From Streptomyces sp. TLI_105 (GTDB lineage: Bacteria; Actinomycetota; Actinomycetes; Streptomycetales; Streptomycetaceae), in contig NZ_FNSM01000001.1 in assembly GCF_900105415.1 (NCBI RefSeq), forward strand, positions 5,357,501 through 5,421,500: a DNA stretch of 64,000 nucleotides. Direction: 5' to 3'. The translations under genes and the position numbers were made by a program. Shown one piece after another: positions 1 through 64,000 of the stretch (position 1 is the stretch's first letter; each line of letters begins with the position of its first letter). The notes beneath the pieces are model-generated. The model had not been told where the DNA came from and did not search any database. It saw nothing but the letters and a program-made list of their open reading frames with translations.

Positions 1-354
1 GTGACCGCGCGCCGCTGGGACCGGGAGCGGGGCCTCTGGTCCGACGGGAACACCAGCTTCTACACGGTGTCGGCCTGGCGCTCGCTCGGCGCCAACCTCG
101 CCGCCTCGGTCTCCGTGGGGGAACCACTCGTCGTGTACGGGCGGCTGAAGGTCCGTGAGGAGGAGCGCGACGGGCAGCGCAAGACCTTCGTGGACGTGGA
201 CGCGATGGCCGTGGGGCACGACCTGAGCAGGGGGACGGCGGCCTTCCGGCGCGCCGCCCGGGCGGAACCCGCACCGCAGCCGGAGCAGGACCCGTGGACG
301 GCGGCGGCGGAGGAGGGGACGGCCGCGGCACCCCAGTTGGTAACCGCGTCCTGA
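1..354 (+). CDS. ssb: Single-stranded DNA-binding protein, 5'-truncated by window edge
   Basis: The 117 visible residues are the C-terminal part of an OB-fold SSB. They show the W-D-R-E-R-G-L-W-S-D-G loop, the T-S-F-Y-T-V strand, and an L-V-V-Y-G-R-L-K-V-R-E core followed by a D-V-D-A strand and an A-V-G-H-D-L-S-R-G-T segment seen in actinobacterial SSB paralogues. SSBs bind ssDNA during replication, repair and recombination. The N-terminal strands lie outside the window, so the GTG at position 1 is probably an internal valine. The tail is short and ends V-T-A-S, with no acidic D-D-D-I-P-F tip, which suggests the second SSB paralogue (SsbB type) and not the main replicative SsbA. This last point is inference. 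Confidence 0.85.
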   Translation: MTARRWDRERGLWSDGNTSFYTVSAWRSLGANLAASVSVGEPLVVYGRLKVREEERDGQRKTFVDVDAMAVGHDLSRGTAAFRRAARAEPAPQPEQDPWTAAAEEGTAAAPQLVTAS

Positions 355-393
355 CCTTGTGTTGTGGGGATTTGTCGACCAACTTGCTTTGCT

Positions 394-422
394 GATAACG
401 ATTCCGAGTCGGAATGGTTATC
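394..422. promoter_or_regulatory. 29-bp near-perfect inverted repeat between ssb and the TQXA gene
   Basis: Arms GATAACGATTCCGA and TCGGAATGGTTATC pair at 13 of 14 positions around a single central G. The site lies 40 bp after the ssb stop and about 160 bp before the next start. It has no T-run, so it could be an operator for the surface-protein gene or a simple hairpin terminator for ssb. The rest of 355-579 shows no gene. Confidence 0.45.
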
Positions 423-579
423 TGACCGCACGACAGGGCACCCGGGGGCTTCGCGTCCCTAGGATTCCCGGATACTCATGTGGCACGTGAGCCCATTGAG
501 TCTGTGAGTCTTGCTGGCGTGCGCTCCCCCCACGCGAATCGACCAAGTTCGCGGAGTGTCTCGCCCGGAGGGGAATCCA

Positions 580-2001
580 ATGTTTTCAGTTCGTGGGCGT
601 GGCGTTGCCCGTCTCGCCGCCACGATCCTGGTCTCCGGCCTCGTCGCGACCGGCGCGATAGCGACCGCCGGTCCGGCCCTGGCCGATGACAACGCCCCGG
701 GCACCGGTGGCGTCATGGCGAAGTTCGGCGGCATGACGGAAGACGCGGGCGCCGTCGAGATCACCGAGAAGAACGGCACCAAGTGGTCGGTCAACGGTGG
801 TCTGTTCAAGATGGAGGTCGACGGCGGGGGAAGCCTCTTCACCTACTGCATCGACCTCCGCACCCCGGCGAAGCGTGACTTCAACTACAAGGAAGTCGGC
901 TGGGACGAGTCCTCCCTGCACAACAACGGCAACGCGGGCAAGATCCTCTGGATCCTGGAGCACGCCTACCCGAAGCTGTCCGCCGAGACCCTCGGTGGCA
1001 ACGCGGGCGTCGACCTCTCCAAGCAGGAGGCCGCGGCCGGCACCCAGGCCGCCATCTGGACCCTCTCCGACGACGTCGTCGCCACGCCGAAGGACGAGGA
1101 CGCCGAGAAGCTGAAGGAGTACCTGCTCGAGAAGGCGGTCGAGCTCGACGAGCCGACGGCCTCCCTGAGCCTCTCCCCGGCCACCGTGGCGGGCAAGGCC
1201 GGCGAGAAGCTCGGCCCGATCACCGTCACCACCAACGCCACCGCCAAGCTCGCGGCCGCCCCGGGCGCCCCCGCCGGCGTCCAGGTCGTCGGCAAGGACG
1301 GCAAGCCGGTCACCGAGGCCAAGAACGGCGACGAGATCTACTTCGACGTCCCGGCCGGCACCGCCGACGGCACCGCCGAGCTGACCGCCGAGGCCACCAC
1401 CAAGGTCTCGCTCGGCCGCGCCTTCGTCTCCGTCGACGGCCCGTCCCAGACCCTGATCCTGGCCGGTTCCAGCGACTCCACCGTCACCGCCAAGGCCTCC
1501 GCCACGTGGGCCAAGAAGGGTGCCGTCCCGTCCGTCACGGTCGCCAAGGACTGCGCCAAGGGCGGCCTGGAGATCATCGCCGGCAACAAGGGCGACGAGG
1601 CCTGGACCTTCGACCTGAAGGGCACCTCGTACACGATCGGCGCCGGTGAGACGAAGACCATCACGGTCCCGCTCGCCGAGGACGAGGCGTACAAGTTCAC
1701 GATCACCGGCCCGAACGGCTTCGAGGAGTCCTTCGAGGGCGTCCTGGACTGCAAGACGGCCACCCCCGGCCCGAAGCCGTCGGAGACCCCCTCCACCACC
1801 CCTTCGGCCACGCCTTCCACCCCGTCGACCACGGGCGGCACGACCGGTGACACCACCGGCACCACGACCGGTGGCGGCGACCTCGCCGAGACCGGCAGCT
1901 CCAGCGCCACCCCGATGATCGCCGGCATCGCCGCCGCGCTCGTCGTGATCGGCGGCGGCGCGGTGTTCTTCCTCCGCAAGAAGAAGACCGCCGGCCAGTG
2001 A
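580..2001 (+). CDS. TQXA thioester-domain surface protein with LAETG sorting signal
   Basis: This is a 473-aa secreted, cell-wall-anchored protein. A Sec signal peptide covers residues 1-36 (cleavage near A-L-A-D-D). The N-terminal domain carries the Cys-Gln thioester pair: C90 in Y-C-I-D-L and Q156 in G-T-Q-A-A-I-W, the TQXA signature. Such domains form an internal thioester able to bond covalently to surface amines. Ig-like repeats follow, then a Pro/Thr/Gly-rich stalk, then LAETG at 435-439, a hydrophobic segment and an R-K-K-K tail. LAXTG is the motif of class E sortases in Streptomyces. The ATG at 580 is preferred over upstream in-frame starts because GGAGGGG lies 7 bp before it and it opens the signal peptide directly. 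Confidence 0.9.
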   Translation: MFSVRGRGVARLAATILVSGLVATGAIATAGPALADDNAPGTGGVMAKFGGMTEDAGAVEITEKNGTKWSVNGGLFKMEVDGGGSLFTYCIDLRTPAKRDFNYKEVGWDESSLHNNGNAGKILWILEHAYPKLSAETLGGNAGVDLSKQEAAAGTQAAIWTLSDDVVATPKDEDAEKLKEYLLEKAVELDEPTASLSLSPATVAGKAGEKLGPITVTTNATAKLAAAPGAPAGVQVVGKDGKPVTEAKNGDEIYFDVPAGTADGTAELTAEATTKVSLGRAFVSVDGPSQTLILAGSSDSTVTAKASATWAKKGAVPSVTVAKDCAKGGLEIIAGNKGDEAWTFDLKGTSYTIGAGETKTITVPLAEDEAYKFTITGPNGFEESFEGVLDCKTATPGPKPSETPSTTPSATPSTPSTTGGTTGDTTGTTTGGGDLAETGSSSATPMIAGIAAALVVIGGGAVFFLRKKKTAGQ

Positions 2002-2010
2002 GCCCAGGCT

Positions 2011-2038
2011 CCGGTGCCGGGCCCACGCCCGGCACCGG
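2011..2038 (+). terminator. Strong GC hairpin after the TQXA gene
   Basis: Twelve-bp stem CCGGTGCCGGGC / GCCCGGCACCGG with a 4-nt loop, starting 10 bp after the stop codon. There is no U-tract, as is common for Streptomyces terminators. The rest of 2039-2227 shows no gene. Confidence 0.7.
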
Positions 2039-2227
2039 GCCGAAGCCCGGCCCCACGGCGTGATCCGCCGACCTCACGGAGTGAGCCGCTGATCCCGCGG
2101 AGCGATCCGCCCCCCGCGCACCCCACCCCGTGACCCCCGCACGACCCCGGCCGCACCCGCGCCCGGGGTCGTCGCACATCCGGAAGGCCCATACGGTCGA
2201 CCGGCCGGCGCGGTGAGGCCCCCCTGT

Positions 2228-2233
2228 TAGCCT
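2228..2233 (+). promoter_or_regulatory. Candidate -10 (TAGCCT) of a leaderless MFS transcript
   Basis: TAGCCT fits TANNNT and ends 7 nt before the ATG at 2241, so transcription would begin at or next to the start codon. No Shine-Dalgarno sequence is visible, which fits a leaderless mRNA. No convincing -35 was found. Confidence 0.4.
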
Positions 2234-2240
2234 GACCGGC

Positions 2241-3569
2241 ATGATCAGGCGGGGGATCAGACGGGGGAACGGACGACGGGCGCCCGACGGGCCGGATTCC
2301 GGTCCGCAGCGGGCTCTGATCGCCGCCAGTTTCGTCAGCAGGGTGGGCAACGGCCTCTTCAACGCCGCTGCCGTCCTCTACTTCACCTTCGTGGTGCACC
2401 TCCCCGCCACCCAGGTGGGCCTGGGCCTCACGATCGCCGGCCTCAGCGGCCTGGCGGCCGGCATACCGGCGGGGAACCTGGCCGACCGGTACGGACCGCG
2501 CACGGTCTGGCTGACGGCCCTCGTCCTCCAGGCCGTCACGATGGCGGCCTTCGTCCTCATCGACGGCTGGCTCGCGTTCACGCTCGTCGCCACGCTGGAC
2601 CGGCTGGCCGCCACCGCCGGCGGTGCCGCGGGCGGCGCCCTCGTCGCCAGGGTCGGCGGGGAGCGCCCGGCGGCCTTCCGGGCCAGACTCCGCACGTTCG
2701 TCAACCTCGGCGTCGTCGTCGGCACCCTGGGCGCGGCCGTCGCCCTCCAGGTCGACACCCGCCCCGCCTACACCGTGCTGATCCTCGCCAACGCCGCCAG
2801 CTTCGCCCTGGCCGGACTGATCGCGTTCCTGGGCGTCCCCGACTACCGGCCCCTGCCCCGGCCCGATGGACACCTCCAGTGGTCCGTCCTGGCGGACCGG
2901 CCGTACGTGTCCTTCGTCGCGCTCTACAGCGCCATGGGCCTGCAGTACCAGGTCGTCTCCCTCCTGCTGCCGATCTGGCTCGCCGCCCACACCGACGCGC
3001 CGCGCTGGACCGTGGCGGCGGTCTACGCGGTCAACAGCGGCGTCTGCGTGCTGCTGCAGAGCCGACTCGGCTCGAAGGTGGAGACCCCGAGCCAGGGCGG
3101 CCGCGCCTTCCGCCTCGCCGGGCTCCTCTTCCTCGTCAGCTGCCCACTGATGGCCCTGACGGCCGACGTCCCGCCCTGGGTCGCGCCCGCGCTGGCCGTC
3201 CTCGCCGTCTGCGTCCACAGCGTCGGAGAGGTGTGGGAGTCCTCGGGCGGCTACGCGCTCGGCTTCGGTCTCGCCCCCGACCACGCCCAGGGGCAGTACC
3301 AGGGCCTCTTCGGCATCGGCTTCAACGCGGGCCAGGCCCTCGCCCCCGTGATCCTCACCGGAGCGGTCCTCGCGCTCGGACACACGGGATGGCTGCTCCT
3401 CGGCGCCCTCTTCGCGGCCCTGGGCGCGGCAGGCCCCCCGGTCGCCGCCTGGGCCGAGCGAACCCGCCCCCACGAACCGATCCCGGACACTCCCGAACCG
3501 ATCCCGGACGCTCCCGCACCGATCCCGGAGGCTCCCGCACCAGGCCGGCGGGGATCGCCACGGGACTGA
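2241..3569 (+). CDS. MFS transporter
   Basis: A 442-aa protein with about 12 hydrophobic segments. The conserved loop 2-3 motif of the major facilitator superfamily is visible as G-N-L-A-D-R-Y-G-P-R near residue 80. It is therefore a proton-linked export or uptake carrier of the inner membrane; the substrate is unknown. The C-terminal cytoplasmic tail (about residues 412-434) consists of short repeats of E/A-P-I-P-D/E-T/A-P, reflected in DNA repeats at 3476-3541. There is no SD; a TAGCCT -10 sits 7 nt upstream. The gene is the last chromosomal gene before the attL of the integrated element. Confidence 0.85.
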   Translation: MIRRGIRRGNGRRAPDGPDSGPQRALIAASFVSRVGNGLFNAAAVLYFTFVVHLPATQVGLGLTIAGLSGLAAGIPAGNLADRYGPRTVWLTALVLQAVTMAAFVLIDGWLAFTLVATLDRLAATAGGAAGGALVARVGGERPAAFRARLRTFVNLGVVVGTLGAAVALQVDTRPAYTVLILANAASFALAGLIAFLGVPDYRPLPRPDGHLQWSVLADRPYVSFVALYSAMGLQYQVVSLLLPIWLAAHTDAPRWTVAAVYAVNSGVCVLLQSRLGSKVETPSQGGRAFRLAGLLFLVSCPLMALTADVPPWVAPALAVLAVCVHSVGEVWESSGGYALGFGLAPDHAQGQYQGLFGIGFNAGQALAPVILTGAVLALGHTGWLLLGALFAALGAAGPPVAAWAERTRPHEPIPDTPEPIPDAPAPIPEAPAPGRRGSPRD

Positions 3570-3618
3570 CCCGGAGAGGCACGGATCAGGGGCCCCGAGG
3601 CGAGGGTCGGAGGGCTCC

Positions 3619-3667
3619 CCACCTACTGGTTCGCCCCCGGGGGTGGCGGTCAGGCAAGATGGGGTGT
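3619..3667. repeat. attL (left 49-bp direct repeat)
   Basis: Begins CCACCTACTGGTTCGCCCC and ends GGTCAGGCAAGATGGGGTGT. It matches 21675-21723 at 47 of 49 positions, differing at two bases in the central C/G run. It lies 50 bp after the MFS stop. Strand exchange could be in the left 19-bp identical block or in the right 24-bp identical block; the sequence does not decide which. Confidence 0.88.
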
Positions 3668-3691
3668 TTCTCTCCGGCGGAGGGCACAAAA

Positions 3692-3730
3692 CAGCCCCTC
3701 ACCAGCAGGTTTCCCGCCGATGAGGGGCCG
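3692..3730 (-). terminator. Hairpin, left copy of the duplicated integrase 3' flank
   Basis: Stem CAGCCCCTCA / TGAGGGGCCG (one G-T-type mismatch) around a 19-nt loop. It is a near copy of 4493-4530. It would terminate transcripts leaving the 191-aa gene toward attL. Confidence 0.6.
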
Positions 3731-3732
3731 TC

Positions 3733-3768
3733 TCAGGCAGCCTGGGCCGTCTCTGGGCCGTCAGGCAG
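3733..3768 (-). pseudogene. 3' remnant of an integrase gene
   Basis: Read on the minus strand, the last 11 codons before a TGA give L-P-D-G-P-E-T-A-Q-A-A, closely matching the D-G-P-E-T-I-Q-A-A-A end of the intact integrase at 4533. The similarity continues downstream into the hairpin and about 16 bp beyond it, to roughly 3676 (compare 4472). Nothing further upstream of an integrase is left: the stop codon of the 191-aa gene (3784-3786) lies in the same frame. It is best read as a scar of recombination with a related element that placed new DNA between the integrase and attL. Confidence 0.65.
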
Positions 3769-3783
3769 ACGAGCGGGGAGCGG

Positions 3784-4359
3784 TCAGGCCCCGATTGCCG
3801 CTTGCTCGCTGGCACCGTGCCCGACGCCAAGGTCGGTGCGCATCACACTGCGCATCGTCTCCCATCGCTCCCAAAGGCGAACGAAGTCGGCCCTTATGTC
3901 GTCGAAGGACCCATCCGGATCAGGATTCCCCTCCTCCAGACTCATGGTCCGCCGGTAGACCTCAGACAAGACCTTCGTCATCTCATCCAGTTGGGCCAGC
4001 ACCGCTGCGGACGCGATGAGCTGCGCCTCAGCGAAGACCGAGTGGTGATCGCGCCGCGCCTCCTCGACCAGCTCCCGAGCCTCCGGCGTGACAGCTCCTT
4101 TGTGCACGGTCCACAGGAAGTTCAGGAGATGCGTTCGGTAGCGTCGGAGGGACGCATTGACCTGCATGTAGGCGTCGCGCCGACGATTCAGCTCGGCTAC
4201 TTGCTGCTCGCGGTGCCACTGCGCTGCAGCCACCTGCTGCTGACGCTCGAACTGTTCTGATTGAACGCGGCCTAGCAGGCGTTGCGACAGGACAGACGCG
4301 ATGAGCGTGCCCGTCACACCGACCACAGCAGCAGCTAACCCAATGAGCGCGCTTCCCAT
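3784..4359 (-). CDS. Membrane-anchored coiled-coil hypothetical protein
   Basis: A 191-aa protein of unknown function. Residues 1-28 form one transmembrane helix (A-L-I-G-L-A-A-A-V-V-G-V-T-G-T). It is followed by a Gln/Glu/Arg-rich segment (about 31-70) with coiled-coil character and a helical domain containing conserved-looking Trp and Arg positions. It would face the cytoplasm from the membrane. It lies between attL and the integrase, flanked by duplicated copies of the integrase 3' end, so it is accessory cargo of the element. Many AICEs place immunity or stabilising genes here, but nothing in the sequence proves such a role. Confidence 0.65.
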   Translation of the reverse strand: MGSALIGLAAAVVGVTGTLIASVLSQRLLGRVQSEQFERQQQVAAAQWHREQQVAELNRRRDAYMQVNASLRRYRTHLLNFLWTVHKGAVTPEARELVEEARRDHHSVFAEAQLIASAAVLAQLDEMTKVLSEVYRRTMSLEEGNPDPDGSFDDIRADFVRLWERWETMRSVMRTDLGVGHGASEQAAIGA

Positions 4360-4492
4360 GGGACCCCCTGACTGATTGAAAGAATCACGTCAGTGGCATC
4401 CTGCCCGCAGTGCGATGGCTGTGGGTGCCCTTTTCGCGCCTGAGCGCCATCGCCGCCCCATGCTTGAGGACTTGCCGAGTGAGAGCGCGAAG

Positions 4493-4530
4493 CAGCCCCT
4501 CACCAGCAGTTTCCCGCAGATGAGGGGCTG
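4493..4530 (-). terminator. Hairpin terminator immediately downstream of int
   Basis: Perfect 10-bp stem CAGCCCCTCA / TGAGGGGCTG with an 18-nt loop, beginning 3 nt after the int stop codon. It is the right copy of the duplicated unit also found at 3692-3730. Confidence 0.7.
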
Positions 4531-4532
4531 TC

Positions 4533-5798
4533 TCAGGCAGCAGCTTGAATGGTTTCCGGGCCGTCGTGAGCGTGACCGGCAGCCCGGTACATCGCGCTGA
4601 TGGCCTTCCGGGTGCGTGTCTCGCTGCTCGGCATCAGGTGCGTGTACACCCGGAGCGTGAACCCCGGATCGCTGTGCCCGAGGTAGAGACTCAGCGCCTT
4701 GATGTTCTCGCCGGCGTCCAGGAGGACCGAGGCGTAGAAGTGCCGGAGCGCGTGCATCCCGTGCTCACGAGCGGCGGCGTACCGGTGCCCCTTCTCCGGG
4801 ACCGGGATGATCCCGGCGGAGGCGAGCGCCGGCTTCCACGTCTGGTCATTGAAGGCGTTGCTCCACAGGGCCGTTCCGGCAGGCGCCGTGAACACGAGCC
4901 GGTGAGTCACCTTCGGTCCGCTCGGCGTCAGCCACGGCAACGTGACCTCGACCGGCGGGAAGCGCTTCATGTGCTCGCGCAGGGCCGCCGAGACCTCGGG
5001 GTCGAGGGGGACGTCCCGGAGCTTTCCGCGCTTCGGGGGAGCGAAGACGAGCCCACCGCGCACCTTCTTCACCTGCTGACGGACGTAGAGCCAGCCGAGA
5101 TCCCCGATGTTGTCGACGGCGACCCCGAAGATCTCCCCTTGCCGAAGCCCGCATCCGGCGCCCACGTCCACCATTGCCTGGAAGTGCTCAGGCAGGCCGG
5201 CACGGACCCCGAAGACCTGGGACGCGGACCAGGGATGCACCCGAGTAGGCGCCGGCCGGGGAGCCTTGACCGACCGGGCCCGGCAAGGGTTCGAGGCAAG
5301 GAGCCGATCGTCCACGGCAGCGTTCAGTACTGAGGACACCGCGTCGAAGATGAGCCGCCGGTACGAGGCGGACCCCACGGTCTCTTCGAGCTGTCGGCTC
5401 CAGTCGCGGATGTGCTCCGCCTGGAACGAGCCGATGGGGCGACCGCCGAGGTACGGCAGCGCGTGAAGGCGAAGGCGTCCTTCCACGGCCGCACGGCTGC
5501 TCAGGTCCGTGGTGAGAGCGGCGATCCAGCGCTCGGCGTACTCCCGGAAGGTCGTCCGACTGGCCTTGGGGTCGATGTACTGGCCCCGCGCCATGTCGGC
5601 TTCGATGTTGGTGAGCCAGACGTCGGCCAAGCGCTTCTGCTTGTCCGGGAAGCTCTTGCTCTTCTCCGAGCCGTCGGGCCCGACGTAGCGAGCGCGGTAG
5701 CGCAGACCGATGCCGTAGCGCTCGGTCTTGACCTTGAGGGGCTTGCCGTCGGGGCCGGTCTCGACCCTGAACCATCGATCCTGGATGTGTCCGGCCAT
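4533..5798 (-). CDS. int: Tyrosine site-specific recombinase (integrase) of the AICE
   Basis: A 421-aa integrase that inserts and, with Xis, excises the element at attB/attP. The visible order is an N-terminal arm-binding AP2-like region (about 1-75), a SAM-like core-binding domain (about 80-175), and a catalytic domain with R219 (C-G-L-R-Q-G-E), H349-x-x-R352 (M-H-A-L-R-H), H375 (L-G-H-S-D) and nucleophile Y385 (R-V-Y-T-H). All catalytic residues are present. The ATG at 5798 shares its A with the xis TGA (TGATG), so the two are translationally coupled. A longer reading up to 6122 would overlap xis and is rejected. The 3' end is duplicated at 3733. Confidence 0.95.
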   Translation of the reverse strand: MAGHIQDRWFRVETGPDGKPLKVKTERYGIGLRYRARYVGPDGSEKSKSFPDKQKRLADVWLTNIEADMARGQYIDPKASRTTFREYAERWIAALTTDLSSRAAVEGRLRLHALPYLGGRPIGSFQAEHIRDWSRQLEETVGSASYRRLIFDAVSSVLNAAVDDRLLASNPCRARSVKAPRPAPTRVHPWSASQVFGVRAGLPEHFQAMVDVGAGCGLRQGEIFGVAVDNIGDLGWLYVRQQVKKVRGGLVFAPPKRGKLRDVPLDPEVSAALREHMKRFPPVEVTLPWLTPSGPKVTHRLVFTAPAGTALWSNAFNDQTWKPALASAGIIPVPEKGHRYAAAREHGMHALRHFYASVLLDAGENIKALSLYLGHSDPGFTLRVYTHLMPSSETRTRKAISAMYRAAGHAHDGPETIQAAA

Positions 5799-5995
5799 CA
5801 GGCAGCGGCCCCTTCCATCTGCGCCCGAACCCAGGTCTGCACGTCGGTGGGGTCGAAGCGCACGTGCCGCCCGACACGGAAGCCCCGGGGCCCGGTCCGC
5901 TTGCGGCGCCACTGGTAGATGGTCTCGATGGGCACGCCGAGGAGTTCGGCGACGTCGACCGGGGTCAGGTACCGGTCGGGGAGGCTGTGCGACAT
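5798..5995 (-). CDS. xis: Excisionase / MerR-like helix-turn-helix protein
   Basis: A 65-aa winged-helix DNA-binding protein. It shows the typical pattern L-T-P-x-D-V-A-E-L-L-G-V-P-x-x-T-I-Y-Q-W-R, then F-R-V-G-R-H-V-R-F and a final D-V-x-x-W helix, as in AICE Xis proteins. It bends DNA and directs the integrase toward excision. The ATG at 5995 follows AAGGAG by 9-10 nt; a GTG three codons upstream is possible. It lies 2 bp after the rep stop and overlaps the int start by 1 bp, so rep-xis-int form one translational unit. Confidence 0.88.
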   Translation of the reverse strand: MSHSLPDRYLTPVDVAELLGVPIETIYQWRRKRTGPRGFRVGRHVRFDPTDVQTWVRAQMEGAAA

Positions 5996-5997
5996 GG

Positions 5998-7383
5998 TCA
6001 CCACTCCTTCTCATCGGGCAGTGCGCGTAGGGCTTCGCGGGCGGTCTCGCGGTTGAGCTGGATGTCTCGGGCGATGGAGGCGGCGAGGGCGGCTTCGCCC
6101 GGGGTGTGGCCTTGGCCGGCATACCTCCATGAGGTGAGGACGAGGACGGTGTCCGGCTCGATGTCGTCGAGGCCGCGGGCGGTGCGTTCCTGTTCGGCGC
6201 GGTAGTCGGCGCGGGTCTGGCGGAGGTCGCTCAGGGTGGTGGAGTACCGCCGGGACTTGGTGGAGAAGTGGCCGCGGAAGCCGAGCATGTGGGCCCAGGC
6301 GAGGAGCCGGCGGTCGGGGTAGAGCGGGTCGAGGTCGAAGCAGGCTTCGACGAGGCGCCGGGTGTGGTCGGGGACGCCAAGCAGTAAGAGAGCCTCACGA
6401 TTGCCGATGCGGCGGTCGAGGCTGCCGGTGGTCTCCGCGGCTTTGGTGGAGTACTTGGCGATGTATGAGGCGACAGCCTGCTCGGTGATATCGGAGCCGT
6501 CGCCGAACGCCTTCACGGGCCGGATGTCGAGCTGGGTACCCCAACGGAGGCGGCGGGCGGGGTGGTCGCCGGCGGCGGGGACGGTGATGGTCGTGTACGA
6601 GTGCGCGGCAGCGGACTGGATCGAGGCCGTGAGGAGTTCGGTGGTGGCCCAGGACGGGGGAGGGGCGTCCGGTCCGTCCGGGCCGTCGAGGCGGACGACG
6701 ACGTGGAAGTGGACGGCGCCCCGCTTCTGGAACTCGGCCACCTTGCCGTAGGAGATCCGGGCGACCTCCTTCAGGGCCCGCTGCGAGAGACCGGCACCGG
6801 CGGCGATCTCTCGGCGAAGCCGCTTGGCGAAGCGGTCCCAGAGCTGCCCGGCGTGGTTGTTGAAGAGGACGGCGGCGGCGTAGTCGTACGTGTCGGGGTC
6901 GAGCGGGGTGCCCAGTTCGGCGGCGTCTTCGGGGTGGCGGGTACCGCAGCGGCAGAGCCGGGCGCCGGGCCGGTTGTGAACGGGCCCGAATGACGGGGCG
7001 GTGAGGGTGAGGAACACGCGGGGGTGGTCGCGGACGGTGCCGGGGATGTCGCGGCGGTCGTCTCCGGCGAGGCCGGCGCGGATGAGGTGGAAGGTGTCCC
7101 CGGCGTAGGTCCAGGCGCAGGCGGGGCAGCGGGAGGCCCGCCGGTTGCCGCAGGCGACGCGGAGCCGTCCGCCGGGTTCGGTGTCAGTGGAGTAGCGGTG
7201 GAGGGTCTCGCCGGTGGTCTTGTCCTGGGTGAGGGTCCAGCCCTGGAGGTGGATGGGGTTGGAGCAGCCGCCGGTTCGGTGGATCTGCTCCTTCCAGCGG
7301 TCGAAGCCGGTGGACCCGGCCACCCGAAGCATGTCGCTCAGGGTGGCGGAGTCCAGGCCCGCCACGGTGGCGGAGTCGGTCAC
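5998..7383 (-). CDS. repSA: RepSA-type rolling-circle replication initiator
   Basis: A 461-aa HUH-type initiator like that of pSAM2, which nicks the excised circular form for rolling-circle replication. The N-terminal part holds cysteine pairs (R-C-P-A-C-A-W-T and C-R-C-G-T). F-L-T-L-T-A-P-S-F-G fits RCR motif 1, V-H-F-H-V-V-V-R-L-D the metal-binding HUH motif, and Y-I-A-K-Y-S-T-K the catalytic tyrosine motif. The GTG start overlaps the upstream methyltransferase stop (GTGA). Replication after excision is a hallmark of AICEs and explains coupling to xis and int downstream. Confidence 0.92.
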   Translation of the reverse strand: MTDSATVAGLDSATLSDMLRVAGSTGFDRWKEQIHRTGGCSNPIHLQGWTLTQDKTTGETLHRYSTDTEPGGRLRVACGNRRASRCPACAWTYAGDTFHLIRAGLAGDDRRDIPGTVRDHPRVFLTLTAPSFGPVHNRPGARLCRCGTRHPEDAAELGTPLDPDTYDYAAAVLFNNHAGQLWDRFAKRLRREIAAGAGLSQRALKEVARISYGKVAEFQKRGAVHFHVVVRLDGPDGPDAPPPSWATTELLTASIQSAAAHSYTTITVPAAGDHPARRLRWGTQLDIRPVKAFGDGSDITEQAVASYIAKYSTKAAETTGSLDRRIGNREALLLLGVPDHTRRLVEACFDLDPLYPDRRLLAWAHMLGFRGHFSTKSRRYSTTLSDLRQTRADYRAEQERTARGLDDIEPDTVLVLTSWRYAGQGHTPGEAALAASIARDIQLNRETAREALRALPDEKEW

Positions 7384-8075
7384 GCGAAGACCTCCTGTCG
7401 GGCGGTCATGAAGGCGGTGGCGATCCAGCGGGTGTAGGCGGGCGGGATGGCTTCGGTGAGTTCCTCGTGGACGTCGGTCCAGGTGATGTCCATGGCGTGC
7501 TGCATCTCGGGGACAGTGGCCTTGCCGCCTCCCTTGCCGTACGCGGCGACGTAGGGGCCCTCACGACGGACGCCGTGGCGGTGGCCGCGTACGTGGCCCC
7601 GGTGGCGGGGGTGGGCGGGCTGGGGGGTGGCCCAGTGGCCGAGTTCGAAGTTGCGGTGCCGCAGAACGCCGAGGCCGAACATCTCGCCGCACAGGGTGAG
7701 GTCCTTGCGGATCTCCGCGCGGCCGTTGGGCTGCTCGATCACGTACGGCAGGCCGGTCCGGTCGAGGAGTTCACGGGTGGGGACGACGAGGTCGACGTGG
7801 GCGTTGCCCCAGCCCCGGGAGGCGTTGGTGCCGACGGTCAGGGCGCAGCCAGCCTGGCAGGGCGGCGAGGCGTGGACGAGGGTGTAGCGCTCGATGTCCC
7901 CCGACGTGATCAGGCGGGCGAGGTAGTCGAGGGCGTCGCCCCGGTGGTAGGCGAAGGGGTAGTTGGGACGGTGGACGATGTCGCAGCCGTCGACCGCGAA
8001 CCCGGCGAGGTGGTAGCCCATTCCGGCACCGCCGGCGCAGGAGAACAGGTCCAGGACCCGAGGCTTGGCGTTCAC
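7380..8075 (-). CDS. Compact DNA (cytosine-5) methyltransferase-like protein of the AICE backbone
   Basis: A 231-aa protein with the SAM-binding motif I (D-L-F-S-C-A-G-G-A-G), motif IV with catalytic cysteine (S-P-P-C-Q) and a motif VI-like V-I-E-Q-P. It is much shorter than a full C5 methyltransferase (usually above 320 aa), and neither a long target-recognition domain nor a clear motif X is visible. It could methylate element DNA to evade host restriction, or act in regulation; both are inference. The GTG start lies in a GTGA overlap with the zinc-finger gene upstream, and its stop overlaps the rep start, so expression is coupled to rep. Confidence 0.8.
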   Translation of the reverse strand: MNAKPRVLDLFSCAGGAGMGYHLAGFAVDGCDIVHRPNYPFAYHRGDALDYLARLITSGDIERYTLVHASPPCQAGCALTVGTNASRGWGNAHVDLVVPTRELLDRTGLPYVIEQPNGRAEIRKDLTLCGEMFGLGVLRHRNFELGHWATPQPAHPRHRGHVRGHRHGVRREGPYVAAYGKGGGKATVPEMQHAMDITWTDVHEELTEAIPPAYTRWIATAFMTARQEVFA

Positions 8076-8260
8076 GCGGCGCCACCGGTCAGGCGGGCGG
8101 TGCGGAGGGCGGGGACGGTGTGGCCGAGGCCCCGGCAGGTGGGGCAGTTCACGCGGATCGTGTCCCGGGCGCCGTCGCTGGTCCGGAGACCGGTGGTGAT
8201 GGTGGCGGTGGCGAAGCCGTCGCAGTCGCGGCAGACGCGCGGGGTGGTCTGGGGCATCAT
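8072..8260 (-). CDS. Small zinc-finger protein (two C-x-x-C pairs)
   Basis: A 62-aa protein with C-R-D-C-D-G-F and C-P-T-C-R-G-L-G-H, spaced like one DnaJ-type zinc centre. Proteins of this size are found in AICEs between the GGDEF or Spd genes and rep. They are presumed nucleic-acid or protein adaptors, but no function is proven. The start ATG-ATG is preceded by AAAGGGACAG. The 3' end overlaps the methyltransferase start by 4 bp. Confidence 0.7.
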   Translation of the reverse strand: MMPQTTPRVCRDCDGFATATITTGLRTSDGARDTIRVNCPTCRGLGHTVPALRTARLTGGAA

Positions 8261-8353
8261 GGGCTGTCCCTTTCGGGTCCGGTGGATCTGGAAGGGGGTT
8301 GAAGGCGCCCGGGGCGGCGGAAGTTTGGCGACCGAGGCCGTCCCGGGGGCCGC

Positions 8354-8911
8354 TCAGTGTGTGTTGCGCCTGCCGTGGCCCTTGGCCGCGTACATCGCCG
8401 CGTCGGCGGCCGAGAGCGCGTCGGTGAGGGTCGGAACCGGCAGCTGGTCGCGGTGGCAGTGCCCGACCGAGGCCGAGACCGGCAGAACGTGTCCGTCGTG
8501 GGTGACCGGGCTGTCCAGGGCGGACCAGAGGGCGAAGAGGCCGGCGGTGCGGTCGGGGTCGGTGACGACGGCGGCGAACTCGTCTCCGCCGAGGCGGGCG
8601 GCGATGCCGTGGCGTCCGCACCAGGCGGTGAGCCGGTCGGCGGTGGCGGTGAGGACCGCGTCTCCGGCGGCGTGGCCGTGGGTGTCGTTGACGGCCTTGA
8701 AGTCGTCCAGGTCGACCAGGAGCACGAGGGCGTTCGGGTGCTTGGCGATGAGGCGTTCGGCGCGGGCGGTCCAACCGGCGCGGGTGTGCAGGCCGGTCAG
8801 CGGGTCGCGGCGGGCGGTCGCCAGACGGCGCCAGAGCAGTCCGCCGTGCAGGGCCCAGCCCAGGGCCGGTAACCCGGCGGTCGCGAGCGTGTACGTGTCC
8901 ACGGGGGTCAC
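8354..8911 (-). CDS. GGDEF-domain protein (putative diguanylate cyclase) carried by the AICE
   Basis: A 185-aa protein with one N-terminal hydrophobic helix (about 8-27) followed directly by a GGDEF domain. The entry motif D-P-L-T-G-L-H-T-R-A-G is at 36-46, the metal-binding D-L-D-D-F-K near 67-72, and an intact G-G-D-E-F active site at 108-112. No RxxD product-inhibition site precedes it (residues 99-102 read G-R-H-G). No sensor domain is visible. The GTG start overlaps the upstream gene (GTGA). In Streptomyces c-di-GMP acts through BldD to hold back development, so a mobile cyclase could affect host differentiation or timing of transfer. That role is inference. Confidence 0.85.
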   Translation of the reverse strand: MTPVDTYTLATAGLPALGWALHGGLLWRRLATARRDPLTGLHTRAGWTARAERLIAKHPNALVLLVDLDDFKAVNDTHGHAAGDAVLTATADRLTAWCGRHGIAARLGGDEFAAVVTDPDRTAGLFALWSALDSPVTHDGHVLPVSASVGHCHRDQLPVPTLTDALSAADAAMYAAKGHGRRNTH

Positions 8912-9240
8912 CGGCCCTTCTGCATGTCACGGACCAGCAGCCGCAGCACGACCGCGACCACGGCGACGGACGCGCCGGTGATGGCGACCGCGAGCAGCAT
9001 GGAGACGAGGACCGTGCCGACGATCAGGACGAGTCCGGCGCCGCCGGCGACGAGGGTGACGAGGCCGGTCGGGGTGAGGCGGACGGCGGGGACCTGGAGG
9101 CGGGGCGTGGCCGGGACGGGCGCCGGGGTGTGGTCGTGGTGGCAGGACGCCGGCTCGATGTTGGTCGCGGTGGTCGGCTGGACGAGCGGGGTGACGATGC
9201 CGGTCGGGAGCGGGTTGACCGGGATGCGGGGGCGGAGCAT
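8908..9240 (-). CDS. Small membrane protein of the spread/transfer cluster (Spd-like)
   Basis: A 110-aa protein with an N-terminal His/Pro-rich cytoplasmic part (C-H-H-D-H) and two adjacent C-terminal transmembrane helices (L-V-T-L-V-A-G-G-A-G-L-V-L and the following Val/Leu-rich stretch), ending R-D-M-Q-K-G-R. Small multi-helix membrane proteins of this kind (Spd proteins) act in intramycelial plasmid spreading in Streptomyces. Assignment rests on position and topology. ATG start at 9240; the 3' end overlaps the GGDEF gene by 4 bp. Confidence 0.7.
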   Translation of the reverse strand: MLRPRIPVNPLPTGIVTPLVQPTTATNIEPASCHHDHTPAPVPATPRLQVPAVRLTPTGLVTLVAGGAGLVLIVGTVLVSMLLAVAITGASVAVVAVVLRLLVRDMQKGR

Positions 9241-9251
9241 GGCGGTTCTCC

Positions 9252-9410
9252 CTACTTGTTGATCGTGGTGTCGATGAGCGGGGCGAGGATGCTGTCGGCG
9301 AGGAGGTAGCCGCCGAGGAGGATCACGGCGACGAGCCACCAGGGCGGGCGGATGAGCTTGATGCCGAGGCCGCCGACGACGATCAGGGCGAGCCAGAGCG
9401 GGACGTCCAT
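9252..9410 (-). CDS. 52-aa double-helix membrane peptide (Spd-like)
   Basis: Starts M-D-V-P-L-W-L-A-L and contains two hydrophobic helices around an I-R-P-P-W-W turn, ending T-T-I-N-K-TAG. Gene order (between a Spd-like protein and a zinc-finger transfer protein), strand and 11-bp spacing support a real gene. Peptides with the same R-P-P-W-W turn are typical of Streptomyces AICE transfer operons (recalled, not searched). Confidence 0.65.
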   Translation of the reverse strand: MDVPLWLALIVVGGLGIKLIRPPWWLVAVILLGGYLLADSILAPLIDTTINK

Positions 9411-9430
9411 GACGCGGTTCTCCTTCGAGG

Positions 9431-9622
9431 TCAGCGGGGCTTACAGCGGTGCGTTCGGGCGGCGAGCTGGGCGGCCGAGGAGCTGGAGTACTCGGCGGAC
9501 CAGCCGCAGTCGTCGGCCGTGCAGACGGCGGCGTACTTGATGCGGCCGTGGCGGTCGCGGTGGGTGCCGATCTGCACCGGACCGATCCGCATCACGGAGT
9601 GGAAGTGGTCGCGGGCGGGCAT
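9431..9622 (-). CDS. Small zinc-finger mobile-element transfer protein
   Basis: A 63-aa basic protein with I-G-P-V-Q-I-G-T-H-R-D-R-H-G-R and a C-x4-C...H-x-C finger (C34, C39, H59, C61). It belongs to the short proteins often annotated as mobile element transfer protein in Streptomyces integrative elements. The precise role is unknown; the finger suggests DNA or protein binding during transfer. Preceded by GAAAGGAG and lying 12 bp from the next gene upstream. Confidence 0.7.
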   Translation of the reverse strand: MPARDHFHSVMRIGPVQIGTHRDRHGRIKYAAVCTADDCGWSAEYSSSSAAQLAARTHRCKPR

Positions 9623-9634
9623 CGTGCTCTCCTT

Positions 9635-10342
9635 TCAGGCGAGTTGGGCGGCGATGGCGTGGGCCATCGGGTGCGGGACGCCGAGGCGGGCGCGCAGGGT
9701 GTCGGCGTCGATCGGGTAGCCGGTGCGGGCGCGGTAGTCGTCGGCGACCTTGCGTGCGTGAGCGACGAGCGCCGGCGGTACGGGCACGGGGGCGGGCTCC
9801 GGGGCCGGTGCGGGCTCTGTGACCGGCTCCGGCTCGGGGGAGGGCAGGGCCGGTGCGGGGGCGATCTCCGGCTCCGGCTCGGTCATGTCGTCCCGCTCGA
9901 TGACCGCTTCCACGGCCACGGGCTCCTCGGTGTCCCTACTGGGTTCGTCAGGCTCGGCGACCTCCGGGTGCCCGGGGGAGTGGACGAGGAGGGTGCCGCC
10001 GAGAAAGGCGAGGGCGGGCCATCCGGCGACGAGGATGCGCAGCCAGTCGGGCACGTCGGTGAGGTCGAGGAGCCCGGCGGTGGCGACGTTCGCACCGAGC
10101 GACGCGGCCAGGGCGACCATGAACCAGGTCCAGGCCGACCGACCCGAGGTACCGGCGGCCCGGAGGCTCCGAAGACGGTGCCAGGCGGCGACGAGGAGGA
10201 GATCGACGGAGACGGGGTAGGCCCACGCCTTCCATCCGGTCTGGCCGGCCGCTTCGGCGAGGTCGTGCAGGTGGGCGAAGGACAGGGCACCGGCGATCAC
10301 GGCCTGCACGAGGACGGCGTCCGGCCGGAGCGTGGGGCGCAT
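9635..10342 (-). CDS. DUF2637-type membrane protein (SpdB-like)
   Basis: A 235-aa protein. The N-terminal half has four transmembrane helices with A-G-A-L-S-F-A-H-L and W-A-Y-P-V-S-V-D-L-L-L, features of the DUF2637/SpdB family of Streptomyces conjugative elements. The middle is an acidic Pro/Glu-rich linker (about 130-180). The C-terminal 45 residues (V-A-D-D-Y-R-A-R-T-G-Y-P onward) look like a small helical DNA-binding module. Such proteins are linked to spread of the element through septal cross-walls. ATG at 10342 preceded by AAGGAGG. Confidence 0.8.
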   Translation of the reverse strand: MRPTLRPDAVLVQAVIAGALSFAHLHDLAEAAGQTGWKAWAYPVSVDLLLVAAWHRLRSLRAAGTSGRSAWTWFMVALAASLGANVATAGLLDLTDVPDWLRILVAGWPALAFLGGTLLVHSPGHPEVAEPDEPSRDTEEPVAVEAVIERDDMTEPEPEIAPAPALPSPEPEPVTEPAPAPEPAPVPVPPALVAHARKVADDYRARTGYPIDADTLRARLGVPHPMAHAIAAQLA

Positions 10343-10370
10343 CGCGGTCCTCCTTCCTTGATCGACGGGG

Positions 10371-10547
10371 TCAGGTGGTGGCTTCACCGGTGCCGAAGCA
10401 GGACAGGCACAGGGCGGCCTGCTGGTGGTCGGTGTCGCGGAGCTTGCGGGAGCCGACGCGTACGGTCTCGGCGGTCTCACCGGCGCCGGTGCAGTCGGGG
10501 CACTTCTTCGGCGCGGTCTTCCGGGCGGTGGTCTTGCGAGCGGCCAT
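10371..10547 (-). CDS. 58-aa zinc-ribbon protein
   Basis: Starts M-A-A-R-K-T-T-A-R-K and carries two C-x-x-C-x-G-x-G-like knuckles: C-P-D-C-T-G-A-G and C-L-S-C-F-G-T-G. This resembles the DnaJ cysteine-rich fold and the 62-aa protein at 8072-8260. The Lys/Arg-rich N-terminus suggests nucleic-acid binding. GGAGG lies 6 bp before the ATG. Located between the translocase and the DUF2637 gene on the same strand. Confidence 0.65.
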   Translation of the reverse strand: MAARKTTARKTAPKKCPDCTGAGETAETVRVGSRKLRDTDHQQAALCLSCFGTGEATT

Positions 10548-10632
10548 CGGGGCGCCTCCTTTCCGGTTTCAGGCATGGGAGGGGTAGGGACCTGGCGTGA
10601 GACGGTCACGCCAGCCGTAGGGCGGGGGTGGG

Positions 10633-11988
10633 TCAGGCGGTCGCGGGAGCCGTCGCGATGACGGGTGCCGGGGTCTTCGCCAGGGGCGGCAGGACGGGCC
10701 GGAAGGCGTCCAGCGCGGGGATCTCCGGGGTGCGGTGAGCCTGGGCGCTGCAGAGGTTCACGGCCCGCCGCAGGGTGAGATGCGGGGTGCGGATGCGGAC
10801 CCAGCCGCCGGAGGAGTCGCCGACGACGGCGGTGCCGGGCCGGTCGGTGGGGATCTGGATGGTGGCGAGCACGGCGTCCGGGGAGATGTCCCCGAAGGCC
10901 ATGTTGGCGGAGGTCTCGTCGTTGACGCGGTGGGCGGTTCGGCCGGTGAGCTGGGCCCGGAGCATGGTGATGCCCTTGCCGAGCTCGGAGCCGAAGCGCT
11001 GCCCGCAGATCTCCAGGTAGATGCCGGCGGCGCGGCCGAGCTGGGAGAGCCGGACAAGGGAGGTGATGATCCGATCCCGCCGCTTCTCCTCCTCCTTCGT
11101 GGCGAAGAGGGCGAGTTCGGCGACCTCGTCGACGAGCAGGACGATCGGGGTCGGCCGCAGGTGGTCGGGGAGGTCCCAGATGTCGGCGGTGATCTCCGCG
11201 TCCGGGATGTCCGCGCTCAGCCGCTGCTCGTGCCGGATGAGCTGGTAGACGTCCTCCATGTGCCCCACGAGGGCGTCGAGGAGGTCGGCGGCGGTGTCGG
11301 GATTGTCGGCCAGGGCCGTGAACCGGCGGGCGAGCGGGGCGAGTTCCACGCCCTGCTTGCAGTCGATCCCGACGAGGGCCACATCGAGCGCGGCGAGGCC
11401 GGCGACGAGGTTGCGCTGATAGACGGACTTGCCCGACTGGGTGGCGCCGACGTTCAGGGCGTGCGGGATCTGCCGGTAGTCGCGGTAGTAGACCTCTCCG
11501 TCCTCCCGCAGGGCGACCGGCACCCGCATCGCCCCGCCACCGGGCAGGGCGGGCATCTGCACGCGCTTGAGGACGTCGTAGCCGGTCATCCGCAGCTCAA
11601 CGACACTGGAGCGGATCTCCCGGGTGGTGACGTTCCGCATGACGAACGAGTGCCGCAGCCGGTCCGAGGCCGCCGAGAAGTCGAACGCGTCCTGACCCGG
11701 GCGGAGCTTCACCCGAAGCACCAGACCCGTCCGCGTCGGCCGCAGCCGCAGAATCCGAGGAGCCCGGGAGTCCGGGATCGGCCGGCCGGTGAGCCGGGCC
11801 AGGGCGAGGCGCCAGCGCGAGGGCGGGACGGTCAGCCCGCACGCGTCCATGACGGAGGAGTACCGGAGCAGGACCCGCACGAGCGCGAGACCGATACCGA
11901 AGGTCATCCAGTACCAGGCCGGACGCTGCCACCGCAGCAACAGCGCGACCGCGGCGACCAGCGCGAGGGCGACCGTTAAGGCGGTCAT
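10633..11988 (-). CDS. traSA: TraB-type FtsK/SpoIIIE DNA translocase (main transfer protein)
   Basis: A 451-aa membrane-anchored motor. Two hydrophobic segments occupy residues 1-42. The motor domain shows Walker A G-A-T-Q-S-G-K-S (about 187), Walker B I-V-L-L-V-D-E (about 288) and C-terminal I-C-G-Q-R-F and A-Q-L-T-G-R-T-A segments. TraB proteins of Streptomyces form hexameric channels that move double-stranded DNA between mycelial compartments and need only a short cis sequence (clt). ATG start, 2 bp after the SCO3933-like gene, so both share a transcript driven from the 12.4-kb control region. Confidence 0.93.
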   Translation of the reverse strand: MTALTVALALVAAVALLLRWQRPAWYWMTFGIGLALVRVLLRYSSVMDACGLTVPPSRWRLALARLTGRPIPDSRAPRILRLRPTRTGLVLRVKLRPGQDAFDFSAASDRLRHSFVMRNVTTREIRSSVVELRMTGYDVLKRVQMPALPGGGAMRVPVALREDGEVYYRDYRQIPHALNVGATQSGKSVYQRNLVAGLAALDVALVGIDCKQGVELAPLARRFTALADNPDTAADLLDALVGHMEDVYQLIRHEQRLSADIPDAEITADIWDLPDHLRPTPIVLLVDEVAELALFATKEEEKRRDRIITSLVRLSQLGRAAGIYLEICGQRFGSELGKGITMLRAQLTGRTAHRVNDETSANMAFGDISPDAVLATIQIPTDRPGTAVVGDSSGGWVRIRTPHLTLRRAVNLCSAQAHRTPEIPALDAFRPVLPPLAKTPAPVIATAPATA

Positions 11989-11990
11989 CG

Positions 11991-12335
11991 TCAGGCCGCC
12001 TTCGGGGCGGCGAGCGAGGTGACGGCCACGGCGCGGAAGCTGATGCCGTGGCGCTTCTGGCCGTTGAACTCGTTCTCCCAGGGCCGGGCGACGACGCCGG
12101 TCAGGGCGACCGGGGTGCCCATGGCCAGCTCGCCGGAGATGCCGGTCTCGGGGACGGTCAGGTTGAGGATCTCGGCGTTGCCGTCCATGACGAACATGAC
12201 GTCGATCGTCATCAGCGTCGCGCCGGTCTCGCGGTCGGTGGCAACCTCACCGGTCTGCCGGTTCGCGATCTTCGGAGCCGGGGGCTGGGCCACCATCACC
12301 ATCGCGGCGGACGTGTCGACGGGGATCTGACGCAT
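11991..12335 (-). CDS. SCO3933-family regulatory protein
   Basis: A 114-aa protein beginning M-R-Q-I-P-V-D-T-S. It contains a K-I-A-N-R-Q-T-G-E-V-A-T-D segment followed by beta-rich sequence ending F-R-A-V-A-V-T-S. This family occurs just upstream of traB in many Streptomyces AICEs and may be an OB-like accessory or regulator; its biochemical role is not established. It is the first gene of the minus-strand backbone operon, with GGGAG 7 bp before the ATG. Its promoter should lie in the palindrome-rich 12336-12500 region. Confidence 0.75.
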   Translation of the reverse strand: MRQIPVDTSAAMVMVAQPPAPKIANRQTGEVATDRETGATLMTIDVMFVMDGNAEILNLTVPETGISGELAMGTPVALTGVVARPWENEFNGQKRHGISFRAVAVTSLAAPKAA

Positions 12336-12449
12336 GATGGAACTCCCTTTCGGAGGGGTGGGAGCGGCGTACTTGCTTGGCGGTAGGGCGCCGCTCCTGT
12401 GCGTTGTTATCGGGCCCAGTGGATGGTCCATGGGCACTTACGCCCTCAA

Positions 12450-12489
12450 CTGGTGCGCACCAGTAGGTTGCATCTGGTGCGCACCAGAT
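12450..12489. promoter_or_regulatory. Twin perfect palindromes (operator pair) in the AICE control region
   Basis: Two palindromes share the core TGGTGCGCACCA: CTGGTGCGCACCAG at 12450-12463 and ATCTGGTGCGCACCAGAT at 12472-12489. Their centres are 24 bp apart. A minus-strand TTGACA hexamer (12494-12489) abuts the second palindrome, so a bound repressor would cover the promoter of the tra-rep-int operon. No convincing -10 at standard spacing was found. The cognate protein is unknown; the GntR-Nudix fusion and the XRE-type protein are the candidates. Confidence 0.7.
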
Positions 12490-12578
12490 GTCAAGTGGTT
12501 CGGTCGGAGAGACTTCTCAATCCACTTGTCTGGCTTGCCTCTAGAGAACCGCGTGCCTCAACGGCCTGGTAGTCAACA

Positions 12579-12605
12579 GGGGTTAACACCTGTCCGGTTA
12601 ACCCC
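12579..12605. promoter_or_regulatory. Inverted repeat GGGGTTAAC-N9-GTTAACCCC upstream of the XRE-type gene
   Basis: Perfect 9-bp arms separated by 9 bp, centred about 80 bp before the GTG at 12673. Sequence and spacing differ from the twin palindromes at 12450-12489, so a second DNA-binding protein is likely. Autoregulation by the adjacent HTH protein is the simplest reading. Confidence 0.6.
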
Positions 12606-12672
12606 TCACGACCTGCGGCAACGTGGGGCATGCTGGCGTTACAGATCGGGCTTCACATGCAGGGCGGCGCAC

Positions 12673-13809
12673 GTGACGAATGGACTGCGGGCAGCAAGGA
12701 ACGCGCGACAGTGGTCGCAAGAGCGTCTGGTTCACGAGATCAAGCAGCACGCGAAGCAGCACGTGCTCACCGTTGCCTCAGACGCCAGCCTCCGCGTCTA
12801 CGTGTCTGAGTGGGAGAACGGCCGGCGGTCCATATCGGAGCGATACGCCAAGATTCTTCGGGTTCTGCTTGGGGTAACTGATGACGAGTTGCAGGGCAGG
12901 ACCGCTGGCGTCGTCGCCCCCTCCGTTGAGGCGAACGGCTATGACGAACTCGTGAGCCGTATCGACGCAGCTCGGAACGTGAGCCTCACCATGGTCAACA
13001 CGTTCATGGACCAGACGGAACTGTTGCGGACCATGGACCGGCAGATGGGGGCTGCAAGTCTCATCGACCAGATGACAGGACACCTAGCGACCCTTGAGGA
13101 TGCCCTGACGTTTGCTGTACTGCCGGAGACGAGGCGTCCAGTGGCTCGCGCGCTGGCTGGAGCCGCAACCCTGGCCGCATGGCAGGCCCTCGATGTCGGA
13201 GCTATTGAGCGGGCATGGCGTCACTACGAGTTGGGGAAGCACGCCGCCAAGGAAGCCGACGAGCCGATGTATCTCGCTCACGCGATGGCTGAGCAGGCGT
13301 ACGTGCTCTGTGATGCCGGTCGGCCGGAGACGGCAGTCGAGCTGATCCGAAACGCTCAGCGTGCTGGCGGCGCGGCGATGTCGCCGAGGCTCACAGCATG
13401 GCTCTACGCGGCGGAAGCCGAGATCTGTGCCAAGGCGGGGCTGCCCGACGACTGCCATCGAGCACTGGACAGGGCGATGCGGCACCTCCCGCAAGGCGAG
13501 GAGGCGCGTGACCCGGACATGCTCAGCATCTTCCTCAACCACGGACATCTGACACGGTGGCGAGGCAACGCACTAGCTCTGATCGGCGACGACGAAGCGG
13601 TACAGAGTCTCTACGAGGCTCTCGACGCCATCGATCCGACGTTTATACGAGCGTCGGCAGGTCTCCGATCCGATCTTGCTCAAGCCCACCTGGCACGCGG
13701 CGAGTATGACCAGGCTCTCGATCAGCTCCGCCAGGCTCGCCTGCTTGCGAATCGCACTGGGTCGGTACGCCAACGCCGGCGAATCGAGCAGCTTACGCAG
13801 CGCCTGTAG
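12673..13809 (+). CDS. XRE-family HTH protein with TPR-like C-terminal domain
   Basis: A 378-aa protein. Residues 1-75 form an XRE-like helix-turn-helix (L-R-A-A-R-N-A-R-Q-W-S-Q-E-R-L, then Y-V-S-E-W-E-N-G-R-R-S-I-S). The remainder is all-helical with TPR-like repeats rich in Ala/Leu (about 150-378). This is the layout of Streptomyces regulators that bind a peptide or partner through TPRs. The GTG start is chosen because it opens the HTH directly; upstream in-frame codons run through the operator region. It is divergent from the tra operon and convergent with the GntR-Nudix gene, overlapping it by 17 bp. Likely decides between quiescence and transfer. Confidence 0.8.
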   Translation: MTNGLRAARNARQWSQERLVHEIKQHAKQHVLTVASDASLRVYVSEWENGRRSISERYAKILRVLLGVTDDELQGRTAGVVAPSVEANGYDELVSRIDAARNVSLTMVNTFMDQTELLRTMDRQMGAASLIDQMTGHLATLEDALTFAVLPETRRPVARALAGAATLAAWQALDVGAIERAWRHYELGKHAAKEADEPMYLAHAMAEQAYVLCDAGRPETAVELIRNAQRAGGAAMSPRLTAWLYAAEAEICAKAGLPDDCHRALDRAMRHLPQGEEARDPDMLSIFLNHGHLTRWRGNALALIGDDEAVQSLYEALDAIDPTFIRASAGLRSDLAQAHLARGEYDQALDQLRQARLLANRTGSVRQRRRIEQLTQRL

Positions 13810-14587
13810 CAGACTTCTTCGCCGCGCGGGACGCCAGCACGTGAAGGAGCGCGACGAGCGTTCCTGACCCCATCAGTTCCCCGCGGGCCATCAGCTCAGG
13901 GATGTCTGCGAGCGGCACCCAAGCGACATGGCCGGCTTCTTCGAGGTCGGTCGGTTCGCCCACGAGCGTCGCGCCATTGCCCACGAAGATCTCGTGCGGG
14001 GAGTCGACCATGCCCACCATGGGCTGGTACGTCACGACGTGCTCAAGCCCATCCGGCCGCCAGCCAGTCTCTTCCTCTACCTCGCGGAGTGCCGTCGCGG
14101 AGGGGGACTCTCCCGCGTCCACGATTCCACCGGGAAGCTCCCAGCCGAACGACTTCGGGACGAAGCGGTACCGCCAGAGCATGAGGACGCGATCTTGGTC
14201 GTCGATGACGGCAGCAATCGCGACGTGCTGAAGCCGAACGACGTGATGCTCGAACCGCTCAACGCCGGGAGGCTCTACATCGACGAGTTCGAGCTTCACC
14301 CACTGGTTGTCGTAGAGGGTGCGCTCACCGTGGATCTGCCACGGCTCAAGATCCGTCGGTGCTTGGACGCTTACGGTGCGGTTCGGCACGCGGTACGAGC
14401 TGCGATCGTGAACCTCGATGACACCCTCGGAGACGAGCTTGGCTAGGACCTGCCGCAGCTGCGTTCGTCCGATCTCCAACTCCTGGGCCAGCGTGCGCTC
14501 AGAAGGGATCTTGGCCCCCGGGGGGTACTTGCCCGTCTCGATCCACTCGCAGATCGTGCGGTACACCCGCTCCGACTTGGGTCCCAT
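13793..14587 (-). CDS. GntR-Nudix fusion protein (KorSA-like repressor joined to a Pif-like Nudix domain)
   Basis: A 264-aa protein with two clear domains. Residues 1-70 are a GntR winged helix (V-Y-R-T-I-C-E-W-I-E-T-G-K-Y-P-P-G, I-P-S-E-R-T-L-A, R-x-x-L-R-Q-V-L-A-K-L). Residues about 85-250 are a Nudix hydrolase with a complete box at 154-176, G-x5-E-x7-R-E-V-x-E-E-x-G-W. In pSAM2 the GntR repressor KorSA and the Nudix-family interference protein Pif are separate; here both functions sit on one chain. A palindrome 27 bp upstream suggests autoregulation. It probably represses transfer and may give transfer immunity; the enzyme substrate cannot be read from sequence. Confidence 0.88.
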   Translation of the reverse strand: MGPKSERVYRTICEWIETGKYPPGAKIPSERTLAQELEIGRTQLRQVLAKLVSEGVIEVHDRSSYRVPNRTVSVQAPTDLEPWQIHGERTLYDNQWVKLELVDVEPPGVERFEHHVVRLQHVAIAAVIDDQDRVLMLWRYRFVPKSFGWELPGGIVDAGESPSATALREVEEETGWRPDGLEHVVTYQPMVGMVDSPHEIFVGNGATLVGEPTDLEEAGHVAWVPLADIPELMARGELMGSGTLVALLHVLASRAAKKSATGAA

Positions 14588-14613
14588 CCTTTAAGCACGC
14601 CTCCTTGTGTCTG

Positions 14614-14631
14614 TTGTGCCGACCGGCACAA
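14614..14631. promoter_or_regulatory. Operator-like palindrome of the GntR-Nudix gene
   Basis: TTGTGCCGACCGGCACAA, two 8-bp arms around AC, ending 27 bp before the ATG at 14587. Size and placement fit a GntR autoregulatory site. Its TTGTGC half-site shares KGTGC with the palindromes at 12450-12489 but the spacing differs. Confidence 0.65.
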
Positions 14632-14946
14632 GCCTAGTGGGGCACTCAGTCACAGGGACAGGGGAACAGGTGCGGTGAGAGTTTCTCTACTTCATCAAGG
14701 CACCCGCCGCGCACGGCGCGGCGCGCGCGGCCCGTCGCCCGGGCCTGCGCTCCTGTCTGCGCCCCGCTCCAGCCCGGCCGCCGGCCGCACGCCTGACGGC
14801 TCGGGTTGATGGGTGACGAACCACGATGCGGCCAAGACGGGTACACGGGTGCGGCTCAAGACGATGCCTCCGGCGGGGGCGCTCAGGCTCCGGGATGGCG
14901 GGGGCTCCGTGAGCGGGTGCCGGCCGGTGGGGGGTGGCGGTGGGGA

Positions 14947-15096
14947 ACTCCCATCCCGTCTGCCGTCGACCCAGGCAGAGCCGAGCAGACACGGCACCGG
15001 GCGTCCAGGTCGTTCGTACAGTGGCGCGCTCCACCTGGACGCCCGGCACCGCGCCTGCTCCACGGTGTGTGGGCCGACGGCAGACGGGATGGGAGT
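14947..15096. repeat. Large (about 65-bp arms) inverted repeat in a 780-bp gene-free stretch
   Basis: The left arm begins ACTCCCATCCCGTCTGCCGT and the right arm ends with its exact complement. The first 22 bp pair perfectly, the middle imperfectly, and a second block (GCCGGGCGTCCAGGT against CCGGGCGTCCAGGT) pairs almost perfectly near the apex, with a loop of about 20 nt. The whole could fold into a 150-nt hairpin. It sits between the regulator and the cargo genes of a rolling-circle element, so a single-strand origin or the clt transfer site are the candidates. The rest of 14640-15423 shows no supportable gene. Confidence 0.7.
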
Positions 15097-15423
15097 GAGG
15101 GGGAACCGCTGCAAGGTGGGCTGGAAAGGCTTTGCTATAGCCGCGCGGTCGACTCCACGGCTACAGCCTCTACACGCTTGATCACGCCGGCTGGCCGCTA
15201 GCAAGAATGCGTTACGCGCCGTCCAAGATGTAGATCCCGCACCTCTGTGGAAGCCTGAAAGTGTATGGCCTCGCCGTTGAAGTGTGCATCGGCGGTATGG
15301 CCAATGGGCTGGTGGTGCACAATTCGGTTCGTCGCCCTCCCTGCTGGCAAGCAGTGCAGAGGTGGCTGATCGTTCCTCATCAGCTTCATTAACCGACACG
15401 AGGTTTGGGTCGGTGAGGACAAG

Positions 15424-16620
15424 ATGGCGAAGGCGCAAGGTTTTATTGATTCGGCAACCTTGTATCAGATCTTCATAACTCTTACGGGTGACCGTAAGCA
15501 CCCTGAGGGTTGGAGTGACTGGGATAAATCTACAGCACTTTCCGCGACGATCGCCCTGATAGGGCGCAAAGAATTTCGAGTTGCTCCGGGTGTAGGAGTG
15601 TCTGGTGCGGCAAGTGGAAGCTATGAACAGCTCACTAGGGCACTCAGCGACATGGAGGCCATCGACCATCGTATTCCAAGCAGGAAATCGATGAACAACG
15701 CCCTCGCGGCAACATCCGCCTGGGCAGCCCAACACGATGCCGAATTGCGGGATCTCCTGTCGCGCTCACTTCAGGATCGAGACAACTTCATCCCATGGCT
15801 GGAATGGTCCGTCGGGCACTCATGGGAAGAACATTCCATGAGGCTTTATGGGCTCTTCGATGAAACCCTTATTCCGCTAATTGCTTCACTCCTCGGGCAA
15901 ACCGAGGGCCACATGGGAATGCTTCACAGAGCTAGCCGAGACGCCATCTTGCTAAGCAGGTACGCAGGGCTTGCAAAGGATGGCAACCTCCCTCAGGCGG
16001 GCACTTTTCCAGACCTTAGGGATGCGTTCATAATTTCCGCTTTCCTTCGCGGTAGGTATCACCAACTCATCTCGCGAGATCAGTTGATTCAGCACCCCAT
16101 CCGGGAAGGGCTCCCTGGTGTACAGGTGTCACCAGCCAGCGCGGCATTCACTGTAACCCCAGAATCCATGCTTGCTTCAGTAATCCTCAACTCTGCCCTA
16201 TTGGAGAGGAAAGTCGAGAATCGAATCACATCCTGGGCGAATAATTTGAATAGAGCCCGGGAGGCGCATCTTGCGGATCGTCTCCCTCTTGGCCCGCCTA
16301 CGGGGTGGGCCAAGAAAGACTGGGCCAGGGTTGAAAGGGTGATCAAGGAGGGGGGAATCGATACCTACCCAGGATGGATCGATGGCATTGCGGCACCCGC
16401 AGCAGTAGCCATCACTTGGGATCTAGTATCCAACTTCTTCCTCAATGGCTGGGTCGCAGTCGGCTCCGATGTTGCGATTTCAGCGGCGTCGCTTTACGCA
16501 GGCGTAAAAGGGTCTGCATCGAAATTGGATAACCTTGCTATCCGGCCAATCGCAGAACGTCGAGCACGCCTACAGCGAATGGCTAAGTTTCCTCCCGGGC
16601 TAGTGGCTCCTGGCCCCTGA
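15424..16620 (+). CDS. Cargo protein of unknown function, 398 aa
   Basis: Not recognised. The N-terminal part (about 1-250) is soluble and mixed helical with F-I-D-S-A-T-L-Y-Q-I-F and a Trp-rich W-L-E-W-S-V-G-H-S-W-E-E-H-S patch. Near residues 318-360 there are one or two hydrophobic stretches (A-A-P-A-A-V-A-I-T-W and S-D-V-A-I-S-A-A-S-L-Y-A). The tail is Arg-rich. Codon use is far less G/C-rich at third positions than the flanking genes, with many codons such as ATT, AAT and TTT, indicating recent import. ATG preceded by GAGGAC. It lies before the HNH and restriction genes, so a defence or immunity role is possible but unproven. Confidence 0.6.
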   Translation: MAKAQGFIDSATLYQIFITLTGDRKHPEGWSDWDKSTALSATIALIGRKEFRVAPGVGVSGAASGSYEQLTRALSDMEAIDHRIPSRKSMNNALAATSAWAAQHDAELRDLLSRSLQDRDNFIPWLEWSVGHSWEEHSMRLYGLFDETLIPLIASLLGQTEGHMGMLHRASRDAILLSRYAGLAKDGNLPQAGTFPDLRDAFIISAFLRGRYHQLISRDQLIQHPIREGLPGVQVSPASAAFTVTPESMLASVILNSALLERKVENRITSWANNLNRAREAHLADRLPLGPPTGWAKKDWARVERVIKEGGIDTYPGWIDGIAAPAAVAITWDLVSNFFLNGWVAVGSDVAISAASLYAGVKGSASKLDNLAIRPIAERRARLQRMAKFPPGLVAPGP

Positions 16621-17156
16621 GGCCACACTGGATGGCAAAGGCGTGCCTACGTGTCCTCTGTGGGGAGCGCTGGGCTGCTTCCTGACCGCAAAAGTGACCC
16701 AGGGCGATGGAGGACGCGTAAGGGTGTCAACCGCGGCAGCACTGCGGCCTGGATAGCCGCTTGGGTCGATCTGGATGTGATCCAGCCCCCTGGACGATTC
16801 CGAGGTTTCGTGCCACACGCGTGCCAGATCGTGCGGGGAGTCGCGGGGAACAAGAGTGCCATCGGGGTCGTGACTCTGGATCAACTGCTGACGGAAATAA
16901 GTAGGTGGGTGGTGGGGGCCCTCTCGCTCATGTAAAGAGGTCGTTTGCCCGCCTGGTTTGGCTAGATGGCGGCTCCTGCAGTGCCCTGCCGCCAGGGTGG
17001 ATCTCTCGGTTGACCCAGCTGGGGCCTGTCGGTCGGCAACTGCCGGCCGATGGGCCCTGGCCATGTGCCCCACCGTGCCCCCGTGTGCGCCTCCCTGGCC
17101 CTCGTGGTTGGAGAGATGCTGCCGTTGTCCGTGCGGGCTCTAGGGAGGGACAGGGC
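16621..17156. other. 536-bp intergenic stretch with no supported gene
   Basis: No family, SD-led start or clear codon pattern could be identified on the plus strand. A minus-strand frame is open from 17073 to 16600 but shows no recognisable motif and only moderate third-position bias; it may be a decayed gene. AGGGAGGGA at 17142-17150 belongs to the next gene. Confidence 0.4.
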
Positions 17157-17345
17157 GTGATCCAGCCGAAGTGTGGGGCTCGGAAGAAGGATGGGGGCCG
17201 GTGTGCGCGGCCGGCGATCGTAGGCAGCGGTCAGTGCTACCAGCACCAGGGAGGGTGGACAGCCCACGCGCAGGCGGATCGAAAGAAGAAGGAAGCCGAA
17301 GCGAAGAAGAAGGAGCTCCGTAAGAAGAAGCGGTCGTGGTGGTGA
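17157..17345 (+). CDS. Small Cys/His zinc-binding protein with a Lys-rich tail
   Basis: A 62-aa protein: C6, C16, C27 and H30 in the pattern C-G-A-R-K-K-D-G-G-R-C-A-R-P, then G-Q-C-Y-Q-H-Q-G-G. This arrangement is seen in many short phage and mobile-element proteins. About 20 residues of the tail are Lys/Glu/Arg-rich and likely form a charged helix. GTG start with AGGGAGGGA 6 bp upstream. Function unknown; nucleic-acid binding is plausible. Confidence 0.6.
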   Translation: MIQPKCGARKKDGGRCARPAIVGSGQCYQHQGGWTAHAQADRKKKEAEAKKKELRKKKRSWW

Positions 17346-17585
17346 CCGGCGGCTGACATCCACAGCTGACATCAACAGCGGTGGATATGGGAGGCCGGAG
17401 GCAGTCAGCAGCGGCAGGGGAGCGCTCGGCCGTTGGTTGCGTACGGTCGGTCCGATCGAACTCCTAAAGCGGTTACTCATCAATCCGGCGTCCATGTGCC
17501 CGCACTGACCACCAGTAGAGCACCGTCCCCGAAAGCGACAAGTTAGGCTGCCTTCACGATCTTGCAGTCACGCGGGGAGGGAACT

Positions 17586-18524
17586 GTGGCAGCAGAAGCG
17601 GGGAGGGATCCCGCAATGGCTCTGACGGATGCGGTGGTGGCCGTGAGGCGCTACCTGAAGGTCATAGAGCAGACGCAGGACACTGGACTCGACCAAGACT
17701 CATGGCTGGAGTCCGCAGCAGAGATTGGTGTCCTCTCGGGGGAGATGCGTGAGGCGCTCTCACAGGTGAACCGAGCTCTAGGGATTAAATCCGGTCGCGA
17801 TGCCATATTGCTCTACCTGAGGAAACGCGTCGGGCAGTCGGTCCCGGCTGATGCGCTGGCAGGAGTTGCCTGCATTACGGAGTGGGCTCGCCGTATCCGG
17901 GAACTTCGAGTCGAGTACGGATGGCCTATTGAGTCGGGTATCACCAGAGACGACATGCCGCACGACCACTACATGCTCACAACGGACCAGCCCGATGAAG
18001 AACTGGCAGAGCGTTGGAGACTCGCCAAGTATGCGCGAAAATCCAAAGGGTCCGGAAAAATAAAAATGCTCACCTACTTGCAGACCATCAGCCCGCAATC
18101 GGCTGATAAAGATCAGCTGTCTTATATTGCTGGAATAAAATCCTACGCCCGCAGGATCCGTGAGCTGGAGGAAGAGGGCTGGCAGATCGCCTCAAGCATC
18201 GACGACCCGTCCCTTCCGCCCGGTTCGTACAGACTCTCCACTCTGGAAAAACGCCCTCCCAGGGTGCGTGAGGCCATCAAGCTCCGGTACGAGATCCTGG
18301 AACGCGACAACAAGACATGCCAGGACTGCGGCCGCATCCCTGGCCAAGGGGTCTCGCTTCAGGTTCATCACATCCTGCCCGTGCACCAGGGCGGGAAGAA
18401 CGACAAAGAAAACCTTGTGACACTGTGCTCTGAGTGTCACGGCGGCCGCCATGCCCTGATGGGCACCAGTGTCAAGGATGAGCTACTCAATCCCGACAGG
18501 GAGCCGGACGTTCACACGCACTGA
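17586..18524 (+). CDS. HNH endonuclease with two duplicated N-terminal modules
   Basis: A 312-aa protein. The C-terminal HNH domain (about 245-286) shows C-Q-D-C-G-R, L-Q-V-H-H-I-L-P, N-D-K-E-N-L and L-C-S-E-C-H, with all zinc and metal ligands. Before it are two homologous modules of about 60 residues (about 73-132 and 160-218). Both have L-x-Y-L near the start, then A-R-R-I-R-E-L, E-x-G-W-x-I-x-S, and end Y-x-L-S/T-T, a likely winged-helix pair for DNA binding. GTG start with GGGAGGG 5 bp upstream. It is convergent with the C5 methyltransferase gene and may be part of the same restriction locus, or an independent modification-dependent nuclease. Confidence 0.8.
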   Translation: MAAEAGRDPAMALTDAVVAVRRYLKVIEQTQDTGLDQDSWLESAAEIGVLSGEMREALSQVNRALGIKSGRDAILLYLRKRVGQSVPADALAGVACITEWARRIRELRVEYGWPIESGITRDDMPHDHYMLTTDQPDEELAERWRLAKYARKSKGSGKIKMLTYLQTISPQSADKDQLSYIAGIKSYARRIRELEEEGWQIASSIDDPSLPPGSYRLSTLEKRPPRVREAIKLRYEILERDNKTCQDCGRIPGQGVSLQVHHILPVHQGGKNDKENLVTLCSECHGGRHALMGTSVKDELLNPDREPDVHTH

Positions 18525-18531
18525 GTATCAA

Positions 18532-18567
18532 CTGGGGCGCCGCCAGGTTCAAACTGCGGCGCCCCAG
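18532..18567 (+). terminator. Perfect 12-bp hairpin after the HNH gene
   Basis: CTGGGGCGCCGC pairs with GCGGCGCCCCAG around a 12-nt loop, 7 bp past the HNH stop. It could serve both the HNH gene and the convergent methyltransferase transcript. The remainder to 18813 holds only a short minus-strand open frame treated in the findings. Confidence 0.75.
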
Positions 18568-18813
18568 CCAGCTACAGACACTCAGGGGTGTGACGAGCTA
18601 TGGCCTCAGCCGCAGGCTGCCCCATCTTGGCAGGGCAGGCTTTGGATAGCGTCACCGAGAAAGCGACTCTGGCGACCCATGCAGGCCCGGACGCCATCGT
18701 CTCAAAGCCCAAGGTCACGCACCCGCCCAAGCCGCTTCAGATCAGGATAGGTCGAGCGCGTGGCCAGCCACCTTAGAGGCTCATACGACTGACCGTGAAT
18801 GGACTCCGCCGCA

Positions 18814-19902
18814 TCAGAGAGCCAGGCAGGAACCAGTGGACGGCTCGTGACTTGTTTGATCACTTTCCTCACCCTTCCAGAGGGCGAGTTTAGCGAGTAG
18901 ATCATTCGACGGTGAAGCCCATCCGAACGCGGCACTCAAGACGTGGATGGCAAGACGAGGAGGGACAGCATTTCCGATTTGTTGACCAACATCATTCCCT
19001 GACCACGGGTAGTCACGGGGAAAAGTCTGCAATCTGCCGGCTTCTGAAAAGGTGAATCGTTTGAGTTCTTCACCCGTCTCGGAAACCAGGCGATTGCGAG
19101 AGATCTTTCCTGTTACTGTTGCTGAGGGCTCCCATGATCCGCGGCGACCTCGCGCCCTAGGGTCGCCTCCCGTGCCGTAGTTGGAGATTACTGAGAAGAT
19201 GTAAGGGCGGTCCAAAACCTCTCCCATGCTCACCCACGGCTCAAGGCGACTGTCACCAGTTTCGCGGTTGACGCCTTTTCGATACGGCCGATGAGTAGCC
19301 TCGGGGAGGCTCACCTTTTCGGCGTCTTTGCGAGCGATAAGAACAGCTCTTTTGCGAGTCTGTGGCACGCCGTATTCCTCGGTGCGCAGGATCCCACTGT
19401 CCGTGGCGTATCCCTCGGCCGCCAGCACCTCTTCGTAGGCTTCCCAGACCGGAAGCACAGCTGGCACTTGCTCAAGCACAATTGCTTTGAATGGCCTACC
19501 GCTGTCGATCGCCTCTAGAGCCCAGCGCAAGGGTTCCAGTACAAGCCCAGTTCGCTCGTCCTCCATCTTGGCGAGGTCACGATCGATCTGATCGCGGGGT
19601 TCCCGGGCCGCGACCCGCTTGATAAAGGAAAGCACATCATCGAGCGCCCTGCGTCCAGCACCGCTGCCGGCAACCGTGAAAGTCTGGCATGGCGGCCCGC
19701 CTGCGAGGACATCTGCATCAGGGAAATCTGATGGCCCATAGCCCCGGACATCGCCCTCGACCGTCGCGAGACCGGCCGCGCGCCGGGTCGTGCAAGCGGC
19801 GCCATCCCACTCGATGCCTACGGTCGCGACACCGAGCTTCTCTGCTGCCACGTCAAGCCCACCAGGGCCAGCAAAGAGGTCCACGATCTGGGTAGGTTGC
19901 AC
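18814..19902 (-). CDS. DNA (cytosine-5) methyltransferase of a type II R-M system
   Basis: A 362-aa C5 methyltransferase with motif I (V-D-L-F-A-G-P-G-G-L), motif IV with catalytic Cys (G-G-P-P-C-Q-T-F), motif VI (V-L-E-Q-V-P), motif VIII (Q-T-R-K-R-A-V-L-I-A) and motif X (Q-I-G-N-A-V-P-P-R-L-A). The target-recognition region lies between VIII and X. It protects host DNA against the adjacent NaeI-type nuclease. The GTG at 19902 is chosen because GGAG lies 5 bp before it and motif I follows at once; an in-frame TTG at 19998 would add 32 residues. It shares strand with the nuclease, 209 bp downstream of it, enough for its own promoter. Confidence 0.9.
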   Translation of the reverse strand: MQPTQIVDLFAGPGGLDVAAEKLGVATVGIEWDGAACTTRRAAGLATVEGDVRGYGPSDFPDADVLAGGPPCQTFTVAGSGAGRRALDDVLSFIKRVAAREPRDQIDRDLAKMEDERTGLVLEPLRWALEAIDSGRPFKAIVLEQVPAVLPVWEAYEEVLAAEGYATDSGILRTEEYGVPQTRKRAVLIARKDAEKVSLPEATHRPYRKGVNRETGDSRLEPWVSMGEVLDRPYIFSVISNYGTGGDPRARGRRGSWEPSATVTGKISRNRLVSETGEELKRFTFSEAGRLQTFPRDYPWSGNDVGQQIGNAVPPRLAIHVLSAAFGWASPSNDLLAKLALWKGEESDQTSHEPSTGSCLAL

Positions 19903-20111
19903 TTGGTCTCCAGGAGTCGTTGCGGCCTGACCTGGTACATCAGCTCCACAACCGATCGGTAAGCGGCGATCGATGAGCGTACCTGACGGCACTGACAACA
20001 GGACTCACACAGCAAGATCACCCGTCTGTGCCTGCGTACGACGCCCACTGAGTCCGCGACGTAGGGGCGGAGGCGTGACGCAGCACATCGCGCATCCCGA
20101 GTTTTTAGAGG

Positions 20112-21032
20112 CTAGAACAAGAATTCTGTACCTGTGGTCGTCTCCTTTACTGCCGATTCGTCAGGAATGGCAACCCAATCCCCCGGCCCCAAGGTGAACC
20201 CATGACCTTCCGCCGCGACTCGATCGCTGACCCATTTACCACACAAGAGAAGTATTCCCTTTTCTGTAGCCTTCTCTTTGATTGCTCGAGCTCTACGCAT
20301 AGGATCTTGTTTCCCTGCGCACACGGTGAGTATGACGCTTCTCTCGATCACTATCTTGGGTAGATAGGTGAACAGCCTGAGCAGTCTCACTTCTTGCCCT
20401 TGCCCGCCATCGAAGACTTGTTCCGCCTGGCTCTCCGTGAGCAGGGTGAGAGGATTTATTGGCAATCGAGTCCAGTCGTATAGAGGGACGCCCCATTGAT
20501 TGCGGGCATCCACGGCGATGCCACGCTTGCCGTCCTTGTTCCCTTTTCCTCGATAAAGCCATGACGTATGAGTTCGAATCAACCAGCTCCGATGAGACTT
20601 GTCTTTTAGGCGTATCTGGGTGCAGATGCAGATATGGCAATGCGCTTCTGTGGGGATGGCCCAGTTGTCGCCTACGGTGCTCTTCAGATCGACTGGTACG
20701 CCGGCGAGCTCAATATCGAGCGGCTTAGATTTCTTCCATTTGAAAACACGCTGCACTTCGTATTCCAGCTTTGCCCCGACGGACGCGCGCTCCCCTGGGT
20801 GGACATCCTTTGAGAGGAGGTCATAGCGCCCAGTGCGCGCACCATCAAGGACATAGTCAATCGAAGAGCGGATGGCTTCAGTGAAGCCGGTGGCCAAGTC
20901 GTACTTCCCCAGCTCGCCGAGGATGAGTTGAATCTCCATGTCATCCGAGGGGTCACGCAGGATCTTTCCTTCTGAACGACAGTCTTTGCCCTGGCACTCC
21001 GACCCCAACGGTTGCAGCTTCAGTCTCCCCAT
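20112..21032 (-). CDS. NaeI-family type II restriction endonuclease
   Basis: A 306-aa protein. The catalytic set matches NaeI in residue identity and spacing: E90, D106, D115 and K117 here against E70, D86, D95 and K97 in NaeI. The surrounding I-E-L-A-G-V-P-V-D-L-K parallels I-A-G-V-Q-V-D-C-K of NaeI, and H-I-C-I follows as in NaeI. The Y-V-L-D-G-A-R-T-G-R segment aligns with NaeI L43-Y-D-G, with V61 at the Leu43 position. The C-terminal half (about 165-306) would be the second, effector-site-binding domain. NaeI cuts GCCGGC only after binding a second site; the same target here is inference. Lower G/C than neighbours. Confidence 0.88.
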   Translation of the reverse strand: MGRLKLQPLGSECQGKDCRSEGKILRDPSDDMEIQLILGELGKYDLATGFTEAIRSSIDYVLDGARTGRYDLLSKDVHPGERASVGAKLEYEVQRVFKWKKSKPLDIELAGVPVDLKSTVGDNWAIPTEAHCHICICTQIRLKDKSHRSWLIRTHTSWLYRGKGNKDGKRGIAVDARNQWGVPLYDWTRLPINPLTLLTESQAEQVFDGGQGQEVRLLRLFTYLPKIVIERSVILTVCAGKQDPMRRARAIKEKATEKGILLLCGKWVSDRVAAEGHGFTLGPGDWVAIPDESAVKETTTGTEFLF

Positions 21033-21233
21033 GACTGCCCCACCCTCGTGATGTAGTTCGATGTCGCTGGCAGCCTAACCAGGGCTCCTGGCAGAAACCG
21101 GGTCAACCCTGTTGCGCAGGTGGAGCGTTAGGCGGGGACAAGCTAGCCACGCTTGCTTGGCCAAAGTCCGACTGACCGGGGCAAAAGTATGAGTCGGCAA
21201 CACCCTCCGGAGTCACGTGCGGCCGGCGTCATC

Positions 21234-21534
21234 ATGGTCGGCATGAACCCTGAATTCAGCAGCGCCCCAACGGAGAGCACCCAGGTCACAGCCGTGGCGG
21301 ACGGTGCCAGACTGGTCTTCAGGTGGGACGCGGACGCGCGGATCGAGGTACGCCATCTCGGGGGCGAGGTCGTCATCGAGGCGAATGCGGCCGGCCTCAG
21401 GACACTGGCTGGGGCATCTGCTGGTGCTGGCCGGGGACGGCGTTCCCGATGGGGCCCATCTGCACCTCGAAGACAGCAACGGGCTGGAGGACGGGTCCGT
21501 CAGCCTGGTACTGGAGCGCAGCGACGAGGAGTAG
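21234..21534 (+). pseudogene. Frameshifted small hypothetical gene at the right end of the AICE
   Basis: Two frames join to one protein. From 21234 (or ATG 21243) the first frame encodes M-N-P-E-F-S-S..., V-F-R-W-D-A-D-A-R-I-E-V-R and E-A-N-A-A-G-L-R-T-L-A-G. After the GGGG run at 21411-21414 the sense shifts to another frame: H-L-L-V-L-A-G-D-G-V-P, H-L-H-L-E-D, G-S-V-S-L-V-L-E-R. Removing one G restores A-G-H-L-L-V-L, the normal continuation of a Streptomyces family I recognise but cannot name functionally. A homopolymer mutation or a sequencing error are both possible. Confidence 0.7.
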
Positions 21535-21674
21535 CAGCGCCAGTACACGGCTCGGGGCGGCGATGGCCGGGCCGTCTGTGGGCCGTGCGAAGGGGCTCAG
21601 GGGTGATCGGTAACGACCAACAGTGACAGGTCAGCTACGAGGGTGATCCGGGAACGCGCAGGTCAACGGGCCCT

Positions 21675-21723
21675 CCACCTACTGGTTCGCCCCTGGGGCT
21701 GGCGGTCAGGCAAGATGGGGTGT
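21675..21723. repeat. attR (right 49-bp direct repeat)
   Basis: Matches 3619-3667 at 47 of 49 bases. It ends 34 bp before the ettA start codon, so attB was in the 5' region of ettA and this copy rebuilds it after integration. CAAGAT at 21711-21716 resembles a -10 (N-A-N-N-N-T), but no good -35 was seen. Confidence 0.88.
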
Positions 21724-21757
21724 ATCTGCCCACTCACTCTTTGCCGGACGGTTTCTC

Positions 21758-23422
<1,665 letters not shown>

Positions 23423-23429
23423 TCACTTC

Positions 23430-23855
23430 ATGGCTCGGCACATCTACAGCTGTCCCCTGCGTTGGTCGGACATGGACGCCTTCGGGCACGTCAACAACGT
23501 CGTCTTCCTGCGGTACCTGGAAGAGGCGCGGATCGACTTCATGTTCCGGCTGGCGCCGGGGGACGGTTCCCCCTCGTTCTCCGGCGGGTCCGTCGTGGCC
23601 CGGCACGAGATCGACTACGTGCGACCGCTGGTCCACCGGCACGAGCCGGTGACCATCGAGTCGTGGGTCACGAAGATAGGCGCGGCGTCCCTGACGATCG
23701 CGTACGAGATCAAGGACCCGGACGTCACGTACGTACGGGCCTCGACGGTCGTCGTGCCCTTCGACCTGGAGGCGCAGCGTCCCCGGCGGATCTCCGCCGA
23801 GGAGCGCAGCTTCCTGGAGGAGTACGTCGACGACGGGATGTCGTCCGCCGCATGA
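23430..23855 (+). CDS. Acyl-CoA thioesterase, 4-hydroxybenzoyl-CoA thioesterase type (hotdog fold)
   Basis: A 141-aa single-domain hotdog enzyme. The N-terminal motif R-W-S-D-M-D-A-F-G-H-V-N-N-V contains the conserved Asp and the H-V-N-N stretch of the YbgC/4HBT family. It hydrolyses acyl-CoA thioesters in the cytosol; the chain or aromatic substrate is unknown. It starts 7 bp after the ettA stop and ends in an ATGA overlap with the next gene, so it belongs to the ettA transcript. Confidence 0.9.
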   Translation: MARHIYSCPLRWSDMDAFGHVNNVVFLRYLEEARIDFMFRLAPGDGSPSFSGGSVVARHEIDYVRPLVHRHEPVTIESWVTKIGAASLTIAYEIKDPDVTYVRASTVVVPFDLEAQRPRRISAEERSFLEEYVDDGMSSAA

Positions 23856-24511
23856 CCGTGCTCGCTCCGTTGCACTTCGCCGACCCGAGGGAGGCGGCGG
23901 CCCTCGCCGCCTTCCTGGGCCGGCTGGTGCACTACGACCGCGCCGCCGCCGTCCGCCTCCAGGCCGCCGGCGGGGCGCTGGCCGTCTTCGGACGGCCGCC
24001 GTCGTTCGAGGTGCTCGCGATCCGCACCGCCCGGCTCGTCGACGCCGTGGACCTGGACGTCACCGTCTCCGCCGGTGAACTCCTCGACGGCATCGAGGAG
24101 TCGGCCGGCAAGGCGGTCGTCCCGGACTCCGTGACCGGCCCGCCGTGGACCGGGGTCCTCCCGCCGCGCGGCGGCTGGGAGCCGGTCCCCGGCCTTCCCG
24201 ACGTCGCCGGGATGCGGGGCGCCGTCGCGGCCGCCGTCAGCGAGTTCCGTACGCGGGACGAGGAGCTGCCGGAGGAGCGGCGCACCCGGGCCGAGCGCGA
24301 CGCCATCGGCCGCGAGATCTGGTCCCGGACCCTCGGCACCACCGGGCTGCCGCTGCGCGCCGTGCACGCCGCGCAGTCCCTCGGCTTCCTGCCGCCGGGG
24401 GAGGCGCCGACGGCCCTGTTCGCCTCGGGGCCGTGGCTGCGGCTGCGCACCCCGTACGGCTCGATCGCGCTGCGCACCGTGCCGATCGCGATGGGTCTCA
24501 CCCCCCGGTGA
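23852..24511 (+). CDS. Conserved actinobacterial hypothetical protein
   Basis: A 219-aa soluble protein with no motif I can assign. It is Ala/Arg-rich, with a helix-rich N-terminus (D-P-R-E-A-A-A-L-A-A-F-L-G-R-L-V) and a C-terminal R-T-P-Y-G-S-I-A-L-R segment. The ATG overlaps the thioesterase stop (ATGA) and its own stop overlaps the GNAT start (GTGA). This tight coupling with ettA and the thioesterase is its only clue. Confidence 0.7.
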   Translation: MTVLAPLHFADPREAAALAAFLGRLVHYDRAAAVRLQAAGGALAVFGRPPSFEVLAIRTARLVDAVDLDVTVSAGELLDGIEESAGKAVVPDSVTGPPWTGVLPPRGGWEPVPGLPDVAGMRGAVAAAVSEFRTRDEELPEERRTRAERDAIGREIWSRTLGTTGLPLRAVHAAQSLGFLPPGEAPTALFASGPWLRLRTPYGSIALRTVPIAMGLTPR

Positions 24512-24906
24512 CCGACATCCAGGTCGACGGGCCTCTCGACGGGGACGAGCTCAACGCCCTCTTCCACGCCGCCTGGCCCGGGCACCGGGACACCGACTTC
24601 GGCCCCGTCCTCGCCCGCAGCCTCCTGCGGGTCACCGCCCGCCGTGCCGGGCGGCTCGTCGGATACGTGAACGTCGTCGGCGACGGCGGCGTCCACGCCT
24701 TCCTCCTCGACACCACCGTCCACCCCGACGAGCGCCGCCGGGGTCTCGGCGTCACCCTCGTACGGGCCGCCGCCGAGGCCGCCCGCGAGCGCGGCGCGCA
24801 CTGGCTGCACGTGGACTACGAGCCGCACCTCGCTTCATTCCACGAGCGGTGCGGTTTCCGGCCCACCGCCGCCGGGCTCATGGACCTGACCGGCTCCACC
24901 GGCTGA
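24508..24906 (+). CDS. GNAT family N-acetyltransferase
   Basis: A 132-aa protein with the GNAT fold. The acetyl-CoA pyrophosphate-binding motif A is visible as D-E-R-R-R-G-L-G-V-T-L-V, preceded by the beta-4 strand A-F-L-L-D-T-T-V-H-P. The C-terminal F-H-E-R-C-G-F-R-P is the typical beta-6/beta-7 splay. Acceptor unknown. GTG start in a GTGA overlap. Its 3' end overlaps the convergent membrane gene by 29 bp. Confidence 0.85.
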   Translation: MTDIQVDGPLDGDELNALFHAAWPGHRDTDFGPVLARSLLRVTARRAGRLVGYVNVVGDGGVHAFLLDTTVHPDERRRGLGVTLVRAAAEAARERGAHWLHVDYEPHLASFHERCGFRPTAAGLMDLTGSTG

Positions 24907-25474
24907 ACCGCCGCGCCCCGGCCGTCGCGGCGGCCAGCAGGAGCACGGCGAGGACCCCCTGGCCCCACGGCACACGGGACCCCTCCACCGCCGGGGCCAC
25001 CCGCCGGCGCGGGTCGTAGGCCACCCTGACCTCCCCGCCGTCCGGGGCGAGCCGACGGGCCTCCGACAGGGACGACGGATAGCCGCCCGGGCAGCGCAGG
25101 GTGTGGACGTACCGCGTCCTCGTGCCGCCGCCCTCGCCGACCGACGAGGACTCCTCCTCGCGGACCTTCACGACGACGCAGTCGGCGACCGCCCCGCGCG
25201 CCGCCGTCCGATCGGCGACGGTCACCGTGAGCAGCAGCGCGGCGACCAGCGCGAGCGCGCCGAAGAGGCCCGCGACCCCGTCGACGAGCAGGTAGTACGC
25301 CACCCCCGCCGCGAGGACGGCCGCCCCGCCGACCGAGACCGCGACCGTGGTGGACGGCGACGTGGCGCCCCCGAAGCTCCAGGCCGACCAGGCGTAGAGC
25401 GCGACCGCGCAGAGCGCCGGCAGGGTCGCCACACCCCGACTCCGGGCGTCAGTGGACGTTTTCATCGACGACAT
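24878..25474 (-). CDS. Membrane protein, DUF3592-like
   Basis: A 198-aa protein with three N-terminal transmembrane helices (about 15-90), an exterior region with one Cys pair (A-D-C-V-V-V-K-V and L-R-C-P-G-G-Y) and a final helix near 172-190 before a basic tail. This topology and the beta-rich middle with V-R-V-A-Y-D-P resemble DUF3592 proteins of actinomycetes. The ATG at 25474 has a G-rich SD 9 bp upstream; a GTG at 25483 is possible. Confidence 0.65.
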   Translation of the reverse strand: MSSMKTSTDARSRGVATLPALCAVALYAWSAWSFGGATSPSTTVAVSVGGAAVLAAGVAYYLLVDGVAGLFGALALVAALLLTVTVADRTAARGAVADCVVVKVREEESSSVGEGGGTRTRYVHTLRCPGGYPSSLSEARRLAPDGGEVRVAYDPRRRVAPAVEGSRVPWGQGVLAVLLLAAATAGARRFSRWSRSGP

Positions 25475-25517
25475 GAGCGTCACCCCCCGAGTGGGACGCG
25501 TGCCGGCCGCCGACGGT

Positions 25518-26477
25518 TCAGCCCTCCGCGTCGTCCGGCCACACCCCGATGTGGTCCTGCTCCAGCTCCAGGGCCACCCGGTGCTCCATGCCGAGGGCCT
25601 GGGTGTAGTCCGCCGGGAGCTGGAGCCGGCCCGCGCGGTCGAGCATCGCGTACTCCCGTGCCACCAGCGACTCCTGGCCCTGCTCGTCGACCTCCGTGCG
25701 GCGCAGCACCTCCGAGGAGGTGCGGCCGTCGCGGATGGCGACCGTGCGGCGCACCTCGGAGGCGACCGCCTGGTCGTGGGTGACGATCACGATCGTCGTG
25801 CCCAGCTCCTCGTTGGCGCGGCGGAAGGCCGCGAAGACCTGCTCTCCGGTGGCCGAGTCCAGCTCGCCGGTGGGCTCGTCGGCGAGGAGCACGGCCGGGT
25901 TGTTGGCCAGGGCGACCGCGATCGCCACCCGCTGCTGCTGGCCGCCGGAGAGCTGGTGCGGCCGGCGGTCGCGGATCTCCGAGATGCCCAGCATGGCGAG
26001 GAGCTCCTCGGCCCGCTCCGCCTTCTGCTTCGAGCGGCCCCGCAACTGCATGGGCAGCGCCACGTTCTGGGCCGCCGTCAGGTACGGCAGGAGGTTCCGG
26101 GCGGTCTGCTGCCAGACGAAGCCGACGACCTCGCGGCGGTAGCGCAGCCGCGCCTTGCCGTCCATCCCGAGCAGGTCGCAGCCGGCGACCCGGGCCGCGC
26201 CCGCGGTCGGCACGTCCAGGCCCGCCAGGATGTTCATCAGCGTCGACTTGCCGGAACCCGAGGCGCCGACCAGGGCCATCAGCTCGCCCTCCTTCACGAG
26301 GAGGTCGAGCCCCTGGAGCGCCTGCACCTCCACCCCGTCCGTGGTGAAGATGCGGACCAGACGGTCGCAGGCGATGAGCGCGTCATGACCGTACGAGGGC
26401 CGGTCGCGGTGCGCGGTGGCCCGCCGCTCCAGCTCCTCCAGAGTCGTGTCGGACGGGGCCGTGCCGGTCTGCGTCAT
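25518..26477 (-). CDS. MacB/LolD-type ABC transporter ATP-binding protein
   Basis: A 319-aa ATPase. Walker A G-A-S-G-S-G-K-S (about 71), Q-loop V-W-Q-Q-T, signature L-S-G-G-Q-Q-Q-R and Walker B A-V-L-L-A-D-E-P-T-G-E-L-D, the extended type of FtsX-linked transporters. The H-loop histidine is V-T-H-D-Q. A C-terminal extension of about 60 residues (L-D-R-A-G-R-L-Q-L-P onward) is an actinobacterial feature. It pairs with the two large permeases upstream in the same operon; its ATG overlaps the permease stop (ATGA). Confidence 0.93.
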   Translation of the reverse strand: MTQTGTAPSDTTLEELERRATAHRDRPSYGHDALIACDRLVRIFTTDGVEVQALQGLDLLVKEGELMALVGASGSGKSTLMNILAGLDVPTAGAARVAGCDLLGMDGKARLRYRREVVGFVWQQTARNLLPYLTAAQNVALPMQLRGRSKQKAERAEELLAMLGISEIRDRRPHQLSGGQQQRVAIAVALANNPAVLLADEPTGELDSATGEQVFAAFRRANEELGTTIVIVTHDQAVASEVRRTVAIRDGRTSSEVLRRTEVDEQGQESLVAREYAMLDRAGRLQLPADYTQALGMEHRVALELEQDHIGVWPDDAEG

Positions 26478-29395
26478 CGTGCGTCTCCTGCCCTGAGTTC
26501 CTTGATCGAGCTCCTGCGCCCCGCCCACCACGCCTGTCCGACCGCCGCGAGCCCCGTCAGGACGACGACGGCGAGCGCGGGCAGCACCAGCGACCACGGG
26601 TCGGCCCGCAGCGGGGCGCTGTCCAGCGGGGCGAAGCCCGGCGCCGCCGCGAGCGCCAGCCGGAACAGGTCGATGCCCGGGGCGAGCAGCGGCACCGTCG
26701 TCCAGCCGACGAGGATGCCGCCGAGCGCCGCGAGGACGGCCTGCGGCAGCGCCTCCAGGCCGAGCAGCCGTCGTGCCTGCCCGCGGGTGAGTCCCATCGT
26801 CCGCAGCCGGGCGAGGAGCGTGTTCCGCTCCGGCGCGCTCTGCAGCAGCGAGAGGAGCACGGCGATCACGGCGAAGGCGGCGCCCGCGCCGATCGCGCCG
26901 AGGTAGATCCGCTCGGCGCCCGACTGGAGCGGCGAGTCCACGTACGTGGCCCGCTCCTCGGTCCGCAGCCTCACGGCGAGGGAGGTCTTCCCCCGCACCG
27001 ACTTCGCCTTCACGGCGGTGCGCAGCGCGGCGCCGTCCACCGGCCCCGTGACCAGCAGTGAGGTGTCCGCCCGGTGGGTGAGGTCGGCGCCGTTGACGAG
27101 GAGGAAGTCGGCGTCGTCCAGGGCCGGGGTGGCCGACCGCACGGCGACCACCCTGACCCGGAAGACACCGGCCGCCGCGACGATGTCCATCGGCCCCTTG
27201 CCGAGCCGCTCGGCGACCTTCGGCGAGGCGATCGCGGGCAGCACCCGCTCGGTGTCCGCGACGGCGCCCTCGCCGCCCCTGCCCGTCGAGGCGAGCAGCC
27301 CGGCGGGGAAGGGCCCGAAGCCGGTCCGGTCCGCGAGCCGGGTGTACGAGGCGGGCTCGACGCCCACGATCGGCGCGCTCATCGGCTGCGCGGCGGTCCC
27401 CTGATAGGACGGCACGTCGACCCCGTACTCGATCTGGACCGGCGCCACGTCCCGTACGCCCTTCAGACCGCGCACCGACTCGGCGAGCCCGGCGGGCAGC
27501 GGGGTCCATTCGATCGGGCTGCCGATCCGGGCGTCCGCGCCGGTGGCCAGGAGGGCGGCCCGGTCGCGGGCGTCGGCGACGCCCGCGAGGACGGAGCCGC
27601 CGAAGGCCGCCGTGGTCAGGGCGAGGACGAGGGCGAGCAGCGGGAGGGCGCCCGAGGAGGAGGCGCGTCCGGCACGGGCCAGGGCGAGCGGTCCGACGGC
27701 CCCGCGCAGCCGGCGGGCCGGACGGGCCAGCCACCGCAGCGGCAGCGGGTAGACCCGTACGAGGACCATGGCGGCGATCAGGCCGACCAGCACCGGGGCG
27801 GCGCTCACCAGGTGGTCGCCGGAGTCGTCGGTGCCGCGCAGCCGCAGCGAGGCGACGGCGCCCACGGCGAGGACGAGCAGGGTCAGTTCGAGGACCGTGC
27901 GGCGCCGGGAGGGGCGGGCGGTGAGCAGGTCGTCGCGGCCGCCGTGCAGGCGCGGGCGCCGGTGCAGGACGACCGCCCGCACGGGCAGGACCAGGATCGC
28001 GATCAGGGCGACGAGCGCGGCGGCGAGGACGGAGGGGCCGAGGGGGATCCCGCCGGAGCCGTCGTCGGGCGGCCGGACGGTGGCCACCGCGAGGCCGAGG
28101 GCGAGCGCGGCGGCCGGTACGGCGACGGCCGAGGTCTCGCCGAGCAGCCGCAGGCCGATGCCGGTGAGGGAGGCACCACGGGAGCGGATCAGCGAGAGCT
28201 CGCTGTCGCGGCGGGCGACGAACAGGCCGCCGGTCATCACGAGGACGACCGCGGCGACGGCGCCGATTCCGAAGACGGCGACGGCCACGACCGGGTTGAT
28301 GGCCTCGCGCATCGAGCGGTACGAGCCGGAGATCTCGTCGAGCTGGGTGGTCAGGGTGGCGTTGCCCTTGACGGCCTTGCGCATCTTGACCAGGTCGGGG
28401 CCGCCCTTCACCGAGCCGAGCGCGGCGTCGAGCCGGTCGACGTCCCGCCCGGTGAGGTGGCCGGCCTCCGGCATGAACCGGAAGAAGACCTCCACGTCGT
28501 TCGTCGTGGAGAGCGCGGCGGACACGGAGGAGGGGGAGAGGAGAAGCGCGGCCTGCCAGTAGTACTTGATCTCGTCGCCGACCTTCGGGGCGAGCGCCGG
28601 GGTGCGCAGCAGCGGCTCGACCGACCAGTACGGGGACCGGGGGGCGCGGGGCTCGATGATCCCGGTGACCGTGACGGCGACCGGTTCGGTGCCGAGCCGG
28701 CTCGGTATGTGCACGACGGAGCCGGGCTTCAGGCGCAGGGCCTCGGCGGTCTGCGGGGTCACGACGGCTTCCGGGGCGGCGGCCGTGCCCGCCGGCAGCC
28801 GGCCCTTCCGCAGCGTCGCGTGATCGGTGAGGTCGGAGGGGGAGGAGAGGACGAACTCGGGCGGAAGCCCGTCGGGCTGGGGCAGCCACGGGTCGGAGCC
28901 CGGGACCCGCTTGACCGTGCGGACGCCGTGGACGCTCTGCTCCGGGTCGGTCAGGATCGGCGCGGGGAACAGGTCCCGCACCTCGTCGCTCTGCGCCTGG
29001 AGGAGGCCGGGGACGAGGCCGGGGCCGCGCTCGCCCACGGGGACGGGGTTGGTCAGTTCGAGGACCGAGCTGCGGGGAGCGGCCGTCCGGATGTCGTGCC
29101 GGAGGCCCTCCGTCTCGTACCGGTCGACGGCGCGGGGCAGCGCGGCCGCGAGGTACGCGGTGACGAGGACGAGCAGGGCGAGGGCGGCGGCGGCCCAGGG
29201 CGCGGTCCGCAGCCGGGTCCGCACCCAGGGCGCCACCGGACGGGCGGGCTTCTCGGACCGGGACGACCGGGACCGGGGCATGGCGGGGGCCTTCCTGCGT
29301 ACGGCGGGAGTGTCGGAGCCCTTGTCGGGGGCCGGGTCCTGGCCCGGCACGTCGGTGCTGTCGCTGTGATCGCTGTACGGATCGGTCGGCGCCAT
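26474..29395 (-). CDS. FtsX-family ABC transporter permease (large, two-core)
   Basis: A 973-aa membrane protein. The N-terminal cytoplasmic tail of about 60 residues is polar and basic. Then come a first transmembrane helix (A-P-W-A-A-A-A-L-A-L-L-V), a large extracytoplasmic domain, and two FtsX-type cores with gaps of hydrophobic helices around residues 380-600 and 830-965. MacB-like mechanotransmission across the membrane is expected, not classical import. Stop-start overlap of TGATG type with the upstream permease. Confidence 0.85.
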   Translation of the reverse strand: MAPTDPYSDHSDSTDVPGQDPAPDKGSDTPAVRRKAPAMPRSRSSRSEKPARPVAPWVRTRLRTAPWAAAALALLVLVTAYLAAALPRAVDRYETEGLRHDIRTAAPRSSVLELTNPVPVGERGPGLVPGLLQAQSDEVRDLFPAPILTDPEQSVHGVRTVKRVPGSDPWLPQPDGLPPEFVLSSPSDLTDHATLRKGRLPAGTAAAPEAVVTPQTAEALRLKPGSVVHIPSRLGTEPVAVTVTGIIEPRAPRSPYWSVEPLLRTPALAPKVGDEIKYYWQAALLLSPSSVSAALSTTNDVEVFFRFMPEAGHLTGRDVDRLDAALGSVKGGPDLVKMRKAVKGNATLTTQLDEISGSYRSMREAINPVVAVAVFGIGAVAAVVLVMTGGLFVARRDSELSLIRSRGASLTGIGLRLLGETSAVAVPAAALALGLAVATVRPPDDGSGGIPLGPSVLAAALVALIAILVLPVRAVVLHRRPRLHGGRDDLLTARPSRRRTVLELTLLVLAVGAVASLRLRGTDDSGDHLVSAAPVLVGLIAAMVLVRVYPLPLRWLARPARRLRGAVGPLALARAGRASSSGALPLLALVLALTTAAFGGSVLAGVADARDRAALLATGADARIGSPIEWTPLPAGLAESVRGLKGVRDVAPVQIEYGVDVPSYQGTAAQPMSAPIVGVEPASYTRLADRTGFGPFPAGLLASTGRGGEGAVADTERVLPAIASPKVAERLGKGPMDIVAAAGVFRVRVVAVRSATPALDDADFLLVNGADLTHRADTSLLVTGPVDGAALRTAVKAKSVRGKTSLAVRLRTEERATYVDSPLQSGAERIYLGAIGAGAAFAVIAVLLSLLQSAPERNTLLARLRTMGLTRGQARRLLGLEALPQAVLAALGGILVGWTTVPLLAPGIDLFRLALAAAPGFAPLDSAPLRADPWSLVLPALAVVVLTGLAAVGQAWWAGRRSSIKELRAGDAR

Positions 29396-32300
29396 CAGTT
29401 CTCCCCCTGGTGGCGCAGGGTCACGACCGGATCGGTGCGGCGCAGGGCGATCGCGGCGACGATGGCCAGCGGCAGCGCGGCGACGCCGGCGAGCAGCAGG
29501 GCCACCTGGCCGAGGGGCAGTTCGACGAGGACCGGTGGGACGGGCCGGGTCGCCCGGCCGGTGAGGACGACGAGCGGGACGACGGCCCGGGCCAGGACGG
29601 TGCCGAGCCCGATGCCGACGAGCAGGCCGATGCCGATGAGCAGCCCCTGTTCGGCGGCGATCAGCCGGGCGAGCTTGCGCTGCGGCGCGCCGAGCGCCCG
29701 CAACACCCCGAATTCGGCGGACCGTTCCCGCATCGCGCCGGCCGAGCCGACGCCGAAGCCGACGGCGGCGAGGGCGGCGGCGGCCGCGGCGACGGCCATC
29801 AGGGCGGCGTTGGGGCCCGCGCCGAGCGGGTCGCCGAGGAGTTCGGCGGCGACCTCGTCGCGTACGAGGACCTGGGCGGGGTCCGCGTCGGCGCGGGCGC
29901 GCAGGGCCTCGGCGACCTCGTCCACGCGGCCGGGGGCGACGGCCAGCCACCACTCGTCGGGCGGCAGGGTGACGGTCCCGCCGGTGGAGGCCGCGAGGTA
30001 CTGGTTGACCGCGGCCAGGTCGAGGAGGACCGCGCCGCCGTCCTCGGGGGTGGCGACGGCAGTGGCGGCCGCGTCGGTCCGGGCGCCGGGGCCGGTGGTG
30101 GGCAGCTCCTTGACGACCCGGTCGACGGTGACGTCGATCTGCCGGCCGTCGAAGTCGACCTCGACCAGGTCGCCGGGCTTGGCGCCGCTCGCCGCCATGA
30201 AGCCCTCGGTGGCCACGGCCGAAAGCCGCTTCGGGGCCTTCGGAGCGGGGGCGTCCAGCCGCAGGGCGAACTCCGAGGGGCCGAGCCAGGAGTTCCCGGT
30301 GGGCGTGCCGGTGAGCGAGAACGAGACGGAGTACGGGGCCGGTCGGCCGCCGGGTCCGGCGGTGCCGGCACGTCCGTTCGCGGCGCTCTCGGTCGTCCCC
30401 CGGCTGCCACTGGCCAGTTCGAAGGCGGAGGCCCAGGGGGCGAGGACCTGCGCGGGGGCGTGCGTCTTCGTGGCGCCGTCGGCCCCGGTGGTGGTGAAGC
30501 GCTCGACGTGCAGGACCTGCGTGTGGTGCGCGCCGTCGGCGACCGGTCCGGTGAGCTCCAGGCCGATGAGGGTGAGGCGGCCGCCGGAGCCGCGGGTGCC
30601 GTCGGTGCCGGGCACGGCGGTCAGCGCGCCGAGGTCGAGGCTCAGCCGGTGGCTGCGGTCGTCGGAGGGCAGCGATCCCACGGCCTGCCGGTACGGGACA
30701 CCGCTCGGGTCCTCCAGGACGGCCGTGACCCGCGCCTCGGGCGTGCCCGCGGGCGCGGAGGTCCGCAGGTCGAGGGCGAGGGTGCGGGTCCCGGCGGGCA
30801 GCGGGAGGCCGCGGCCGCCGGCGGTCTTCGGGGTCAGCGGCGCCAGCAGGGACGGGACGGGGACGGCGGAGAGGTCGGGGCGCAGCAGCAGCCCGCCGGC
30901 GTTGCGGGTGTCGACGGCGAGGACGGTGGCGTTCTTCCCGGACACGTCCATGGAGGCGCGGTGCACCGGGGCCACGGCCTCGACGCCCGGGACGGCGGCG
31001 AGCCGCTCGGTCTGCGTCGGCTCGCCGGGTCCCGCGCTCAGCACCCGGATGTCCGTACCGACGCGGAAGTCGGCCTGGTCGCCCTGCGAGCGCTCCCACG
31101 AGCCGCTCTGCCCGATGGCCAGCATGCCCATCGCCACGGCGAGGACGAGGAGGAGGACGGGGCCCGCGCCGCGCAGCGGCCGGCGGCTGAACTGCCAGCC
31201 CGCGAGGGCGGCGGAGAGCCCGCGGCCGCCGGCCGCGCGCCGCTCGGCCAGCTTGGCGGCGGGCGGCAGCAGACGCAGCGTCAGGACGGTGCCGGCGAGC
31301 AGGGCGAGGGCGGGCGCGGCGACGAGCACCGGGTCGACGGAGCCGCCGCCGGCCTCGTCCGCGCCGAGGGTGCCGCCCGCGGCGGCCGGCCGCTGGAGCT
31401 GCCAGTACGCGACGGCGGCGATGGCGAGGAGGCCGAGGTCCGCCCCGGCGCGCACCGGGCCGGGCAGCGTCGCCGAGCGGGCCTTGCGCAGCGAGACGAC
31501 GGAGCCGTCCCCGGCGGCGAGGGCGGGGGCCACGACGGCCGCCGCGCAGCACAGGGCGACCAGGGCGGCGACCAGCCAAACCTGGAGCGAGGGCGAGGTG
31601 TCGAGGTGCACGCCGAGCGAGGAGAGCGCCGACCGCTCGGCGAAGAGCCGGGTCAGCGGGCCGGACAGGAGGGGGGCGGCGAGCGCCGCGGGCAGGGCGA
31701 GCAGCAGGGCCTCGGCGGCGGCGAGCCCGGCGATCCGGCGCCGCGAACCGCCGCGGGCCCGCAGCAGGGCCGTCTCGCCGGAGCGCTCGGTGCTGAGCAG
31801 CCGGGCGACGAGCAGCAGCGCGTACGCGGCGAGCAGCACCAGCTGGACGGCGACGATCAGGAGGGTGGAGCGGGAGACGAGCAGGGCCCGCTGGGTCTGG
31901 TCCAGGACGGTCGGGAGCGCGGTCGACGCGGAGATCGTCGTGCCGAACTCGTCCGTGGCGTCGGCCAGCGCCTTCGGGCCCTCGGTCGCCGTGGTGCGCA
32001 GGGCGTCCATCCGGTCCGTGGTGAAGCCGGTGAAGTCGGCGGAGCCGAGCCAGGAGGTGTCGCCGGGGCTCAGCGTCCCGGAGCCGAGGACGGCCGGGTC
32101 GGCGAGCAGCGGACCGTACGTGGTGAAGGCGACGGTCCGCACGCCGCGGCCGCCCGCCGGGTCCAGCTGCCAGTACAGGTCGGCGGTGTCGACGGGGCGG
32201 TAGAGGCCGGTGATCCGGGCCTTCACCTTCGGGCCGTCGAGCCGGTCGGTGAGGTCGAGCACGGTGCCGGGGCCGATCTTGAGCCGCCGGGCCGCCTCCT

Positions 32301-32757
32301 CGGGGAGCGCCGCCTCGACGACGCCGCCGGTCCGGGCGGGGGAGGGCCAGGAGCCCTTGACGAGCGAGAGCCGGGAGCGGTCGAGCGCGGCGAAGTGCGT
32401 CAGGTCGGGGTCGCCCGTGCGGGCGGCGGGCGGCTGGAGGGAGCGGGGCAGCGCGTACGGCCCCGAGCGTTCGAGCCGCCGTACGGTCACCGGGAGTCCG
32501 TCGAAGGTCTTCCGCGTCCCGTCCTCGACGGCGGCCTCGGCACCGGCCCGTTTCGCGGCCGGCACCTGTCCGCTCACGAGCAGCGAGGCGGCGGCCGCGG
32601 ACCGGCCGCGCAGTCCGGCCTGGAGCGCGGCGTCCCCGATCGCCCCGGAGAAGGCGGCGAGGGTGGCGAGCACCGAGGTCGTCAGGAGCACGGCGAGCAG
32701 TGCGGCGGCGAGCAGCAGCCGGTGTGCCCTGACACGCAGAAATACGAACCCCGTCAC
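29395..32757 (-). CDS. FtsX-family ABC transporter permease (very large)
   Basis: A 1120-aa permease and first gene of the three-gene exporter operon. It has an N-terminal helix (L-L-L-A-A-A-L-L-A-V-L), an extracellular domain of about 220 residues, a first FtsX core (about 240-450), another long extracellular region, and a final core with E-F-G-V-L-R-A-L-G-A-P, the typical FtsX loop. GTG start at 32757 is favoured because GGGGGA lies 5 bp upstream and the membrane helix follows; an upstream ATG at 32829 would add 24 polar residues. Cargo unknown; peptide or lipid export is typical of the family. Confidence 0.85.
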   Translation of the reverse strand: MTGFVFLRVRAHRLLLAAALLAVLLTTSVLATLAAFSGAIGDAALQAGLRGRSAAAASLLVSGQVPAAKRAGAEAAVEDGTRKTFDGLPVTVRRLERSGPYALPRSLQPPAARTGDPDLTHFAALDRSRLSLVKGSWPSPARTGGVVEAALPEEAARRLKIGPGTVLDLTDRLDGPKVKARITGLYRPVDTADLYWQLDPAGGRGVRTVAFTTYGPLLADPAVLGSGTLSPGDTSWLGSADFTGFTTDRMDALRTTATEGPKALADATDEFGTTISASTALPTVLDQTQRALLVSRSTLLIVAVQLVLLAAYALLLVARLLSTERSGETALLRARGGSRRRIAGLAAAEALLLALPAALAAPLLSGPLTRLFAERSALSSLGVHLDTSPSLQVWLVAALVALCCAAAVVAPALAAGDGSVVSLRKARSATLPGPVRAGADLGLLAIAAVAYWQLQRPAAAGGTLGADEAGGGSVDPVLVAAPALALLAGTVLTLRLLPPAAKLAERRAAGGRGLSAALAGWQFSRRPLRGAGPVLLLVLAVAMGMLAIGQSGSWERSQGDQADFRVGTDIRVLSAGPGEPTQTERLAAVPGVEAVAPVHRASMDVSGKNATVLAVDTRNAGGLLLRPDLSAVPVPSLLAPLTPKTAGGRGLPLPAGTRTLALDLRTSAPAGTPEARVTAVLEDPSGVPYRQAVGSLPSDDRSHRLSLDLGALTAVPGTDGTRGSGGRLTLIGLELTGPVADGAHHTQVLHVERFTTTGADGATKTHAPAQVLAPWASAFELASGSRGTTESAANGRAGTAGPGGRPAPYSVSFSLTGTPTGNSWLGPSEFALRLDAPAPKAPKRLSAVATEGFMAASGAKPGDLVEVDFDGRQIDVTVDRVVKELPTTGPGARTDAAATAVATPEDGGAVLLDLAAVNQYLAASTGGTVTLPPDEWWLAVAPGRVDEVAEALRARADADPAQVLVRDEVAAELLGDPLGAGPNAALMAVAAAAAALAAVGFGVGSAGAMRERSAEFGVLRALGAPQRKLARLIAAEQGLLIGIGLLVGIGLGTVLARAVVPLVVLTGRATRPVPPVLVELPLGQVALLLAGVAALPLAIVAAIALRRTDPVVTLRHQGEN

Positions 32758-32862
32758 CCATCCCCCTGGACCCGCTGAAGTTTCCTCGGATGCTTTCAGA
32801 GGGCACGCGTCACTGGTAACCGCTTTCACGCGGACCTTGATGGGATCGTGACCGTTATTCGG

Positions 32863-32880
32863 CGTTCCGTGTCCGGAACG
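32863..32880 (-). terminator. Short hairpin downstream of the globin gene
   Basis: CGTTCCG / CGGAACG stem with a 4-nt loop, 31 bp past the globin stop. It may separate the globin gene from the ABC operon on the same strand. Confidence 0.4.
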
Positions 32881-32910
32881 TTTCAGTCCGTGCCCCGGGG
32901 CGGTGACCCG

Positions 32911-33315
32911 CTAGTTCGCGCTGTTCACCATCGAGGCCGCCGCGTAGGTCAGGTACCGCCACAGCTCGCTCTCGTGCTCCGGAGCCAGGCCGAGCGAGTC
33001 GAGGGCGTCGCGCATGTGACGCAGCCAGGCGTCGTGGGCGGCCTGGTCCACGGTGAACGGCGCGTGACGCATGCGGAGGCGGGGGTGGCCGCGGTGGTCG
33101 CTGTAGGTCCGGGGGCCGCCCCAGTACTGCATCAGGAAGAGGGCGAGACGCTCCTCGGCCGGGCCGAGGTCCTCCTCGGGGTACATCGGGCGCAGCAGCG
33201 GGTCGGCCGCGACCCCCTCGTAGAAGCGGCGGACCAGGCGGCGGAACGTCTCCTCGCCCCCGACCTGCTCGTAGAAGGTCTGCTCCTGCACCGTTTCCCC
33301 GGGAATCTCGTTCAC
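32911..33315 (-). CDS. glbO: Group II truncated haemoglobin
   Basis: A 134-aa globin with the 2-on-2 fold signature: [15 protein letters not shown] at the start, the group II W-G-G-P-x-x-Y-S motif, and the proximal histidine in L-R-M-R-H-A-P-F. The conserved F-Y pair (R-R-F-Y-E-G-V) supplies the B10 tyrosine. Group II members bind O2 or NO in the cytosol and take part in oxidative or nitrosative stress. Near full length for the family. Not in an obvious operon. Confidence 0.92.
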
Positions 33316-33413
33316 CGTTCCATCGTCTCAGATGCCCCGGCCGAGGACCGGAGGCTTAGGACCGCCCGTACGGCCCCTCGCCCCGGGGCCCCGGAGGGCG
33401 GGAGAGTGGACCC

Positions 33414-34373
33414 ATGGACGAGTTCGCCGAGGCCGGCGCGCGGGAGCGGCGCGCGCTCGTGCGGGAGATCGAGGCGGACGGCCTGCTGACGGACCCCGCC
33501 TGGCGGGCGGCCTTCGCCGAGGTGCCGCGCCACCTCTTCGTCCCGTACTACTACGTCTCCGGGCCCGGCGGCTACGAGCGGCTCTGGGCCGGCGACCCCG
33601 ATCCGGAGCGCCGGGAGCGCTGGCTGCGCGGGGCGTACGCGGACACCGCGATCGCCACCCGGGTACGGGACGGGGAGCTGGTCTCCTCCGCCAGCCAGCC
33701 CTCCCTGATGGCCCTGATGCTCGACGCCCTGGACGTACGCGACGGGGACGACGTCCTGGAGATCGGCGCCGGGAGCGGCTACCACGCGGCCCTGCTCTGC
33801 CACCGCCTCGGCGAGGAGCACGTCACCACCGTCGACCTCGACGAGGAGATCGCCGAGTCCGCCCGGACCCACCTCGCCGCCGTCGGGTACCGGCCCGCCG
33901 TGCTCGCCGCCGACGGCGCCCGCGGCTGCCCCGAGCACGCCCCGTACGACCGGATCGTGGCGACCTGCGCGGTGCCCTCCGTCCCGCACCCCTGGCTCGC
34001 CCAGTGCCGGCCCGGCGCGCTCGTCCTCGCGCCGCTCTCCACCGGGCTGATCCTGCTGCGGGTGCGCGACGCCGCGCACGCGGAGGGACGGTTCCTCGCG
34101 ACCTCCGCGTACTTCGTGGCGCTCCGGGGCGTCGCCGCCGGGGCCCCGGAGCACGACAACCCGCGCCCCGGCCCGGCCGGGGACGAGCGCTTCCTCTTCC
34201 TGTGGGGGCTGGTCGGCGGGACCCTCGACAGGCGCGAAGCGCTCTCGCTCTGGCTGCGCGAGCGGCGGCCGGGGCGGGAGCGCTTCGGGGTGACGGTCAG
34301 CGGCGACCGGCAGTGGGCCTGGCTGGACGACCCCGGAGGACCGTACGCCTGGCCCCTGCCGGGGACCGCCTGA
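33414..34373 (+). CDS. PCMT-like SAM-dependent methyltransferase
   Basis: A 319-aa protein related to protein-L-isoaspartate O-methyltransferase. It shows V-P-R-H-L-F-V-P-Y near residue 40, the SAM-binding V-L-E-I-G-A-G-S-G-Y-H (about 114), and a V-x-D-x-D-E-E-I post-I acidic loop. The S-x-x-S-Q-P-S segment is at the usual substrate-loop position. The C-terminal 100 residues exceed a standard PCMT and end with W-L-D-D-P-G-G-P. It could repair isoaspartyl residues or modify a peptide; no precursor peptide is nearby. Divergent from the globin gene. Confidence 0.85.
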   Translation: MDEFAEAGARERRALVREIEADGLLTDPAWRAAFAEVPRHLFVPYYYVSGPGGYERLWAGDPDPERRERWLRGAYADTAIATRVRDGELVSSASQPSLMALMLDALDVRDGDDVLEIGAGSGYHAALLCHRLGEEHVTTVDLDEEIAESARTHLAAVGYRPAVLAADGARGCPEHAPYDRIVATCAVPSVPHPWLAQCRPGALVLAPLSTGLILLRVRDAAHAEGRFLATSAYFVALRGVAAGAPEHDNPRPGPAGDERFLFLWGLVGGTLDRREALSLWLRERRPGRERFGVTVSGDRQWAWLDDPGGPYAWPLPGTA

Positions 34374-34417
34374 CGGTCTTCGTCAGGACGGTCTCCGTCG
34401 GGACGGTCTTCGTCAGG
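34373..34417. repeat. Three tandem 15-bp repeats between convergent genes
   Basis: ACGGTCTTCGTCAGG, ACGGTCTCCGTCGGG, ACGGTCTTCGTCAGG. The first copy overlaps the methyltransferase stop codon and the last overlaps the FHA gene stop. It encodes nothing and may be a replication-slippage product. Confidence 0.7.
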
Positions 34418-35801
34418 CGAGCCGGATCGTGATCGTGGTCCAGGCGCCGACGTGCACCCGGTCGCCGTCCTGGAGCTGGACGGGGACGTAGGGCTGGATC
34501 GGCTCCTCGCCGCCGTTCACCGTGGTGCCGTTGGTGGAGTTCTGGTCCACCACCGCCCACGAGCCGTCCGGCTGCTGCACCAGCACGGCGTGCTGGTGCG
34601 AGACGCCCGGGTCCTCCGGCGGCACCGACAGGTCGATGTCGGGGGACTCGCCGGTGGAGTGCCGGCGGCGGCCGATGGAGACCTGGTTGCCCCGGAGCGG
34701 CAGGTGCTTGTCCGGCGAGTACGCGGGCAGGTTCAGGCCCGTCGCCTCCGGACCGCTGCGCTGCATCATCGCCATGAAGTACTCACGGTCGGGACCGATG
34801 ACCGCGGTCCAGTTCAGGGGCTGCTGCCGCGGCGGCTGGAACTGCTGCGGAGGCTGCTGCTGCCCCTGCTGGTGCCCCTGGTGCTGGTGCTGCGGCGGGG
34901 GCCCCTGGTGCGGCGGAGGGCCCTGCTGCGGTGGAGGCTGCGGGGGCTGGTGCTGCTGCGGAGGCGGCGGGGCCTGGTGCGGCGGGGCCTGGTGCTGCGG
35001 TGCCTGCGGGGCCTGGTGCTGCGGCGGAGCCTGGGGCGGCTGGTGCTGCGACGGCGGCGACAGGACCCAGTCGTCGTCCGCGCGCGGCTGCGGCGGCGCG
35101 GGCGGGGCCGGGGCCTGGGCGGGTGCCTGGAGGTACGCGGGCGGGGCGGGCGGCTGCTGCTGCGCCGGCGGGCGCTGCGGCGGGGCCTGGTGGTGCGTGG
35201 GCTCGGCGCCCAGCGGCTCGGCCGGCCGGTTCACCTGCGAGGGCCGCGAGCCCTGGTAGCCGAACGGGTCCGGCTGCTGCTGGGGCTGCTGGGGCTGCTG
35301 CGGCGGCGGGGGCGGCGAGGACTGGAAGCCCGGCGGCAGGTTCAGACCGGGCGGCGGCCCGGGCTGCTGCGGCGGGGCGTTGTGGGGCGCGTTGTGCGGG
35401 GACAGCGGCGTGTACGAGGTCGCCGTGTTCGTGAGGAAGTTCCAGCGGCACTCCTCGCAGAACGGCGCCATGGGCTCGCGCGGCGTACGGCACTGCGGGC
35501 ACAGCTCCGCCTGGGCCGTCGCGTTCGGGTCGCCACCGTGACCGAAACCGCCGGGGGCCGCGGGGGCACCGGGGCCGAAGCCGCCCGGAGCACCGGGGGC
35601 GCCCGGCGGCGGGCCCATCGGGGGCTGACCGGGACCGGGCTGGCCGGGGCCCGCGGGGCCGGGGTATCCGTACGCGGGGGGCGGCGGCGGGGGAGGCGGC
35701 GGTACGGCACCCGTCGGCGCACCCGCCCCGGCCATGCGATGGCCGCAGACCTCGCACCAGTCGTCGGAGACCGACTGGTGTCCGTTCGGGCAGGTCGGCA
35801 T
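34413..35801 (-). CDS. Zinc-ribbon/FHA-domain protein (GarA-like output of the PknG cassette)
   Basis: A 462-aa protein. Two zinc ribbons lie at the N-terminus: C-P-N-G-H...C-E-V-C-G-H (about 4-20) and C-P-Q-C...C-E-E-C (about 96-120). A very long Pro/Gln/His-rich linker (about 140-330) follows. The C-terminal FHA domain (about 365-460) has the phospho-threonine-binding residues in S-I-G-R-R, V-S-H-Q-H-A and S-T-N-G-T. FHA domains read phosphothreonine. In mycobacteria the FHA protein GarA is the main PknG substrate, so an equivalent role here is a good inference. Last gene of the cassette. Confidence 0.88.
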   Translation of the reverse strand: MPTCPNGHQSVSDDWCEVCGHRMAGAGAPTGAVPPPPPPPPPAYGYPGPAGPGQPGPGQPPMGPPPGAPGAPGGFGPGAPAAPGGFGHGGDPNATAQAELCPQCRTPREPMAPFCEECRWNFLTNTATSYTPLSPHNAPHNAPPQQPGPPPGLNLPPGFQSSPPPPPQQPQQPQQQPDPFGYQGSRPSQVNRPAEPLGAEPTHHQAPPQRPPAQQQPPAPPAYLQAPAQAPAPPAPPQPRADDDWVLSPPSQHQPPQAPPQHQAPQAPQHQAPPHQAPPPPQQHQPPQPPPQQGPPPHQGPPPQHQHQGHQQGQQQPPQQFQPPRQQPLNWTAVIGPDREYFMAMMQRSGPEATGLNLPAYSPDKHLPLRGNQVSIGRRRHSTGESPDIDLSVPPEDPGVSHQHAVLVQQPDGSWAVVDQNSTNGTTVNGGEEPIQPYVPVQLQDGDRVHVGAWTTITIRLA

Positions 35802-35843
35802 GTCGGTGCTTCCCCCTCTCGTCGTCCGGCCCGGGTGGCCGGG

Positions 35844-37175
35844 CTACCTCTTGACGCGAACGGTCTTGGTGGAGCGGGTCTCGAGTGTCATCTCGTCCGC
35901 TTCCGCGACCTTCGCCTTCAAACGCACAGTACCGGTCGCCGCGTCGACCACGTCGACCACCTTCGAAAGCAGTTTCGCGGTATCCGCGTTGCCGGAGGCC
36001 GCCGCGAGCTGCACGGCACGGCCCAGTTTGGCCGTCGCACCGTCACGATCGCCCGATTTGCGGGCATCCAGGCCCTGCTGGATGACATCCGCGAGCTCGG
36101 CCTGCCCCGTGTAGTGCGCGACCTGCGGGTTGATCGACGTCGACATCGCGAGGTCGTCCGTCCACACCGCCCGTACCAGTCCTTGAGACAGCGGGCGCGG
36201 ATCGCCGCCCGCCGGGTCCGGGGCGATCAGGGAGACCCGGGCGGCGAGCATCTCCTGGCCGACCGCCGCCTGGGGGACCCGCACGCTCACGTGGTAGTCG
36301 CGGGACTCGTCGCCCCACGAGCCCGTCGGGTAGTCCCCGGCGCGCGGCCCGGCCTCGGTGCGCCGCCCCGTCAGGTCCTCGACCGACGGCGCCACCTGCT
36401 TCACGAACATGATCTCGACCCCCACCGGGGTCCACAGGCGCAGCGCGACGTCCGCCACGCCCTTGCCCATCGCGTCCTCCATCATCGTCGTGAAGTCGGT
36501 GGCGAGCCCGGCCGGGTCGGCGACGATGTCGGCCGTGCCGAGGAGCGCCGAGGCGATCCCGGTGACCTCCTTGACCTCCCAGTCCGTGCCGACCCCCCGC
36601 GCGTCGCAGGTGAACCGGCCTGCGCAGGCGTCGAGCGCGGCCCGCAGCTCCTCCGGCGACTCGTGCTCGTTGCGGCCGTCGGTGAGCAGGATGCCGTGCC
36701 GGATGGTGAGCTCGGCGGAGGAGAGCAGCCGGTCCGCGAGGCGCAGCCAGGTGCCGATCGCCGTGCCGCCGCCCGCGGAGAGCCGGCGCAGCGCCTCCTT
36801 CGCCTCGGCGCGGGTCCGGGCGTCGGCGACCGCGAGGCCGCCGTTCCCCGGGTAGACCTCCTTCGCGACGTGCGTCCCGGCGACGACGGCGAAGTGCGTG
36901 CCGTCGCGCAGGGTGTCGACGGCGGCGGCGGTGGCCTCCCGCGCGCCGCGCATCTTGGTCGCGGGGTAGTCCATCGAGCCGGAGCAGTCGACCATGATCA
37001 CCACACCGGCCGCGGCCGACCCGCCCGCGAAGCCCGTGTATCCGCCGCTGGTGCCGCCCCCGGTCGAGGTGACGGTGACGATCGCGCTGACGTCCCGGCC
37101 GCCCTCCGGCAGGAACTCGTTCTGGTAGACGTCCACCGAGAACTGGGGCACGGTCGGCTTGGAGAAGTTCGCCAT
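35844..37175 (-). CDS. von Willebrand factor type A domain protein
   Basis: A 443-aa protein beginning M-A-N-F-S-K-P-T-V-P-Q-F. The VWA domain (about 50-240) has an intact metal-ion-dependent adhesion site, V-D-C-S-G-S-M-D, with a further L-L-T-D-G-R-N segment. The C-terminal part is beta-rich, then helical with a TPR-like pattern (A-R-K-S-G-D-R-D-G-A-T-A-K-L-G-R). No signal peptide, so it acts in the cytoplasm, probably as a scaffold between kinase, phosphatase and FHA partners. 42 bp from the FHA gene, same strand. Confidence 0.88.
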   Translation of the reverse strand: MANFSKPTVPQFSVDVYQNEFLPEGGRDVSAIVTVTSTGGGTSGGYTGFAGGSAAAGVVIMVDCSGSMDYPATKMRGAREATAAAVDTLRDGTHFAVVAGTHVAKEVYPGNGGLAVADARTRAEAKEALRRLSAGGGTAIGTWLRLADRLLSSAELTIRHGILLTDGRNEHESPEELRAALDACAGRFTCDARGVGTDWEVKEVTGIASALLGTADIVADPAGLATDFTTMMEDAMGKGVADVALRLWTPVGVEIMFVKQVAPSVEDLTGRRTEAGPRAGDYPTGSWGDESRDYHVSVRVPQAAVGQEMLAARVSLIAPDPAGGDPRPLSQGLVRAVWTDDLAMSTSINPQVAHYTGQAELADVIQQGLDARKSGDRDGATAKLGRAVQLAAASGNADTAKLLSKVVDVVDAATGTVRLKAKVAEADEMTLETRSTKTVRVKR

Positions 37176-37239
37176 CTGTTTTCGGCTCCTACGCGACAGA
37201 CGCAACAACGGTGAAGGGGACGGGGATCGGCGACCGCTC

Positions 37240-38751
37240 TCAGGCGGATCCCGCCCCTTGCGGAGTGACGGTGAACGGGACGAGCGCGACCGTGATGTTG
37301 TCGTGGCCCCCGCCGTCCAGGGCGTGGCCGACGAGGACCTGCGCGCCGTGCAGCGGGCGGTCCGCGGCGTCCGCCGGGACGACCCGGGCCATGTCCTCCG
37401 CGGCCTCCGCGTAGTTCCACAGACCGTCCGTGCAGACCACCACCACGCCGGAACGATCCGGCTTGAACGCGGCGGTGTGCGGGTCCAGTTCGTACGAGTC
37501 GGCGCCGAGCCAGCCGGTGATCGCGTGGGCGCGCTCGTCCGCGTACGCCTCGGCCTCGTTCATCAGGCCCGCCGCGACCATCTGCGCGGCCCACGAGTCG
37601 TCCTCGGTGAGCCGGGCGGGCGGGGTGCTGCGGTCGTCCGGCACCCAGTAGGCCCGGCTGTCGCCGACCCAGCCCACGACGAGCAGGCCGGAGGCGACGA
37701 CGGAGCCGACGATGGTGCAGGCCGGGGCGTTGCGGTGGCGGTGCGGGTCGTGCTCCGCGCCGTCCTCACCGGGCTCCTCCGCGAGGGAGTTGACGGCCTC
37801 GGCGGCGGCCACGATCGCCTCGTGCATCGCCTGCTGCGGGTGCGTGCCCCGGGGCAGCGCGGCGAGCAGCGAGGCGCCGGCCGCCTCGGCGGCGGCGGCG
37901 GAGGCCTCGTCGGGGCGGGTCGCCGAGGAGACGCCGTCGCAGACGATCGCGAGGGTGGCGGGGGAGCCGTCGGGCAGGGTGGTCGACGAGACGGCGAACG
38001 CGTCCTCGTTGCGGTGGTGGCGCAGCCCGCGGTCGCTGACGGCGGCGACGCCGGCGAGCTCCCGCTCCATGTGGTCGCGCTCGCGCGGCTGCGCGTGCCC
38101 GCAGTTCTCGCAGTACCCGTCGGTGTCCACCCGCCCGGCCCGACAGGCCACGCAGATCACGGCGGCGGGAGCGGGGGCGGGGGGAGCGGTGGGCGCCGGG
38201 GCGGCGGCGGGCGCCGCGGCGGCCGGGGCCGGCTCCGCCCGCACGGCGGCACGGGGGTCGGGTGCGGCCAGCTCGAAGTCTCCGTCGGACGTGGGGGATC
38301 CGAGGGAGCGGGACGCGGGCGCGGGGGACACGGGTGCCGGGGCGCCGCCGGGCCCTGCGGCGCCGTCTGCCTCCGCACCGGGCGCCGTTCCGCCGGGCGT
38401 GGCGGCCCCCCGTGCGTCGTCGTCCGGCGCGGTCGTGCCGTCCCCCGCCGGGACCGGGCCGTCCGTGCGGACCTCCATCGTCGGGAGGTCGCGGCCGCCG
38501 GAGTCGGTGCCCGGCAGGTCGCCCGGGTGCTGGGTCAGGGTCGAGAGCGAACCGGGGTCGCGGGGCGGGGCGGCCGGCCAGGCCACGGGGGTGCCGATCG
38601 CCACGGTCGGGCGGTCGGGACCGGCCTCGGCGGACGGCACGGCCGACAGGTCGTAGCCGCACGCCCCGCAGAACCGGTCACCCGACTCCAGCGGCTCCGC
38701 GCAGCCCGGGCAGGCGGCGAGTCCGTGCGACGGCTTCGGCTTCTGGGACAT
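37240..38751 (-). CDS. PP2C-family serine/threonine phosphatase with N-terminal zinc ribbon
   Basis: A 503-aa protein. An N-terminal zinc ribbon (C-P-G-C-A-E...C-G-A-C-G-Y, about 14-35), a Pro/Ala-rich linker and a second C-x-x-C pair (C-V-A-C-R...C-E-N-C-G, about 205-225) precede the PP2C domain. Its motifs are R-H-H-R-N-E-D-A-F, C-D-G-V-S-S, G-D-S-R-A-Y-W, C-T-D-G-L-W and G-G-H-D-N-I-T-V, containing the aspartates that bind two metals. It should reverse phosphorylation by the PknG next to it. ATG 2 bp after the pknG stop; a GTG at 38763 is also in frame. Confidence 0.9.
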   Translation of the reverse strand: MSQKPKPSHGLAACPGCAEPLESGDRFCGACGYDLSAVPSAEAGPDRPTVAIGTPVAWPAAPPRDPGSLSTLTQHPGDLPGTDSGGRDLPTMEVRTDGPVPAGDGTTAPDDDARGAATPGGTAPGAEADGAAGPGGAPAPVSPAPASRSLGSPTSDGDFELAAPDPRAAVRAEPAPAAAAPAAAPAPTAPPAPAPAAVICVACRAGRVDTDGYCENCGHAQPRERDHMERELAGVAAVSDRGLRHHRNEDAFAVSSTTLPDGSPATLAIVCDGVSSATRPDEASAAAAEAAGASLLAALPRGTHPQQAMHEAIVAAAEAVNSLAEEPGEDGAEHDPHRHRNAPACTIVGSVVASGLLVVGWVGDSRAYWVPDDRSTPPARLTEDDSWAAQMVAAGLMNEAEAYADERAHAITGWLGADSYELDPHTAAFKPDRSGVVVVCTDGLWNYAEAAEDMARVVPADAADRPLHGAQVLVGHALDGGGHDNITVALVPFTVTPQGAGSA

Positions 38752-38753
38752 CC

Positions 38754-41372
38754 TCACACCCACGTCCTGGGGCGGAAGCGGTTGGCCCGCTCCACCAGTT
38801 CGATCCTCTCCTCGCCCCGCTGGGCGAGCCGGGCCAGCACCCGGTACGAGCGTTCGAGGCCGAAGCGCAGTCCGCGCTCGTCCAGTTCACTTCCGAGCAG
38901 CAGCGCGCCGCCGCCCGGTGCCGCACCGGGACTCCCGGAGAGTACCCAGTCGAGGGCCGTCCCGAGCACCTCCGTCGACAACCGCTCCCGGCGCACCGCG
39001 TCCAGACCGAAGCCCTGGAGCGCGGAGACCTGCGCCGCGGCCGCCGTCAGATCGGCGCCGAGCGGCTCGTGCGCCGGGCGCCGCCGCAGCCGCGCCCGCA
39101 CGGCCGCGACCCGCGCCGCCGTGTAGTGGATCGACGCCTCCGGTACGGATTCCAGGGCCTGTACGGCTCCGCTGCGGTCGCCGGCCGCGAGCCGGACCCG
39201 GGCGAGCCCGAAGGCCGCGCTGACGAAGCTGGGGTCCGTGGCCCACACCAGGCGGTAGTACTCGGCGGCGTTGTCCAGCTGGCCGAGGACCTCGGCGCAG
39301 ATCCCGAGGGCCAGCTTCGGCGCCGGCTCGCCCGGGAAGGCGTCGTAGACCGCGTCGAAGGCCAGCGCCGCGTGCTCGTGGTCGCCGGTCACCAGGGAGG
39401 CGACGCCCCGGTACCAGACGACCCGCCAGTCGTCCGGGTCCCGCTCCTCCAGCCCGGCGAGGGTCCGCGCGGAGGCGGGCAGGTCACCCAGCTCCAACTG
39501 GGCGCGCAGGGTGCGCAGTCTCAGCTCGGCGGAGGGGGCGGGCGCGCCCTGGAGCGCCCCGAGCAGCTCGCCCGGGGCGGCGGCCGCGAGACCGGCGAGG
39601 AAACCGGCGTTGGGGTCGCTCGTGTCGACGCGCGGCACGGGCAGGGCGAGCGCGGTGGCGGGCGCGTCGAGCGGCGCGAGCAGCCCTCCGAGCCCGGGAC
39701 CGGGGAGCGCCTGCGCCCCGGCGCCCGGCGCCTGCCCCGGAACGGCCCCCGCCGTCGGCGCCTGCACCGTGCCCGCACCGGCCGGCACCGTGCCCGCACC
39801 GGCCGGCACCGTGCCCGCCGCGGGCGTTCCGCGCCGCTTGCGGCCCCGGCGGGCGCCCAGCAGCGACACGTCCTCCGTCAGTTCGGCGAACAGCGTGGTG
39901 TCCGTGACCCGCACCTCCGTGCCGAAGAGCGTCGAGAGCGCCGGCCGCGGCCGCCCCGACTGGAGCGCCACGACCTCGCGCAGCACACCCGTCAGCTGCT
40001 CCGCCATCTCCTGCGCGGAGGCGAACCGGCGGGCCGGGTCCGGGTCGGTGGCGCGCACCAGGAAGCGGTAGTACGACTCGTACGTCCGGAAGACCTCGAT
40101 GTGATCCGGGTCGGGCAGCGAGTCCACGAAGACGTTCGTGTAGCCCTGGAAGTCGAAGGTCATCACGGCGAGCGTGCGCGCCACCGTGTACAGGTCGCTC
40201 GCCACCGACGGGCCGACCTCGGCCACCTCCGGCGCCTGGTAGCCGACCGTGCCGTAGATCGCGGACTCGTCGTCGTCCATCCGCCGGACCGCGCCCATGT
40301 CGATGAGCTTCAGCTGGTCCTCGGACTGGATGGCGTTGTCGACCTTGAAGTCGCAGTACAGCAGGTTCCTGCTGTGCAGGTGTCCGAGCGCCTCCAGGGC
40401 CTCGATCCCGTACGCGCAGGCCTGCTCCACCGGCAGCGGGTCGCGCCGGCCGTCGGGGGTGCGCCGGTCGTTGGCGATCTCCTTGAGCGACTTGCCGCCG
40501 ACGTACTCCATGACGATGTAGCCGTCCATGGAGCCGGTGCGCTGGTCGAGGTGCTCGACGAAGTTGTAGATGCGGACGATGTTGGAGTGCTCGATCTCGG
40601 CGAGGAAGCGGCGCTCGGAGATCGCCGCGGCCATGGCGTCCTGGTCGCCGGTGTCGAGGAGGCCCTTGAGGACCACCCACCGGTCGGAGACGGCCCGGTC
40701 GACGGCGAGGTAGATCCAGCCGAGTCCACCGTGCGCGAGGCAGCCCGCGACCTCGTACTGGCCGTGGACGATGTCGCCGGCGCGCAGCTTCGGCACGAAG
40801 GAGTACGGGTGCCCGCACTTGGTGCAGAAGCCCTCCGTGCGGCCCGGCCGGTCGCCCCGCGCGCGGCCCACCGGGGCCCCGCAGTCCGAACGGGAGCAGA
40901 AACGCTTCCGCTCGGGGACCTCGGCGTTCTCCATCACCGCAGCCCGCGGGTCGGGGCGCGGCACCTCGGGGATCGTCACCAGGCCCGCGCCCAGCCGGTT
41001 CCGGGCGGACTGCCCGGTCGACGAGCCCGAGCTGCGCACCGACACCGAGCGGCCCGTGGAGGCCCCGGAGGCCCCGGAGAGCGAGCGCGAGAGCCGGCCG
41101 GAGACCGACCGGCGCGAGGTCGAGGACCGGGACGAGGCGCGCGAGGAGGCCCGCGAACCGCTCCGCGAGGAGCCGGAGTCCGGCCCGCCGACACCCCCCG
41201 CCCCCTTGCCGGGCACGGCCATCCCGGTCGGCGTCGACCCGATGAGCCCCCCGGGCGCGACGACCGGGGCGAGCCCGCAGGTGTCGCAGTACAGCTCGCC
41301 GCCTCCCATGTCCTCGTACGAGCCCTCGCACGAAGGACGCTGACAGCTCCCCACGCCCGTCTCCCCGCTCAC
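38754..41372 (-). CDS. pknG: PknG-type serine/threonine protein kinase
   Basis: An 872-aa cytosolic kinase. An extra N-terminal zinc knuckle (C10, C15, C29, C32), a Ser/Arg-rich linker (about 60-120) and a rubredoxin-like pair (F-C-S-R-S-D-C-G and F-C-T-K-C-G-H) are followed by the kinase core. The core has V-V-L-K-G-L with the PknG-type invariant lysine, Y-C-D-F-K-V-D-N for the catalytic loop and D-M-G-A-V replacing D-F-G, all as in mycobacterial PknG. A TPR domain forms the C-terminal third. GTG start in a GTGA overlap with the coiled-coil gene. PknG governs glutamate and 2-oxoglutarate metabolism in response to amino acids. Confidence 0.93.
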   Translation of the reverse strand: MSGETGVGSCQRPSCEGSYEDMGGGELYCDTCGLAPVVAPGGLIGSTPTGMAVPGKGAGGVGGPDSGSSRSGSRASSRASSRSSTSRRSVSGRLSRSLSGASGASTGRSVSVRSSGSSTGQSARNRLGAGLVTIPEVPRPDPRAAVMENAEVPERKRFCSRSDCGAPVGRARGDRPGRTEGFCTKCGHPYSFVPKLRAGDIVHGQYEVAGCLAHGGLGWIYLAVDRAVSDRWVVLKGLLDTGDQDAMAAAISERRFLAEIEHSNIVRIYNFVEHLDQRTGSMDGYIVMEYVGGKSLKEIANDRRTPDGRRDPLPVEQACAYGIEALEALGHLHSRNLLYCDFKVDNAIQSEDQLKLIDMGAVRRMDDDESAIYGTVGYQAPEVAEVGPSVASDLYTVARTLAVMTFDFQGYTNVFVDSLPDPDHIEVFRTYESYYRFLVRATDPDPARRFASAQEMAEQLTGVLREVVALQSGRPRPALSTLFGTEVRVTDTTLFAELTEDVSLLGARRGRKRRGTPAAGTVPAGAGTVPAGAGTVQAPTAGAVPGQAPGAGAQALPGPGLGGLLAPLDAPATALALPVPRVDTSDPNAGFLAGLAAAAPGELLGALQGAPAPSAELRLRTLRAQLELGDLPASARTLAGLEERDPDDWRVVWYRGVASLVTGDHEHAALAFDAVYDAFPGEPAPKLALGICAEVLGQLDNAAEYYRLVWATDPSFVSAAFGLARVRLAAGDRSGAVQALESVPEASIHYTAARVAAVRARLRRRPAHEPLGADLTAAAAQVSALQGFGLDAVRRERLSTEVLGTALDWVLSGSPGAAPGGGALLLGSELDERGLRFGLERSYRVLARLAQRGEERIELVERANRFRPRTWV

Positions 41373-42664
41373 CACTGTCGTCCTCCCGCGTCTCCCGCGT
41401 CCCTCGTGTCCCTCGGCCCGGACAGCACGTCCGCCGCCGCCTGCTGATAGCGCAGCACCGCCTGCTCCGCGACCCGCAGGTCGCAGGGCGCGCTCCACAG
41501 CATCCGGCGCGCCGCGTCGTACCGCTCGACCAGCAGCGGATCCTCCGCCGCCCCGAGCCGCGCCACCTTCGCCTTGTACGCGTCGAGCCGGCCGCGCAGC
41601 TCGGCCCGGACCGCCAGCGGCGCCGTGACCGCCGTCAACTGCTCGCGGGCCCGCAGCAGTTCGTCCTCCGCCTCCCGCTCCAGGGACTCCAGGAGCGGGG
41701 AGAGCCGGTGCCACTGGGCGCGCCGGCGGTACTCGGCGGCGGCCGCGAGCCGCTCCTGGAGCACGATCGGCGGCCCGCTGACGGCCGGCACCTCGGAGGC
41801 GGCGATCTTCGCGAGGACCTCGCCGCGCGCCGACCGCGCCTCGGCGAGCGTCCGGTCCGCCCGCGAGAGCACGTCCCGCAGCCGGAGCAGCCGGTCCTCG
41901 GAGTCCTGCCGGACCGCGAGGACCGCCTCGATCTCGCGCCGGACGTCCTCCAGGGCCAGGGCGGCCCGGTCGTACCGCTCGGTGTCGGGCCGCCCGCCGC
42001 CCGGCGCCGAACTGCCCGCCGCCGGGCGCCAGAACGCCAGCGGGTCGGTCACGACCTGGGAACGCAGCGCGGTCAGCTCGGCCGTGATCGCCTCCAGCTC
42101 GTCCCCCGCCGGATGCTCCCCGGGCCGCACGCCGACCGAGTGCGCCAGCGAACGCGTCCGGCCCAGCTCGGCCGCGAGCAGGTCTATCCGGGCGGGCAGC
42201 GCCGACCAGACGGCGTCGGCGGTGACGACCAGGTCGAGCGAGGAGGCGTACAGCTCGTTCATCCGCCGGACCAGCCCCTCCAGGCTGAACCGCTCGGTGA
42301 GCAGGGCGCCCTCGGCGGCCCCGCCCGGGACGATCACGGTGTCGCCGCGCAGCCGGTCGGTCAGCTCCACGAGCTCCTCCCGGCCGGGCCAGCGGCGCCG
42401 CGCGCGCACCTCACGGGCGTCCCGCAGGGCGCCGGTGTACACGTCGAAGCAGGTCCAGAGCAGGGTGATGGTCCGCTCGGCGGCCGTCCACCGGTCCCGG
42501 GTCGTCCCGGTCAGCTCGGCCCCTTCGAGCAGCCTGCGGCCCGCGTGGTCCTGGAGCGCGAGGAGCGAGTCCTCGATCGCCTTGTGCTCGGCGCCGAGCC
42601 GCGCCAGCGCACGGTCCACCTCGTCCCGGTCCATCACCGGCCCGGGGGGTCCCGTGACGCCCAT
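41369..42664 (-). CDS. Coiled-coil protein of the PknG cassette
   Basis: A 431-aa protein of unknown function with long heptad-rich helices (about 15-40, 190-300, 340-400), many Glu/Arg/Ala residues, and no transmembrane segment. It lies between the GlnH-like and PknG genes, so it may link the membrane sensor to the kinase. AGAGG precedes the ATG at 42664; an alternative ATG is at 42633. The 3' end overlaps pknG by 4 bp. Absent from the three-gene mycobacterial unit. Confidence 0.7.
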   Translation of the reverse strand: MGVTGPPGPVMDRDEVDRALARLGAEHKAIEDSLLALQDHAGRRLLEGAELTGTTRDRWTAAERTITLLWTCFDVYTGALRDAREVRARRRWPGREELVELTDRLRGDTVIVPGGAAEGALLTERFSLEGLVRRMNELYASSLDLVVTADAVWSALPARIDLLAAELGRTRSLAHSVGVRPGEHPAGDELEAITAELTALRSQVVTDPLAFWRPAAGSSAPGGGRPDTERYDRAALALEDVRREIEAVLAVRQDSEDRLLRLRDVLSRADRTLAEARSARGEVLAKIAASEVPAVSGPPIVLQERLAAAAEYRRRAQWHRLSPLLESLEREAEDELLRAREQLTAVTAPLAVRAELRGRLDAYKAKVARLGAAEDPLLVERYDAARRMLWSAPCDLRVAEQAVLRYQQAAADVLSGPRDTRDAGDAGGRQW

Positions 42665-42720
42665 CGGTCACCTCTTCCGCTTCGTGTACAGGGTTGCTCG
42701 TCGGGGCGCGGTCGAGGCCG

Positions 42721-43857
42721 CTACTTGTACAACGGAGCGGGTGGCCCCGGTATCCCGGGGAGGTCCTTCTCCAGCCACTCCTCGTACGCGGCCTGCCAGG
42801 GGCCCTGCCGGTAGCCCACCAGGACCTGGTTGACCCGGCGCACCAGGTCGTCGTTGCCCAGCTTGGCCGCCACCCCGTAGTACTCCTCGGTGAACGGCCG
42901 GCCCTTGAGCTCGACCGCCGGGTCCTGCGCGGCCTGGCCGGCCGCGAGGGCGTTGTCGGTGACGACGGCGTCGACCTCGCCCATCTGGAGCCGGGCCAGG
43001 CAGTCCAGCTGGTTGGGGACGGTCAGCAGGTCCTTGTCGTCCTTGGTGCCGTCGGCCTCGTCCTTGAAGACCGCGCCGAAGGAGTTCTCCGCCAGGGCGT
43101 CGTAGGCCGTGGAGCCCTCGGCGGTGCAGATCCGCTTGCCGCGCAGCGAGGAGTCGTAGCCGGTGATGCCCTTGTCGAGCTTGGGCGCCAGGACCTGCTG
43201 GCCGGCCTGGAAGTAGGCGGTGGAGAAGGCGACCTGCTCGATCCGCTTGCAGTTGATCGTCATGGTGCGCACGACGAGGTCGACCTTGCCGCTGTTCAGC
43301 GCGGCGATCCGCTGGTTGGTCGGGATCGCGCGGAAGATGATCGCCTTCGGGTCGCCGAGGAGGTCCTTGGCGATGGCCCGGGCCAGGTCGATGTCGAAGC
43401 CCTCCAGGACGCCCTTCTCCGGGTTCCGGTAGCCCCAGCGGTAGCTGGACTGGTCGACACCGACGATCAGCTTCCCGCGGTCCTTGATCGCCCGGACCGA
43501 CGGGCCGTCCGCCGACGAGGGCGTGAGGGAGGCCTCGGGGTGCTCGCAGGTGTCGGCCTTGATCTGGACGCCGGTGCCCACGCCGGGGCCGGGCGTCCGG
43601 GGCGCGGCCGCCGCGCCGCTCCCGTCGTGCGCGAGGGGCAGCAGGGTCAGCGAGGCGGTGAGCCCGCAGGCCAGGGCCATGGTGGCCACCCCGCCCCAGC
43701 CCCGCAGCCGCCTGGCGGCCCGCCGCACCAGCGGGACCGCGCCGCTCGCCGTCGTCCGCAAGACCAGCGGATCCGCGCCGCTCGCCGTCGTCCGCGGCAC
43801 GAGCGGGTCCGCGCCGCTCGCCGTCCGCCGCACCAGCGGGTCCGTGCCGTTCGGCAT
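42721..43857 (-). CDS. glnH: GlnH-like amino-acid-binding protein with a repeat-bearing cytoplasmic N-tail
   Basis: A 378-aa protein. Residues about 1-50 are a cytosolic tail of near-identical repeats of about 13 aa (R-T-x-A-S-G-A-D-P-L-V). A transmembrane helix (about 55-80) follows, with A-L-A-C as a weak lipobox. The periplasmic-binding fold shows G-K-L-I-V-G-V-D-Q, G-F-D-I-D-L-A-R-A-I-A and F-R-A-I-P-T-N-Q-R-I, typical of polar amino-acid receptors. In mycobacteria GlnH binds aspartate and signals through GlnX to PknG. Position and fold support the same role. No transport permease is nearby. Confidence 0.87.
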   Translation of the reverse strand: MPNGTDPLVRRTASGADPLVPRTTASGADPLVLRTTASGAVPLVRRAARRLRGWGGVATMALACGLTASLTLLPLAHDGSGAAAAPRTPGPGVGTGVQIKADTCEHPEASLTPSSADGPSVRAIKDRGKLIVGVDQSSYRWGYRNPEKGVLEGFDIDLARAIAKDLLGDPKAIIFRAIPTNQRIAALNSGKVDLVVRTMTINCKRIEQVAFSTAYFQAGQQVLAPKLDKGITGYDSSLRGKRICTAEGSTAYDALAENSFGAVFKDEADGTKDDKDLLTVPNQLDCLARLQMGEVDAVVTDNALAAGQAAQDPAVELKGRPFTEEYYGVAAKLGNDDLVRRVNQVLVGYRQGPWQAAYEEWLEKDLPGIPGPPAPLYK

Positions 43858-43868
43858 CCCGCCCCCTC

Positions 43869-45296
43869 TCACCGGTACTCCGACAGTCTGCGGTTGATGC
43901 CGAGCACGGCGCCCGCCGCACCCAGGATCCCGAGGGCCGCCGCGCCCAGCGGCAGCGCGGTCAGCGCGTCCCTGGCGGCCCCGGCGGAGCGGGTGAACTC
44001 GGACTGCTCGTGCGCGAGGGCCCGCTCCAGGGCCGCGTCGACCTGGTCGAAGGACCGGCCGGTGGAGTCCTCGGCCCCGACGACCCGGGCGAGGGCGCCC
44101 TCGTAGTCGCCGGCCTCGTCCTTCGCGCGGGCGTCCTTGTGGCGCTCGCGCCAGTCGGCCGCGCGCGCGGCGGAGTCGTCCACCGGGCCGCGCCCGGCGT
44201 CGTCGTCCGCGAGCTCGCGCGCCGCGGCGAGCGCCGTCGTCAGGGCGCTCATGCTCGCCGTGTAGTCCGCCTCGTACTTGTCGTTCTTGCCGTCCTCGGT
44301 GAGGACGGCGCCCCGGGCGACCAGGGTCAGGTTCTCGTTGGCGCGGGCGGTGAGCGAGCTGATCCGGGCCGTGTTGAGGACCTGGAGGGACTCCTGCCCG
44401 TGCACCCGCGCGCTGTTCAGCTCGGTCCGCGTCACGGTGTGCGCGGCGAGGAGCCACAGCAGGACGACCACGGTGGCGGCGGTGGCGGCGAGCAGCCCGT
44501 GGTTGAAGACCCGGTTGGTGCGGGCGTAGTTGCGGCGCTGGGCCCAGAGGAGGACGCCGAGGACGAACAGGCCGAGCGCGAGCGACAGGAACGGCCAGGC
44601 GCGGGCCGAGTCGTCGTCCCGGTGCAGCCGCTCCGTCTCCGCCGCGTACAGCCGCTCGGCGGCCGGCAGCAGCGCACTGGTCATCTGCTGGTTGGCGTAC
44701 CGCAGATAGGCGCCGCCGAGCGGCAGGCCCTGCCGGTTGGCGGCCCGGGCGCGCTCGATCAGGCCCGTGTAGCGGGGGAGCTGCTCGTTGAGGGTGGCGA
44801 TCTCGCGGGCCGACGCGGACGAACCGTCCGTGTTCGCCGCGGCCTTGACGAGCAGCCGGGAGGCGGTGGTGATGTCCCGGGTGTAGCGCGCGCGGGACTC
44901 CGCGGGCTCCAGGGTGCCCGCCAGGAATCCGCCGGCGGCGGTGGTGTCGGCGTCGGCGAGGGAGCGGTAGATGGCGGCCGCGTCGGCGCTCAGGGGCTGG
45001 CTGCGGCTGACGACGTCGTCGGCGGCGGAGGTCCGGCCGGTGACCTCCAGGGCGGTGACGGCCCCGAACGCGACGACGAGCAGCGCCAGTACGGCCCCGA
45101 GGATCTGGAGGCGGCCGGGCTCGGTGGTCGCGGCCTCCCGCAGCCGCTCCCGTCCCACGGCCCAGGCGCCGCGCCCCGCGGGCGGGCCGGCGACGGGCAC
45201 GGGCGACGGCTGCGCGGGCAGGCCGCCGGGGCGCGCGGGCGCCTGAGCCGTGCCCCGCGCCACCGAGGCGGCGGGCGCGTTCGGCGGGTGTGTCAC
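43869..45296 (-). CDS. glnX: GlnX-like four-helix membrane sensor
   Basis: A 475-aa protein. After a Pro/Ala-rich cytosolic tail there is a transmembrane helix (about 75-95), a helical extracytoplasmic domain, two central helices (about 235-255 and 270-290), a second extracytoplasmic helical domain and a last helix at about 445-465. This tandem sensor topology is that of mycobacterial GlnX, which senses GlnH and controls PknG. GTG start at 45296; an upstream reading adds a poorly conserved 24 residues. First gene of the cassette; only 11 bp separate it from glnH. Confidence 0.85.
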   Translation of the reverse strand: MTHPPNAPAASVARGTAQAPARPGGLPAQPSPVPVAGPPAGRGAWAVGRERLREAATTEPGRLQILGAVLALLVVAFGAVTALEVTGRTSAADDVVSRSQPLSADAAAIYRSLADADTTAAGGFLAGTLEPAESRARYTRDITTASRLLVKAAANTDGSSASAREIATLNEQLPRYTGLIERARAANRQGLPLGGAYLRYANQQMTSALLPAAERLYAAETERLHRDDDSARAWPFLSLALGLFVLGVLLWAQRRNYARTNRVFNHGLLAATAATVVVLLWLLAAHTVTRTELNSARVHGQESLQVLNTARISSLTARANENLTLVARGAVLTEDGKNDKYEADYTASMSALTTALAAARELADDDAGRGPVDDSAARAADWRERHKDARAKDEAGDYEGALARVVGAEDSTGRSFDQVDAALERALAHEQSEFTRSAGAARDALTALPLGAAALGILGAAGAVLGINRRLSEYR

Positions 45297-45538
45297 TTGA
45301 CCTCCCCCTCGGTCGCTGACGTCGGCCCCTCCGGCCGGCCGGTGAGTCCGGTTCCGGTGGTGGACCACCCGGCCAGCAGTATGGCCTCAGGGGGCCGTCC
45401 GCACACCGGGATTGACTGGATCTTGTGCCTATCGTGCCCCATGCCTCCCACGCGTCAGCGGGCGAACCCCTCACTCTGAATACGTCGCCCGGCCCGGAAC
45501 GGTTCCGTATCGGCCATCGCTCGAACAGGTGAACATGC

Positions 45539-45578
45539 GTGCGGGGCGCCCCGTCGCACCCGACGGGACGCCCCGCAC
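45539..45578 (-). terminator. Strong hairpin terminating the sugar operon
   Basis: GTGCGGGGCG-C-CCCGTCG pairs with CGACGGG-A-CGCCCCGCAC, broken by a single mismatch, with a short loop. It lies 8 bp beyond the stop of the NagK-type kinase. The rest of 45297-45538 should hold the promoter of the glnX-pknG cassette, but no clear hexamer pair was found. Confidence 0.8.
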
Positions 45579-45586
45579 CCCCGCGC

Positions 45587-46570
45587 TCAGCCCTCGTACC
45601 GCTCCCGCAGCCGGGCCTTCGCCTCCGGGGCCGCCGCCACCTCGTCCAGGGCGAGGAGCCCCGCACCGAGGACCGGCGGCGCGGTCACGAAGCCGATCAC
45701 CGCCTTCGGCGCCCGCGCCGCGAGGAGTTCGCGGATCCGCTCCTCCAGCTGCGGGTGACGCGCGGCGAGCACGCTGCCGCCCAGCATCACCGGCGCCTCC
45801 TCGCGGTGGAGTCCGAGCCGGCGCAGCGCGACCGCCGACATGGCGACGACCTCCTCGGCCTGCCGGTGCACGATCGACAGCGCCACCGGATCGCCCCCGG
45901 CCGCGACCGCGAACAACACCGGCGTCAGCTCGTGCCGCCGCGCCATCGGGATCCCGCCCAGGTGCAGCGCCTCGATCAGCGCGTACATCGACTCCAGGCC
46001 GAAGTGCGCGGGCAGCGCGTCGGAGAGGGCGGTGGGCAGCCCCCGCCCGTCCTCGGCGCGCGCCGCGAACCACAGGGCCTCGTCGGCCAGTCCGCCACCC
46101 CCGCCCCAGTCCCCGGAGATCTTCCCGATCGCGGGGAAGCGCGCGGTCCGCCCGTCCGGCGTCATTCCGACGCAGTTGATCCCGGCCCCGCACACCACGG
46201 CCACGCCCCGCGGCTCGTCGAGCCCGGCCCGCAGGATGGCGAAGGTGTCGTTGTGGACCCGTACGGACCGGCTCAGGCCCCGGCCGAGCAGCTCGGCCCG
46301 GAGCGCGGCCTCCTCGACGGGCAGGTCGGCATTGGCGAGACAGGCCGCGACATGCGCGAACGCCGGGGGAAGCCCGGCACCGCCGGCCTCCTCCCATGCC
46401 CTTCCGACGATCTCCACGAGCCCGTCGACCGCCGCCCCCACCCCCACCACGGGGGGCTGGAACCCGCCGCCGCGCGCCGCCCCCAGGACGGTCCCGTCCT
46501 GGGAGAGCACCGCGACGTCGGTCTTGCTGTTCCCCGCGTCGACCGCGAGGAGCACCCCGTTCAGGTTCAC
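45587..46570 (-). CDS. BadF/BadG-type ATPase, N-acetylglucosamine kinase-like
   Basis: A 327-aa sugar kinase of the ASKHA fold. Phosphate-1 motif L-A-V-D-A-G-N-S-K-T-D, phosphate-2 V-V-C-G-A-G-I-N, a G-D-W-G-G-G-G-G-L-A-D motif and adenosine-loop G-G-S-V-L-A match NagK-type kinases. It phosphorylates a hexose or amino sugar in the cytosol at O-6. GTG at 46570 forms a GTGA overlap with the GH4 gene; an in-frame GTG at 46576 is also possible. Last gene of the ROK-controlled operon. Confidence 0.87.
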   Translation of the reverse strand: MNLNGVLLAVDAGNSKTDVAVLSQDGTVLGAARGGGFQPPVVGVGAAVDGLVEIVGRAWEEAGGAGLPPAFAHVAACLANADLPVEEAALRAELLGRGLSRSVRVHNDTFAILRAGLDEPRGVAVVCGAGINCVGMTPDGRTARFPAIGKISGDWGGGGGLADEALWFAARAEDGRGLPTALSDALPAHFGLESMYALIEALHLGGIPMARRHELTPVLFAVAAGGDPVALSIVHRQAEEVVAMSAVALRRLGLHREEAPVMLGGSVLAARHPQLEERIRELLAARAPKAVIGFVTAPPVLGAGLLALDEVAAAPEAKARLRERYEG

Positions 46571-47832
46571 GCCCACGCGAGGTGCTCCCGGTTGTGCGCG
46601 ATCAGCCGGTCGGTGAGCCCGTCGGCGTACGCGTACTGCCCGACCAGCGGGTGCGCGAGCAGTGCCTTGAAGACCCGGTCACGGCCGCCGCGCAGCGCCG
46701 CCTCCAGGGCCAGGTCCTCGTAGGCCGTCACGTTCGCGATCAGACCGGCGAACAGCGGGTCCACCGGCGCGACCGGCAGCGGAGTGGCGCCGTGCGCGCC
46801 GACCGCCGCCTGCGTCTCGATCACGGCGTCGTCCGGCAGGAACGGCAGCGTGCCGTTGTTGTACGTGTTCACCACCTGGTACGGCGAACCCCCGCCACCG
46901 AGGAGGGAGGCCGCCAGGTCCACCGCCGCCTCCGAGTAGAAGGCGCCGCCCCGCTTGGCGAGCAGCGCCGGCTTCTCGTCGAGCGCCGGGTCCCCGTACA
47001 TCTCCAGGAGCTCCCGCTCCATCGCCGCGACCTCGGCGGCCCGCGAGGGCTTCGTGCCGAGCTCCCGCACCACCTCGTCGTGCGCGTAGAAGTACCGCAG
47101 GTAGTACGAGGGGACGACGCCGAGCCGGTCCAGGACCGGGCGCGGCAGGCGGAGGTCCCCGGCGATCGCGTCGCCGTGCCCGGCGAGCAGCCGGGGCAGC
47201 ACGTCCTCCCCCTCGGGGCCCCCGATCCGTACCGCCCGCTCCCACGTCAGGTGGTTGAGCCCGACGTGGTCGAGGTGGACCTCGGACGGGGTCACGCCGA
47301 GGAGCTTCGCGAACTTCCGCTGGAAGCCGATGGCCACGTTGCACAGGCCGACGGCCTTGTGCCCGGCTTGGAGCAGTGCGCGCGTGACGATGCCGACGGG
47401 GTTGGTGAAGTCGATGATCCAGGCGTCCGGGTTGGTGCGCCGGACCCGCTCGGCGATGTCCAGGACGACCGGGACCGTGCGCAGCGCCTTGGCGAGGCCG
47501 CCGGCACCGGTGGTCTCCTGGCCGACGCAGCCGCACTCCAGCGGCCAGGTCTCGTCCTGCTCGCGGGCGGCCTGTCCCCCGACCCGCAGCTGGAGCAGGA
47601 CGGCGTCGGCGCCCTCGACCCCGGCGTCGAGGTCGCTCGTGGTGACGACCTTGCCGTCGTGGTCCTGCTTGGCGAAGATCCGCCGGGCCAGGCCGCCGAC
47701 GAGCTCGAGGCGGTCGGCGGCGGGGTCGACGAGGACGAGTTCGGTGATGGGCAGGGTGTCGCGCAGGCGCGCGAATCCGTCGATCAGTTCGGGGGTGTAG
47801 GTGGAACCGCCCCCCACGACAGCGAGCTTCAT
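46567..47832 (-). CDS. GH4 6-phospho-beta-glucosidase
   Basis: A 421-aa NAD- and metal-dependent glycosidase. N-terminal NAD-binding A-V-V-G-G-G-S-T-Y-T-P-E-L is followed by D-P and G-G-L-A-R. The metal site C164-N165-V matches the C-N-V/I-P type of 6-phospho-beta-glucosidases (alpha-specific members carry C-H-S or C-H-E), and H194 is in G-L-N-H-L-T-W. The reaction uses transient oxidation at C3 and cleaves 6-phospho-beta-glucosides. Overlaps the kinase downstream by 4 bp. Confidence 0.9.
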   Translation of the reverse strand: MKLAVVGGGSTYTPELIDGFARLRDTLPITELVLVDPAADRLELVGGLARRIFAKQDHDGKVVTTSDLDAGVEGADAVLLQLRVGGQAAREQDETWPLECGCVGQETTGAGGLAKALRTVPVVLDIAERVRRTNPDAWIIDFTNPVGIVTRALLQAGHKAVGLCNVAIGFQRKFAKLLGVTPSEVHLDHVGLNHLTWERAVRIGGPEGEDVLPRLLAGHGDAIAGDLRLPRPVLDRLGVVPSYYLRYFYAHDEVVRELGTKPSRAAEVAAMERELLEMYGDPALDEKPALLAKRGGAFYSEAAVDLAASLLGGGGSPYQVVNTYNNGTLPFLPDDAVIETQAAVGAHGATPLPVAPVDPLFAGLIANVTAYEDLALEAALRGGRDRVFKALLAHPLVGQYAYADGLTDRLIAHNREHLAWA

Positions 47833-47835
47833 GTG

Positions 47836-48732
47836 TCAGCCCTTCACTCCGGTCAGTGTGACTCCCTCGACGAACGCCTTCTGCGCGAAGAAGAACACGA
47901 GGATCACGGGGGCCATGACCAGGACGGTCGCGGCCATGGTCAGATTCCAGTCGGTGTGGTGTGCGCCCTTGAAGGACTCCAGGCCGTAACTGAGCGTCCA
48001 GGCCGCCGTGTTCTCGGAGGCGTAGATCTGCGGCCCGAAGTAGTCGTTCCAGCAGTAGAAGAACTGGAAGAGGGCGACGGCGGCGACGCCGGGCTTCGCC
48101 ATCGGGATCACGACCCGCACCAGGGTGCGCAGTTCGCCGCAGCCGTCGATCCGGGCGGCCTCGACGTACTCGTTCGGGATGGTCAGCAGGAACTGGCGCA
48201 GCAGGAAGACGGCGAAGGCGTCGCCGAACGCCATCGGGATGATCAGCGGCCACAGCGTGCCGGAGAGGTCCATCTGCTTCGCCCAGAACAGGTACATGGG
48301 GATGATCACGACCTGCGGCGGCAGCATCATCATGGCGATGACGAGCAGCAGCGACAGGTGCCGGCCCCGGAAGCGGAACTTCGCGAGCGCGTACGCCACG
48401 GGGATCGAGGACACCACGACGAGGACGGTGCCGAGTCCCGCGTACAGCAGGGAGTTCTTCCACCAGGTCAGGAAGCCCTCCGTCCGGAAGACGCGGACGT
48501 AGTTGTCCCAGTGCCAGGAGTTCGGCGTCAGGTCCCGGGTGAGCGCCTGCTCGTCGCTCATCAGGGAGGTCAGGAACACGAAGACGAACGGGAGGACGAA
48601 GAACAGGGCGGCGGCGATGCCGAGCGAGTGCACGGCGATCCAGTGCAGCAGCGACTTCCTGCGGGCCTGCTTCTCGGCGGGGCTCGCCCCGGTCTTCACG
48701 GAGGAGGGGGCGGGGGCGGTTGCGGTCGTCAT
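47836..48732 (-). CDS. Carbohydrate ABC transporter permease (MalG type)
   Basis: A 298-aa inner-membrane protein with six transmembrane helices. The cytoplasmic EAA loop is E-A-A-R-I-D-G-C-G-E-L-R-T-L-V, and V-P-P-Q-V-V-I-I-P-M is conserved in MalG homologues. It forms the channel with the permease encoded directly upstream (3-bp gap). No ATPase gene is in the operon, so it probably shares a multitask ATPase such as MsiK, as other Streptomyces sugar importers do. Confidence 0.92.
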   Translation of the reverse strand: MTTATAPAPSSVKTGASPAEKQARRKSLLHWIAVHSLGIAAALFFVLPFVFVFLTSLMSDEQALTRDLTPNSWHWDNYVRVFRTEGFLTWWKNSLLYAGLGTVLVVVSSIPVAYALAKFRFRGRHLSLLLVIAMMMLPPQVVIIPMYLFWAKQMDLSGTLWPLIIPMAFGDAFAVFLLRQFLLTIPNEYVEAARIDGCGELRTLVRVVIPMAKPGVAAVALFQFFYCWNDYFGPQIYASENTAAWTLSYGLESFKGAHHTDWNLTMAATVLVMAPVILVFFFAQKAFVEGVTLTGVKG

Positions 48733-48735
48733 GGT

Positions 48736-49677
48736 TCAGTCACCCGAGCCGATCAGGCCGCCGCGCCGGCGCATCAGCAGCGCGGTGAAGGCCATGGAGA
48801 AGGCGAAGAGCACGAGCGCCACCACGCAGGCCGCGCCGTAGTTGAACTGGTTGAACCCGAGGCTGTAGATCAGCTGCGGGAGGGTCAGCGTGGAGTCGTC
48901 CGGGTAGCCGGGCTGGAAGGCGGCGCCGGAGCCGCCCATCTTCCCCGAGGCGACCTTGGCGGCCACGATCGGCTGGGTGTAGTACTGCATCGCGCCGATG
49001 ACCCCGGTCACGACCGCGAAGAGCACGATCGGCGAGATGTTCGGCAGGGTGATGTACCGGAACCGCTGCCACGGGGACGCCCCGTCCAGCTCGGCCGCCT
49101 CGTACTGCTCCTTCGGCACGTCGAGCAGGGCGGCCATGAAGATGACCATGAGGTCGCCGACGCCCCACACGGCGAGGACCGTGAGGGCCGGCTTGGCCCA
49201 GTCCGCGTCGTTGAACCAGGAGGGGGCGGAGATGCCGACCGCCTCCAGGAACGAGTTGACCGGGCCGGTGCCGGGGTTGAGCAGGAAGACGAAGGCGAGC
49301 GTGGCGGCCACCGGCGGCGCCAGGTACGGCAGGTAGAAGAGGGTGCGGTAGATCCCGGCGCCCTGCTTGATCTTGGTGATCAGCATGCCGACGCCGAGGC
49401 CGAAGACGACCCGGCAGGTCACCATGACGACCGCCAGCCAGAGGGTGTTCTGCATCGCCGGCCAGAACTTCGGCAGGTCGGAGAAGACGTACGTCCAGTT
49501 CTCCAGGCCGCGCCAGGTCGGCGGGTTGAGGCCGTCGTAGCGCATGAACGAGAAGTACACCGTGGAGATCAGCGGGTAGGCGAAGAAGAAGCCGAAGCCG
49601 ATCAGCCAGGGCGACATGAACAGGGCGGTGCGCAGCGCGTTGCGCCGGTGCTTCGAGCGGAGCGTGTACGTGGTCAT
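48736..49677 (-). CDS. Carbohydrate ABC transporter permease (MalF type)
   Basis: A 313-aa protein with six transmembrane segments and the EAA motif Y-E-A-A-E-L-D-G-A-S-P-W-Q-R-F. L-M-S-P-W-L-I-G-F-type N-terminal helix and F-L-L-N-P-G-T-G before the core are typical of the MalF/UgpA group. It pairs with the downstream MalG-type permease. Only 6 bp from the binding-protein gene. Confidence 0.92.
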   Translation of the reverse strand: MTTYTLRSKHRRNALRTALFMSPWLIGFGFFFAYPLISTVYFSFMRYDGLNPPTWRGLENWTYVFSDLPKFWPAMQNTLWLAVVMVTCRVVFGLGVGMLITKIKQGAGIYRTLFYLPYLAPPVAATLAFVFLLNPGTGPVNSFLEAVGISAPSWFNDADWAKPALTVLAVWGVGDLMVIFMAALLDVPKEQYEAAELDGASPWQRFRYITLPNISPIVLFAVVTGVIGAMQYYTQPIVAAKVASGKMGGSGAAFQPGYPDDSTLTLPQLIYSLGFNQFNYGAACVVALVLFAFSMAFTALLMRRRGGLIGSGD

Positions 49678-49683
49678 GACGGG

Positions 49684-51027
49684 TTACTTCGCGGCGGCGA
49701 TGTCGCGGTCGATCTGGGCGGCGGCGTCCGCGAGGCCCTGCTTGAGGTCCGTGACCTTGCCGCTCTCGTACCTGTGGGCGAGCTCGGAGAGGGTCTCCTG
49801 GTAGGCGGGGCCGTTCACGGCGCCGTCCATGGTGGTGGACTGCGGGTGCCGGGCGATGTCCAGGAAGACCTTGAAGCGGTCGTCGAACTTCAGGTTCGGG
49901 GACTTCAGCGCCTCGAAGGTGGAGGGCACGTTCCCGATGGCGTTGGCGAAGCCCACCACGGCGTCCGTGTCCGTGGTCATGTACTTGACCAGCTCCCAGG
50001 CGGCGTTCTGCTTCTTGCTCTGCGGCGCGATGCCCATGATCGTGCCGGAGAGGTAGCCCTTGCCGTACTCGGCGATCTCGTCGTCCGCGACGGGCAGCGG
50101 CGCGACGCCGACGTCGAACTTCACCTTGGCCTCCTTGATGAAGTTCAGCCGCCACTCGCCGTCCAGCTGCATGGCGACCTGTCCGGTCTGGAAGGGGTGC
50201 TTGGCGCCCCACTCGTCGCCGAAGGTCGTGCGGTACTTGTCGAGCTTCCGGAAGCCGCCGAGCGAGTCCACCAGGGACTTCTGGTACGTCATCATCTCGG
50301 CGAACGCCGGGTCCTTGGCGACGTTCGACCTGCCGTCCTTGTCGAAGTACGTGTGGTCCCACTGCGACATGTAGTGCTCGACGACGGTCTCGTAGCCGAG
50401 GTAGTTCGGCATGAAGCCGAGCTGCTCGTAGGAGTCGCCCTCGGACTTGGTGAGCGCCTTGGCGACCCGGGCGAACTGCGACCAGGTCTTCGGCGGGGCC
50501 TCCGGGTCGAGACCGGCCTTCCTGAAGGCGTCCTTGTTGTAGTAGAGCCCGTACGCGTCGGAGAGCAGCGGCAGCGAGCACCGCTTGCCCTCGAACTGGG
50601 TGTACTCCTGGAGGACCTTCGGGAAGGTCTTGTCCAGGTCCAGCTTCGACTTCGCTATGAAGGGCCCCAGGTCGGCGAGCGCTCCCGAGGAGCAGAACTT
50701 GCCGACGTTGGAGGTGGTGAACGAGGAGACGACGTCGGGCCCGTTCGAGCCGCCCGCGCGCAGCGCCTGGCCGAGCTTCTCGTCGTTGATGTCGCCGACG
50801 ACCTTCACCTTGATGTTCGGGTGGGCCTTCTCGAAGCGGGCGACGTTGTCCTCGATCGCCTTGACCTCGGCGGGCGCCGACCAGCCGTGCCAGAACGTGA
50901 TCGTCGTCCGCGCGTTCGGGTCGTCGGTGGCCGCGTTGTTCGCGGAGCCGGTACAGGCGGAGGCGAAGAGGGCGATCGAGGCGGTGGCGGCGAGCGCGGC
51001 GGCGGCTCTGCGCGGACGTACGGGCAT
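49684..51027 (-). CDS. Sugar-binding lipoprotein of the ABC importer
   Basis: A 447-aa extracellular solute-binding protein, family 1 type. The signal peptide ends in a lipobox (L-F-A-S-A-C, Cys at about 25) for lipid anchoring. The mature part has T-I-T-F-W-H-G-W near its start, N-V-A-R-F-E-K-A-H-P-N-I-K-V and G-P-D-V-V-S-S-F. These are hallmarks of oligosaccharide receptors. Co-transcribed with the two permeases; 53 bp follow the ROK gene without a clear promoter. Confidence 0.92.
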   Translation of the reverse strand: MPVRPRRAAAALAATASIALFASACTGSANNAATDDPNARTTITFWHGWSAPAEVKAIEDNVARFEKAHPNIKVKVVGDINDEKLGQALRAGGSNGPDVVSSFTTSNVGKFCSSGALADLGPFIAKSKLDLDKTFPKVLQEYTQFEGKRCSLPLLSDAYGLYYNKDAFRKAGLDPEAPPKTWSQFARVAKALTKSEGDSYEQLGFMPNYLGYETVVEHYMSQWDHTYFDKDGRSNVAKDPAFAEMMTYQKSLVDSLGGFRKLDKYRTTFGDEWGAKHPFQTGQVAMQLDGEWRLNFIKEAKVKFDVGVAPLPVADDEIAEYGKGYLSGTIMGIAPQSKKQNAAWELVKYMTTDTDAVVGFANAIGNVPSTFEALKSPNLKFDDRFKVFLDIARHPQSTTMDGAVNGPAYQETLSELAHRYESGKVTDLKQGLADAAAQIDRDIAAAK

Positions 51028-51080
51028 GACGGGGTCTCCCTGAGGGGCGGGTTTCGGGCGGGGCGGAGGGACGGGGACGG

Positions 51081-52295
51081 TCAGCGCGAGGTGTCGAAGA
51101 CCTCGTCGCGCGTGGTGACGAGGGCGCTTTCGAGGGCGCCGCGCAGCACGGGACTCCGGCGTACGGCGGAGAGGACGAGCCGCGGCCGGGAAGGGGCGAG
51201 GTCGGCGAGTTCGGACTGCACGCGCGCGCGGAGGGGTTCGCCGCCGGGGACGAGGGCGTCTCCGGCGAGCACGATCAGCTCGGGGTCGAGGACGGCGACG
51301 AGGGAGGCGAGTCCGGTGGCGAGGCGTTCGGCGTAGCGGTCGAGCAGCTCCGCGTACCGCGGGTCGTCCTCGTGGGTCTCGGCGGCCCGGGACAGCAGCC
51401 CGCTCACCACCGGCACGAAGGGGTGGTCGGGCGTCTCGATCCCGGCGGCGCGGGCGATCCGGGGCACGGCCTGGATGCCCGCGAGCTCCTGGAAGCCGCC
51501 GGAGTTGGCCTTGGTGACCTGCCGGACGAGCGGGGTGCCGGGCACGGGCATGAAGCCGAGCTCGCCGGCGCCCCCGGTGAAGCCGCGGTGCAGCCGCCCG
51601 CCGAGGACGAGGGCGGCGCCGAGCCCGCCCTCGTTCCACAGCAGGGCGAAGTCGGTGTGGCCCCGGGCGGCGCCGAGGCGCTGCTCGGCGACGGCGACGA
51701 GGTTGACGTCGTTCTCGTACTCGAACGGCATGGGGAGGGCGGCGGCCAGCTCCTCCAGGAGGGTGGGGGAGTGCCAGCCGGGCAGGTGGGAGGCGTAGCG
51801 CAGACGGCCGGTGGCCGGGTCGAAGGCGCCGGGGGTGCCGATGACCAGGCGCCGCACGTCCTCGCGGGCGATGCCGGCCGCCTCGACGGCCCCGGCGAGG
51901 GCGTCGGTGACCTGGCGGACGACGCCGGAGGCGGAGCGGCCGGGGGTGCGGAGCTCGTACTCGCCGACGATCTCGCCCGTGACGTCGGCGACGGCGGCGT
52001 GGACGCGGTGCTGGTCGACGTCGAGTCCGGCGGCGTACGCGGCCCGCGCGTTGACCGCGTAGAGCTGGGCGTTCGGTCCGGGCCGGCCCTCGGTGGTGCC
52101 GGTGGCGACGACGAGACCGGCCGCTTCGAGGCGGGCGAGCAGCTGGGAGGCGGTCGGCTTGGACAGGCCGGTGAGCTTGCCGATCCGGGTCCGCGAGAGG
52201 GGGCCGTGCTCCAGGAGCAGGTCCAGGGCGGCACGGTCGTTCATGGCCCTCAGGACGCGCGGTGTGCCGGGGGTTCCCGGGGTCGTACCGGCCAT
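51081..52295 (-). CDS. ROK-family transcriptional regulator
   Basis: A 404-aa repressor. The N-terminal winged helix (about 10-75) reads L-S-R-T-R-I-G-K-L-T-G-L-S-K-P-T-A-S. The ROK domain follows with V-I-G-T-P-G-A-F, N-D-V-N-L-V-A-V-A-E and G-F-T-G-G-A-G-E-L-G-F. The usual ROK zinc motif (C-x-C-G-x-x-G-C) is missing: the corresponding region has no cysteines. ATG at 52295. Directly upstream of the transporter genes on the same strand, and preceded by a palindrome, it likely controls itself and the operon in response to a sugar. Confidence 0.88.
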   Translation of the reverse strand: MAGTTPGTPGTPRVLRAMNDRAALDLLLEHGPLSRTRIGKLTGLSKPTASQLLARLEAAGLVVATGTTEGRPGPNAQLYAVNARAAYAAGLDVDQHRVHAAVADVTGEIVGEYELRTPGRSASGVVRQVTDALAGAVEAAGIAREDVRRLVIGTPGAFDPATGRLRYASHLPGWHSPTLLEELAAALPMPFEYENDVNLVAVAEQRLGAARGHTDFALLWNEGGLGAALVLGGRLHRGFTGGAGELGFMPVPGTPLVRQVTKANSGGFQELAGIQAVPRIARAAGIETPDHPFVPVVSGLLSRAAETHEDDPRYAELLDRYAERLATGLASLVAVLDPELIVLAGDALVPGGEPLRARVQSELADLAPSRPRLVLSAVRRSPVLRGALESALVTTRDEVFDTSR

Positions 52296-52332
52296 GGAAC
52301 TCGCACCTGCCCTTATCGGTGACACACACTGT

Positions 52333-52347
52333 TAGGAAAGTTTCCTA
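52333..52347. promoter_or_regulatory. ROK operator-like palindrome
   Basis: TAGGAAAGTTTCCTA, two 7-bp arms around a central G, 37 bp upstream of the ROK start. GGAAAGTTTCC cores of this kind are known before Streptomyces ROK-controlled sugar genes. No second copy was noticed in the 51028-51080 gap. Confidence 0.75.
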
Positions 52348-52471
52348 TTTGGTTGGGAGGAAGGTAAGGCGGCCGTCACGAAGGCGTCAATACCCGGGGA
52401 CGCGACACGCCCCCGAAGGCGGCCGAAGCGTTACCTGCGGGGGCGTGCGGGCCCGGAGAGGGAGTGCCGGC

Positions 52472-53533
52472 CTACTTCGAGAGGTCCGACTTCGGCAGTG
52501 GGGTCGCCGCCGTCGACTGCGGCGAGGTCGTCGAGGCGAACACCGACGGAGCCGCCATCCCGGCCGTCGGGTCGGCCGCCGACTCCTCGGGCTGCGCCGG
52601 GACCCCGCCCACGATCCGGACGCCGGCCTCGTCCAGACCCCGCTTGATGCGCCAGCGCAGCTCGCGCTCCACGCCCAGCTTCTTGCCCGGCATCGTCTTC
52701 ACCGAGACCCGGACCGTCATCGAGTCGAGCAGCACCTCGCTCAGACCGAGCACCTCCACCGGACCCCACAGGCGCTCGTTCCAGGGCTCCTCCTTCGCCA
52801 TGGCGTCGCCCGCCTCGGCGATCACGGCCCTCACCTTCTCCAGGTCCTCCGTCGGCCGGACGGTGACGTCCACCCCGGCCGTCGCCCAGCCCTGGCTGAG
52901 GTTCCCTATCCGCTTGATCTCGCCGTTGCGCACGTACCAGATCTCGCCGTCCACCCCGCGCAGCTTGGTCACCCGCAGACCCACCTCGACGACCTCGCCG
53001 GAGGCCACGCCCGCGTCGACCGAGTCCCCGACGCCGTACTGGTCCTCCAGGATCATGAAGACGCCGGACAGGAAGTCCGTCACCAGGTTCCGCGCGCCGA
53101 AACCGATCGCCACACCGGCCACACCCGCCGAGGCGAGCAGCGGCGCCAGGTCGATCTTGAAGGCGCCGAGGATCATCAGCGCGGCCGTGCCCAGGATCAG
53201 GAAGGACGCCACCGAGCGGAGCACCGACCCGATCGCCTCCGAGCGCTGCCGCCGCCGCTCGGTGTTGACCAGGAGACCGCCGAGCGTCGTCCCCTCCACC
53301 GCCTGCGCCGAGCGGTTCATCCGCTCGATCAGCTTCGTCAGGGCCCGCCGGACGGCCATCCGGAGCAGCAGCGCGACGACCAGGATCAGCAGGATGCGCA
53401 GCCCGGTGTTCAGCCAGGTGGACCAGTTCTCCTCCACCCAGCTGGCCGCGTTCGTGGCCCTCTCCGCGGCCTCGTCCAGGGTCACCGGCATCGGTTCGGG
53501 TTCGGTGGCAGCCTCCAGGGCGGACCAGGACAC
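52472..53533 (-). CDS. Small-conductance mechanosensitive channel (MscS family)
   Basis: A 353-aa membrane protein. Two or three helices occupy residues 30-140. The pore-lining TM3 region reads L-L-A-S-A-G-V-A-G-V-A-I-G-F-G-A, followed by the family signature N-L-V-T-D-F-L-S-G-V-F-M-I-L-E-D. A beta-rich cytosolic domain and a disordered Ala/Ser/Thr/Pro tail complete it. The channel releases solutes on osmotic downshift. GTG at 53533 is chosen because GGAGG lies 7 bp upstream; an ATG at 53551 is in frame. Confidence 0.88.
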   Translation of the reverse strand: MSWSALEAATEPEPMPVTLDEAAERATNAASWVEENWSTWLNTGLRILLILVVALLLRMAVRRALTKLIERMNRSAQAVEGTTLGGLLVNTERRRQRSEAIGSVLRSVASFLILGTAALMILGAFKIDLAPLLASAGVAGVAIGFGARNLVTDFLSGVFMILEDQYGVGDSVDAGVASGEVVEVGLRVTKLRGVDGEIWYVRNGEIKRIGNLSQGWATAGVDVTVRPTEDLEKVRAVIAEAGDAMAKEEPWNERLWGPVEVLGLSEVLLDSMTVRVSVKTMPGKKLGVERELRWRIKRGLDEAGVRIVGGVPAQPEESAADPTAGMAAPSVFASTTSPQSTAATPLPKSDLSK

Positions 53534-53650
53534 GGGACAACCTCCAGGCATCGCGTACGCAGGCCATCCACAGTAACGGGGCGTCGGACGTGGTCCCGTA
53601 GCCCTGTTCGAGGGAGAGACCGACTTCACCTGGGCACATACCGAGGAGAG

Positions 53651-53725
53651 ATGCCGATGTGGTCGAGAACACCCCGGGGCCGCCACCCCGATCCCGATAC
53701 GTGGTGGCGCCGCGACCAGGCATGA
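53651..53725 (+). CDS. Possible 24-aa peptide upstream of the HNH gene
   Basis: Begins M-P-M-W-S-R-T-P-R-G-R-H and ends T-W-W-R-R-D-Q-A. GAGGAG lies 2-3 bp before the ATG. Its Trp/Arg-rich composition is unusual, but length alone makes chance likely. The rest of 53534-53790 shows nothing else. Confidence 0.25.
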   Translation: MPMWSRTPRGRHPDPDTWWRRDQA

Positions 53726-53790
53726 GGAGAAACTGAGAGCAGTTTCGTCCCGGCGCGAGCCACGCGCCGCCGGCGTCATAGGAGGCATCC

Positions 53791-54354
53791 GTGCCGCACG
53801 TCCTGGTCCTCAACGCGTCGTACGAGCCGCTCGGCGTCGTACCGCTCCGCCGCGCACTCGTCCTCGTACTGGAGAACAAGGCTCTCTGTCTCGAGGAGTC
53901 CGGCGCCTTCCTGCACAGCGAGACCCAAGTCCTCCCCGCTCCCAGTGTGGTGCGACTGAAGCGCTTCGTGCGGGTCCCCTACCGGGGGCCCGTTCCCTTG
54001 ACCCGCAGAGCGCTGTTCGCGCGCGACGGCGGGCGCTGCGCGTACTGCGGGGCCGTCGCCACCAGCGTCGACCACGTCATCCCGCGCAGCCGAGGGGGCA
54101 CGCACGCCTGGGAGAACGTGGTGGCGGCCTGCCGCCGCTGCAACCACGTCAAGGCCGACAAGCACCTGCGGGAGATCGGCTGGCGGCTGCGCCACCAACC
54201 GGCCCCGCCGACCGGCCTGGCCTGGCGGATCATCGGGACCGGCCACCGGGACCCCCGCTGGCTGCCGTACCTGGAGCCGTACGGCGCCGTGGACGTGATG
54301 GCCCGGATCGACTCCGTCGCAGACGCCCCCGCGAGGGCGCTGACGACGGGTTGA
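53791..54354 (+). CDS. HNH endonuclease family protein (actinobacterial single-domain type)
   Basis: A 187-aa protein beginning with L-V-L-N-A-S-Y-E-P-L, typical of a widespread HNH group. The HNH core is C-A-Y-C-G, V-D-H-V-I-P-R-S-R-G-G, W-E-N-V-V-A-A-C-R-R-C-N-H-V-K, with both zinc-binding C-x-x-C pairs. Conserved in Streptomyces chromosomes without a linked methyltransferase, so it is probably a housekeeping nuclease, not restriction. GTG start with AGGAGG 5 bp upstream. Confidence 0.9.
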   Translation: MPHVLVLNASYEPLGVVPLRRALVLVLENKALCLEESGAFLHSETQVLPAPSVVRLKRFVRVPYRGPVPLTRRALFARDGGRCAYCGAVATSVDHVIPRSRGGTHAWENVVAACRRCNHVKADKHLREIGWRLRHQPAPPTGLAWRIIGTGHRDPRWLPYLEPYGAVDVMARIDSVADAPARALTTG

Positions 54355-54412
54355 GCCGGGCCTTTCGCGTACGCGGGGGCTTTCGCCGGTACGGAACGGA
54401 GCGGCGCGCGCC

Positions 54413-57400
54413 TCAGGGTGCGGGCCGCTCCTCCGGCGTGCCCTCGGACGGCGCCTTCGGTGCCTCCGGCTCCTTGGGCGTCTCCGGCTCCCTGGGCGTC
54501 TCCGGCTCCTTCTGCGGGGCCACCGCGTACGTCTCCACCGACCAGAGCGAGTAGCCGAAGCGGGTCGCCCGCGCCTCCCCCTGGACCCGCAGGAAACGGG
54601 TGTCCGCCGCGTCCATCCGGACCGACTCCCGGCCGCCCCTGCCGTCCGCGACGGTCGCCGCCGTCCGCCAGACCCGCCCGTCGGCGGAGACCTGGACCCG
54701 GTAGCGGGAGGCGTACGCGTCCTGCCAGTGCAGCACCACCTGCCCTATCCGGGCCGGCTCGGGCAGCTCCAGCTGCCACCAGGCGCCGTCCTCCGCCGGC
54801 GAGGACCAGCGGGTCGCCGGGTCGCCGTCCACCGCCGAGGAGGCCGGGAAGTCCGGGGTCTCGTCGCCCGAGGAGGATGCCGTCGCCGCCCGTGCCAGGT
54901 CCGGGCCCGCCGTCCGGGGGAACGCCCGCACCGTCAGGACCCGCTCCTCGCCCGCGAAGGACACCGGCACCCGGTACGCGCCGGCCGGCACGCCCGCCGC
55001 CACCGACACCTCCAGGGGGACGCTGGTCCGCGCGCCGCGCTCCACCACGGCCTGCGCCGGCAGCCGCACCGCGATCCCCTTCGGGGCCTTCGCCGTCAGC
55101 GCCCCGCGCACCTCGCCCGCGCGCCGGCCCGTCAGCTCCACGTCCACCCGCTGCGCCGGACCGCCGATCTCCGCGTCCGCCTCGGTCCGGGCGAGTTCGA
55201 GACCGGCCCGCGGCCCGTCCGCGAACCACGGCACCAGCGAGCGCACCCCGGGCGCCGGAGCGTCGCCGCTCCACACGACCCGCAGCGCGTCCGCCGTCAG
55301 CCCCTTCAGCTCGGTCTGCGTCCACCCGGACGCCGACAGCGGGCCGAGCGGCCGCCAGCCCTCGCCCGGGACGTACGCCTCCACGCGCGCGTCCCCCCGG
55401 CCACCGGACCCGCCCGGCTCGGCCATGACCGTCAGGGCCTCCACGGGCCGCGCCCGGTCGAGCCGCACGGTGTACGAGCCGGGGGCGCGGTCGGCCCGGG
55501 CCGCCGGGGCCCGGTCGGCGCCGGTCCAGGCAGCGGACTCCGCCACCGCGCGCGTGAGGAACGGATCGAGGACCCCGGAGCCGACCGTCACCCGACTCGC
55601 CTTCAGTTCCTTCCGCTGCCCCTCCAGGTCCAGCTGCGCCCGCCAGGCCGCCGCGCCGTCGCCGCGCGCCTGGGCGAGGAGCATGTCGACCGCCGTCTCG
55701 CCCGCCCGGCCGTACCGGGAGAGCTGCTCGAGCCAGGGGCCCGTCTCGTCGTCGAAGGCGCCGCCGGCCGTGGCCGTGAGCCCCTCGGGGGCGCGGCGCA
55801 TCACGGTGAACGCGGCCCGCAGCTCGCGCGCCGCCTTCTCCCGCGCGGCCGTGCCGGTGCTCGTGCGGGACGCCCAGAACACCGCCAGGAGCGGCTTCAG
55901 ATAGGCCGACTCGCCCGACGGGTCGAGGATCGACGAGGAGCCGTTCCCGGCGAGCGCGCGCAGCGCCTCGCGGGCGGCGGGGTCCGGCCCCGCCAGGTCG
56001 TCCACCGCGGCCCGCCAGGACTCCTGGGGCCGGTAGCCCCTCGGGTTCCAGGCGTAGTCGGCGGTGGTGAAGAGCGGGACGCGGGAGGCCGCGGGCTGTT
56101 CCATGGCGTGCGCGAGGAAGGCGGCGGAGCCGGCGGCCACGGCGGGCTCGCGGCCCGTGGCCGGACCGAGGAAGAGCCGGTCCTGGGCGTAGTCGTTGAC
56201 CGGGTAGTTGTCCATGGTGACCAGCGGGTGGTCGCCAAGGGCTGAGCGCGCGCCCGCCAGTTCGCGGCCGGTGATCGTGCGCGGGACGACGCCGACGCCC
56301 GTCCACGCCACCCGCACGTCCGCGTCGAGCGCCTCGGCGAGCTTCGTCCGGTACGCGCTCGCGCCGTCCTGGTAGTACTCCGTCGGCATCACGGTGAGCG
56401 GCTCGGCGTCCGGGTGCCGCTCGGCAAGGCGCCGGGCGACGGCGTTCGCCACGCGCGCGTGGGCGGTGGCCGCGGCCTCCGGGCCGCGCCCGAAGGCGTC
56501 GGCGTCCTTGTCGCAGTGCCACTCGTCGTAGGAGGCGTCCTGGAACTGGAGCTGGAAGGAGCGCACTCCGAGCTCCCACATCGCGTCCAGCTTCCGCGTC
56601 AGCGCCGTCACGTCGCCGTCCGAGGCCAGGCACATGGACTGGGCGGGCGCCACGGCCCAGCCGAGCGTCACGTGGTTCGCGCGGGCCCGCTCGGCGAGCG
56701 CGCGGAACTCGTCCCGCTGCGCGGCCGGGTAGGGCTCGCGCCACTGCGCCTGGCGGTACGGGTCGTCCCCGGGCGCGTACAGATAGCGGTTCTGCTTGGT
56801 CCGGCCCAGGAAGTCCAGCTGGGCGAGCCGCTGTTCCCGGGTCCAGGGACGGCCGTAGAAGCCTTCGGTGATGCCGCGCTCGGCCGTGCCGGGCCAGTCG
56901 CGGACGACGACGCCGGGGATCTCCCGGCCGGTGCCGAGGAGCTGACGCAGCGTCTGCACGGCGTGGAACAGGCCGTCCTCGCCGACGCCGTCCAGGACGA
57001 CGGTGTCCCGCCCCTGGAAGCGGCCCGTCGCGAGCCGGTAGCCGCCGCGCGGGAGATCCAGCCGCTCGGGGACCCGCAGGGCGGTCAGGGCCTCCTCCGC
57101 GCCCTCGCCGGAGGGCCCGGCGGCCCGCAGGACCGGGCCCCGCCCCGGCAGGCCGGTGTGGACGGTCCGCACCCCGGCGGCCCGCAGCAGTGCGCGCAGG
57201 GCGGCGAGGGCGTACGGATCGGCGTCGGCGTCCGCGAGCAGCGTCACCTCGTCCCCGAGGCGTACGGAGGGCCCGGCGGCGGTCAGGGACTGCGGCCGGG
57301 GCCAGACGGCGGGCGGGGCCGACCCGGTGGCGCCGGCCGAGGGCGAGACGGGAGCGGCGAGAGCGGCGGGAGCCGTGCGGGACGGGGACGGCGGGGCCGC

Positions 57401-57547
57401 GGGAGTGGCGGGGGCCGCCGGTGCCGTCGGGGTCGCGGGGGCCGCCGGGGTCGCCTGCGCCGAGCCCGGCACCGCGCCGCCGAGGAGGCCGCCGATGACG
57501 GCGGCGGCGACGGCCGTCGCGGTGCGCTTCCTGCGCCCGAGGTGCAC
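54413..57547 (-). CDS. Secreted GH84-type beta-N-acetylglucosaminidase with F5/8C domain
   Basis: A 1044-aa secreted protein. Signal peptide about 1-32, Pro/Ala-rich linker, GH20b-like N-domain (about 75-215), GH84 barrel starting G-I-T-E-G-F-Y-G-R-P-W-T (about 225), NPCBM/Ig-like domain, a discoidin/F5-8C sugar-binding domain (about 880-1010), and a P-E-T/A-P-K repeat tail. In GH84 the catalytic pair is D-D; here the equivalent strand F-Q-L-Q-F-Q-D has Q336-D337, so the first Asp is replaced. The acid/base Asp is kept. Such enzymes act on terminal GlcNAc. GTG at 57547 has GGGAG 8 bp upstream. Confidence 0.88.
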   Translation of the reverse strand: MHLGRRKRTATAVAAAVIGGLLGGAVPGSAQATPAAPATPTAPAAPATPAAPPSPSRTAPAALAAPVSPSAGATGSAPPAVWPRPQSLTAAGPSVRLGDEVTLLADADADPYALAALRALLRAAGVRTVHTGLPGRGPVLRAAGPSGEGAEEALTALRVPERLDLPRGGYRLATGRFQGRDTVVLDGVGEDGLFHAVQTLRQLLGTGREIPGVVVRDWPGTAERGITEGFYGRPWTREQRLAQLDFLGRTKQNRYLYAPGDDPYRQAQWREPYPAAQRDEFRALAERARANHVTLGWAVAPAQSMCLASDGDVTALTRKLDAMWELGVRSFQLQFQDASYDEWHCDKDADAFGRGPEAAATAHARVANAVARRLAERHPDAEPLTVMPTEYYQDGASAYRTKLAEALDADVRVAWTGVGVVPRTITGRELAGARSALGDHPLVTMDNYPVNDYAQDRLFLGPATGREPAVAAGSAAFLAHAMEQPAASRVPLFTTADYAWNPRGYRPQESWRAAVDDLAGPDPAAREALRALAGNGSSSILDPSGESAYLKPLLAVFWASRTSTGTAAREKAARELRAAFTVMRRAPEGLTATAGGAFDDETGPWLEQLSRYGRAGETAVDMLLAQARGDGAAAWRAQLDLEGQRKELKASRVTVGSGVLDPFLTRAVAESAAWTGADRAPAARADRAPGSYTVRLDRARPVEALTVMAEPGGSGGRGDARVEAYVPGEGWRPLGPLSASGWTQTELKGLTADALRVVWSGDAPAPGVRSLVPWFADGPRAGLELARTEADAEIGGPAQRVDVELTGRRAGEVRGALTAKAPKGIAVRLPAQAVVERGARTSVPLEVSVAAGVPAGAYRVPVSFAGEERVLTVRAFPRTAGPDLARAATASSSGDETPDFPASSAVDGDPATRWSSPAEDGAWWQLELPEPARIGQVVLHWQDAYASRYRVQVSADGRVWRTAATVADGRGGRESVRMDAADTRFLRVQGEARATRFGYSLWSVETYAVAPQKEPETPREPETPKEPEAPKAPSEGTPEERPAP

Positions 57548-57570
57548 GCGGGTCTCCCTTCGGCCGGGGT

Positions 57571-57731
57571 GGGGCCTGTCTTCCGGATCAGGCCGGGCTC
57601 GCGGGCCCGGCACGCCCGCTCGCCGCGTCGTCGTCGGTCGCCGACGCTCCGCGTCGACTCCCTCCTCCGCCTTGCGATCGCACGCACCGGGCCCCGCTCC
57701 CTGATCCGGCCTGATCCGGAAGACAGGCCCC
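57571..57731. mobile_element. MITE-like 161-bp element with perfect 24-bp terminal inverted repeats
   Basis: Left end 57571-57594 (GGGGCCTGTCTTCCGGATCA then GGCC) is exactly the complement of 57708-57731. The 113-bp interior encodes nothing. Terminal G-G-G-G-C-C-T-G-T-C-T type ends resemble those of Streptomyces IS5-family elements, but no target duplication is evident. It lies 23 bp upstream of the GH84 start and could affect that promoter. The further stretch to 57942 shows no gene. Confidence 0.6.
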
Positions 57732-57942
57732 GGCGGCTCTGCCGGTCGGTAACGAGTGGGTCACGAGCCCACCACCCGTCGCACAGGGGTGTCAATGCGC
57801 ATGGCCGATGTGTCGGCTTTGCCCGGCGAGCCGTCGGCGAGGTGACGTCATTTCGCCACGATCCGCCGGTAAAACGAGGTGCGCTGGGTAGGGCTCTGTC
57901 ATTGCCCAGGTCAAACCTGTCGAGACGAACCGGGAGACCCCC

Positions 57943-58143
57943 GTGACCACGACCGCCCACCATCTCGGACGGATACGCGTTCCCCAGCAGTCGGCGCCGG
58001 CCGGTGAACCGCTGACCAGCGAGCCGCCCCTGCCCGACGCCTCCCCCCTCACCAGCGAGCCGCCGCTGGCCGTGGCGGCACCCCTGACCAGCGAACCCAC
58101 CGCCCCCGGCAGCGCGGGCGGCCCGGAGTCCCCCGGAGTGTGA
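57943..58143 (+). CDS. 66-aa peptide with P-L-T-S-E-P repeats, coupled to malQ
   Basis: Contains three copies of P-L-T-S-E-P separated by Pro/Ala-rich spacers, with an N-terminal I-R-V-P-Q-Q segment. GGGAGA lies 6 bp before its GTG, and malQ starts 1 nt after its stop. No signal peptide. Function unknown; a small regulatory or leader peptide, or a peptide substrate, are possible. Confidence 0.6.
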   Translation: MTTTAHHLGRIRVPQQSAPAGEPLTSEPPLPDASPLTSEPPLAVAAPLTSEPTAPGSAGGPESPGV

Positions 58144-58144
58144 A

Positions 58145-60319
58145 GTGACCCTGGCCCGTCTCGCCGCCCGTCACGGCGTCGCCACCGTCCACAGCCCGTC
58201 AGAAGGCGTCACCGTGCCCGTGCCGGACGCCACCGTGGTGGCCGTCCTCGCCGCCCTGGGCGTCGACGCGGCCACCCCCGAGGCGGTCGCCGCCGCCCTC
58301 GACGCGGCGGAGCGGGCCGACCGCGAGCGCCTGCTGCCGCCGACCCTGGTCCTGCGCCGGGACGAGGACGGGGCGGAGGGGGCCGGCCGGCCCCCGCTGG
58401 ACCTGCCGCCCGGCACCCGCCTGCGCGTCACCACCGAGGACGGCGCCGTCGTCACCGGCCGGGACTGGTCCGGGCTGCCGCTCGGCGTCCACACGGTGGA
58501 GGCGCAGGCCCCCGACGGGCGCGCGGCCACCGGCACCCTGATCGTGAGCCCCGCGCGCGTGCCCGGCCCCGGGCGCCGCGCCTACGGACTGCTCGTCCAG
58601 CTGTACTCGCTGCTCTCCACCCGCTCCTGGGGCATGGGCGACCTCGGCGACCTGCGGGAGCTCGCCACCTGGGCGGGCCGCACGCACGGCGCCGGGTTCG
58701 TCCAGGTCAACCCGCTCCACGCGGGCGTGCCCGGGGCGCCGAGCGACCCCTCCCCGTACCGGCCGTCCTCGCGCCGCTTCCCGGACCCCGTCCATCTGCG
58801 GATCGAGGAGATCCCCGAGTACGCCCTCGTGGGACCCGAGCGCCGCGAGGAGCTCGACCGGATCCTCGCCGAGGCGGCCGAACTGCGCGAACAGGTCCTC
58901 GACAAGGGCGCCCTGATCGACCGGGACGCCGTCTGGGAGGTCAAGCGGCGGGCCCTGGAGCTGGTGCTCGGCACCGTGGAGCCCGGCCCCGGCCGCCGCG
59001 CCGACTTCCACGACTTCCTCGCCGAGCGCGGCCGCGCCCTGGAGGACCACGCCACCTACCAGGCCCTCGCCGAGCGGCACGGCCCCCACTGGCGGACCTG
59101 GCCCGAGGAGCTGCGCGCGCCGCGCACCGCGGAGGCCGCCGTGCGCGCCGACCCCGAGCTGGCCGCCCGGGTCGACTTCCACTGCCGGCTGGCCTGGCTG
59201 ACGGACCGGCAGCTCGCCGACGCCGCCGCGGCCGCCCGCGAGGCCGGCATGGAGATCGGGATCGTCCACGACCTGGCGGTCGGCGTCCATCCCGAGGGCT
59301 CGGACTCCTGGGCCCAACAGGAGGCCTTCGCGGCCGGCATGTCGGTCGGCGCCCCGCCCGACGCCTTCAACTCCCGGGGCCAGGACTGGGGCCTGCCGCC
59401 CTGGCGGCCCGACGCCCTCGCCGCCGCCGGCTACGGCCCATACCGGGGACTCCTCCGGGAACTCCTCCGCCACGCGGGCGCGCTGCGCATCGACCACGTG
59501 ATGGGCCTGTTCCGGCTGTGGTGGGTGCCGGAGGGCCGCGAACCCACCGAGGGCACGTACGTCCGGTACGACGCCGAGGCGATGCTCGCGGTCCTCGTCC
59601 TGGAGGCGCACCGCGCCGGCGCCCTCGTCATCGGCGAGGACCTCGGCACGGTCGAGCCGGGCGTGCGCGAGGAGCTGGCCCGGCGCGGGGTGTTCGGGAC
59701 CTCCGTGCTCTGGTTCGAGCGGGACTGGGAGGGCACCGGCCGGCCGCTGCCCGCGGGGGAGTGGCGCGCGGAGTGCGTCGCCACCGCCACCACCCACGAC
59801 CTGCCCTCCACCGCCGCCCGGCTCTCCGGCGAGCACATCGGCCTGCGGCACCGGCTCGGGCTACTCGCCGGCGACCTGGAGCGCGAGCGGGCGGCGGACA
59901 CGGCGGAGACCGCCGAGTGGCTGGACGTCTTCGAGCGGAAGGGTCTGCTGCCGGAGGGCCCGGGGGACGAGGAGGCCGAGATCAGGGCCGTCCACCGGTT
60001 CCTGCTCGCCACCCCGGCCCGGATGGTCGGCGTCTGGCTGCCGGACGCGGTGGGGGACCGCAGACCGCAGAACCTGCCGGGCACCTGGGACCAGTACCCC
60101 AACTGGCGGCTGCCGCTCGCGGGTCCGGACGGCCAGCCGCTCACCCTGGAGCAGCTCGCCGCCTCGCCCCGGGCTCACGGCCTGCTGCGCGAGCTCCGGG
60201 AAAGGACGGAGGCCTCGGACGCCGGCTCGGCACCTCGGGGAGCTCGTACGACACCCGCTGGGGCGCGTACGGCGCCCCCGGACGCCCGTACGGCACCCCC
60301 GGGCGCGCGGCACGTTTAG
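58145..60319 (+). CDS. malQ: 4-alpha-glucanotransferase (amylomaltase, GH77)
   Basis: A 724-aa enzyme of the cytosol that transfers glucan chains between maltodextrins. After an N-terminal beta domain (about 1-140), the barrel begins S-W-G-M-G-D-L-G-D-L. GH77 motifs are seen: R-I-D-H-V-M-G-L (nucleophile Asp), G-E-D-L-G-T-V (acid/base Glu) and T-T-H-D-L-P-S (stabilising Asp). The last 30 residues are repeats of A-R-T-A-P-P/T-D/G, a tail outside the enzyme fold and probably a recent slippage product. Confidence 0.95.
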   Translation: MTLARLAARHGVATVHSPSEGVTVPVPDATVVAVLAALGVDAATPEAVAAALDAAERADRERLLPPTLVLRRDEDGAEGAGRPPLDLPPGTRLRVTTEDGAVVTGRDWSGLPLGVHTVEAQAPDGRAATGTLIVSPARVPGPGRRAYGLLVQLYSLLSTRSWGMGDLGDLRELATWAGRTHGAGFVQVNPLHAGVPGAPSDPSPYRPSSRRFPDPVHLRIEEIPEYALVGPERREELDRILAEAAELREQVLDKGALIDRDAVWEVKRRALELVLGTVEPGPGRRADFHDFLAERGRALEDHATYQALAERHGPHWRTWPEELRAPRTAEAAVRADPELAARVDFHCRLAWLTDRQLADAAAAAREAGMEIGIVHDLAVGVHPEGSDSWAQQEAFAAGMSVGAPPDAFNSRGQDWGLPPWRPDALAAAGYGPYRGLLRELLRHAGALRIDHVMGLFRLWWVPEGREPTEGTYVRYDAEAMLAVLVLEAHRAGALVIGEDLGTVEPGVREELARRGVFGTSVLWFERDWEGTGRPLPAGEWRAECVATATTHDLPSTAARLSGEHIGLRHRLGLLAGDLERERAADTAETAEWLDVFERKGLLPEGPGDEEAEIRAVHRFLLATPARMVGVWLPDAVGDRRPQNLPGTWDQYPNWRLPLAGPDGQPLTLEQLAASPRAHGLLRELRERTEASDAGSAPRGARTTPAGARTAPPDARTAPPGARHV

Positions 60320-60339
60320 GTGTTCGCTACGTTTGCACC

Positions 60340-60570
60340 GTGGACAAGAAGAACGCTCTGCGCGCCGGCTCGCTCGCGGCCGGTACGACGCTGATGATGC
60401 TGCTCATGTCGTCCCCCGCGCTCGCGAACACCCGCGACGACGGCGACGACCCGGCACCCAAGCTGAGTGTCGTCGAGACCCTCGGCCTGTACGTGGCGGC
60501 GCCGCTGGTGCTGTTCCTGGTGATCGCCGGCCTGGTGATGGTGCTCGACAAGTCCAAGAAGAAGGCGTAA
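60340..60570 (+). CDS. Small exported/membrane protein, 76 aa
   Basis: A predicted signal peptide or first helix (about 8-30, ending S-P-A-L-A-N) is followed by an acidic stretch (R-D-D-G-D-D), a second helix (Y-V-A-A-P-L-V-L-F-L-V) and a Lys-rich end. This suits a single-pass membrane protein of unknown role. TACGTT at 60328-60333 lies 6 nt before the GTG, giving a leaderless transcript. 20 bp after malQ. Confidence 0.75.
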   Translation: MDKKNALRAGSLAAGTTLMMLLMSSPALANTRDDGDDPAPKLSVVETLGLYVAAPLVLFLVIAGLVMVLDKSKKKA

Positions 60571-60633
60571 CCGCCTCGAAGGTCTCCGCCGAGGGCGCCG
60601 CACGGTACGAGGTACCGCGCGGCGCCCTCGCAC

Positions 60634-60808
60634 GCGTCGCGGCACTTCGCGCAGCCGTGGCGCCTTGCGTCGCGGCACTTCGCACGGCCGTGGCGCCTTG
60701 CGTCGCGGCCTCTTCCACAGCTGCCGGGCCCCTCGCGCTGAGGCCTCTCGCACGGCCGCGGGGCCTCGCACTGAGGCCCCTCACACGCGCGCGGGGCCTC
60801 GTGCGGAG
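60634..60808. repeat. Two families of 33-bp tandem repeats downstream of marR
   Basis: Units at 60634-60666 and 60667-60699 (start GCGTCGCGGCACTTCGC) differ by only a few bases, with a partial third. A second family covers 60743-60775 and 60776-60808 (GGGGCCTCG core). All are multiples of 33 bp. No coding role is evident. The block lies between the small membrane gene and the marR 3' end. Confidence 0.75.
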
Positions 60809-60831
60809 GCCCTCCCCGCCGTCCCGCCGCG

Positions 60832-61344
60832 TCACACGGTGGTCGCGAGCAGTTTGCGCAGCAGCCCCGCCAGCTGCTCCACCTCCTCCTCGGTGAGCGC
60901 GGTCTCCAGGGCGGCCCGCTGCTCCGCGAGGCCGGCCCCCACGGCCTGGTCCACCAGCTCCTTGCCGCGCTCGCTGAGGGTGACGCGCAGCCCGCGCCGG
61001 TCGTTCGGGTCGGGGTTGCGGGTGAGCAGCCCGGCCTTCTCCAGCTTGTCCAGCCGGCCGGTCATCCCGCCGGTGGTGATCATCAGCGTGGCGGTCAGCT
61101 CGCGCGGCGAGAGCGTGTAGGGCTCTCCGGACCTGCGCAGCGTCGCGAGCACGTCGAACTCCCCGAGCCCCATGCCGTAGGGCGCGTACGCCTTGTCCAC
61201 CTTGCCGCGCATGGCGTCGGACAGGCGGTAGACGCGTCCGAAGACGGCCATCGGCACCGTGTCCAGGTCGGGGCGGACGGCCGCCCACTGGTCGGTGATG
61301 GCGTCGACGGCGTCGGGGGCGGGGCCGGGGTTCTTCGTGTTCAT
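60832..61344 (-). CDS. MarR-family transcriptional regulator
   Basis: A 170-aa winged-helix repressor. The DNA-binding region shows L-S-P-R-E-L-T-A-T-L-M-I-T-T-G-G-M-T-G-R-L-D-K-L and the wing D-P-N-D-R-R-G-L-R-V-T-L, characteristic of MarR proteins. Likely a ligand-responsive repressor of the divergent EamA exporter. ATG at 61344 follows AGGAGA by 9 bp. Confidence 0.92.
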   Translation of the reverse strand: MNTKNPGPAPDAVDAITDQWAAVRPDLDTVPMAVFGRVYRLSDAMRGKVDKAYAPYGMGLGEFDVLATLRRSGEPYTLSPRELTATLMITTGGMTGRLDKLEKAGLLTRNPDPNDRRGLRVTLSERGKELVDQAVGAGLAEQRAALETALTEEEVEQLAGLLRKLLATTV

Positions 61345-61403
61345 GGGGCCAGTCTCCTCTTCCACGTGACTCGATCGCAAGAAAGCCTCTTGCAAGTAAG
61401 TAG

Positions 61404-61430
61404 CTTAGTGGTAAGTTAATTACTGCCAAG
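61404..61430. promoter_or_regulatory. Candidate MarR operator in the divergent promoter region
   Basis: CTTAGTGGTAA and TTACTGCCAAG are inverted repeats (8 of 11 pairs) separated by 5 bp. This AT-rich patch in a GC-rich region lies 60 bp before marR and 34 bp before the EamA gene, the usual position for a shared operator. Confidence 0.65.
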
Positions 61431-61464
61431 CCAGCCCGGCACTCCGCAGCAGGGGGAAACCGTC

Positions 61465-62409
61465 ATGTCCCGCAAGGCAGCAGTCGTCGCTCTCACCGCC
61501 GTCGCCCCGATCTCCTGGGGCTCCACCTACTTCGTCACCACCGAGTTCCTGCCGCCCGACCGGCCGCTCTTCACCGGCCTCATGCGCGCCCTGCCCGCCG
61601 GCCTCGCCCTCCTCGCCCTCACCCGCAAGCTCCCGCAGGGCGCCTGGTGGTGGAAGTCCGCGGTCCTCGGAGCCCTCAACATCGGCGCCTTCTTCCCGCT
61701 GCTCTTCCTCGCCGCCTACCGGCTGCCCGGCGGGGTCGCCGCGGTCGTCGGTTCCGTCGGCCCGCTCTTCGTCGTCGGCCTCGCGGCCCTCTTCCTCGGC
61801 GAGAAGCCCACGGTGAAGACCCTGCTCACCGCCGTCACCGCCGCCTTCGGCGTCAGCCTCGTGGTCCTCAAGGCCGGAGCCGCGTTCGACCTGATCGGCG
61901 TGGGTGCCGGACTGCTCTCCTCCCTCTCGATGTCCGCCGGCATCGTCTTCACCAAGCGCTGGGGCCGCCCCGAGGGCGTCGGCGCCCTCGCCGTCACCGG
62001 CTGGCAGCTCACCGCCGGCGGCCTGGTCATCCTGCCCATCGCCTTCCTCGTCGAGGGCGCCCCGCCGGCCCTGACCGGCGCCAACCTGGCCGGCTATGCC
62101 TACCTCGCCTTCGGCAACACCGCGATCTCGTACTTCCTCTGGTTCCGCGGCATCGAGCGGCTCAGCGCCTCCTCGGCCACCCTCCTCGGCCCGCTCTCCC
62201 CGATCACCGCGGCCGTCATCGGCTGGGTGGCGCTCGGCCAGGCCCTCGGCGCGGTGCAGGTCCTCGGCATGGTGATCGCCTTCGGCGCCACCCTGGCCGG
62301 CCAGCTGAACCCCCGCACCCCCAAGGCCGTCAAGGGATCGTTCAGCTCTACTGAAAAGAACGCTCAGGAAGTTTCGATGGACCTGGAGGTTTCAGCGGTG
62401 CGACGGTAA
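61465..62409 (+). CDS. EamA-family (DMT) transporter, first copy
   Basis: A 314-aa protein with ten helices as two EamA halves. W-G-S-T-Y-F-V-T and the G-E-K-P-T segment after helix 4 are typical of the drug/metabolite superfamily. Likely exports a small metabolite or drug whose presence is sensed by the divergent MarR protein. GGGGGAAA precedes the ATG by about 6 bp. It ends 5 bp before the second EamA gene. Confidence 0.9.
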   Translation: MSRKAAVVALTAVAPISWGSTYFVTTEFLPPDRPLFTGLMRALPAGLALLALTRKLPQGAWWWKSAVLGALNIGAFFPLLFLAAYRLPGGVAAVVGSVGPLFVVGLAALFLGEKPTVKTLLTAVTAAFGVSLVVLKAGAAFDLIGVGAGLLSSLSMSAGIVFTKRWGRPEGVGALAVTGWQLTAGGLVILPIAFLVEGAPPALTGANLAGYAYLAFGNTAISYFLWFRGIERLSASSATLLGPLSPITAAVIGWVALGQALGAVQVLGMVIAFGATLAGQLNPRTPKAVKGSFSSTEKNAQEVSMDLEVSAVRR

Positions 62410-62414
62410 GGCCC

Positions 62415-63356
62415 ATGAGCCTGGACACCGCACGCAACCCGGCCGCACCACCCGCCACCGACACCGCACCCACCGAGAGGCCGGCACCCGCCAAGGGCGC
62501 CGGCCTCGGCGTGCTCCTCGCCCTCCTCGCCACCGTCGTCTGGTCCGGCAGCTTCGTCGTCGCCCGCGCCCTCCACGACACCGTCCCCCCGGTCCAGGCC
62601 GCCTTCTGGCGCTGGATCGTCGCCCTCGTCGCCGTCGCCCCGCTCGCCGCCCGCGAGACCTGGCGCCAGCGGCACCTGATCCGCCGCCACCTCCGCTTCC
62701 TCGTCCTCGCCGCACTGCTCGGCATCACCGTCTACAACACCCTGGTCAACCAGGCCGGGACCGCCACCTCCGCCGGCAACATGGGCATGATCATGGCCGC
62801 CTCCCCCGTCCTCATGGCCCTCTTCGCCCGCCTCGGCGGAAACCGCCTCGGCCCGCGCCGCACCACCGGCATGCTCGTCGCCTGCGCCGGCGTCCTGCTC
62901 CTCGTCAGCAAGGGCTCCCTCACCCCCGACTTCGCCACCGGCGACCTCTGGGTCATGGCCGCGGCCCTCTGCTTCGCCTCCTACAGCGCCCTCCTCAAGC
63001 GCCGCCCCGCCGAACTCGGCGGCCTCGCTTTCCTCTTCACCACCTTCGCCCTCGGCGCCCTCATGCTCCTCCCGGCGTACGGGATCAGCCTCGCCGTCCA
63101 GGGCGGCTTCGAGCCCACCACCGGCACCGTCGGCCCCCTCGTCTACGTCGGCGTGCTCTCCTCCGCCGTCGCCTTCTTCGCCTGGAACAAGGCCGTCACC
63201 CTGATCGGCGCCGCCCGCGCCGGGATCGTCTACTACCTCCAGCCCGTCTGCGTCGCCCTCCTCTCGTACGCCCTCCTCGGCGAGCAGCTCGGCCTCCTCG
63301 GCGGCGTGAGCATGGTCCTGATCCTCGGCGGGGTCGTCATGAGCTCCGCCCCCTAG
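62415..63356 (+). CDS. EamA-family (DMT) transporter, second copy
   Basis: A 313-aa protein with two EamA halves and ten helices. V-W-S-G-S-F-V-V-A-R and F-W-R-W at the ends of helices 1 and 2 are family signatures, and W-N-K-A-V and Y-L-Q-P-V occur in the second half. It is only distantly similar to its neighbour, so this is a pair of related exporters in one operon and not a fresh duplication. Confidence 0.9.
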   Translation: MSLDTARNPAAPPATDTAPTERPAPAKGAGLGVLLALLATVVWSGSFVVARALHDTVPPVQAAFWRWIVALVAVAPLAARETWRQRHLIRRHLRFLVLAALLGITVYNTLVNQAGTATSAGNMGMIMAASPVLMALFARLGGNRLGPRRTTGMLVACAGVLLLVSKGSLTPDFATGDLWVMAAALCFASYSALLKRRPAELGGLAFLFTTFALGALMLLPAYGISLAVQGGFEPTTGTVGPLVYVGVLSSAVAFFAWNKAVTLIGAARAGIVYYLQPVCVALLSYALLGEQLGLLGGVSMVLILGGVVMSSAP

Positions 63357-63403
63357 CTCTCGGCTTCGCCCGGGCAGGGGGGATCCCCAGATAGGTTGCG
63401 CCC

Positions 63404-64000
63404 ATGACCGAGTGGGACATCAAGAAGCTCCAGATCCTCCGCACCCTCCGCGACCGCGGCACCGTCACCGCGACCGCGGAGGCGCTTCTCATGACCCCCT
63501 CGGCCGTCTCCCAGCAGCTCACCAACCTCGCCAAGCAGCTCGGCGTGCGGCTCCTGGAGGCCCAGGGGCGCCGGGTCCGCCTCACCGACGCCGCCCATCT
63601 GGTGCTGCGCCACGCGGAGGTGGTCTTCGCCCAGCTGGAGCGCGCCGACGCCGAACTCGACGGCTACCTGCGGGGCGAGGCCGGACGGGTGCGGGTCGCG
63701 GCCTTCCCGACGTCCGTGCCCGCGCTCCTCGTCCCCGCCGTGCGCCAGCTGCGGACCGCCCACCCCGGGCTCGACGTCCGGATCCGGGAGGCCGAGGCCG
63801 CGGAGGCGTACGAGCTGCTCACGGCCGGCGAGGTCGACCTCGCACTCTCGCTCGCCGCCCACGCGCCCTCCGTGCGCGACCCCAAGTACAGCCGGGTCCC
63901 GCTGCTCGCCGACCCCCTCGACGTCGCGCTGCCCGCCGGCCACCCGCTCGCCGGCGCCCCCGGCCTGCGGCTCGCCGACCTCGCCGCCGAGCCCTGGATC
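63404..64000 (+). CDS. LysR-family transcriptional regulator, 3' end beyond the window
   Basis: The first 199 codons are visible. The HTH (about 1-62) reads L-R-T-L-R-D-R-G-T-V-T-A-T-A-E-A-L-L-M-T-P-S-A-V, with S-Q-Q-L-x-x-L. The effector domain begins near residue 90 with V-R-V-A-A-F-P-T-S. TAGGTT at 63392-63397 sits 6 nt before the ATG and no SD is present, indicating a leaderless transcript. It may act on neighbouring genes beyond the window. Confidence 0.9.
   Translation, partial: MTEWDIKKLQILRTLRDRGTVTATAEALLMTPSAVSQQLTNLAKQLGVRLLEAQGRRVRLTDAAHLVLRHAEVVFAQLERADAELDGYLRGEAGRVRVAAFPTSVPALLVPAVRQLRTAHPGLDVRIREAEAAEAYELLTAGEVDLALSLAAHAPSVRDPKYSRVPLLADPLDVALPAGHPLAGAPGLRLADLAAEPWI

Follow-up and report, generated by a model that had tools for sequence, protein, structure and literature searches.

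The locus and its genes

The genome of Streptomyces sp. TLI_105 encodes the sensor GlnX, the binding protein GlnH, and the kinase PknG next to four further genes, which leads one to ask whether this locus is an extension of the published three-gene operon or the larger set from which that operon was cut down. The window (the whole stretch of DNA analysed, 64,000 nucleotides) contains one minus-strand run of seven genes at 34413-45296, in the order GlnX, GlnH, a coiled-coil protein (CC), PknG, a PP2C-family phosphatase, a VWA protein, and a zinc-ribbon/FHA protein (Table 1). An earlier note, made from the sequence alone, had listed the same genes in one run, and all of them are present. It had also described overlaps between them; this is right for CC and PknG, the only clear case (7 nt), and wrong for the other junctions, which show gaps of 2-64 nt (11, 56, 2, 64, and 42 nt along the run). 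An alternative GTG start of PP2C at 38763 would create one further overlap. A simple scan revealed no promoter or terminator of the E. coli type, a result of little weight in this genus.

Table 1. Genes, domains, and motifs of the PknG locus (positions in the window)
Feature	Positions	Strand	Description
GlnX-like membrane sensor	43869..45296	-	475 aa; four hydrophobic segments; GTG start
GlnX C-terminal tail RLSEYR	43872..43889	-	conserved R(L/I)xEYR-COOH; candidate PknG docking peptide
GlnH-like amino-acid binding protein	42721..43857	-	378 aa; SBP_bac_3; M. tuberculosis GlnH 6h1u, E 2e-48
CC, all-helical coiled-coil protein	41369..42664	-	431 aa; proposed scaffold
PknG	38754..41375	-	GTG start; extra ribbon, Ser/Arg-rich linker, rubredoxin, kinase, TPR
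PknG extra N-terminal zinc ribbon	41274..41345	-	CQRPSC...LYCDTCG
PknG linker, conserved Ser/Arg-rich stretch	41064..41135	-	27 Streptomyces-type sequences; candidate autophosphorylation region
PP2C-family phosphatase	37240..38751	-	503 aa; PP2C_2; two N-terminal zinc ribbons
PP2C ribbon 1	38656..38712	-	FCxxCG type, spacing 10, like GarA ribbon and FHA ribbon 2
PP2C ribbon 2	38098..38154	-	DGYCExCG type, like PknG ribbon of many relatives
VWA protein	35844..37175	-	443 aa; VWA_3 + VWA_3_C; intact MIDAS metal site
Ribbon-linker-FHA protein, not GarA	34413..35801	-	462 aa; Pfam FHA
FHA protein ribbon 1	35742..35792	-	CPNGH...WCEVCG
FHA protein ribbon 2	35448..35501	-	CPQC...FCEEC
FHA domain	34446..34682	-	intact phosphothreonine residues GR, SxxH, NG

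The Pfam scan assigned no family to CC or GlnX. We identified GlnX from its position, its four hydrophobic segments, and its homology to the PknG-adjacent GlnX of mycobacterial-type loci (E 3e-38 with that of locus L111); together with GlnH, it is encoded alongside PknG, as in the GlnX-GlnH-PknG sensory system. CC is confidently modelled as all-helical (mean pLDDT 90.8), which makes the scaffold proposed in the earlier note plausible. A profile search did not detect it in 40 loci where the remaining genes are all present and ordered as here; either it is dispensable in some loci or it is too divergent for the profile. PknG combines rubredoxin (PF16919), kinase (PF00069), and PknG-type TPR (PF16918) domains in one chain and matches the solved structure 2pzi (E 2e-168), and the VWA protein matches its solved relative 4fx5 (E 2.8e-138).

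The key residues of four of these proteins are near-invariant. The catalytic Lys and Asp are both present in this PknG and occur in 157 and 159, respectively, of the 159 aligned rows; the motif residues of PP2C are kept in 120-128 of 129 rows, the VWA metal-site residues are intact in all 123, and the FHA pocket is retained in nearly all of 122 (Gly in 121, Arg in 117, Ser in 121, His in 111 with Gln in 10 others, and Asn in 121). Reversible signalling by phosphorylation, as had been proposed for this run, is therefore plausible.

Distribution and evolution of the extended set

The earlier note had suggested a survey of gene order in actinomycetes. We examined 161 PknG loci and dropped 9 at contig ends and 14 lacking the kinase motif. 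In 108 of the 138 classifiable loci that remained, PP2C, VWA, and FHA genes are all linked to PknG. The linked set occurs across Streptomyces, Kitasatospora, Nocardioides, Cellulomonas, Actinoplanes, Actinomadura, and Acidimicrobiales, so it is widespread rather than peculiar to this strain, and the PknG module is indeed wider than the published three-gene operon. The VWA gene lies 0-5 kb downstream of the PknG TPR region, on the same strand, in 54 of the 58 class genomes that have one (246 searched); this arrangement is thus far beyond chance. Kibdelosporangium has four PknG modules, and CC, PknG, and VWA stay together in three of them, which also speaks for one unit.

Close gene packing is common in Streptomyces, and the seven genes could be unrelated neighbours held together by common inheritance only. 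This reading is highly improbable: the gene order is kept across families, in Acidimicrobiales, and in a Dormibacteraeota metagenome-assembled genome (MAG), and in genomes of one family (f4) VWA and CC are, as far as our searches reach, missing rather than dispersed.

In the PknG tree, the mycobacterial-type glnX-glnH-pknG operon nests inside the diversity of the long form, and the VWA gene was found in none of the 11 genomes with that operon. These two observations suggest that the three-gene mycobacterial and corynebacterial version is a cut-down form of the larger set. The earlier view of the mycobacterial form as the standard and of this locus as its extension is then probably backwards.

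The sensing side

Among 131 aligned GlnX sequences, mean conservation per position is 40%, against 85-100% in the key residues of the C-terminal tail (R 100%, E 93%, Y 93%, and the last R 85%). The GlnX-PknG contact is described as still elusive in the available text of a recent account (PMC9769921), and the conserved tail R(L/I)xEYR is a candidate lead for it. In GlnH, two residues that contact the Asp/Glu side chain, Arg147 and Thr162, are retained, and Trp232 is replaced by Gln. Because the solved structure of mycobacterial GlnH has Trp232 in contact with the side chain of Asp, according to the part of that report available (PMC6069109), Asp or Glu is uncertain as the ligand here, and the signal may be another.

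Zinc ribbons, the FHA protein, and GarA

Extra N-terminal ribbons had been noticed in three proteins, and we find one in PknG, two in PP2C, and two in the FHA protein. The extra PknG ribbon is present in 106 of the 108 loci with linked PP2C, VWA, and FHA genes, versus 3 of 20 unlinked ones, and appears largely to track this linkage; when reduced to four independent contrasts, about 2.8 agree, none disagrees, and the other 1.2 are neutral (sign test, p 0.25). The motif DGYC(D/E)xCG has a single copy in the 8.9 Mb genome, located in this PP2C, and two genomes of other families have four copies between them, every one of which falls within PknG or PP2C of a seven-gene cluster. In this Streptomyces the PknG ribbon ends in LYCDTCG and not in DGYC, so that the knuckle common to the two proteins is retained only in part.

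The local FHA protein was considered as a possible GarA and rejected: it has no conserved ETTS-like site, and its similarity to GarA is marginal (E 9e-4). No strongly conserved threonine motif precedes its FHA domain, Thr124 (78%) being the only candidate. A true GarA, with ETTS and its own zinc ribbon, is encoded at G000:C1:6899403-6899921, 1.5 Mb from the cluster, and all 52 other genomes searched have a GarA match. The earlier note's description of the module as self-contained, with its own FHA output, is thus not supported. That note implied that the local FHA protein is a direct regulatory substrate and effector of PknG in place of GarA. Its co-encoding and intact phosphothreonine pocket are in line with this, as is the description of FHA proteins as known PknG substrates in the consulted part of PMC8546545, but the presence of GarA in this and the other genomes searched and the features just listed make such a replacement quite unlikely.

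The ribbon of the Streptomyces GarA is of the same type as ribbons of PP2C and the FHA protein. It does not strictly follow the presence of the full cluster, since it is missing in 8 of the 17 named full-cluster genomes with GarA and is present in one genome (G194) without the linked extra genes.

A model for the seven-gene module

The reading that we favour, with a probability of roughly 0.55, is that the seven genes form the complete, and probably ancestral, PknG amino-acid-sensing module, i.e., an amino-acid-responsive PknG complex with a local phosphatase and a phosphothreonine reader. The mechanism of the short form has been published (PMC6069109, PMC9769921, and PMC8546545, each in the part available). 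By homology to such tested systems, an extracellular amino acid would be bound by GlnH and its signal relayed through GlnX. The state of GlnX may then reach PknG via the conserved cytoplasmic tail R(L/I)xEYR, probably docked on the PknG TPR. CC, VWA, and the matching zinc ribbons may keep PknG, PP2C, and the FHA protein assembled at the membrane as a single complex. Judging from the domains and their near-invariant residues, active PknG would autophosphorylate its own Ser/Arg-rich N-terminal linker, and the phosphothreonine mark would be read by the local FHA protein and erased by PP2C. Immediately before the Ser/Arg-rich stretch stands Thr50, the only well-conserved linker threonine outside the ribbon in the 27 Streptomyces-type sequences; the FHA protein could also read something other than PknG. 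The metabolic output would be the distant GarA, with phosphorylation expected at ETTS, and the GarA ribbon, which matches one PP2C ribbon in type, may recruit it to the complex. Control of 2-oxoglutarate and glutamate metabolism would thereby be reversible and gated by amino acids.

The locus could instead hold two stacked systems, GlnX-GlnH-PknG acting on GarA and CC-PknG-PP2C-VWA-FHA serving to switch the assembly of something else by phosphorylation, e.g., of a membrane or cytoskeletal complex, much as the type VI secretion system (T6SS) is controlled by kinase, PP2C, and FHA proteins. Several observations point this way. CC-PknG-VWA exists without PP2C and FHA in other modules, the extra genes of two Acidimicrobiales loci stand in a run that lacks GlnX and GlnH, and GarA is conserved in short-form genomes as well, which implies that the extra genes are unneeded for GarA control as such. 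A zinc-ribbon kinase, PP2C, and vWA also adjoin GAP1-N2 GTPases in actinobacteria, where the available portion of PMC7159879 reads them as assembly control. However, most loci keep GlnX-GlnH next to the extended set, including those with the pair at its other end (family f15, Actinomadura), and the GarA ribbon matches those of PP2C and the FHA protein. We regard stacked systems as a serious, if unlikely, possibility.

A more speculative and rather doubtful version of the single-module reading is that the zinc ribbons code the assembly of a signalosome. PknG, PP2C, the FHA reader, and GarA would pair by two ribbon types, DGYC(D/E)xCG on PknG and PP2C and FCxxCG with spacing 10 on PP2C, FHA, and GarA, and PP2C, with one of each, would be the bridge. 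GlnX would drive the complex with R(L/I)xEYR via the PknG TPR. In mycobacteria and corynebacteria, the short system known from the laboratory would be what is left after a joint loss of the ribbons, VWA, CC, and the local phosphatase.

Much work has gone into PknG as a regulator of central metabolism. Engineered GarA raised antibiotic yield in a related actinomycete, as stated in the part available of PMC12321487. Should the short operon prove to be a reduction, the current model lacks proteins that may, in many actinobacteria, keep the system together and make it reversible. The GlnX tail, the ribbons, and the local PP2C are direct and cheap test targets in Streptomyces.

Comparison with known systems

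The TerY-P triad of tellurium-resistance type systems co-encodes the same three kinds of protein, VWA, PP2C, and kinase. The threonine phosphorylation pathway of the T6SS (PpkA, PppA, Fha1) resembles the present locus in that a Hanks-type kinase, a PP2C, and an FHA protein are co-encoded and a VWA domain also occurs, which lies within PpkA according to the available text of PMC1262709. That pathway thus has VWA and kinase in one chain, and it acts on a secretion machine. In the present locus VWA has a gene of its own and GlnX/GlnH act as the sensor, and none of the nine proteins scanned with Pfam is a secretion protein. The GAP1-N2 GTPase neighbours share the zinc-ribbon kinase, PP2C, and vWA; the accessible part of that account does not mention PknG, GlnX, GlnH, or FHA (PMC7159879).

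In the glnX-glnH-pknG system of Mycobacterium and Corynebacterium, sensor, binding protein, and kinase are homologous to those described here and are ordered alike, and the GarA/OdhI of that system is likewise matched by a GarA with ETTS elsewhere in the genome. The operon is stated to be conserved in Actinomycetales, and the four extra genes are not named in the part of that report available (PMC6069109). Relative to it, the Streptomyces locus has four more linked genes (CC, PP2C, VWA, and FHA) and an extra ribbon on PknG; the GarA of this genome also bears a ribbon, and the ligand pocket of GlnH is altered.

The cluster in the window

The seven-gene PknG module is real and deeply conserved. 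In the Streptomyces genome that holds the window (G000, 8.88 Mb), seven minus-strand genes lie in the order GlnX, GlnH, CC (an all-helical coiled-coil protein), PknG, PP2C, VWA and FHA (a local ribbon-linker-FHA protein distinct from GarA). The coordinates proposed for this run in the earlier note match the gene calls exactly, and the overlaps it described come down to a single clear one of 7 nt, between CC and PknG, the other junctions being gaps of 2 to 64 nt.

PknG has a rubredoxin, a kinase and a PknG-type TPR domain (Pfam) and matches the solved mycobacterial PknG with an E-value of 2e-168; among the loci sampled, its nearest relatives in the PknG tree are S. gardneri and Streptomyces sp. 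Root1304. GlnH matches that of M. tuberculosis (E 2e-48). GlnX has four hydrophobic segments and no family match in the Pfam search, and is homologous to the GlnX adjoining PknG in mycobacterial-type loci. The solved relative of the VWA protein, 4fx5, is described merely as 'von Willebrand factor type A'. No family was found for CC, which reaches 98% identity with named Streptomyces proteins; its AlphaFold2 model is all-helical (mean pLDDT 90.8, alignment of 26 sequences), and a search for structural relatives of the model gave nothing significant. Additional zinc ribbons occur in PknG (one), PP2C (two) and FHA (two). Inspection by eye showed no convincing lipobox where the GlnH signal segment ends (an ALAC lies within the hydrophobic stretch); the Corynebacterium GlnH, by contrast, is a lipoprotein, and the window protein may be membrane-anchored.

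Features of the window and its genome, and the PknG modules of Kibdelosporangium aridum
Feature	Position	Strand	Remark
Seven-gene run	34413-45296	minus	window
Protein-isoaspartate methyltransferase-like gene	33414-34373	plus	window; convergent flank of the cluster
BadF-type ATPase gene	45587-46576		window; other flank of the cluster
GlnH gene	42721-43857	minus	window
DGYC(D/E)xCG pattern	38099-38121		window; within PP2C
GarA gene	C1:6899403-6899921		G000
Kibdelosporangium L206			short module
Kibdelosporangium L284			complete seven-gene module
Kibdelosporangium L285			GlnX-GlnH-CC-PknG-VWA
Kibdelosporangium L286			CC-PknG-VWA-GlnX-like

Distribution and gene order

Across a class-wide sample of 246 genomes, PknG_TPR scored above the cut-off in 88, the VWA protein was found in 58 (E 1e-20) and CC in 47 (single-sequence search). 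In 54 of the 58, the VWA gene is on the same strand as a PknG TPR region and 0-5 kb downstream of it; PknG and VWA are on separate contigs in three others, and the last (G075) has a broken VWA elsewhere. We fetched 80 PknG regions from this sample and 80 named loci, the best 80 of at least 587, selected with a query whose first row biases them towards Nocardioidaceae, Micrococcales and relatives. Iterated profiles were used to establish gene order in 165 loci, including the window and four Kibdelosporangium loci: with the named loci being the best 80 of at least 587, the window's order occurs in 53, the same order minus a detected CC in 40, GlnX-GlnH placed downstream of PP2C-VWA-FHA in a further 15, and GlnX-GlnH-PknG only in 16, including L153, which a contig end truncates. 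Linkage could be classed in 138 of 161 loci, and PP2C, VWA and FHA are all linked to PknG in 108 of these, again with named loci that are the best 80 of at least 587.

Counting the window, 23 of the 24 Streptomyces genomes show all seven genes in the window's order; the exception (L065) begins inside PknG at a contig end. One of the 23 runs (L060) is decayed, and in three more a stop or a shift of frame in the assembly interrupts one gene (CC in G016 and G213, PknG in G116). In L060, a 20 kb region of G134, PknG is mostly gone and VWA, GlnH and GlnX are fragmented; CC, PP2C and FHA are still long open frames, and the genome has a GarA with ribbon (L218). Several Streptomyces genomes also have a divergent second PknG-like gene (L122-L126), followed by a VWA gene in two of five loci (L125, L126); profile searches detected no GlnX or GlnH there. 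The seven-gene order extends to Kitasatospora, relatives of Actinoplanes, two Nocardia and most loci of family f16. CC, PknG, PP2C and FHA are kept in two loci of family f15 (L080, L081), where VWA was not detected, and CC-PknG-PP2C-VWA-FHA occurs in two loci of Acidimicrobiales. A Dormibacteraeota MAG (L196), from beyond the usual actinobacterial classes, has PknG-PP2C-VWA-FHA-GlnX-GlnH; a GarA search of this genome at E 1e-20 found none, and contamination is possible.

Conserved sites and shared ribbons

Several features hint that the proteins work as a single machine. The catalytic and binding residues of VWA, PP2C and FHA are almost invariant. The VWA metal-site residues are conserved in 123/123 rows, the PP2C motif residues in 120-128 of 129, and the FHA pocket, in 122 rows, keeps Gly (121), Arg (117), Ser (121), His (111) and Asn (121). 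Kibdelosporangium aridum has four PknG modules in one genome (Table), and CC, PknG and VWA stay together in three of them.

The extra PknG ribbon is present in 106 of 108 full loci (named loci being the best 80 of at least 587) and in 3 of 20 without linked PP2C, VWA or FHA (L082, L173, L206; two false PP2C matches corrected), counts that are non-independent; four independent contrasts on the tree gave about 2.8 in agreement, 0 against and 1.2 without difference (p 0.25). Most PknG ribbons and PP2C ribbon 2 have in common a DGYC(D/E)xCG knuckle, at whose position the Streptomyces PknG has LYCDTCG. The corresponding DNA pattern occurs exactly once in G000 and, counting G000, is present in 17 of the 21 genomes searched; a reversed control had no matches in the same search. 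Two genomes of other families have four copies each within ~2.7 kb, all eight falling within the PknG and PP2C genes of seven-gene clusters. The knuckle thus seems almost confined to the module, with copies located in these 3 of the 17 positive genomes, the other 14 being single-copy. PP2C ribbon 1, FHA ribbon 2 and GarA all have FCxxCG at spacing 10; ribbons of this kind are common, and the sharing is weaker evidence.

Proposed mechanism and GarA

We favour an amino-acid-gated PknG complex, in which PP2C would be the local phosphatase and the FHA protein the local reader, with GarA as its output; every protein-protein step in it is an inference. The module yields a few leads open to direct test. 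One is the GlnX C-terminus, R(L/I)xEYR-COOH: 110 of 137 frames end in YR and 96 fit R(L/I)xEY(R/K), and over 131 aligned tails the first Arg is invariant, Glu and Tyr are each at 93% and the last Arg at 85% (per-position mean 40%). The tail is also common to short-form genomes. Short cytoplasmic ends of GlnX are proposed as possible TPR-bound peptides in passages of PMC6069109, and the GlnX-PknG contact is termed elusive in those of PMC9769921; neither set of passages mentions a conserved tail motif. In the short cytoplasmic loop that joins segments 2 and 3, an Arg is invariant and an Asn 95% conserved (aligned positions 276 and 279), a possible second contact site alongside the tail.

For the signal, Trp232 of the solved GlnH contacts the Asp side chain, according to passages of PMC6069109. 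The matching residue is Gln in the window and, over 136 rows, most commonly His (37), Gln (31), Tyr (19) or Trp (18); the Trp rows are 11 loci of family f4 (mycobacterial-type genomes with the short form), L086, L197, L206, L207, both Nocardia and one Actinoplanes. The ligand may therefore differ between lineages. In the PknG linker, a Ser/Arg-rich stretch is conserved among 27 Streptomyces-type sequences, as is a single threonine outside the ribbon, Thr50. This residue is the strongest single candidate for a site of FHA docking, by analogy with autophosphorylated PknG N-termini, which recruit FHA substrates (passages of PMC8546545).

Of the 11 FHA domains in G000, one belongs to a GarA that bears SETTSTISISG and, at its N-terminus, a ribbon. 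GarA matched in 53 of 53 genomes searched, with the ribbon in 40 and without it in 13 (all 11 of family f4, G227, G023). For genomes of the named loci, the best 80 of at least 587, GarA was found in 21 of 22, with a ribbon in 9; the cluster does not require this ribbon, since 8 of the 17 full-cluster genomes with GarA in that set are without it. Only G194 has it among 16 genomes with short-form loci (11 of f4, G227, G194, Herbihabitans, Kibdelosporangium and A. arida, some with further modules).

Direction of change between the short and long forms

We inferred a PknG phylogeny with FastTree from 138 kinase-TPR regions, rooted at the midpoint. The f4 PknGs, all without linked extra genes (PP2C, VWA, FHA), group in a single clade. 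Two Nocardia PknGs from full clusters are its sister, and it sits within lineages that have the full cluster. Another short-form group comprises Amycolatopsis arida, Kibdelosporangium, Herbihabitans and G227, and linkage changes at least four times on the tree. Searches for the VWA gene found it in 0 of 11 f4 genomes, Herbihabitans and A. arida likewise gave no match, and none of the 58 VWA-bearing class genomes (E 1e-20) is from f4. At least two losses of the extra genes are the simplest reading, and only a likely one because the tree is midpoint-rooted and weak at some of its deep forks. The three-gene operon known from mycobacteria and corynebacteria is probably the short form of the seven-gene module.
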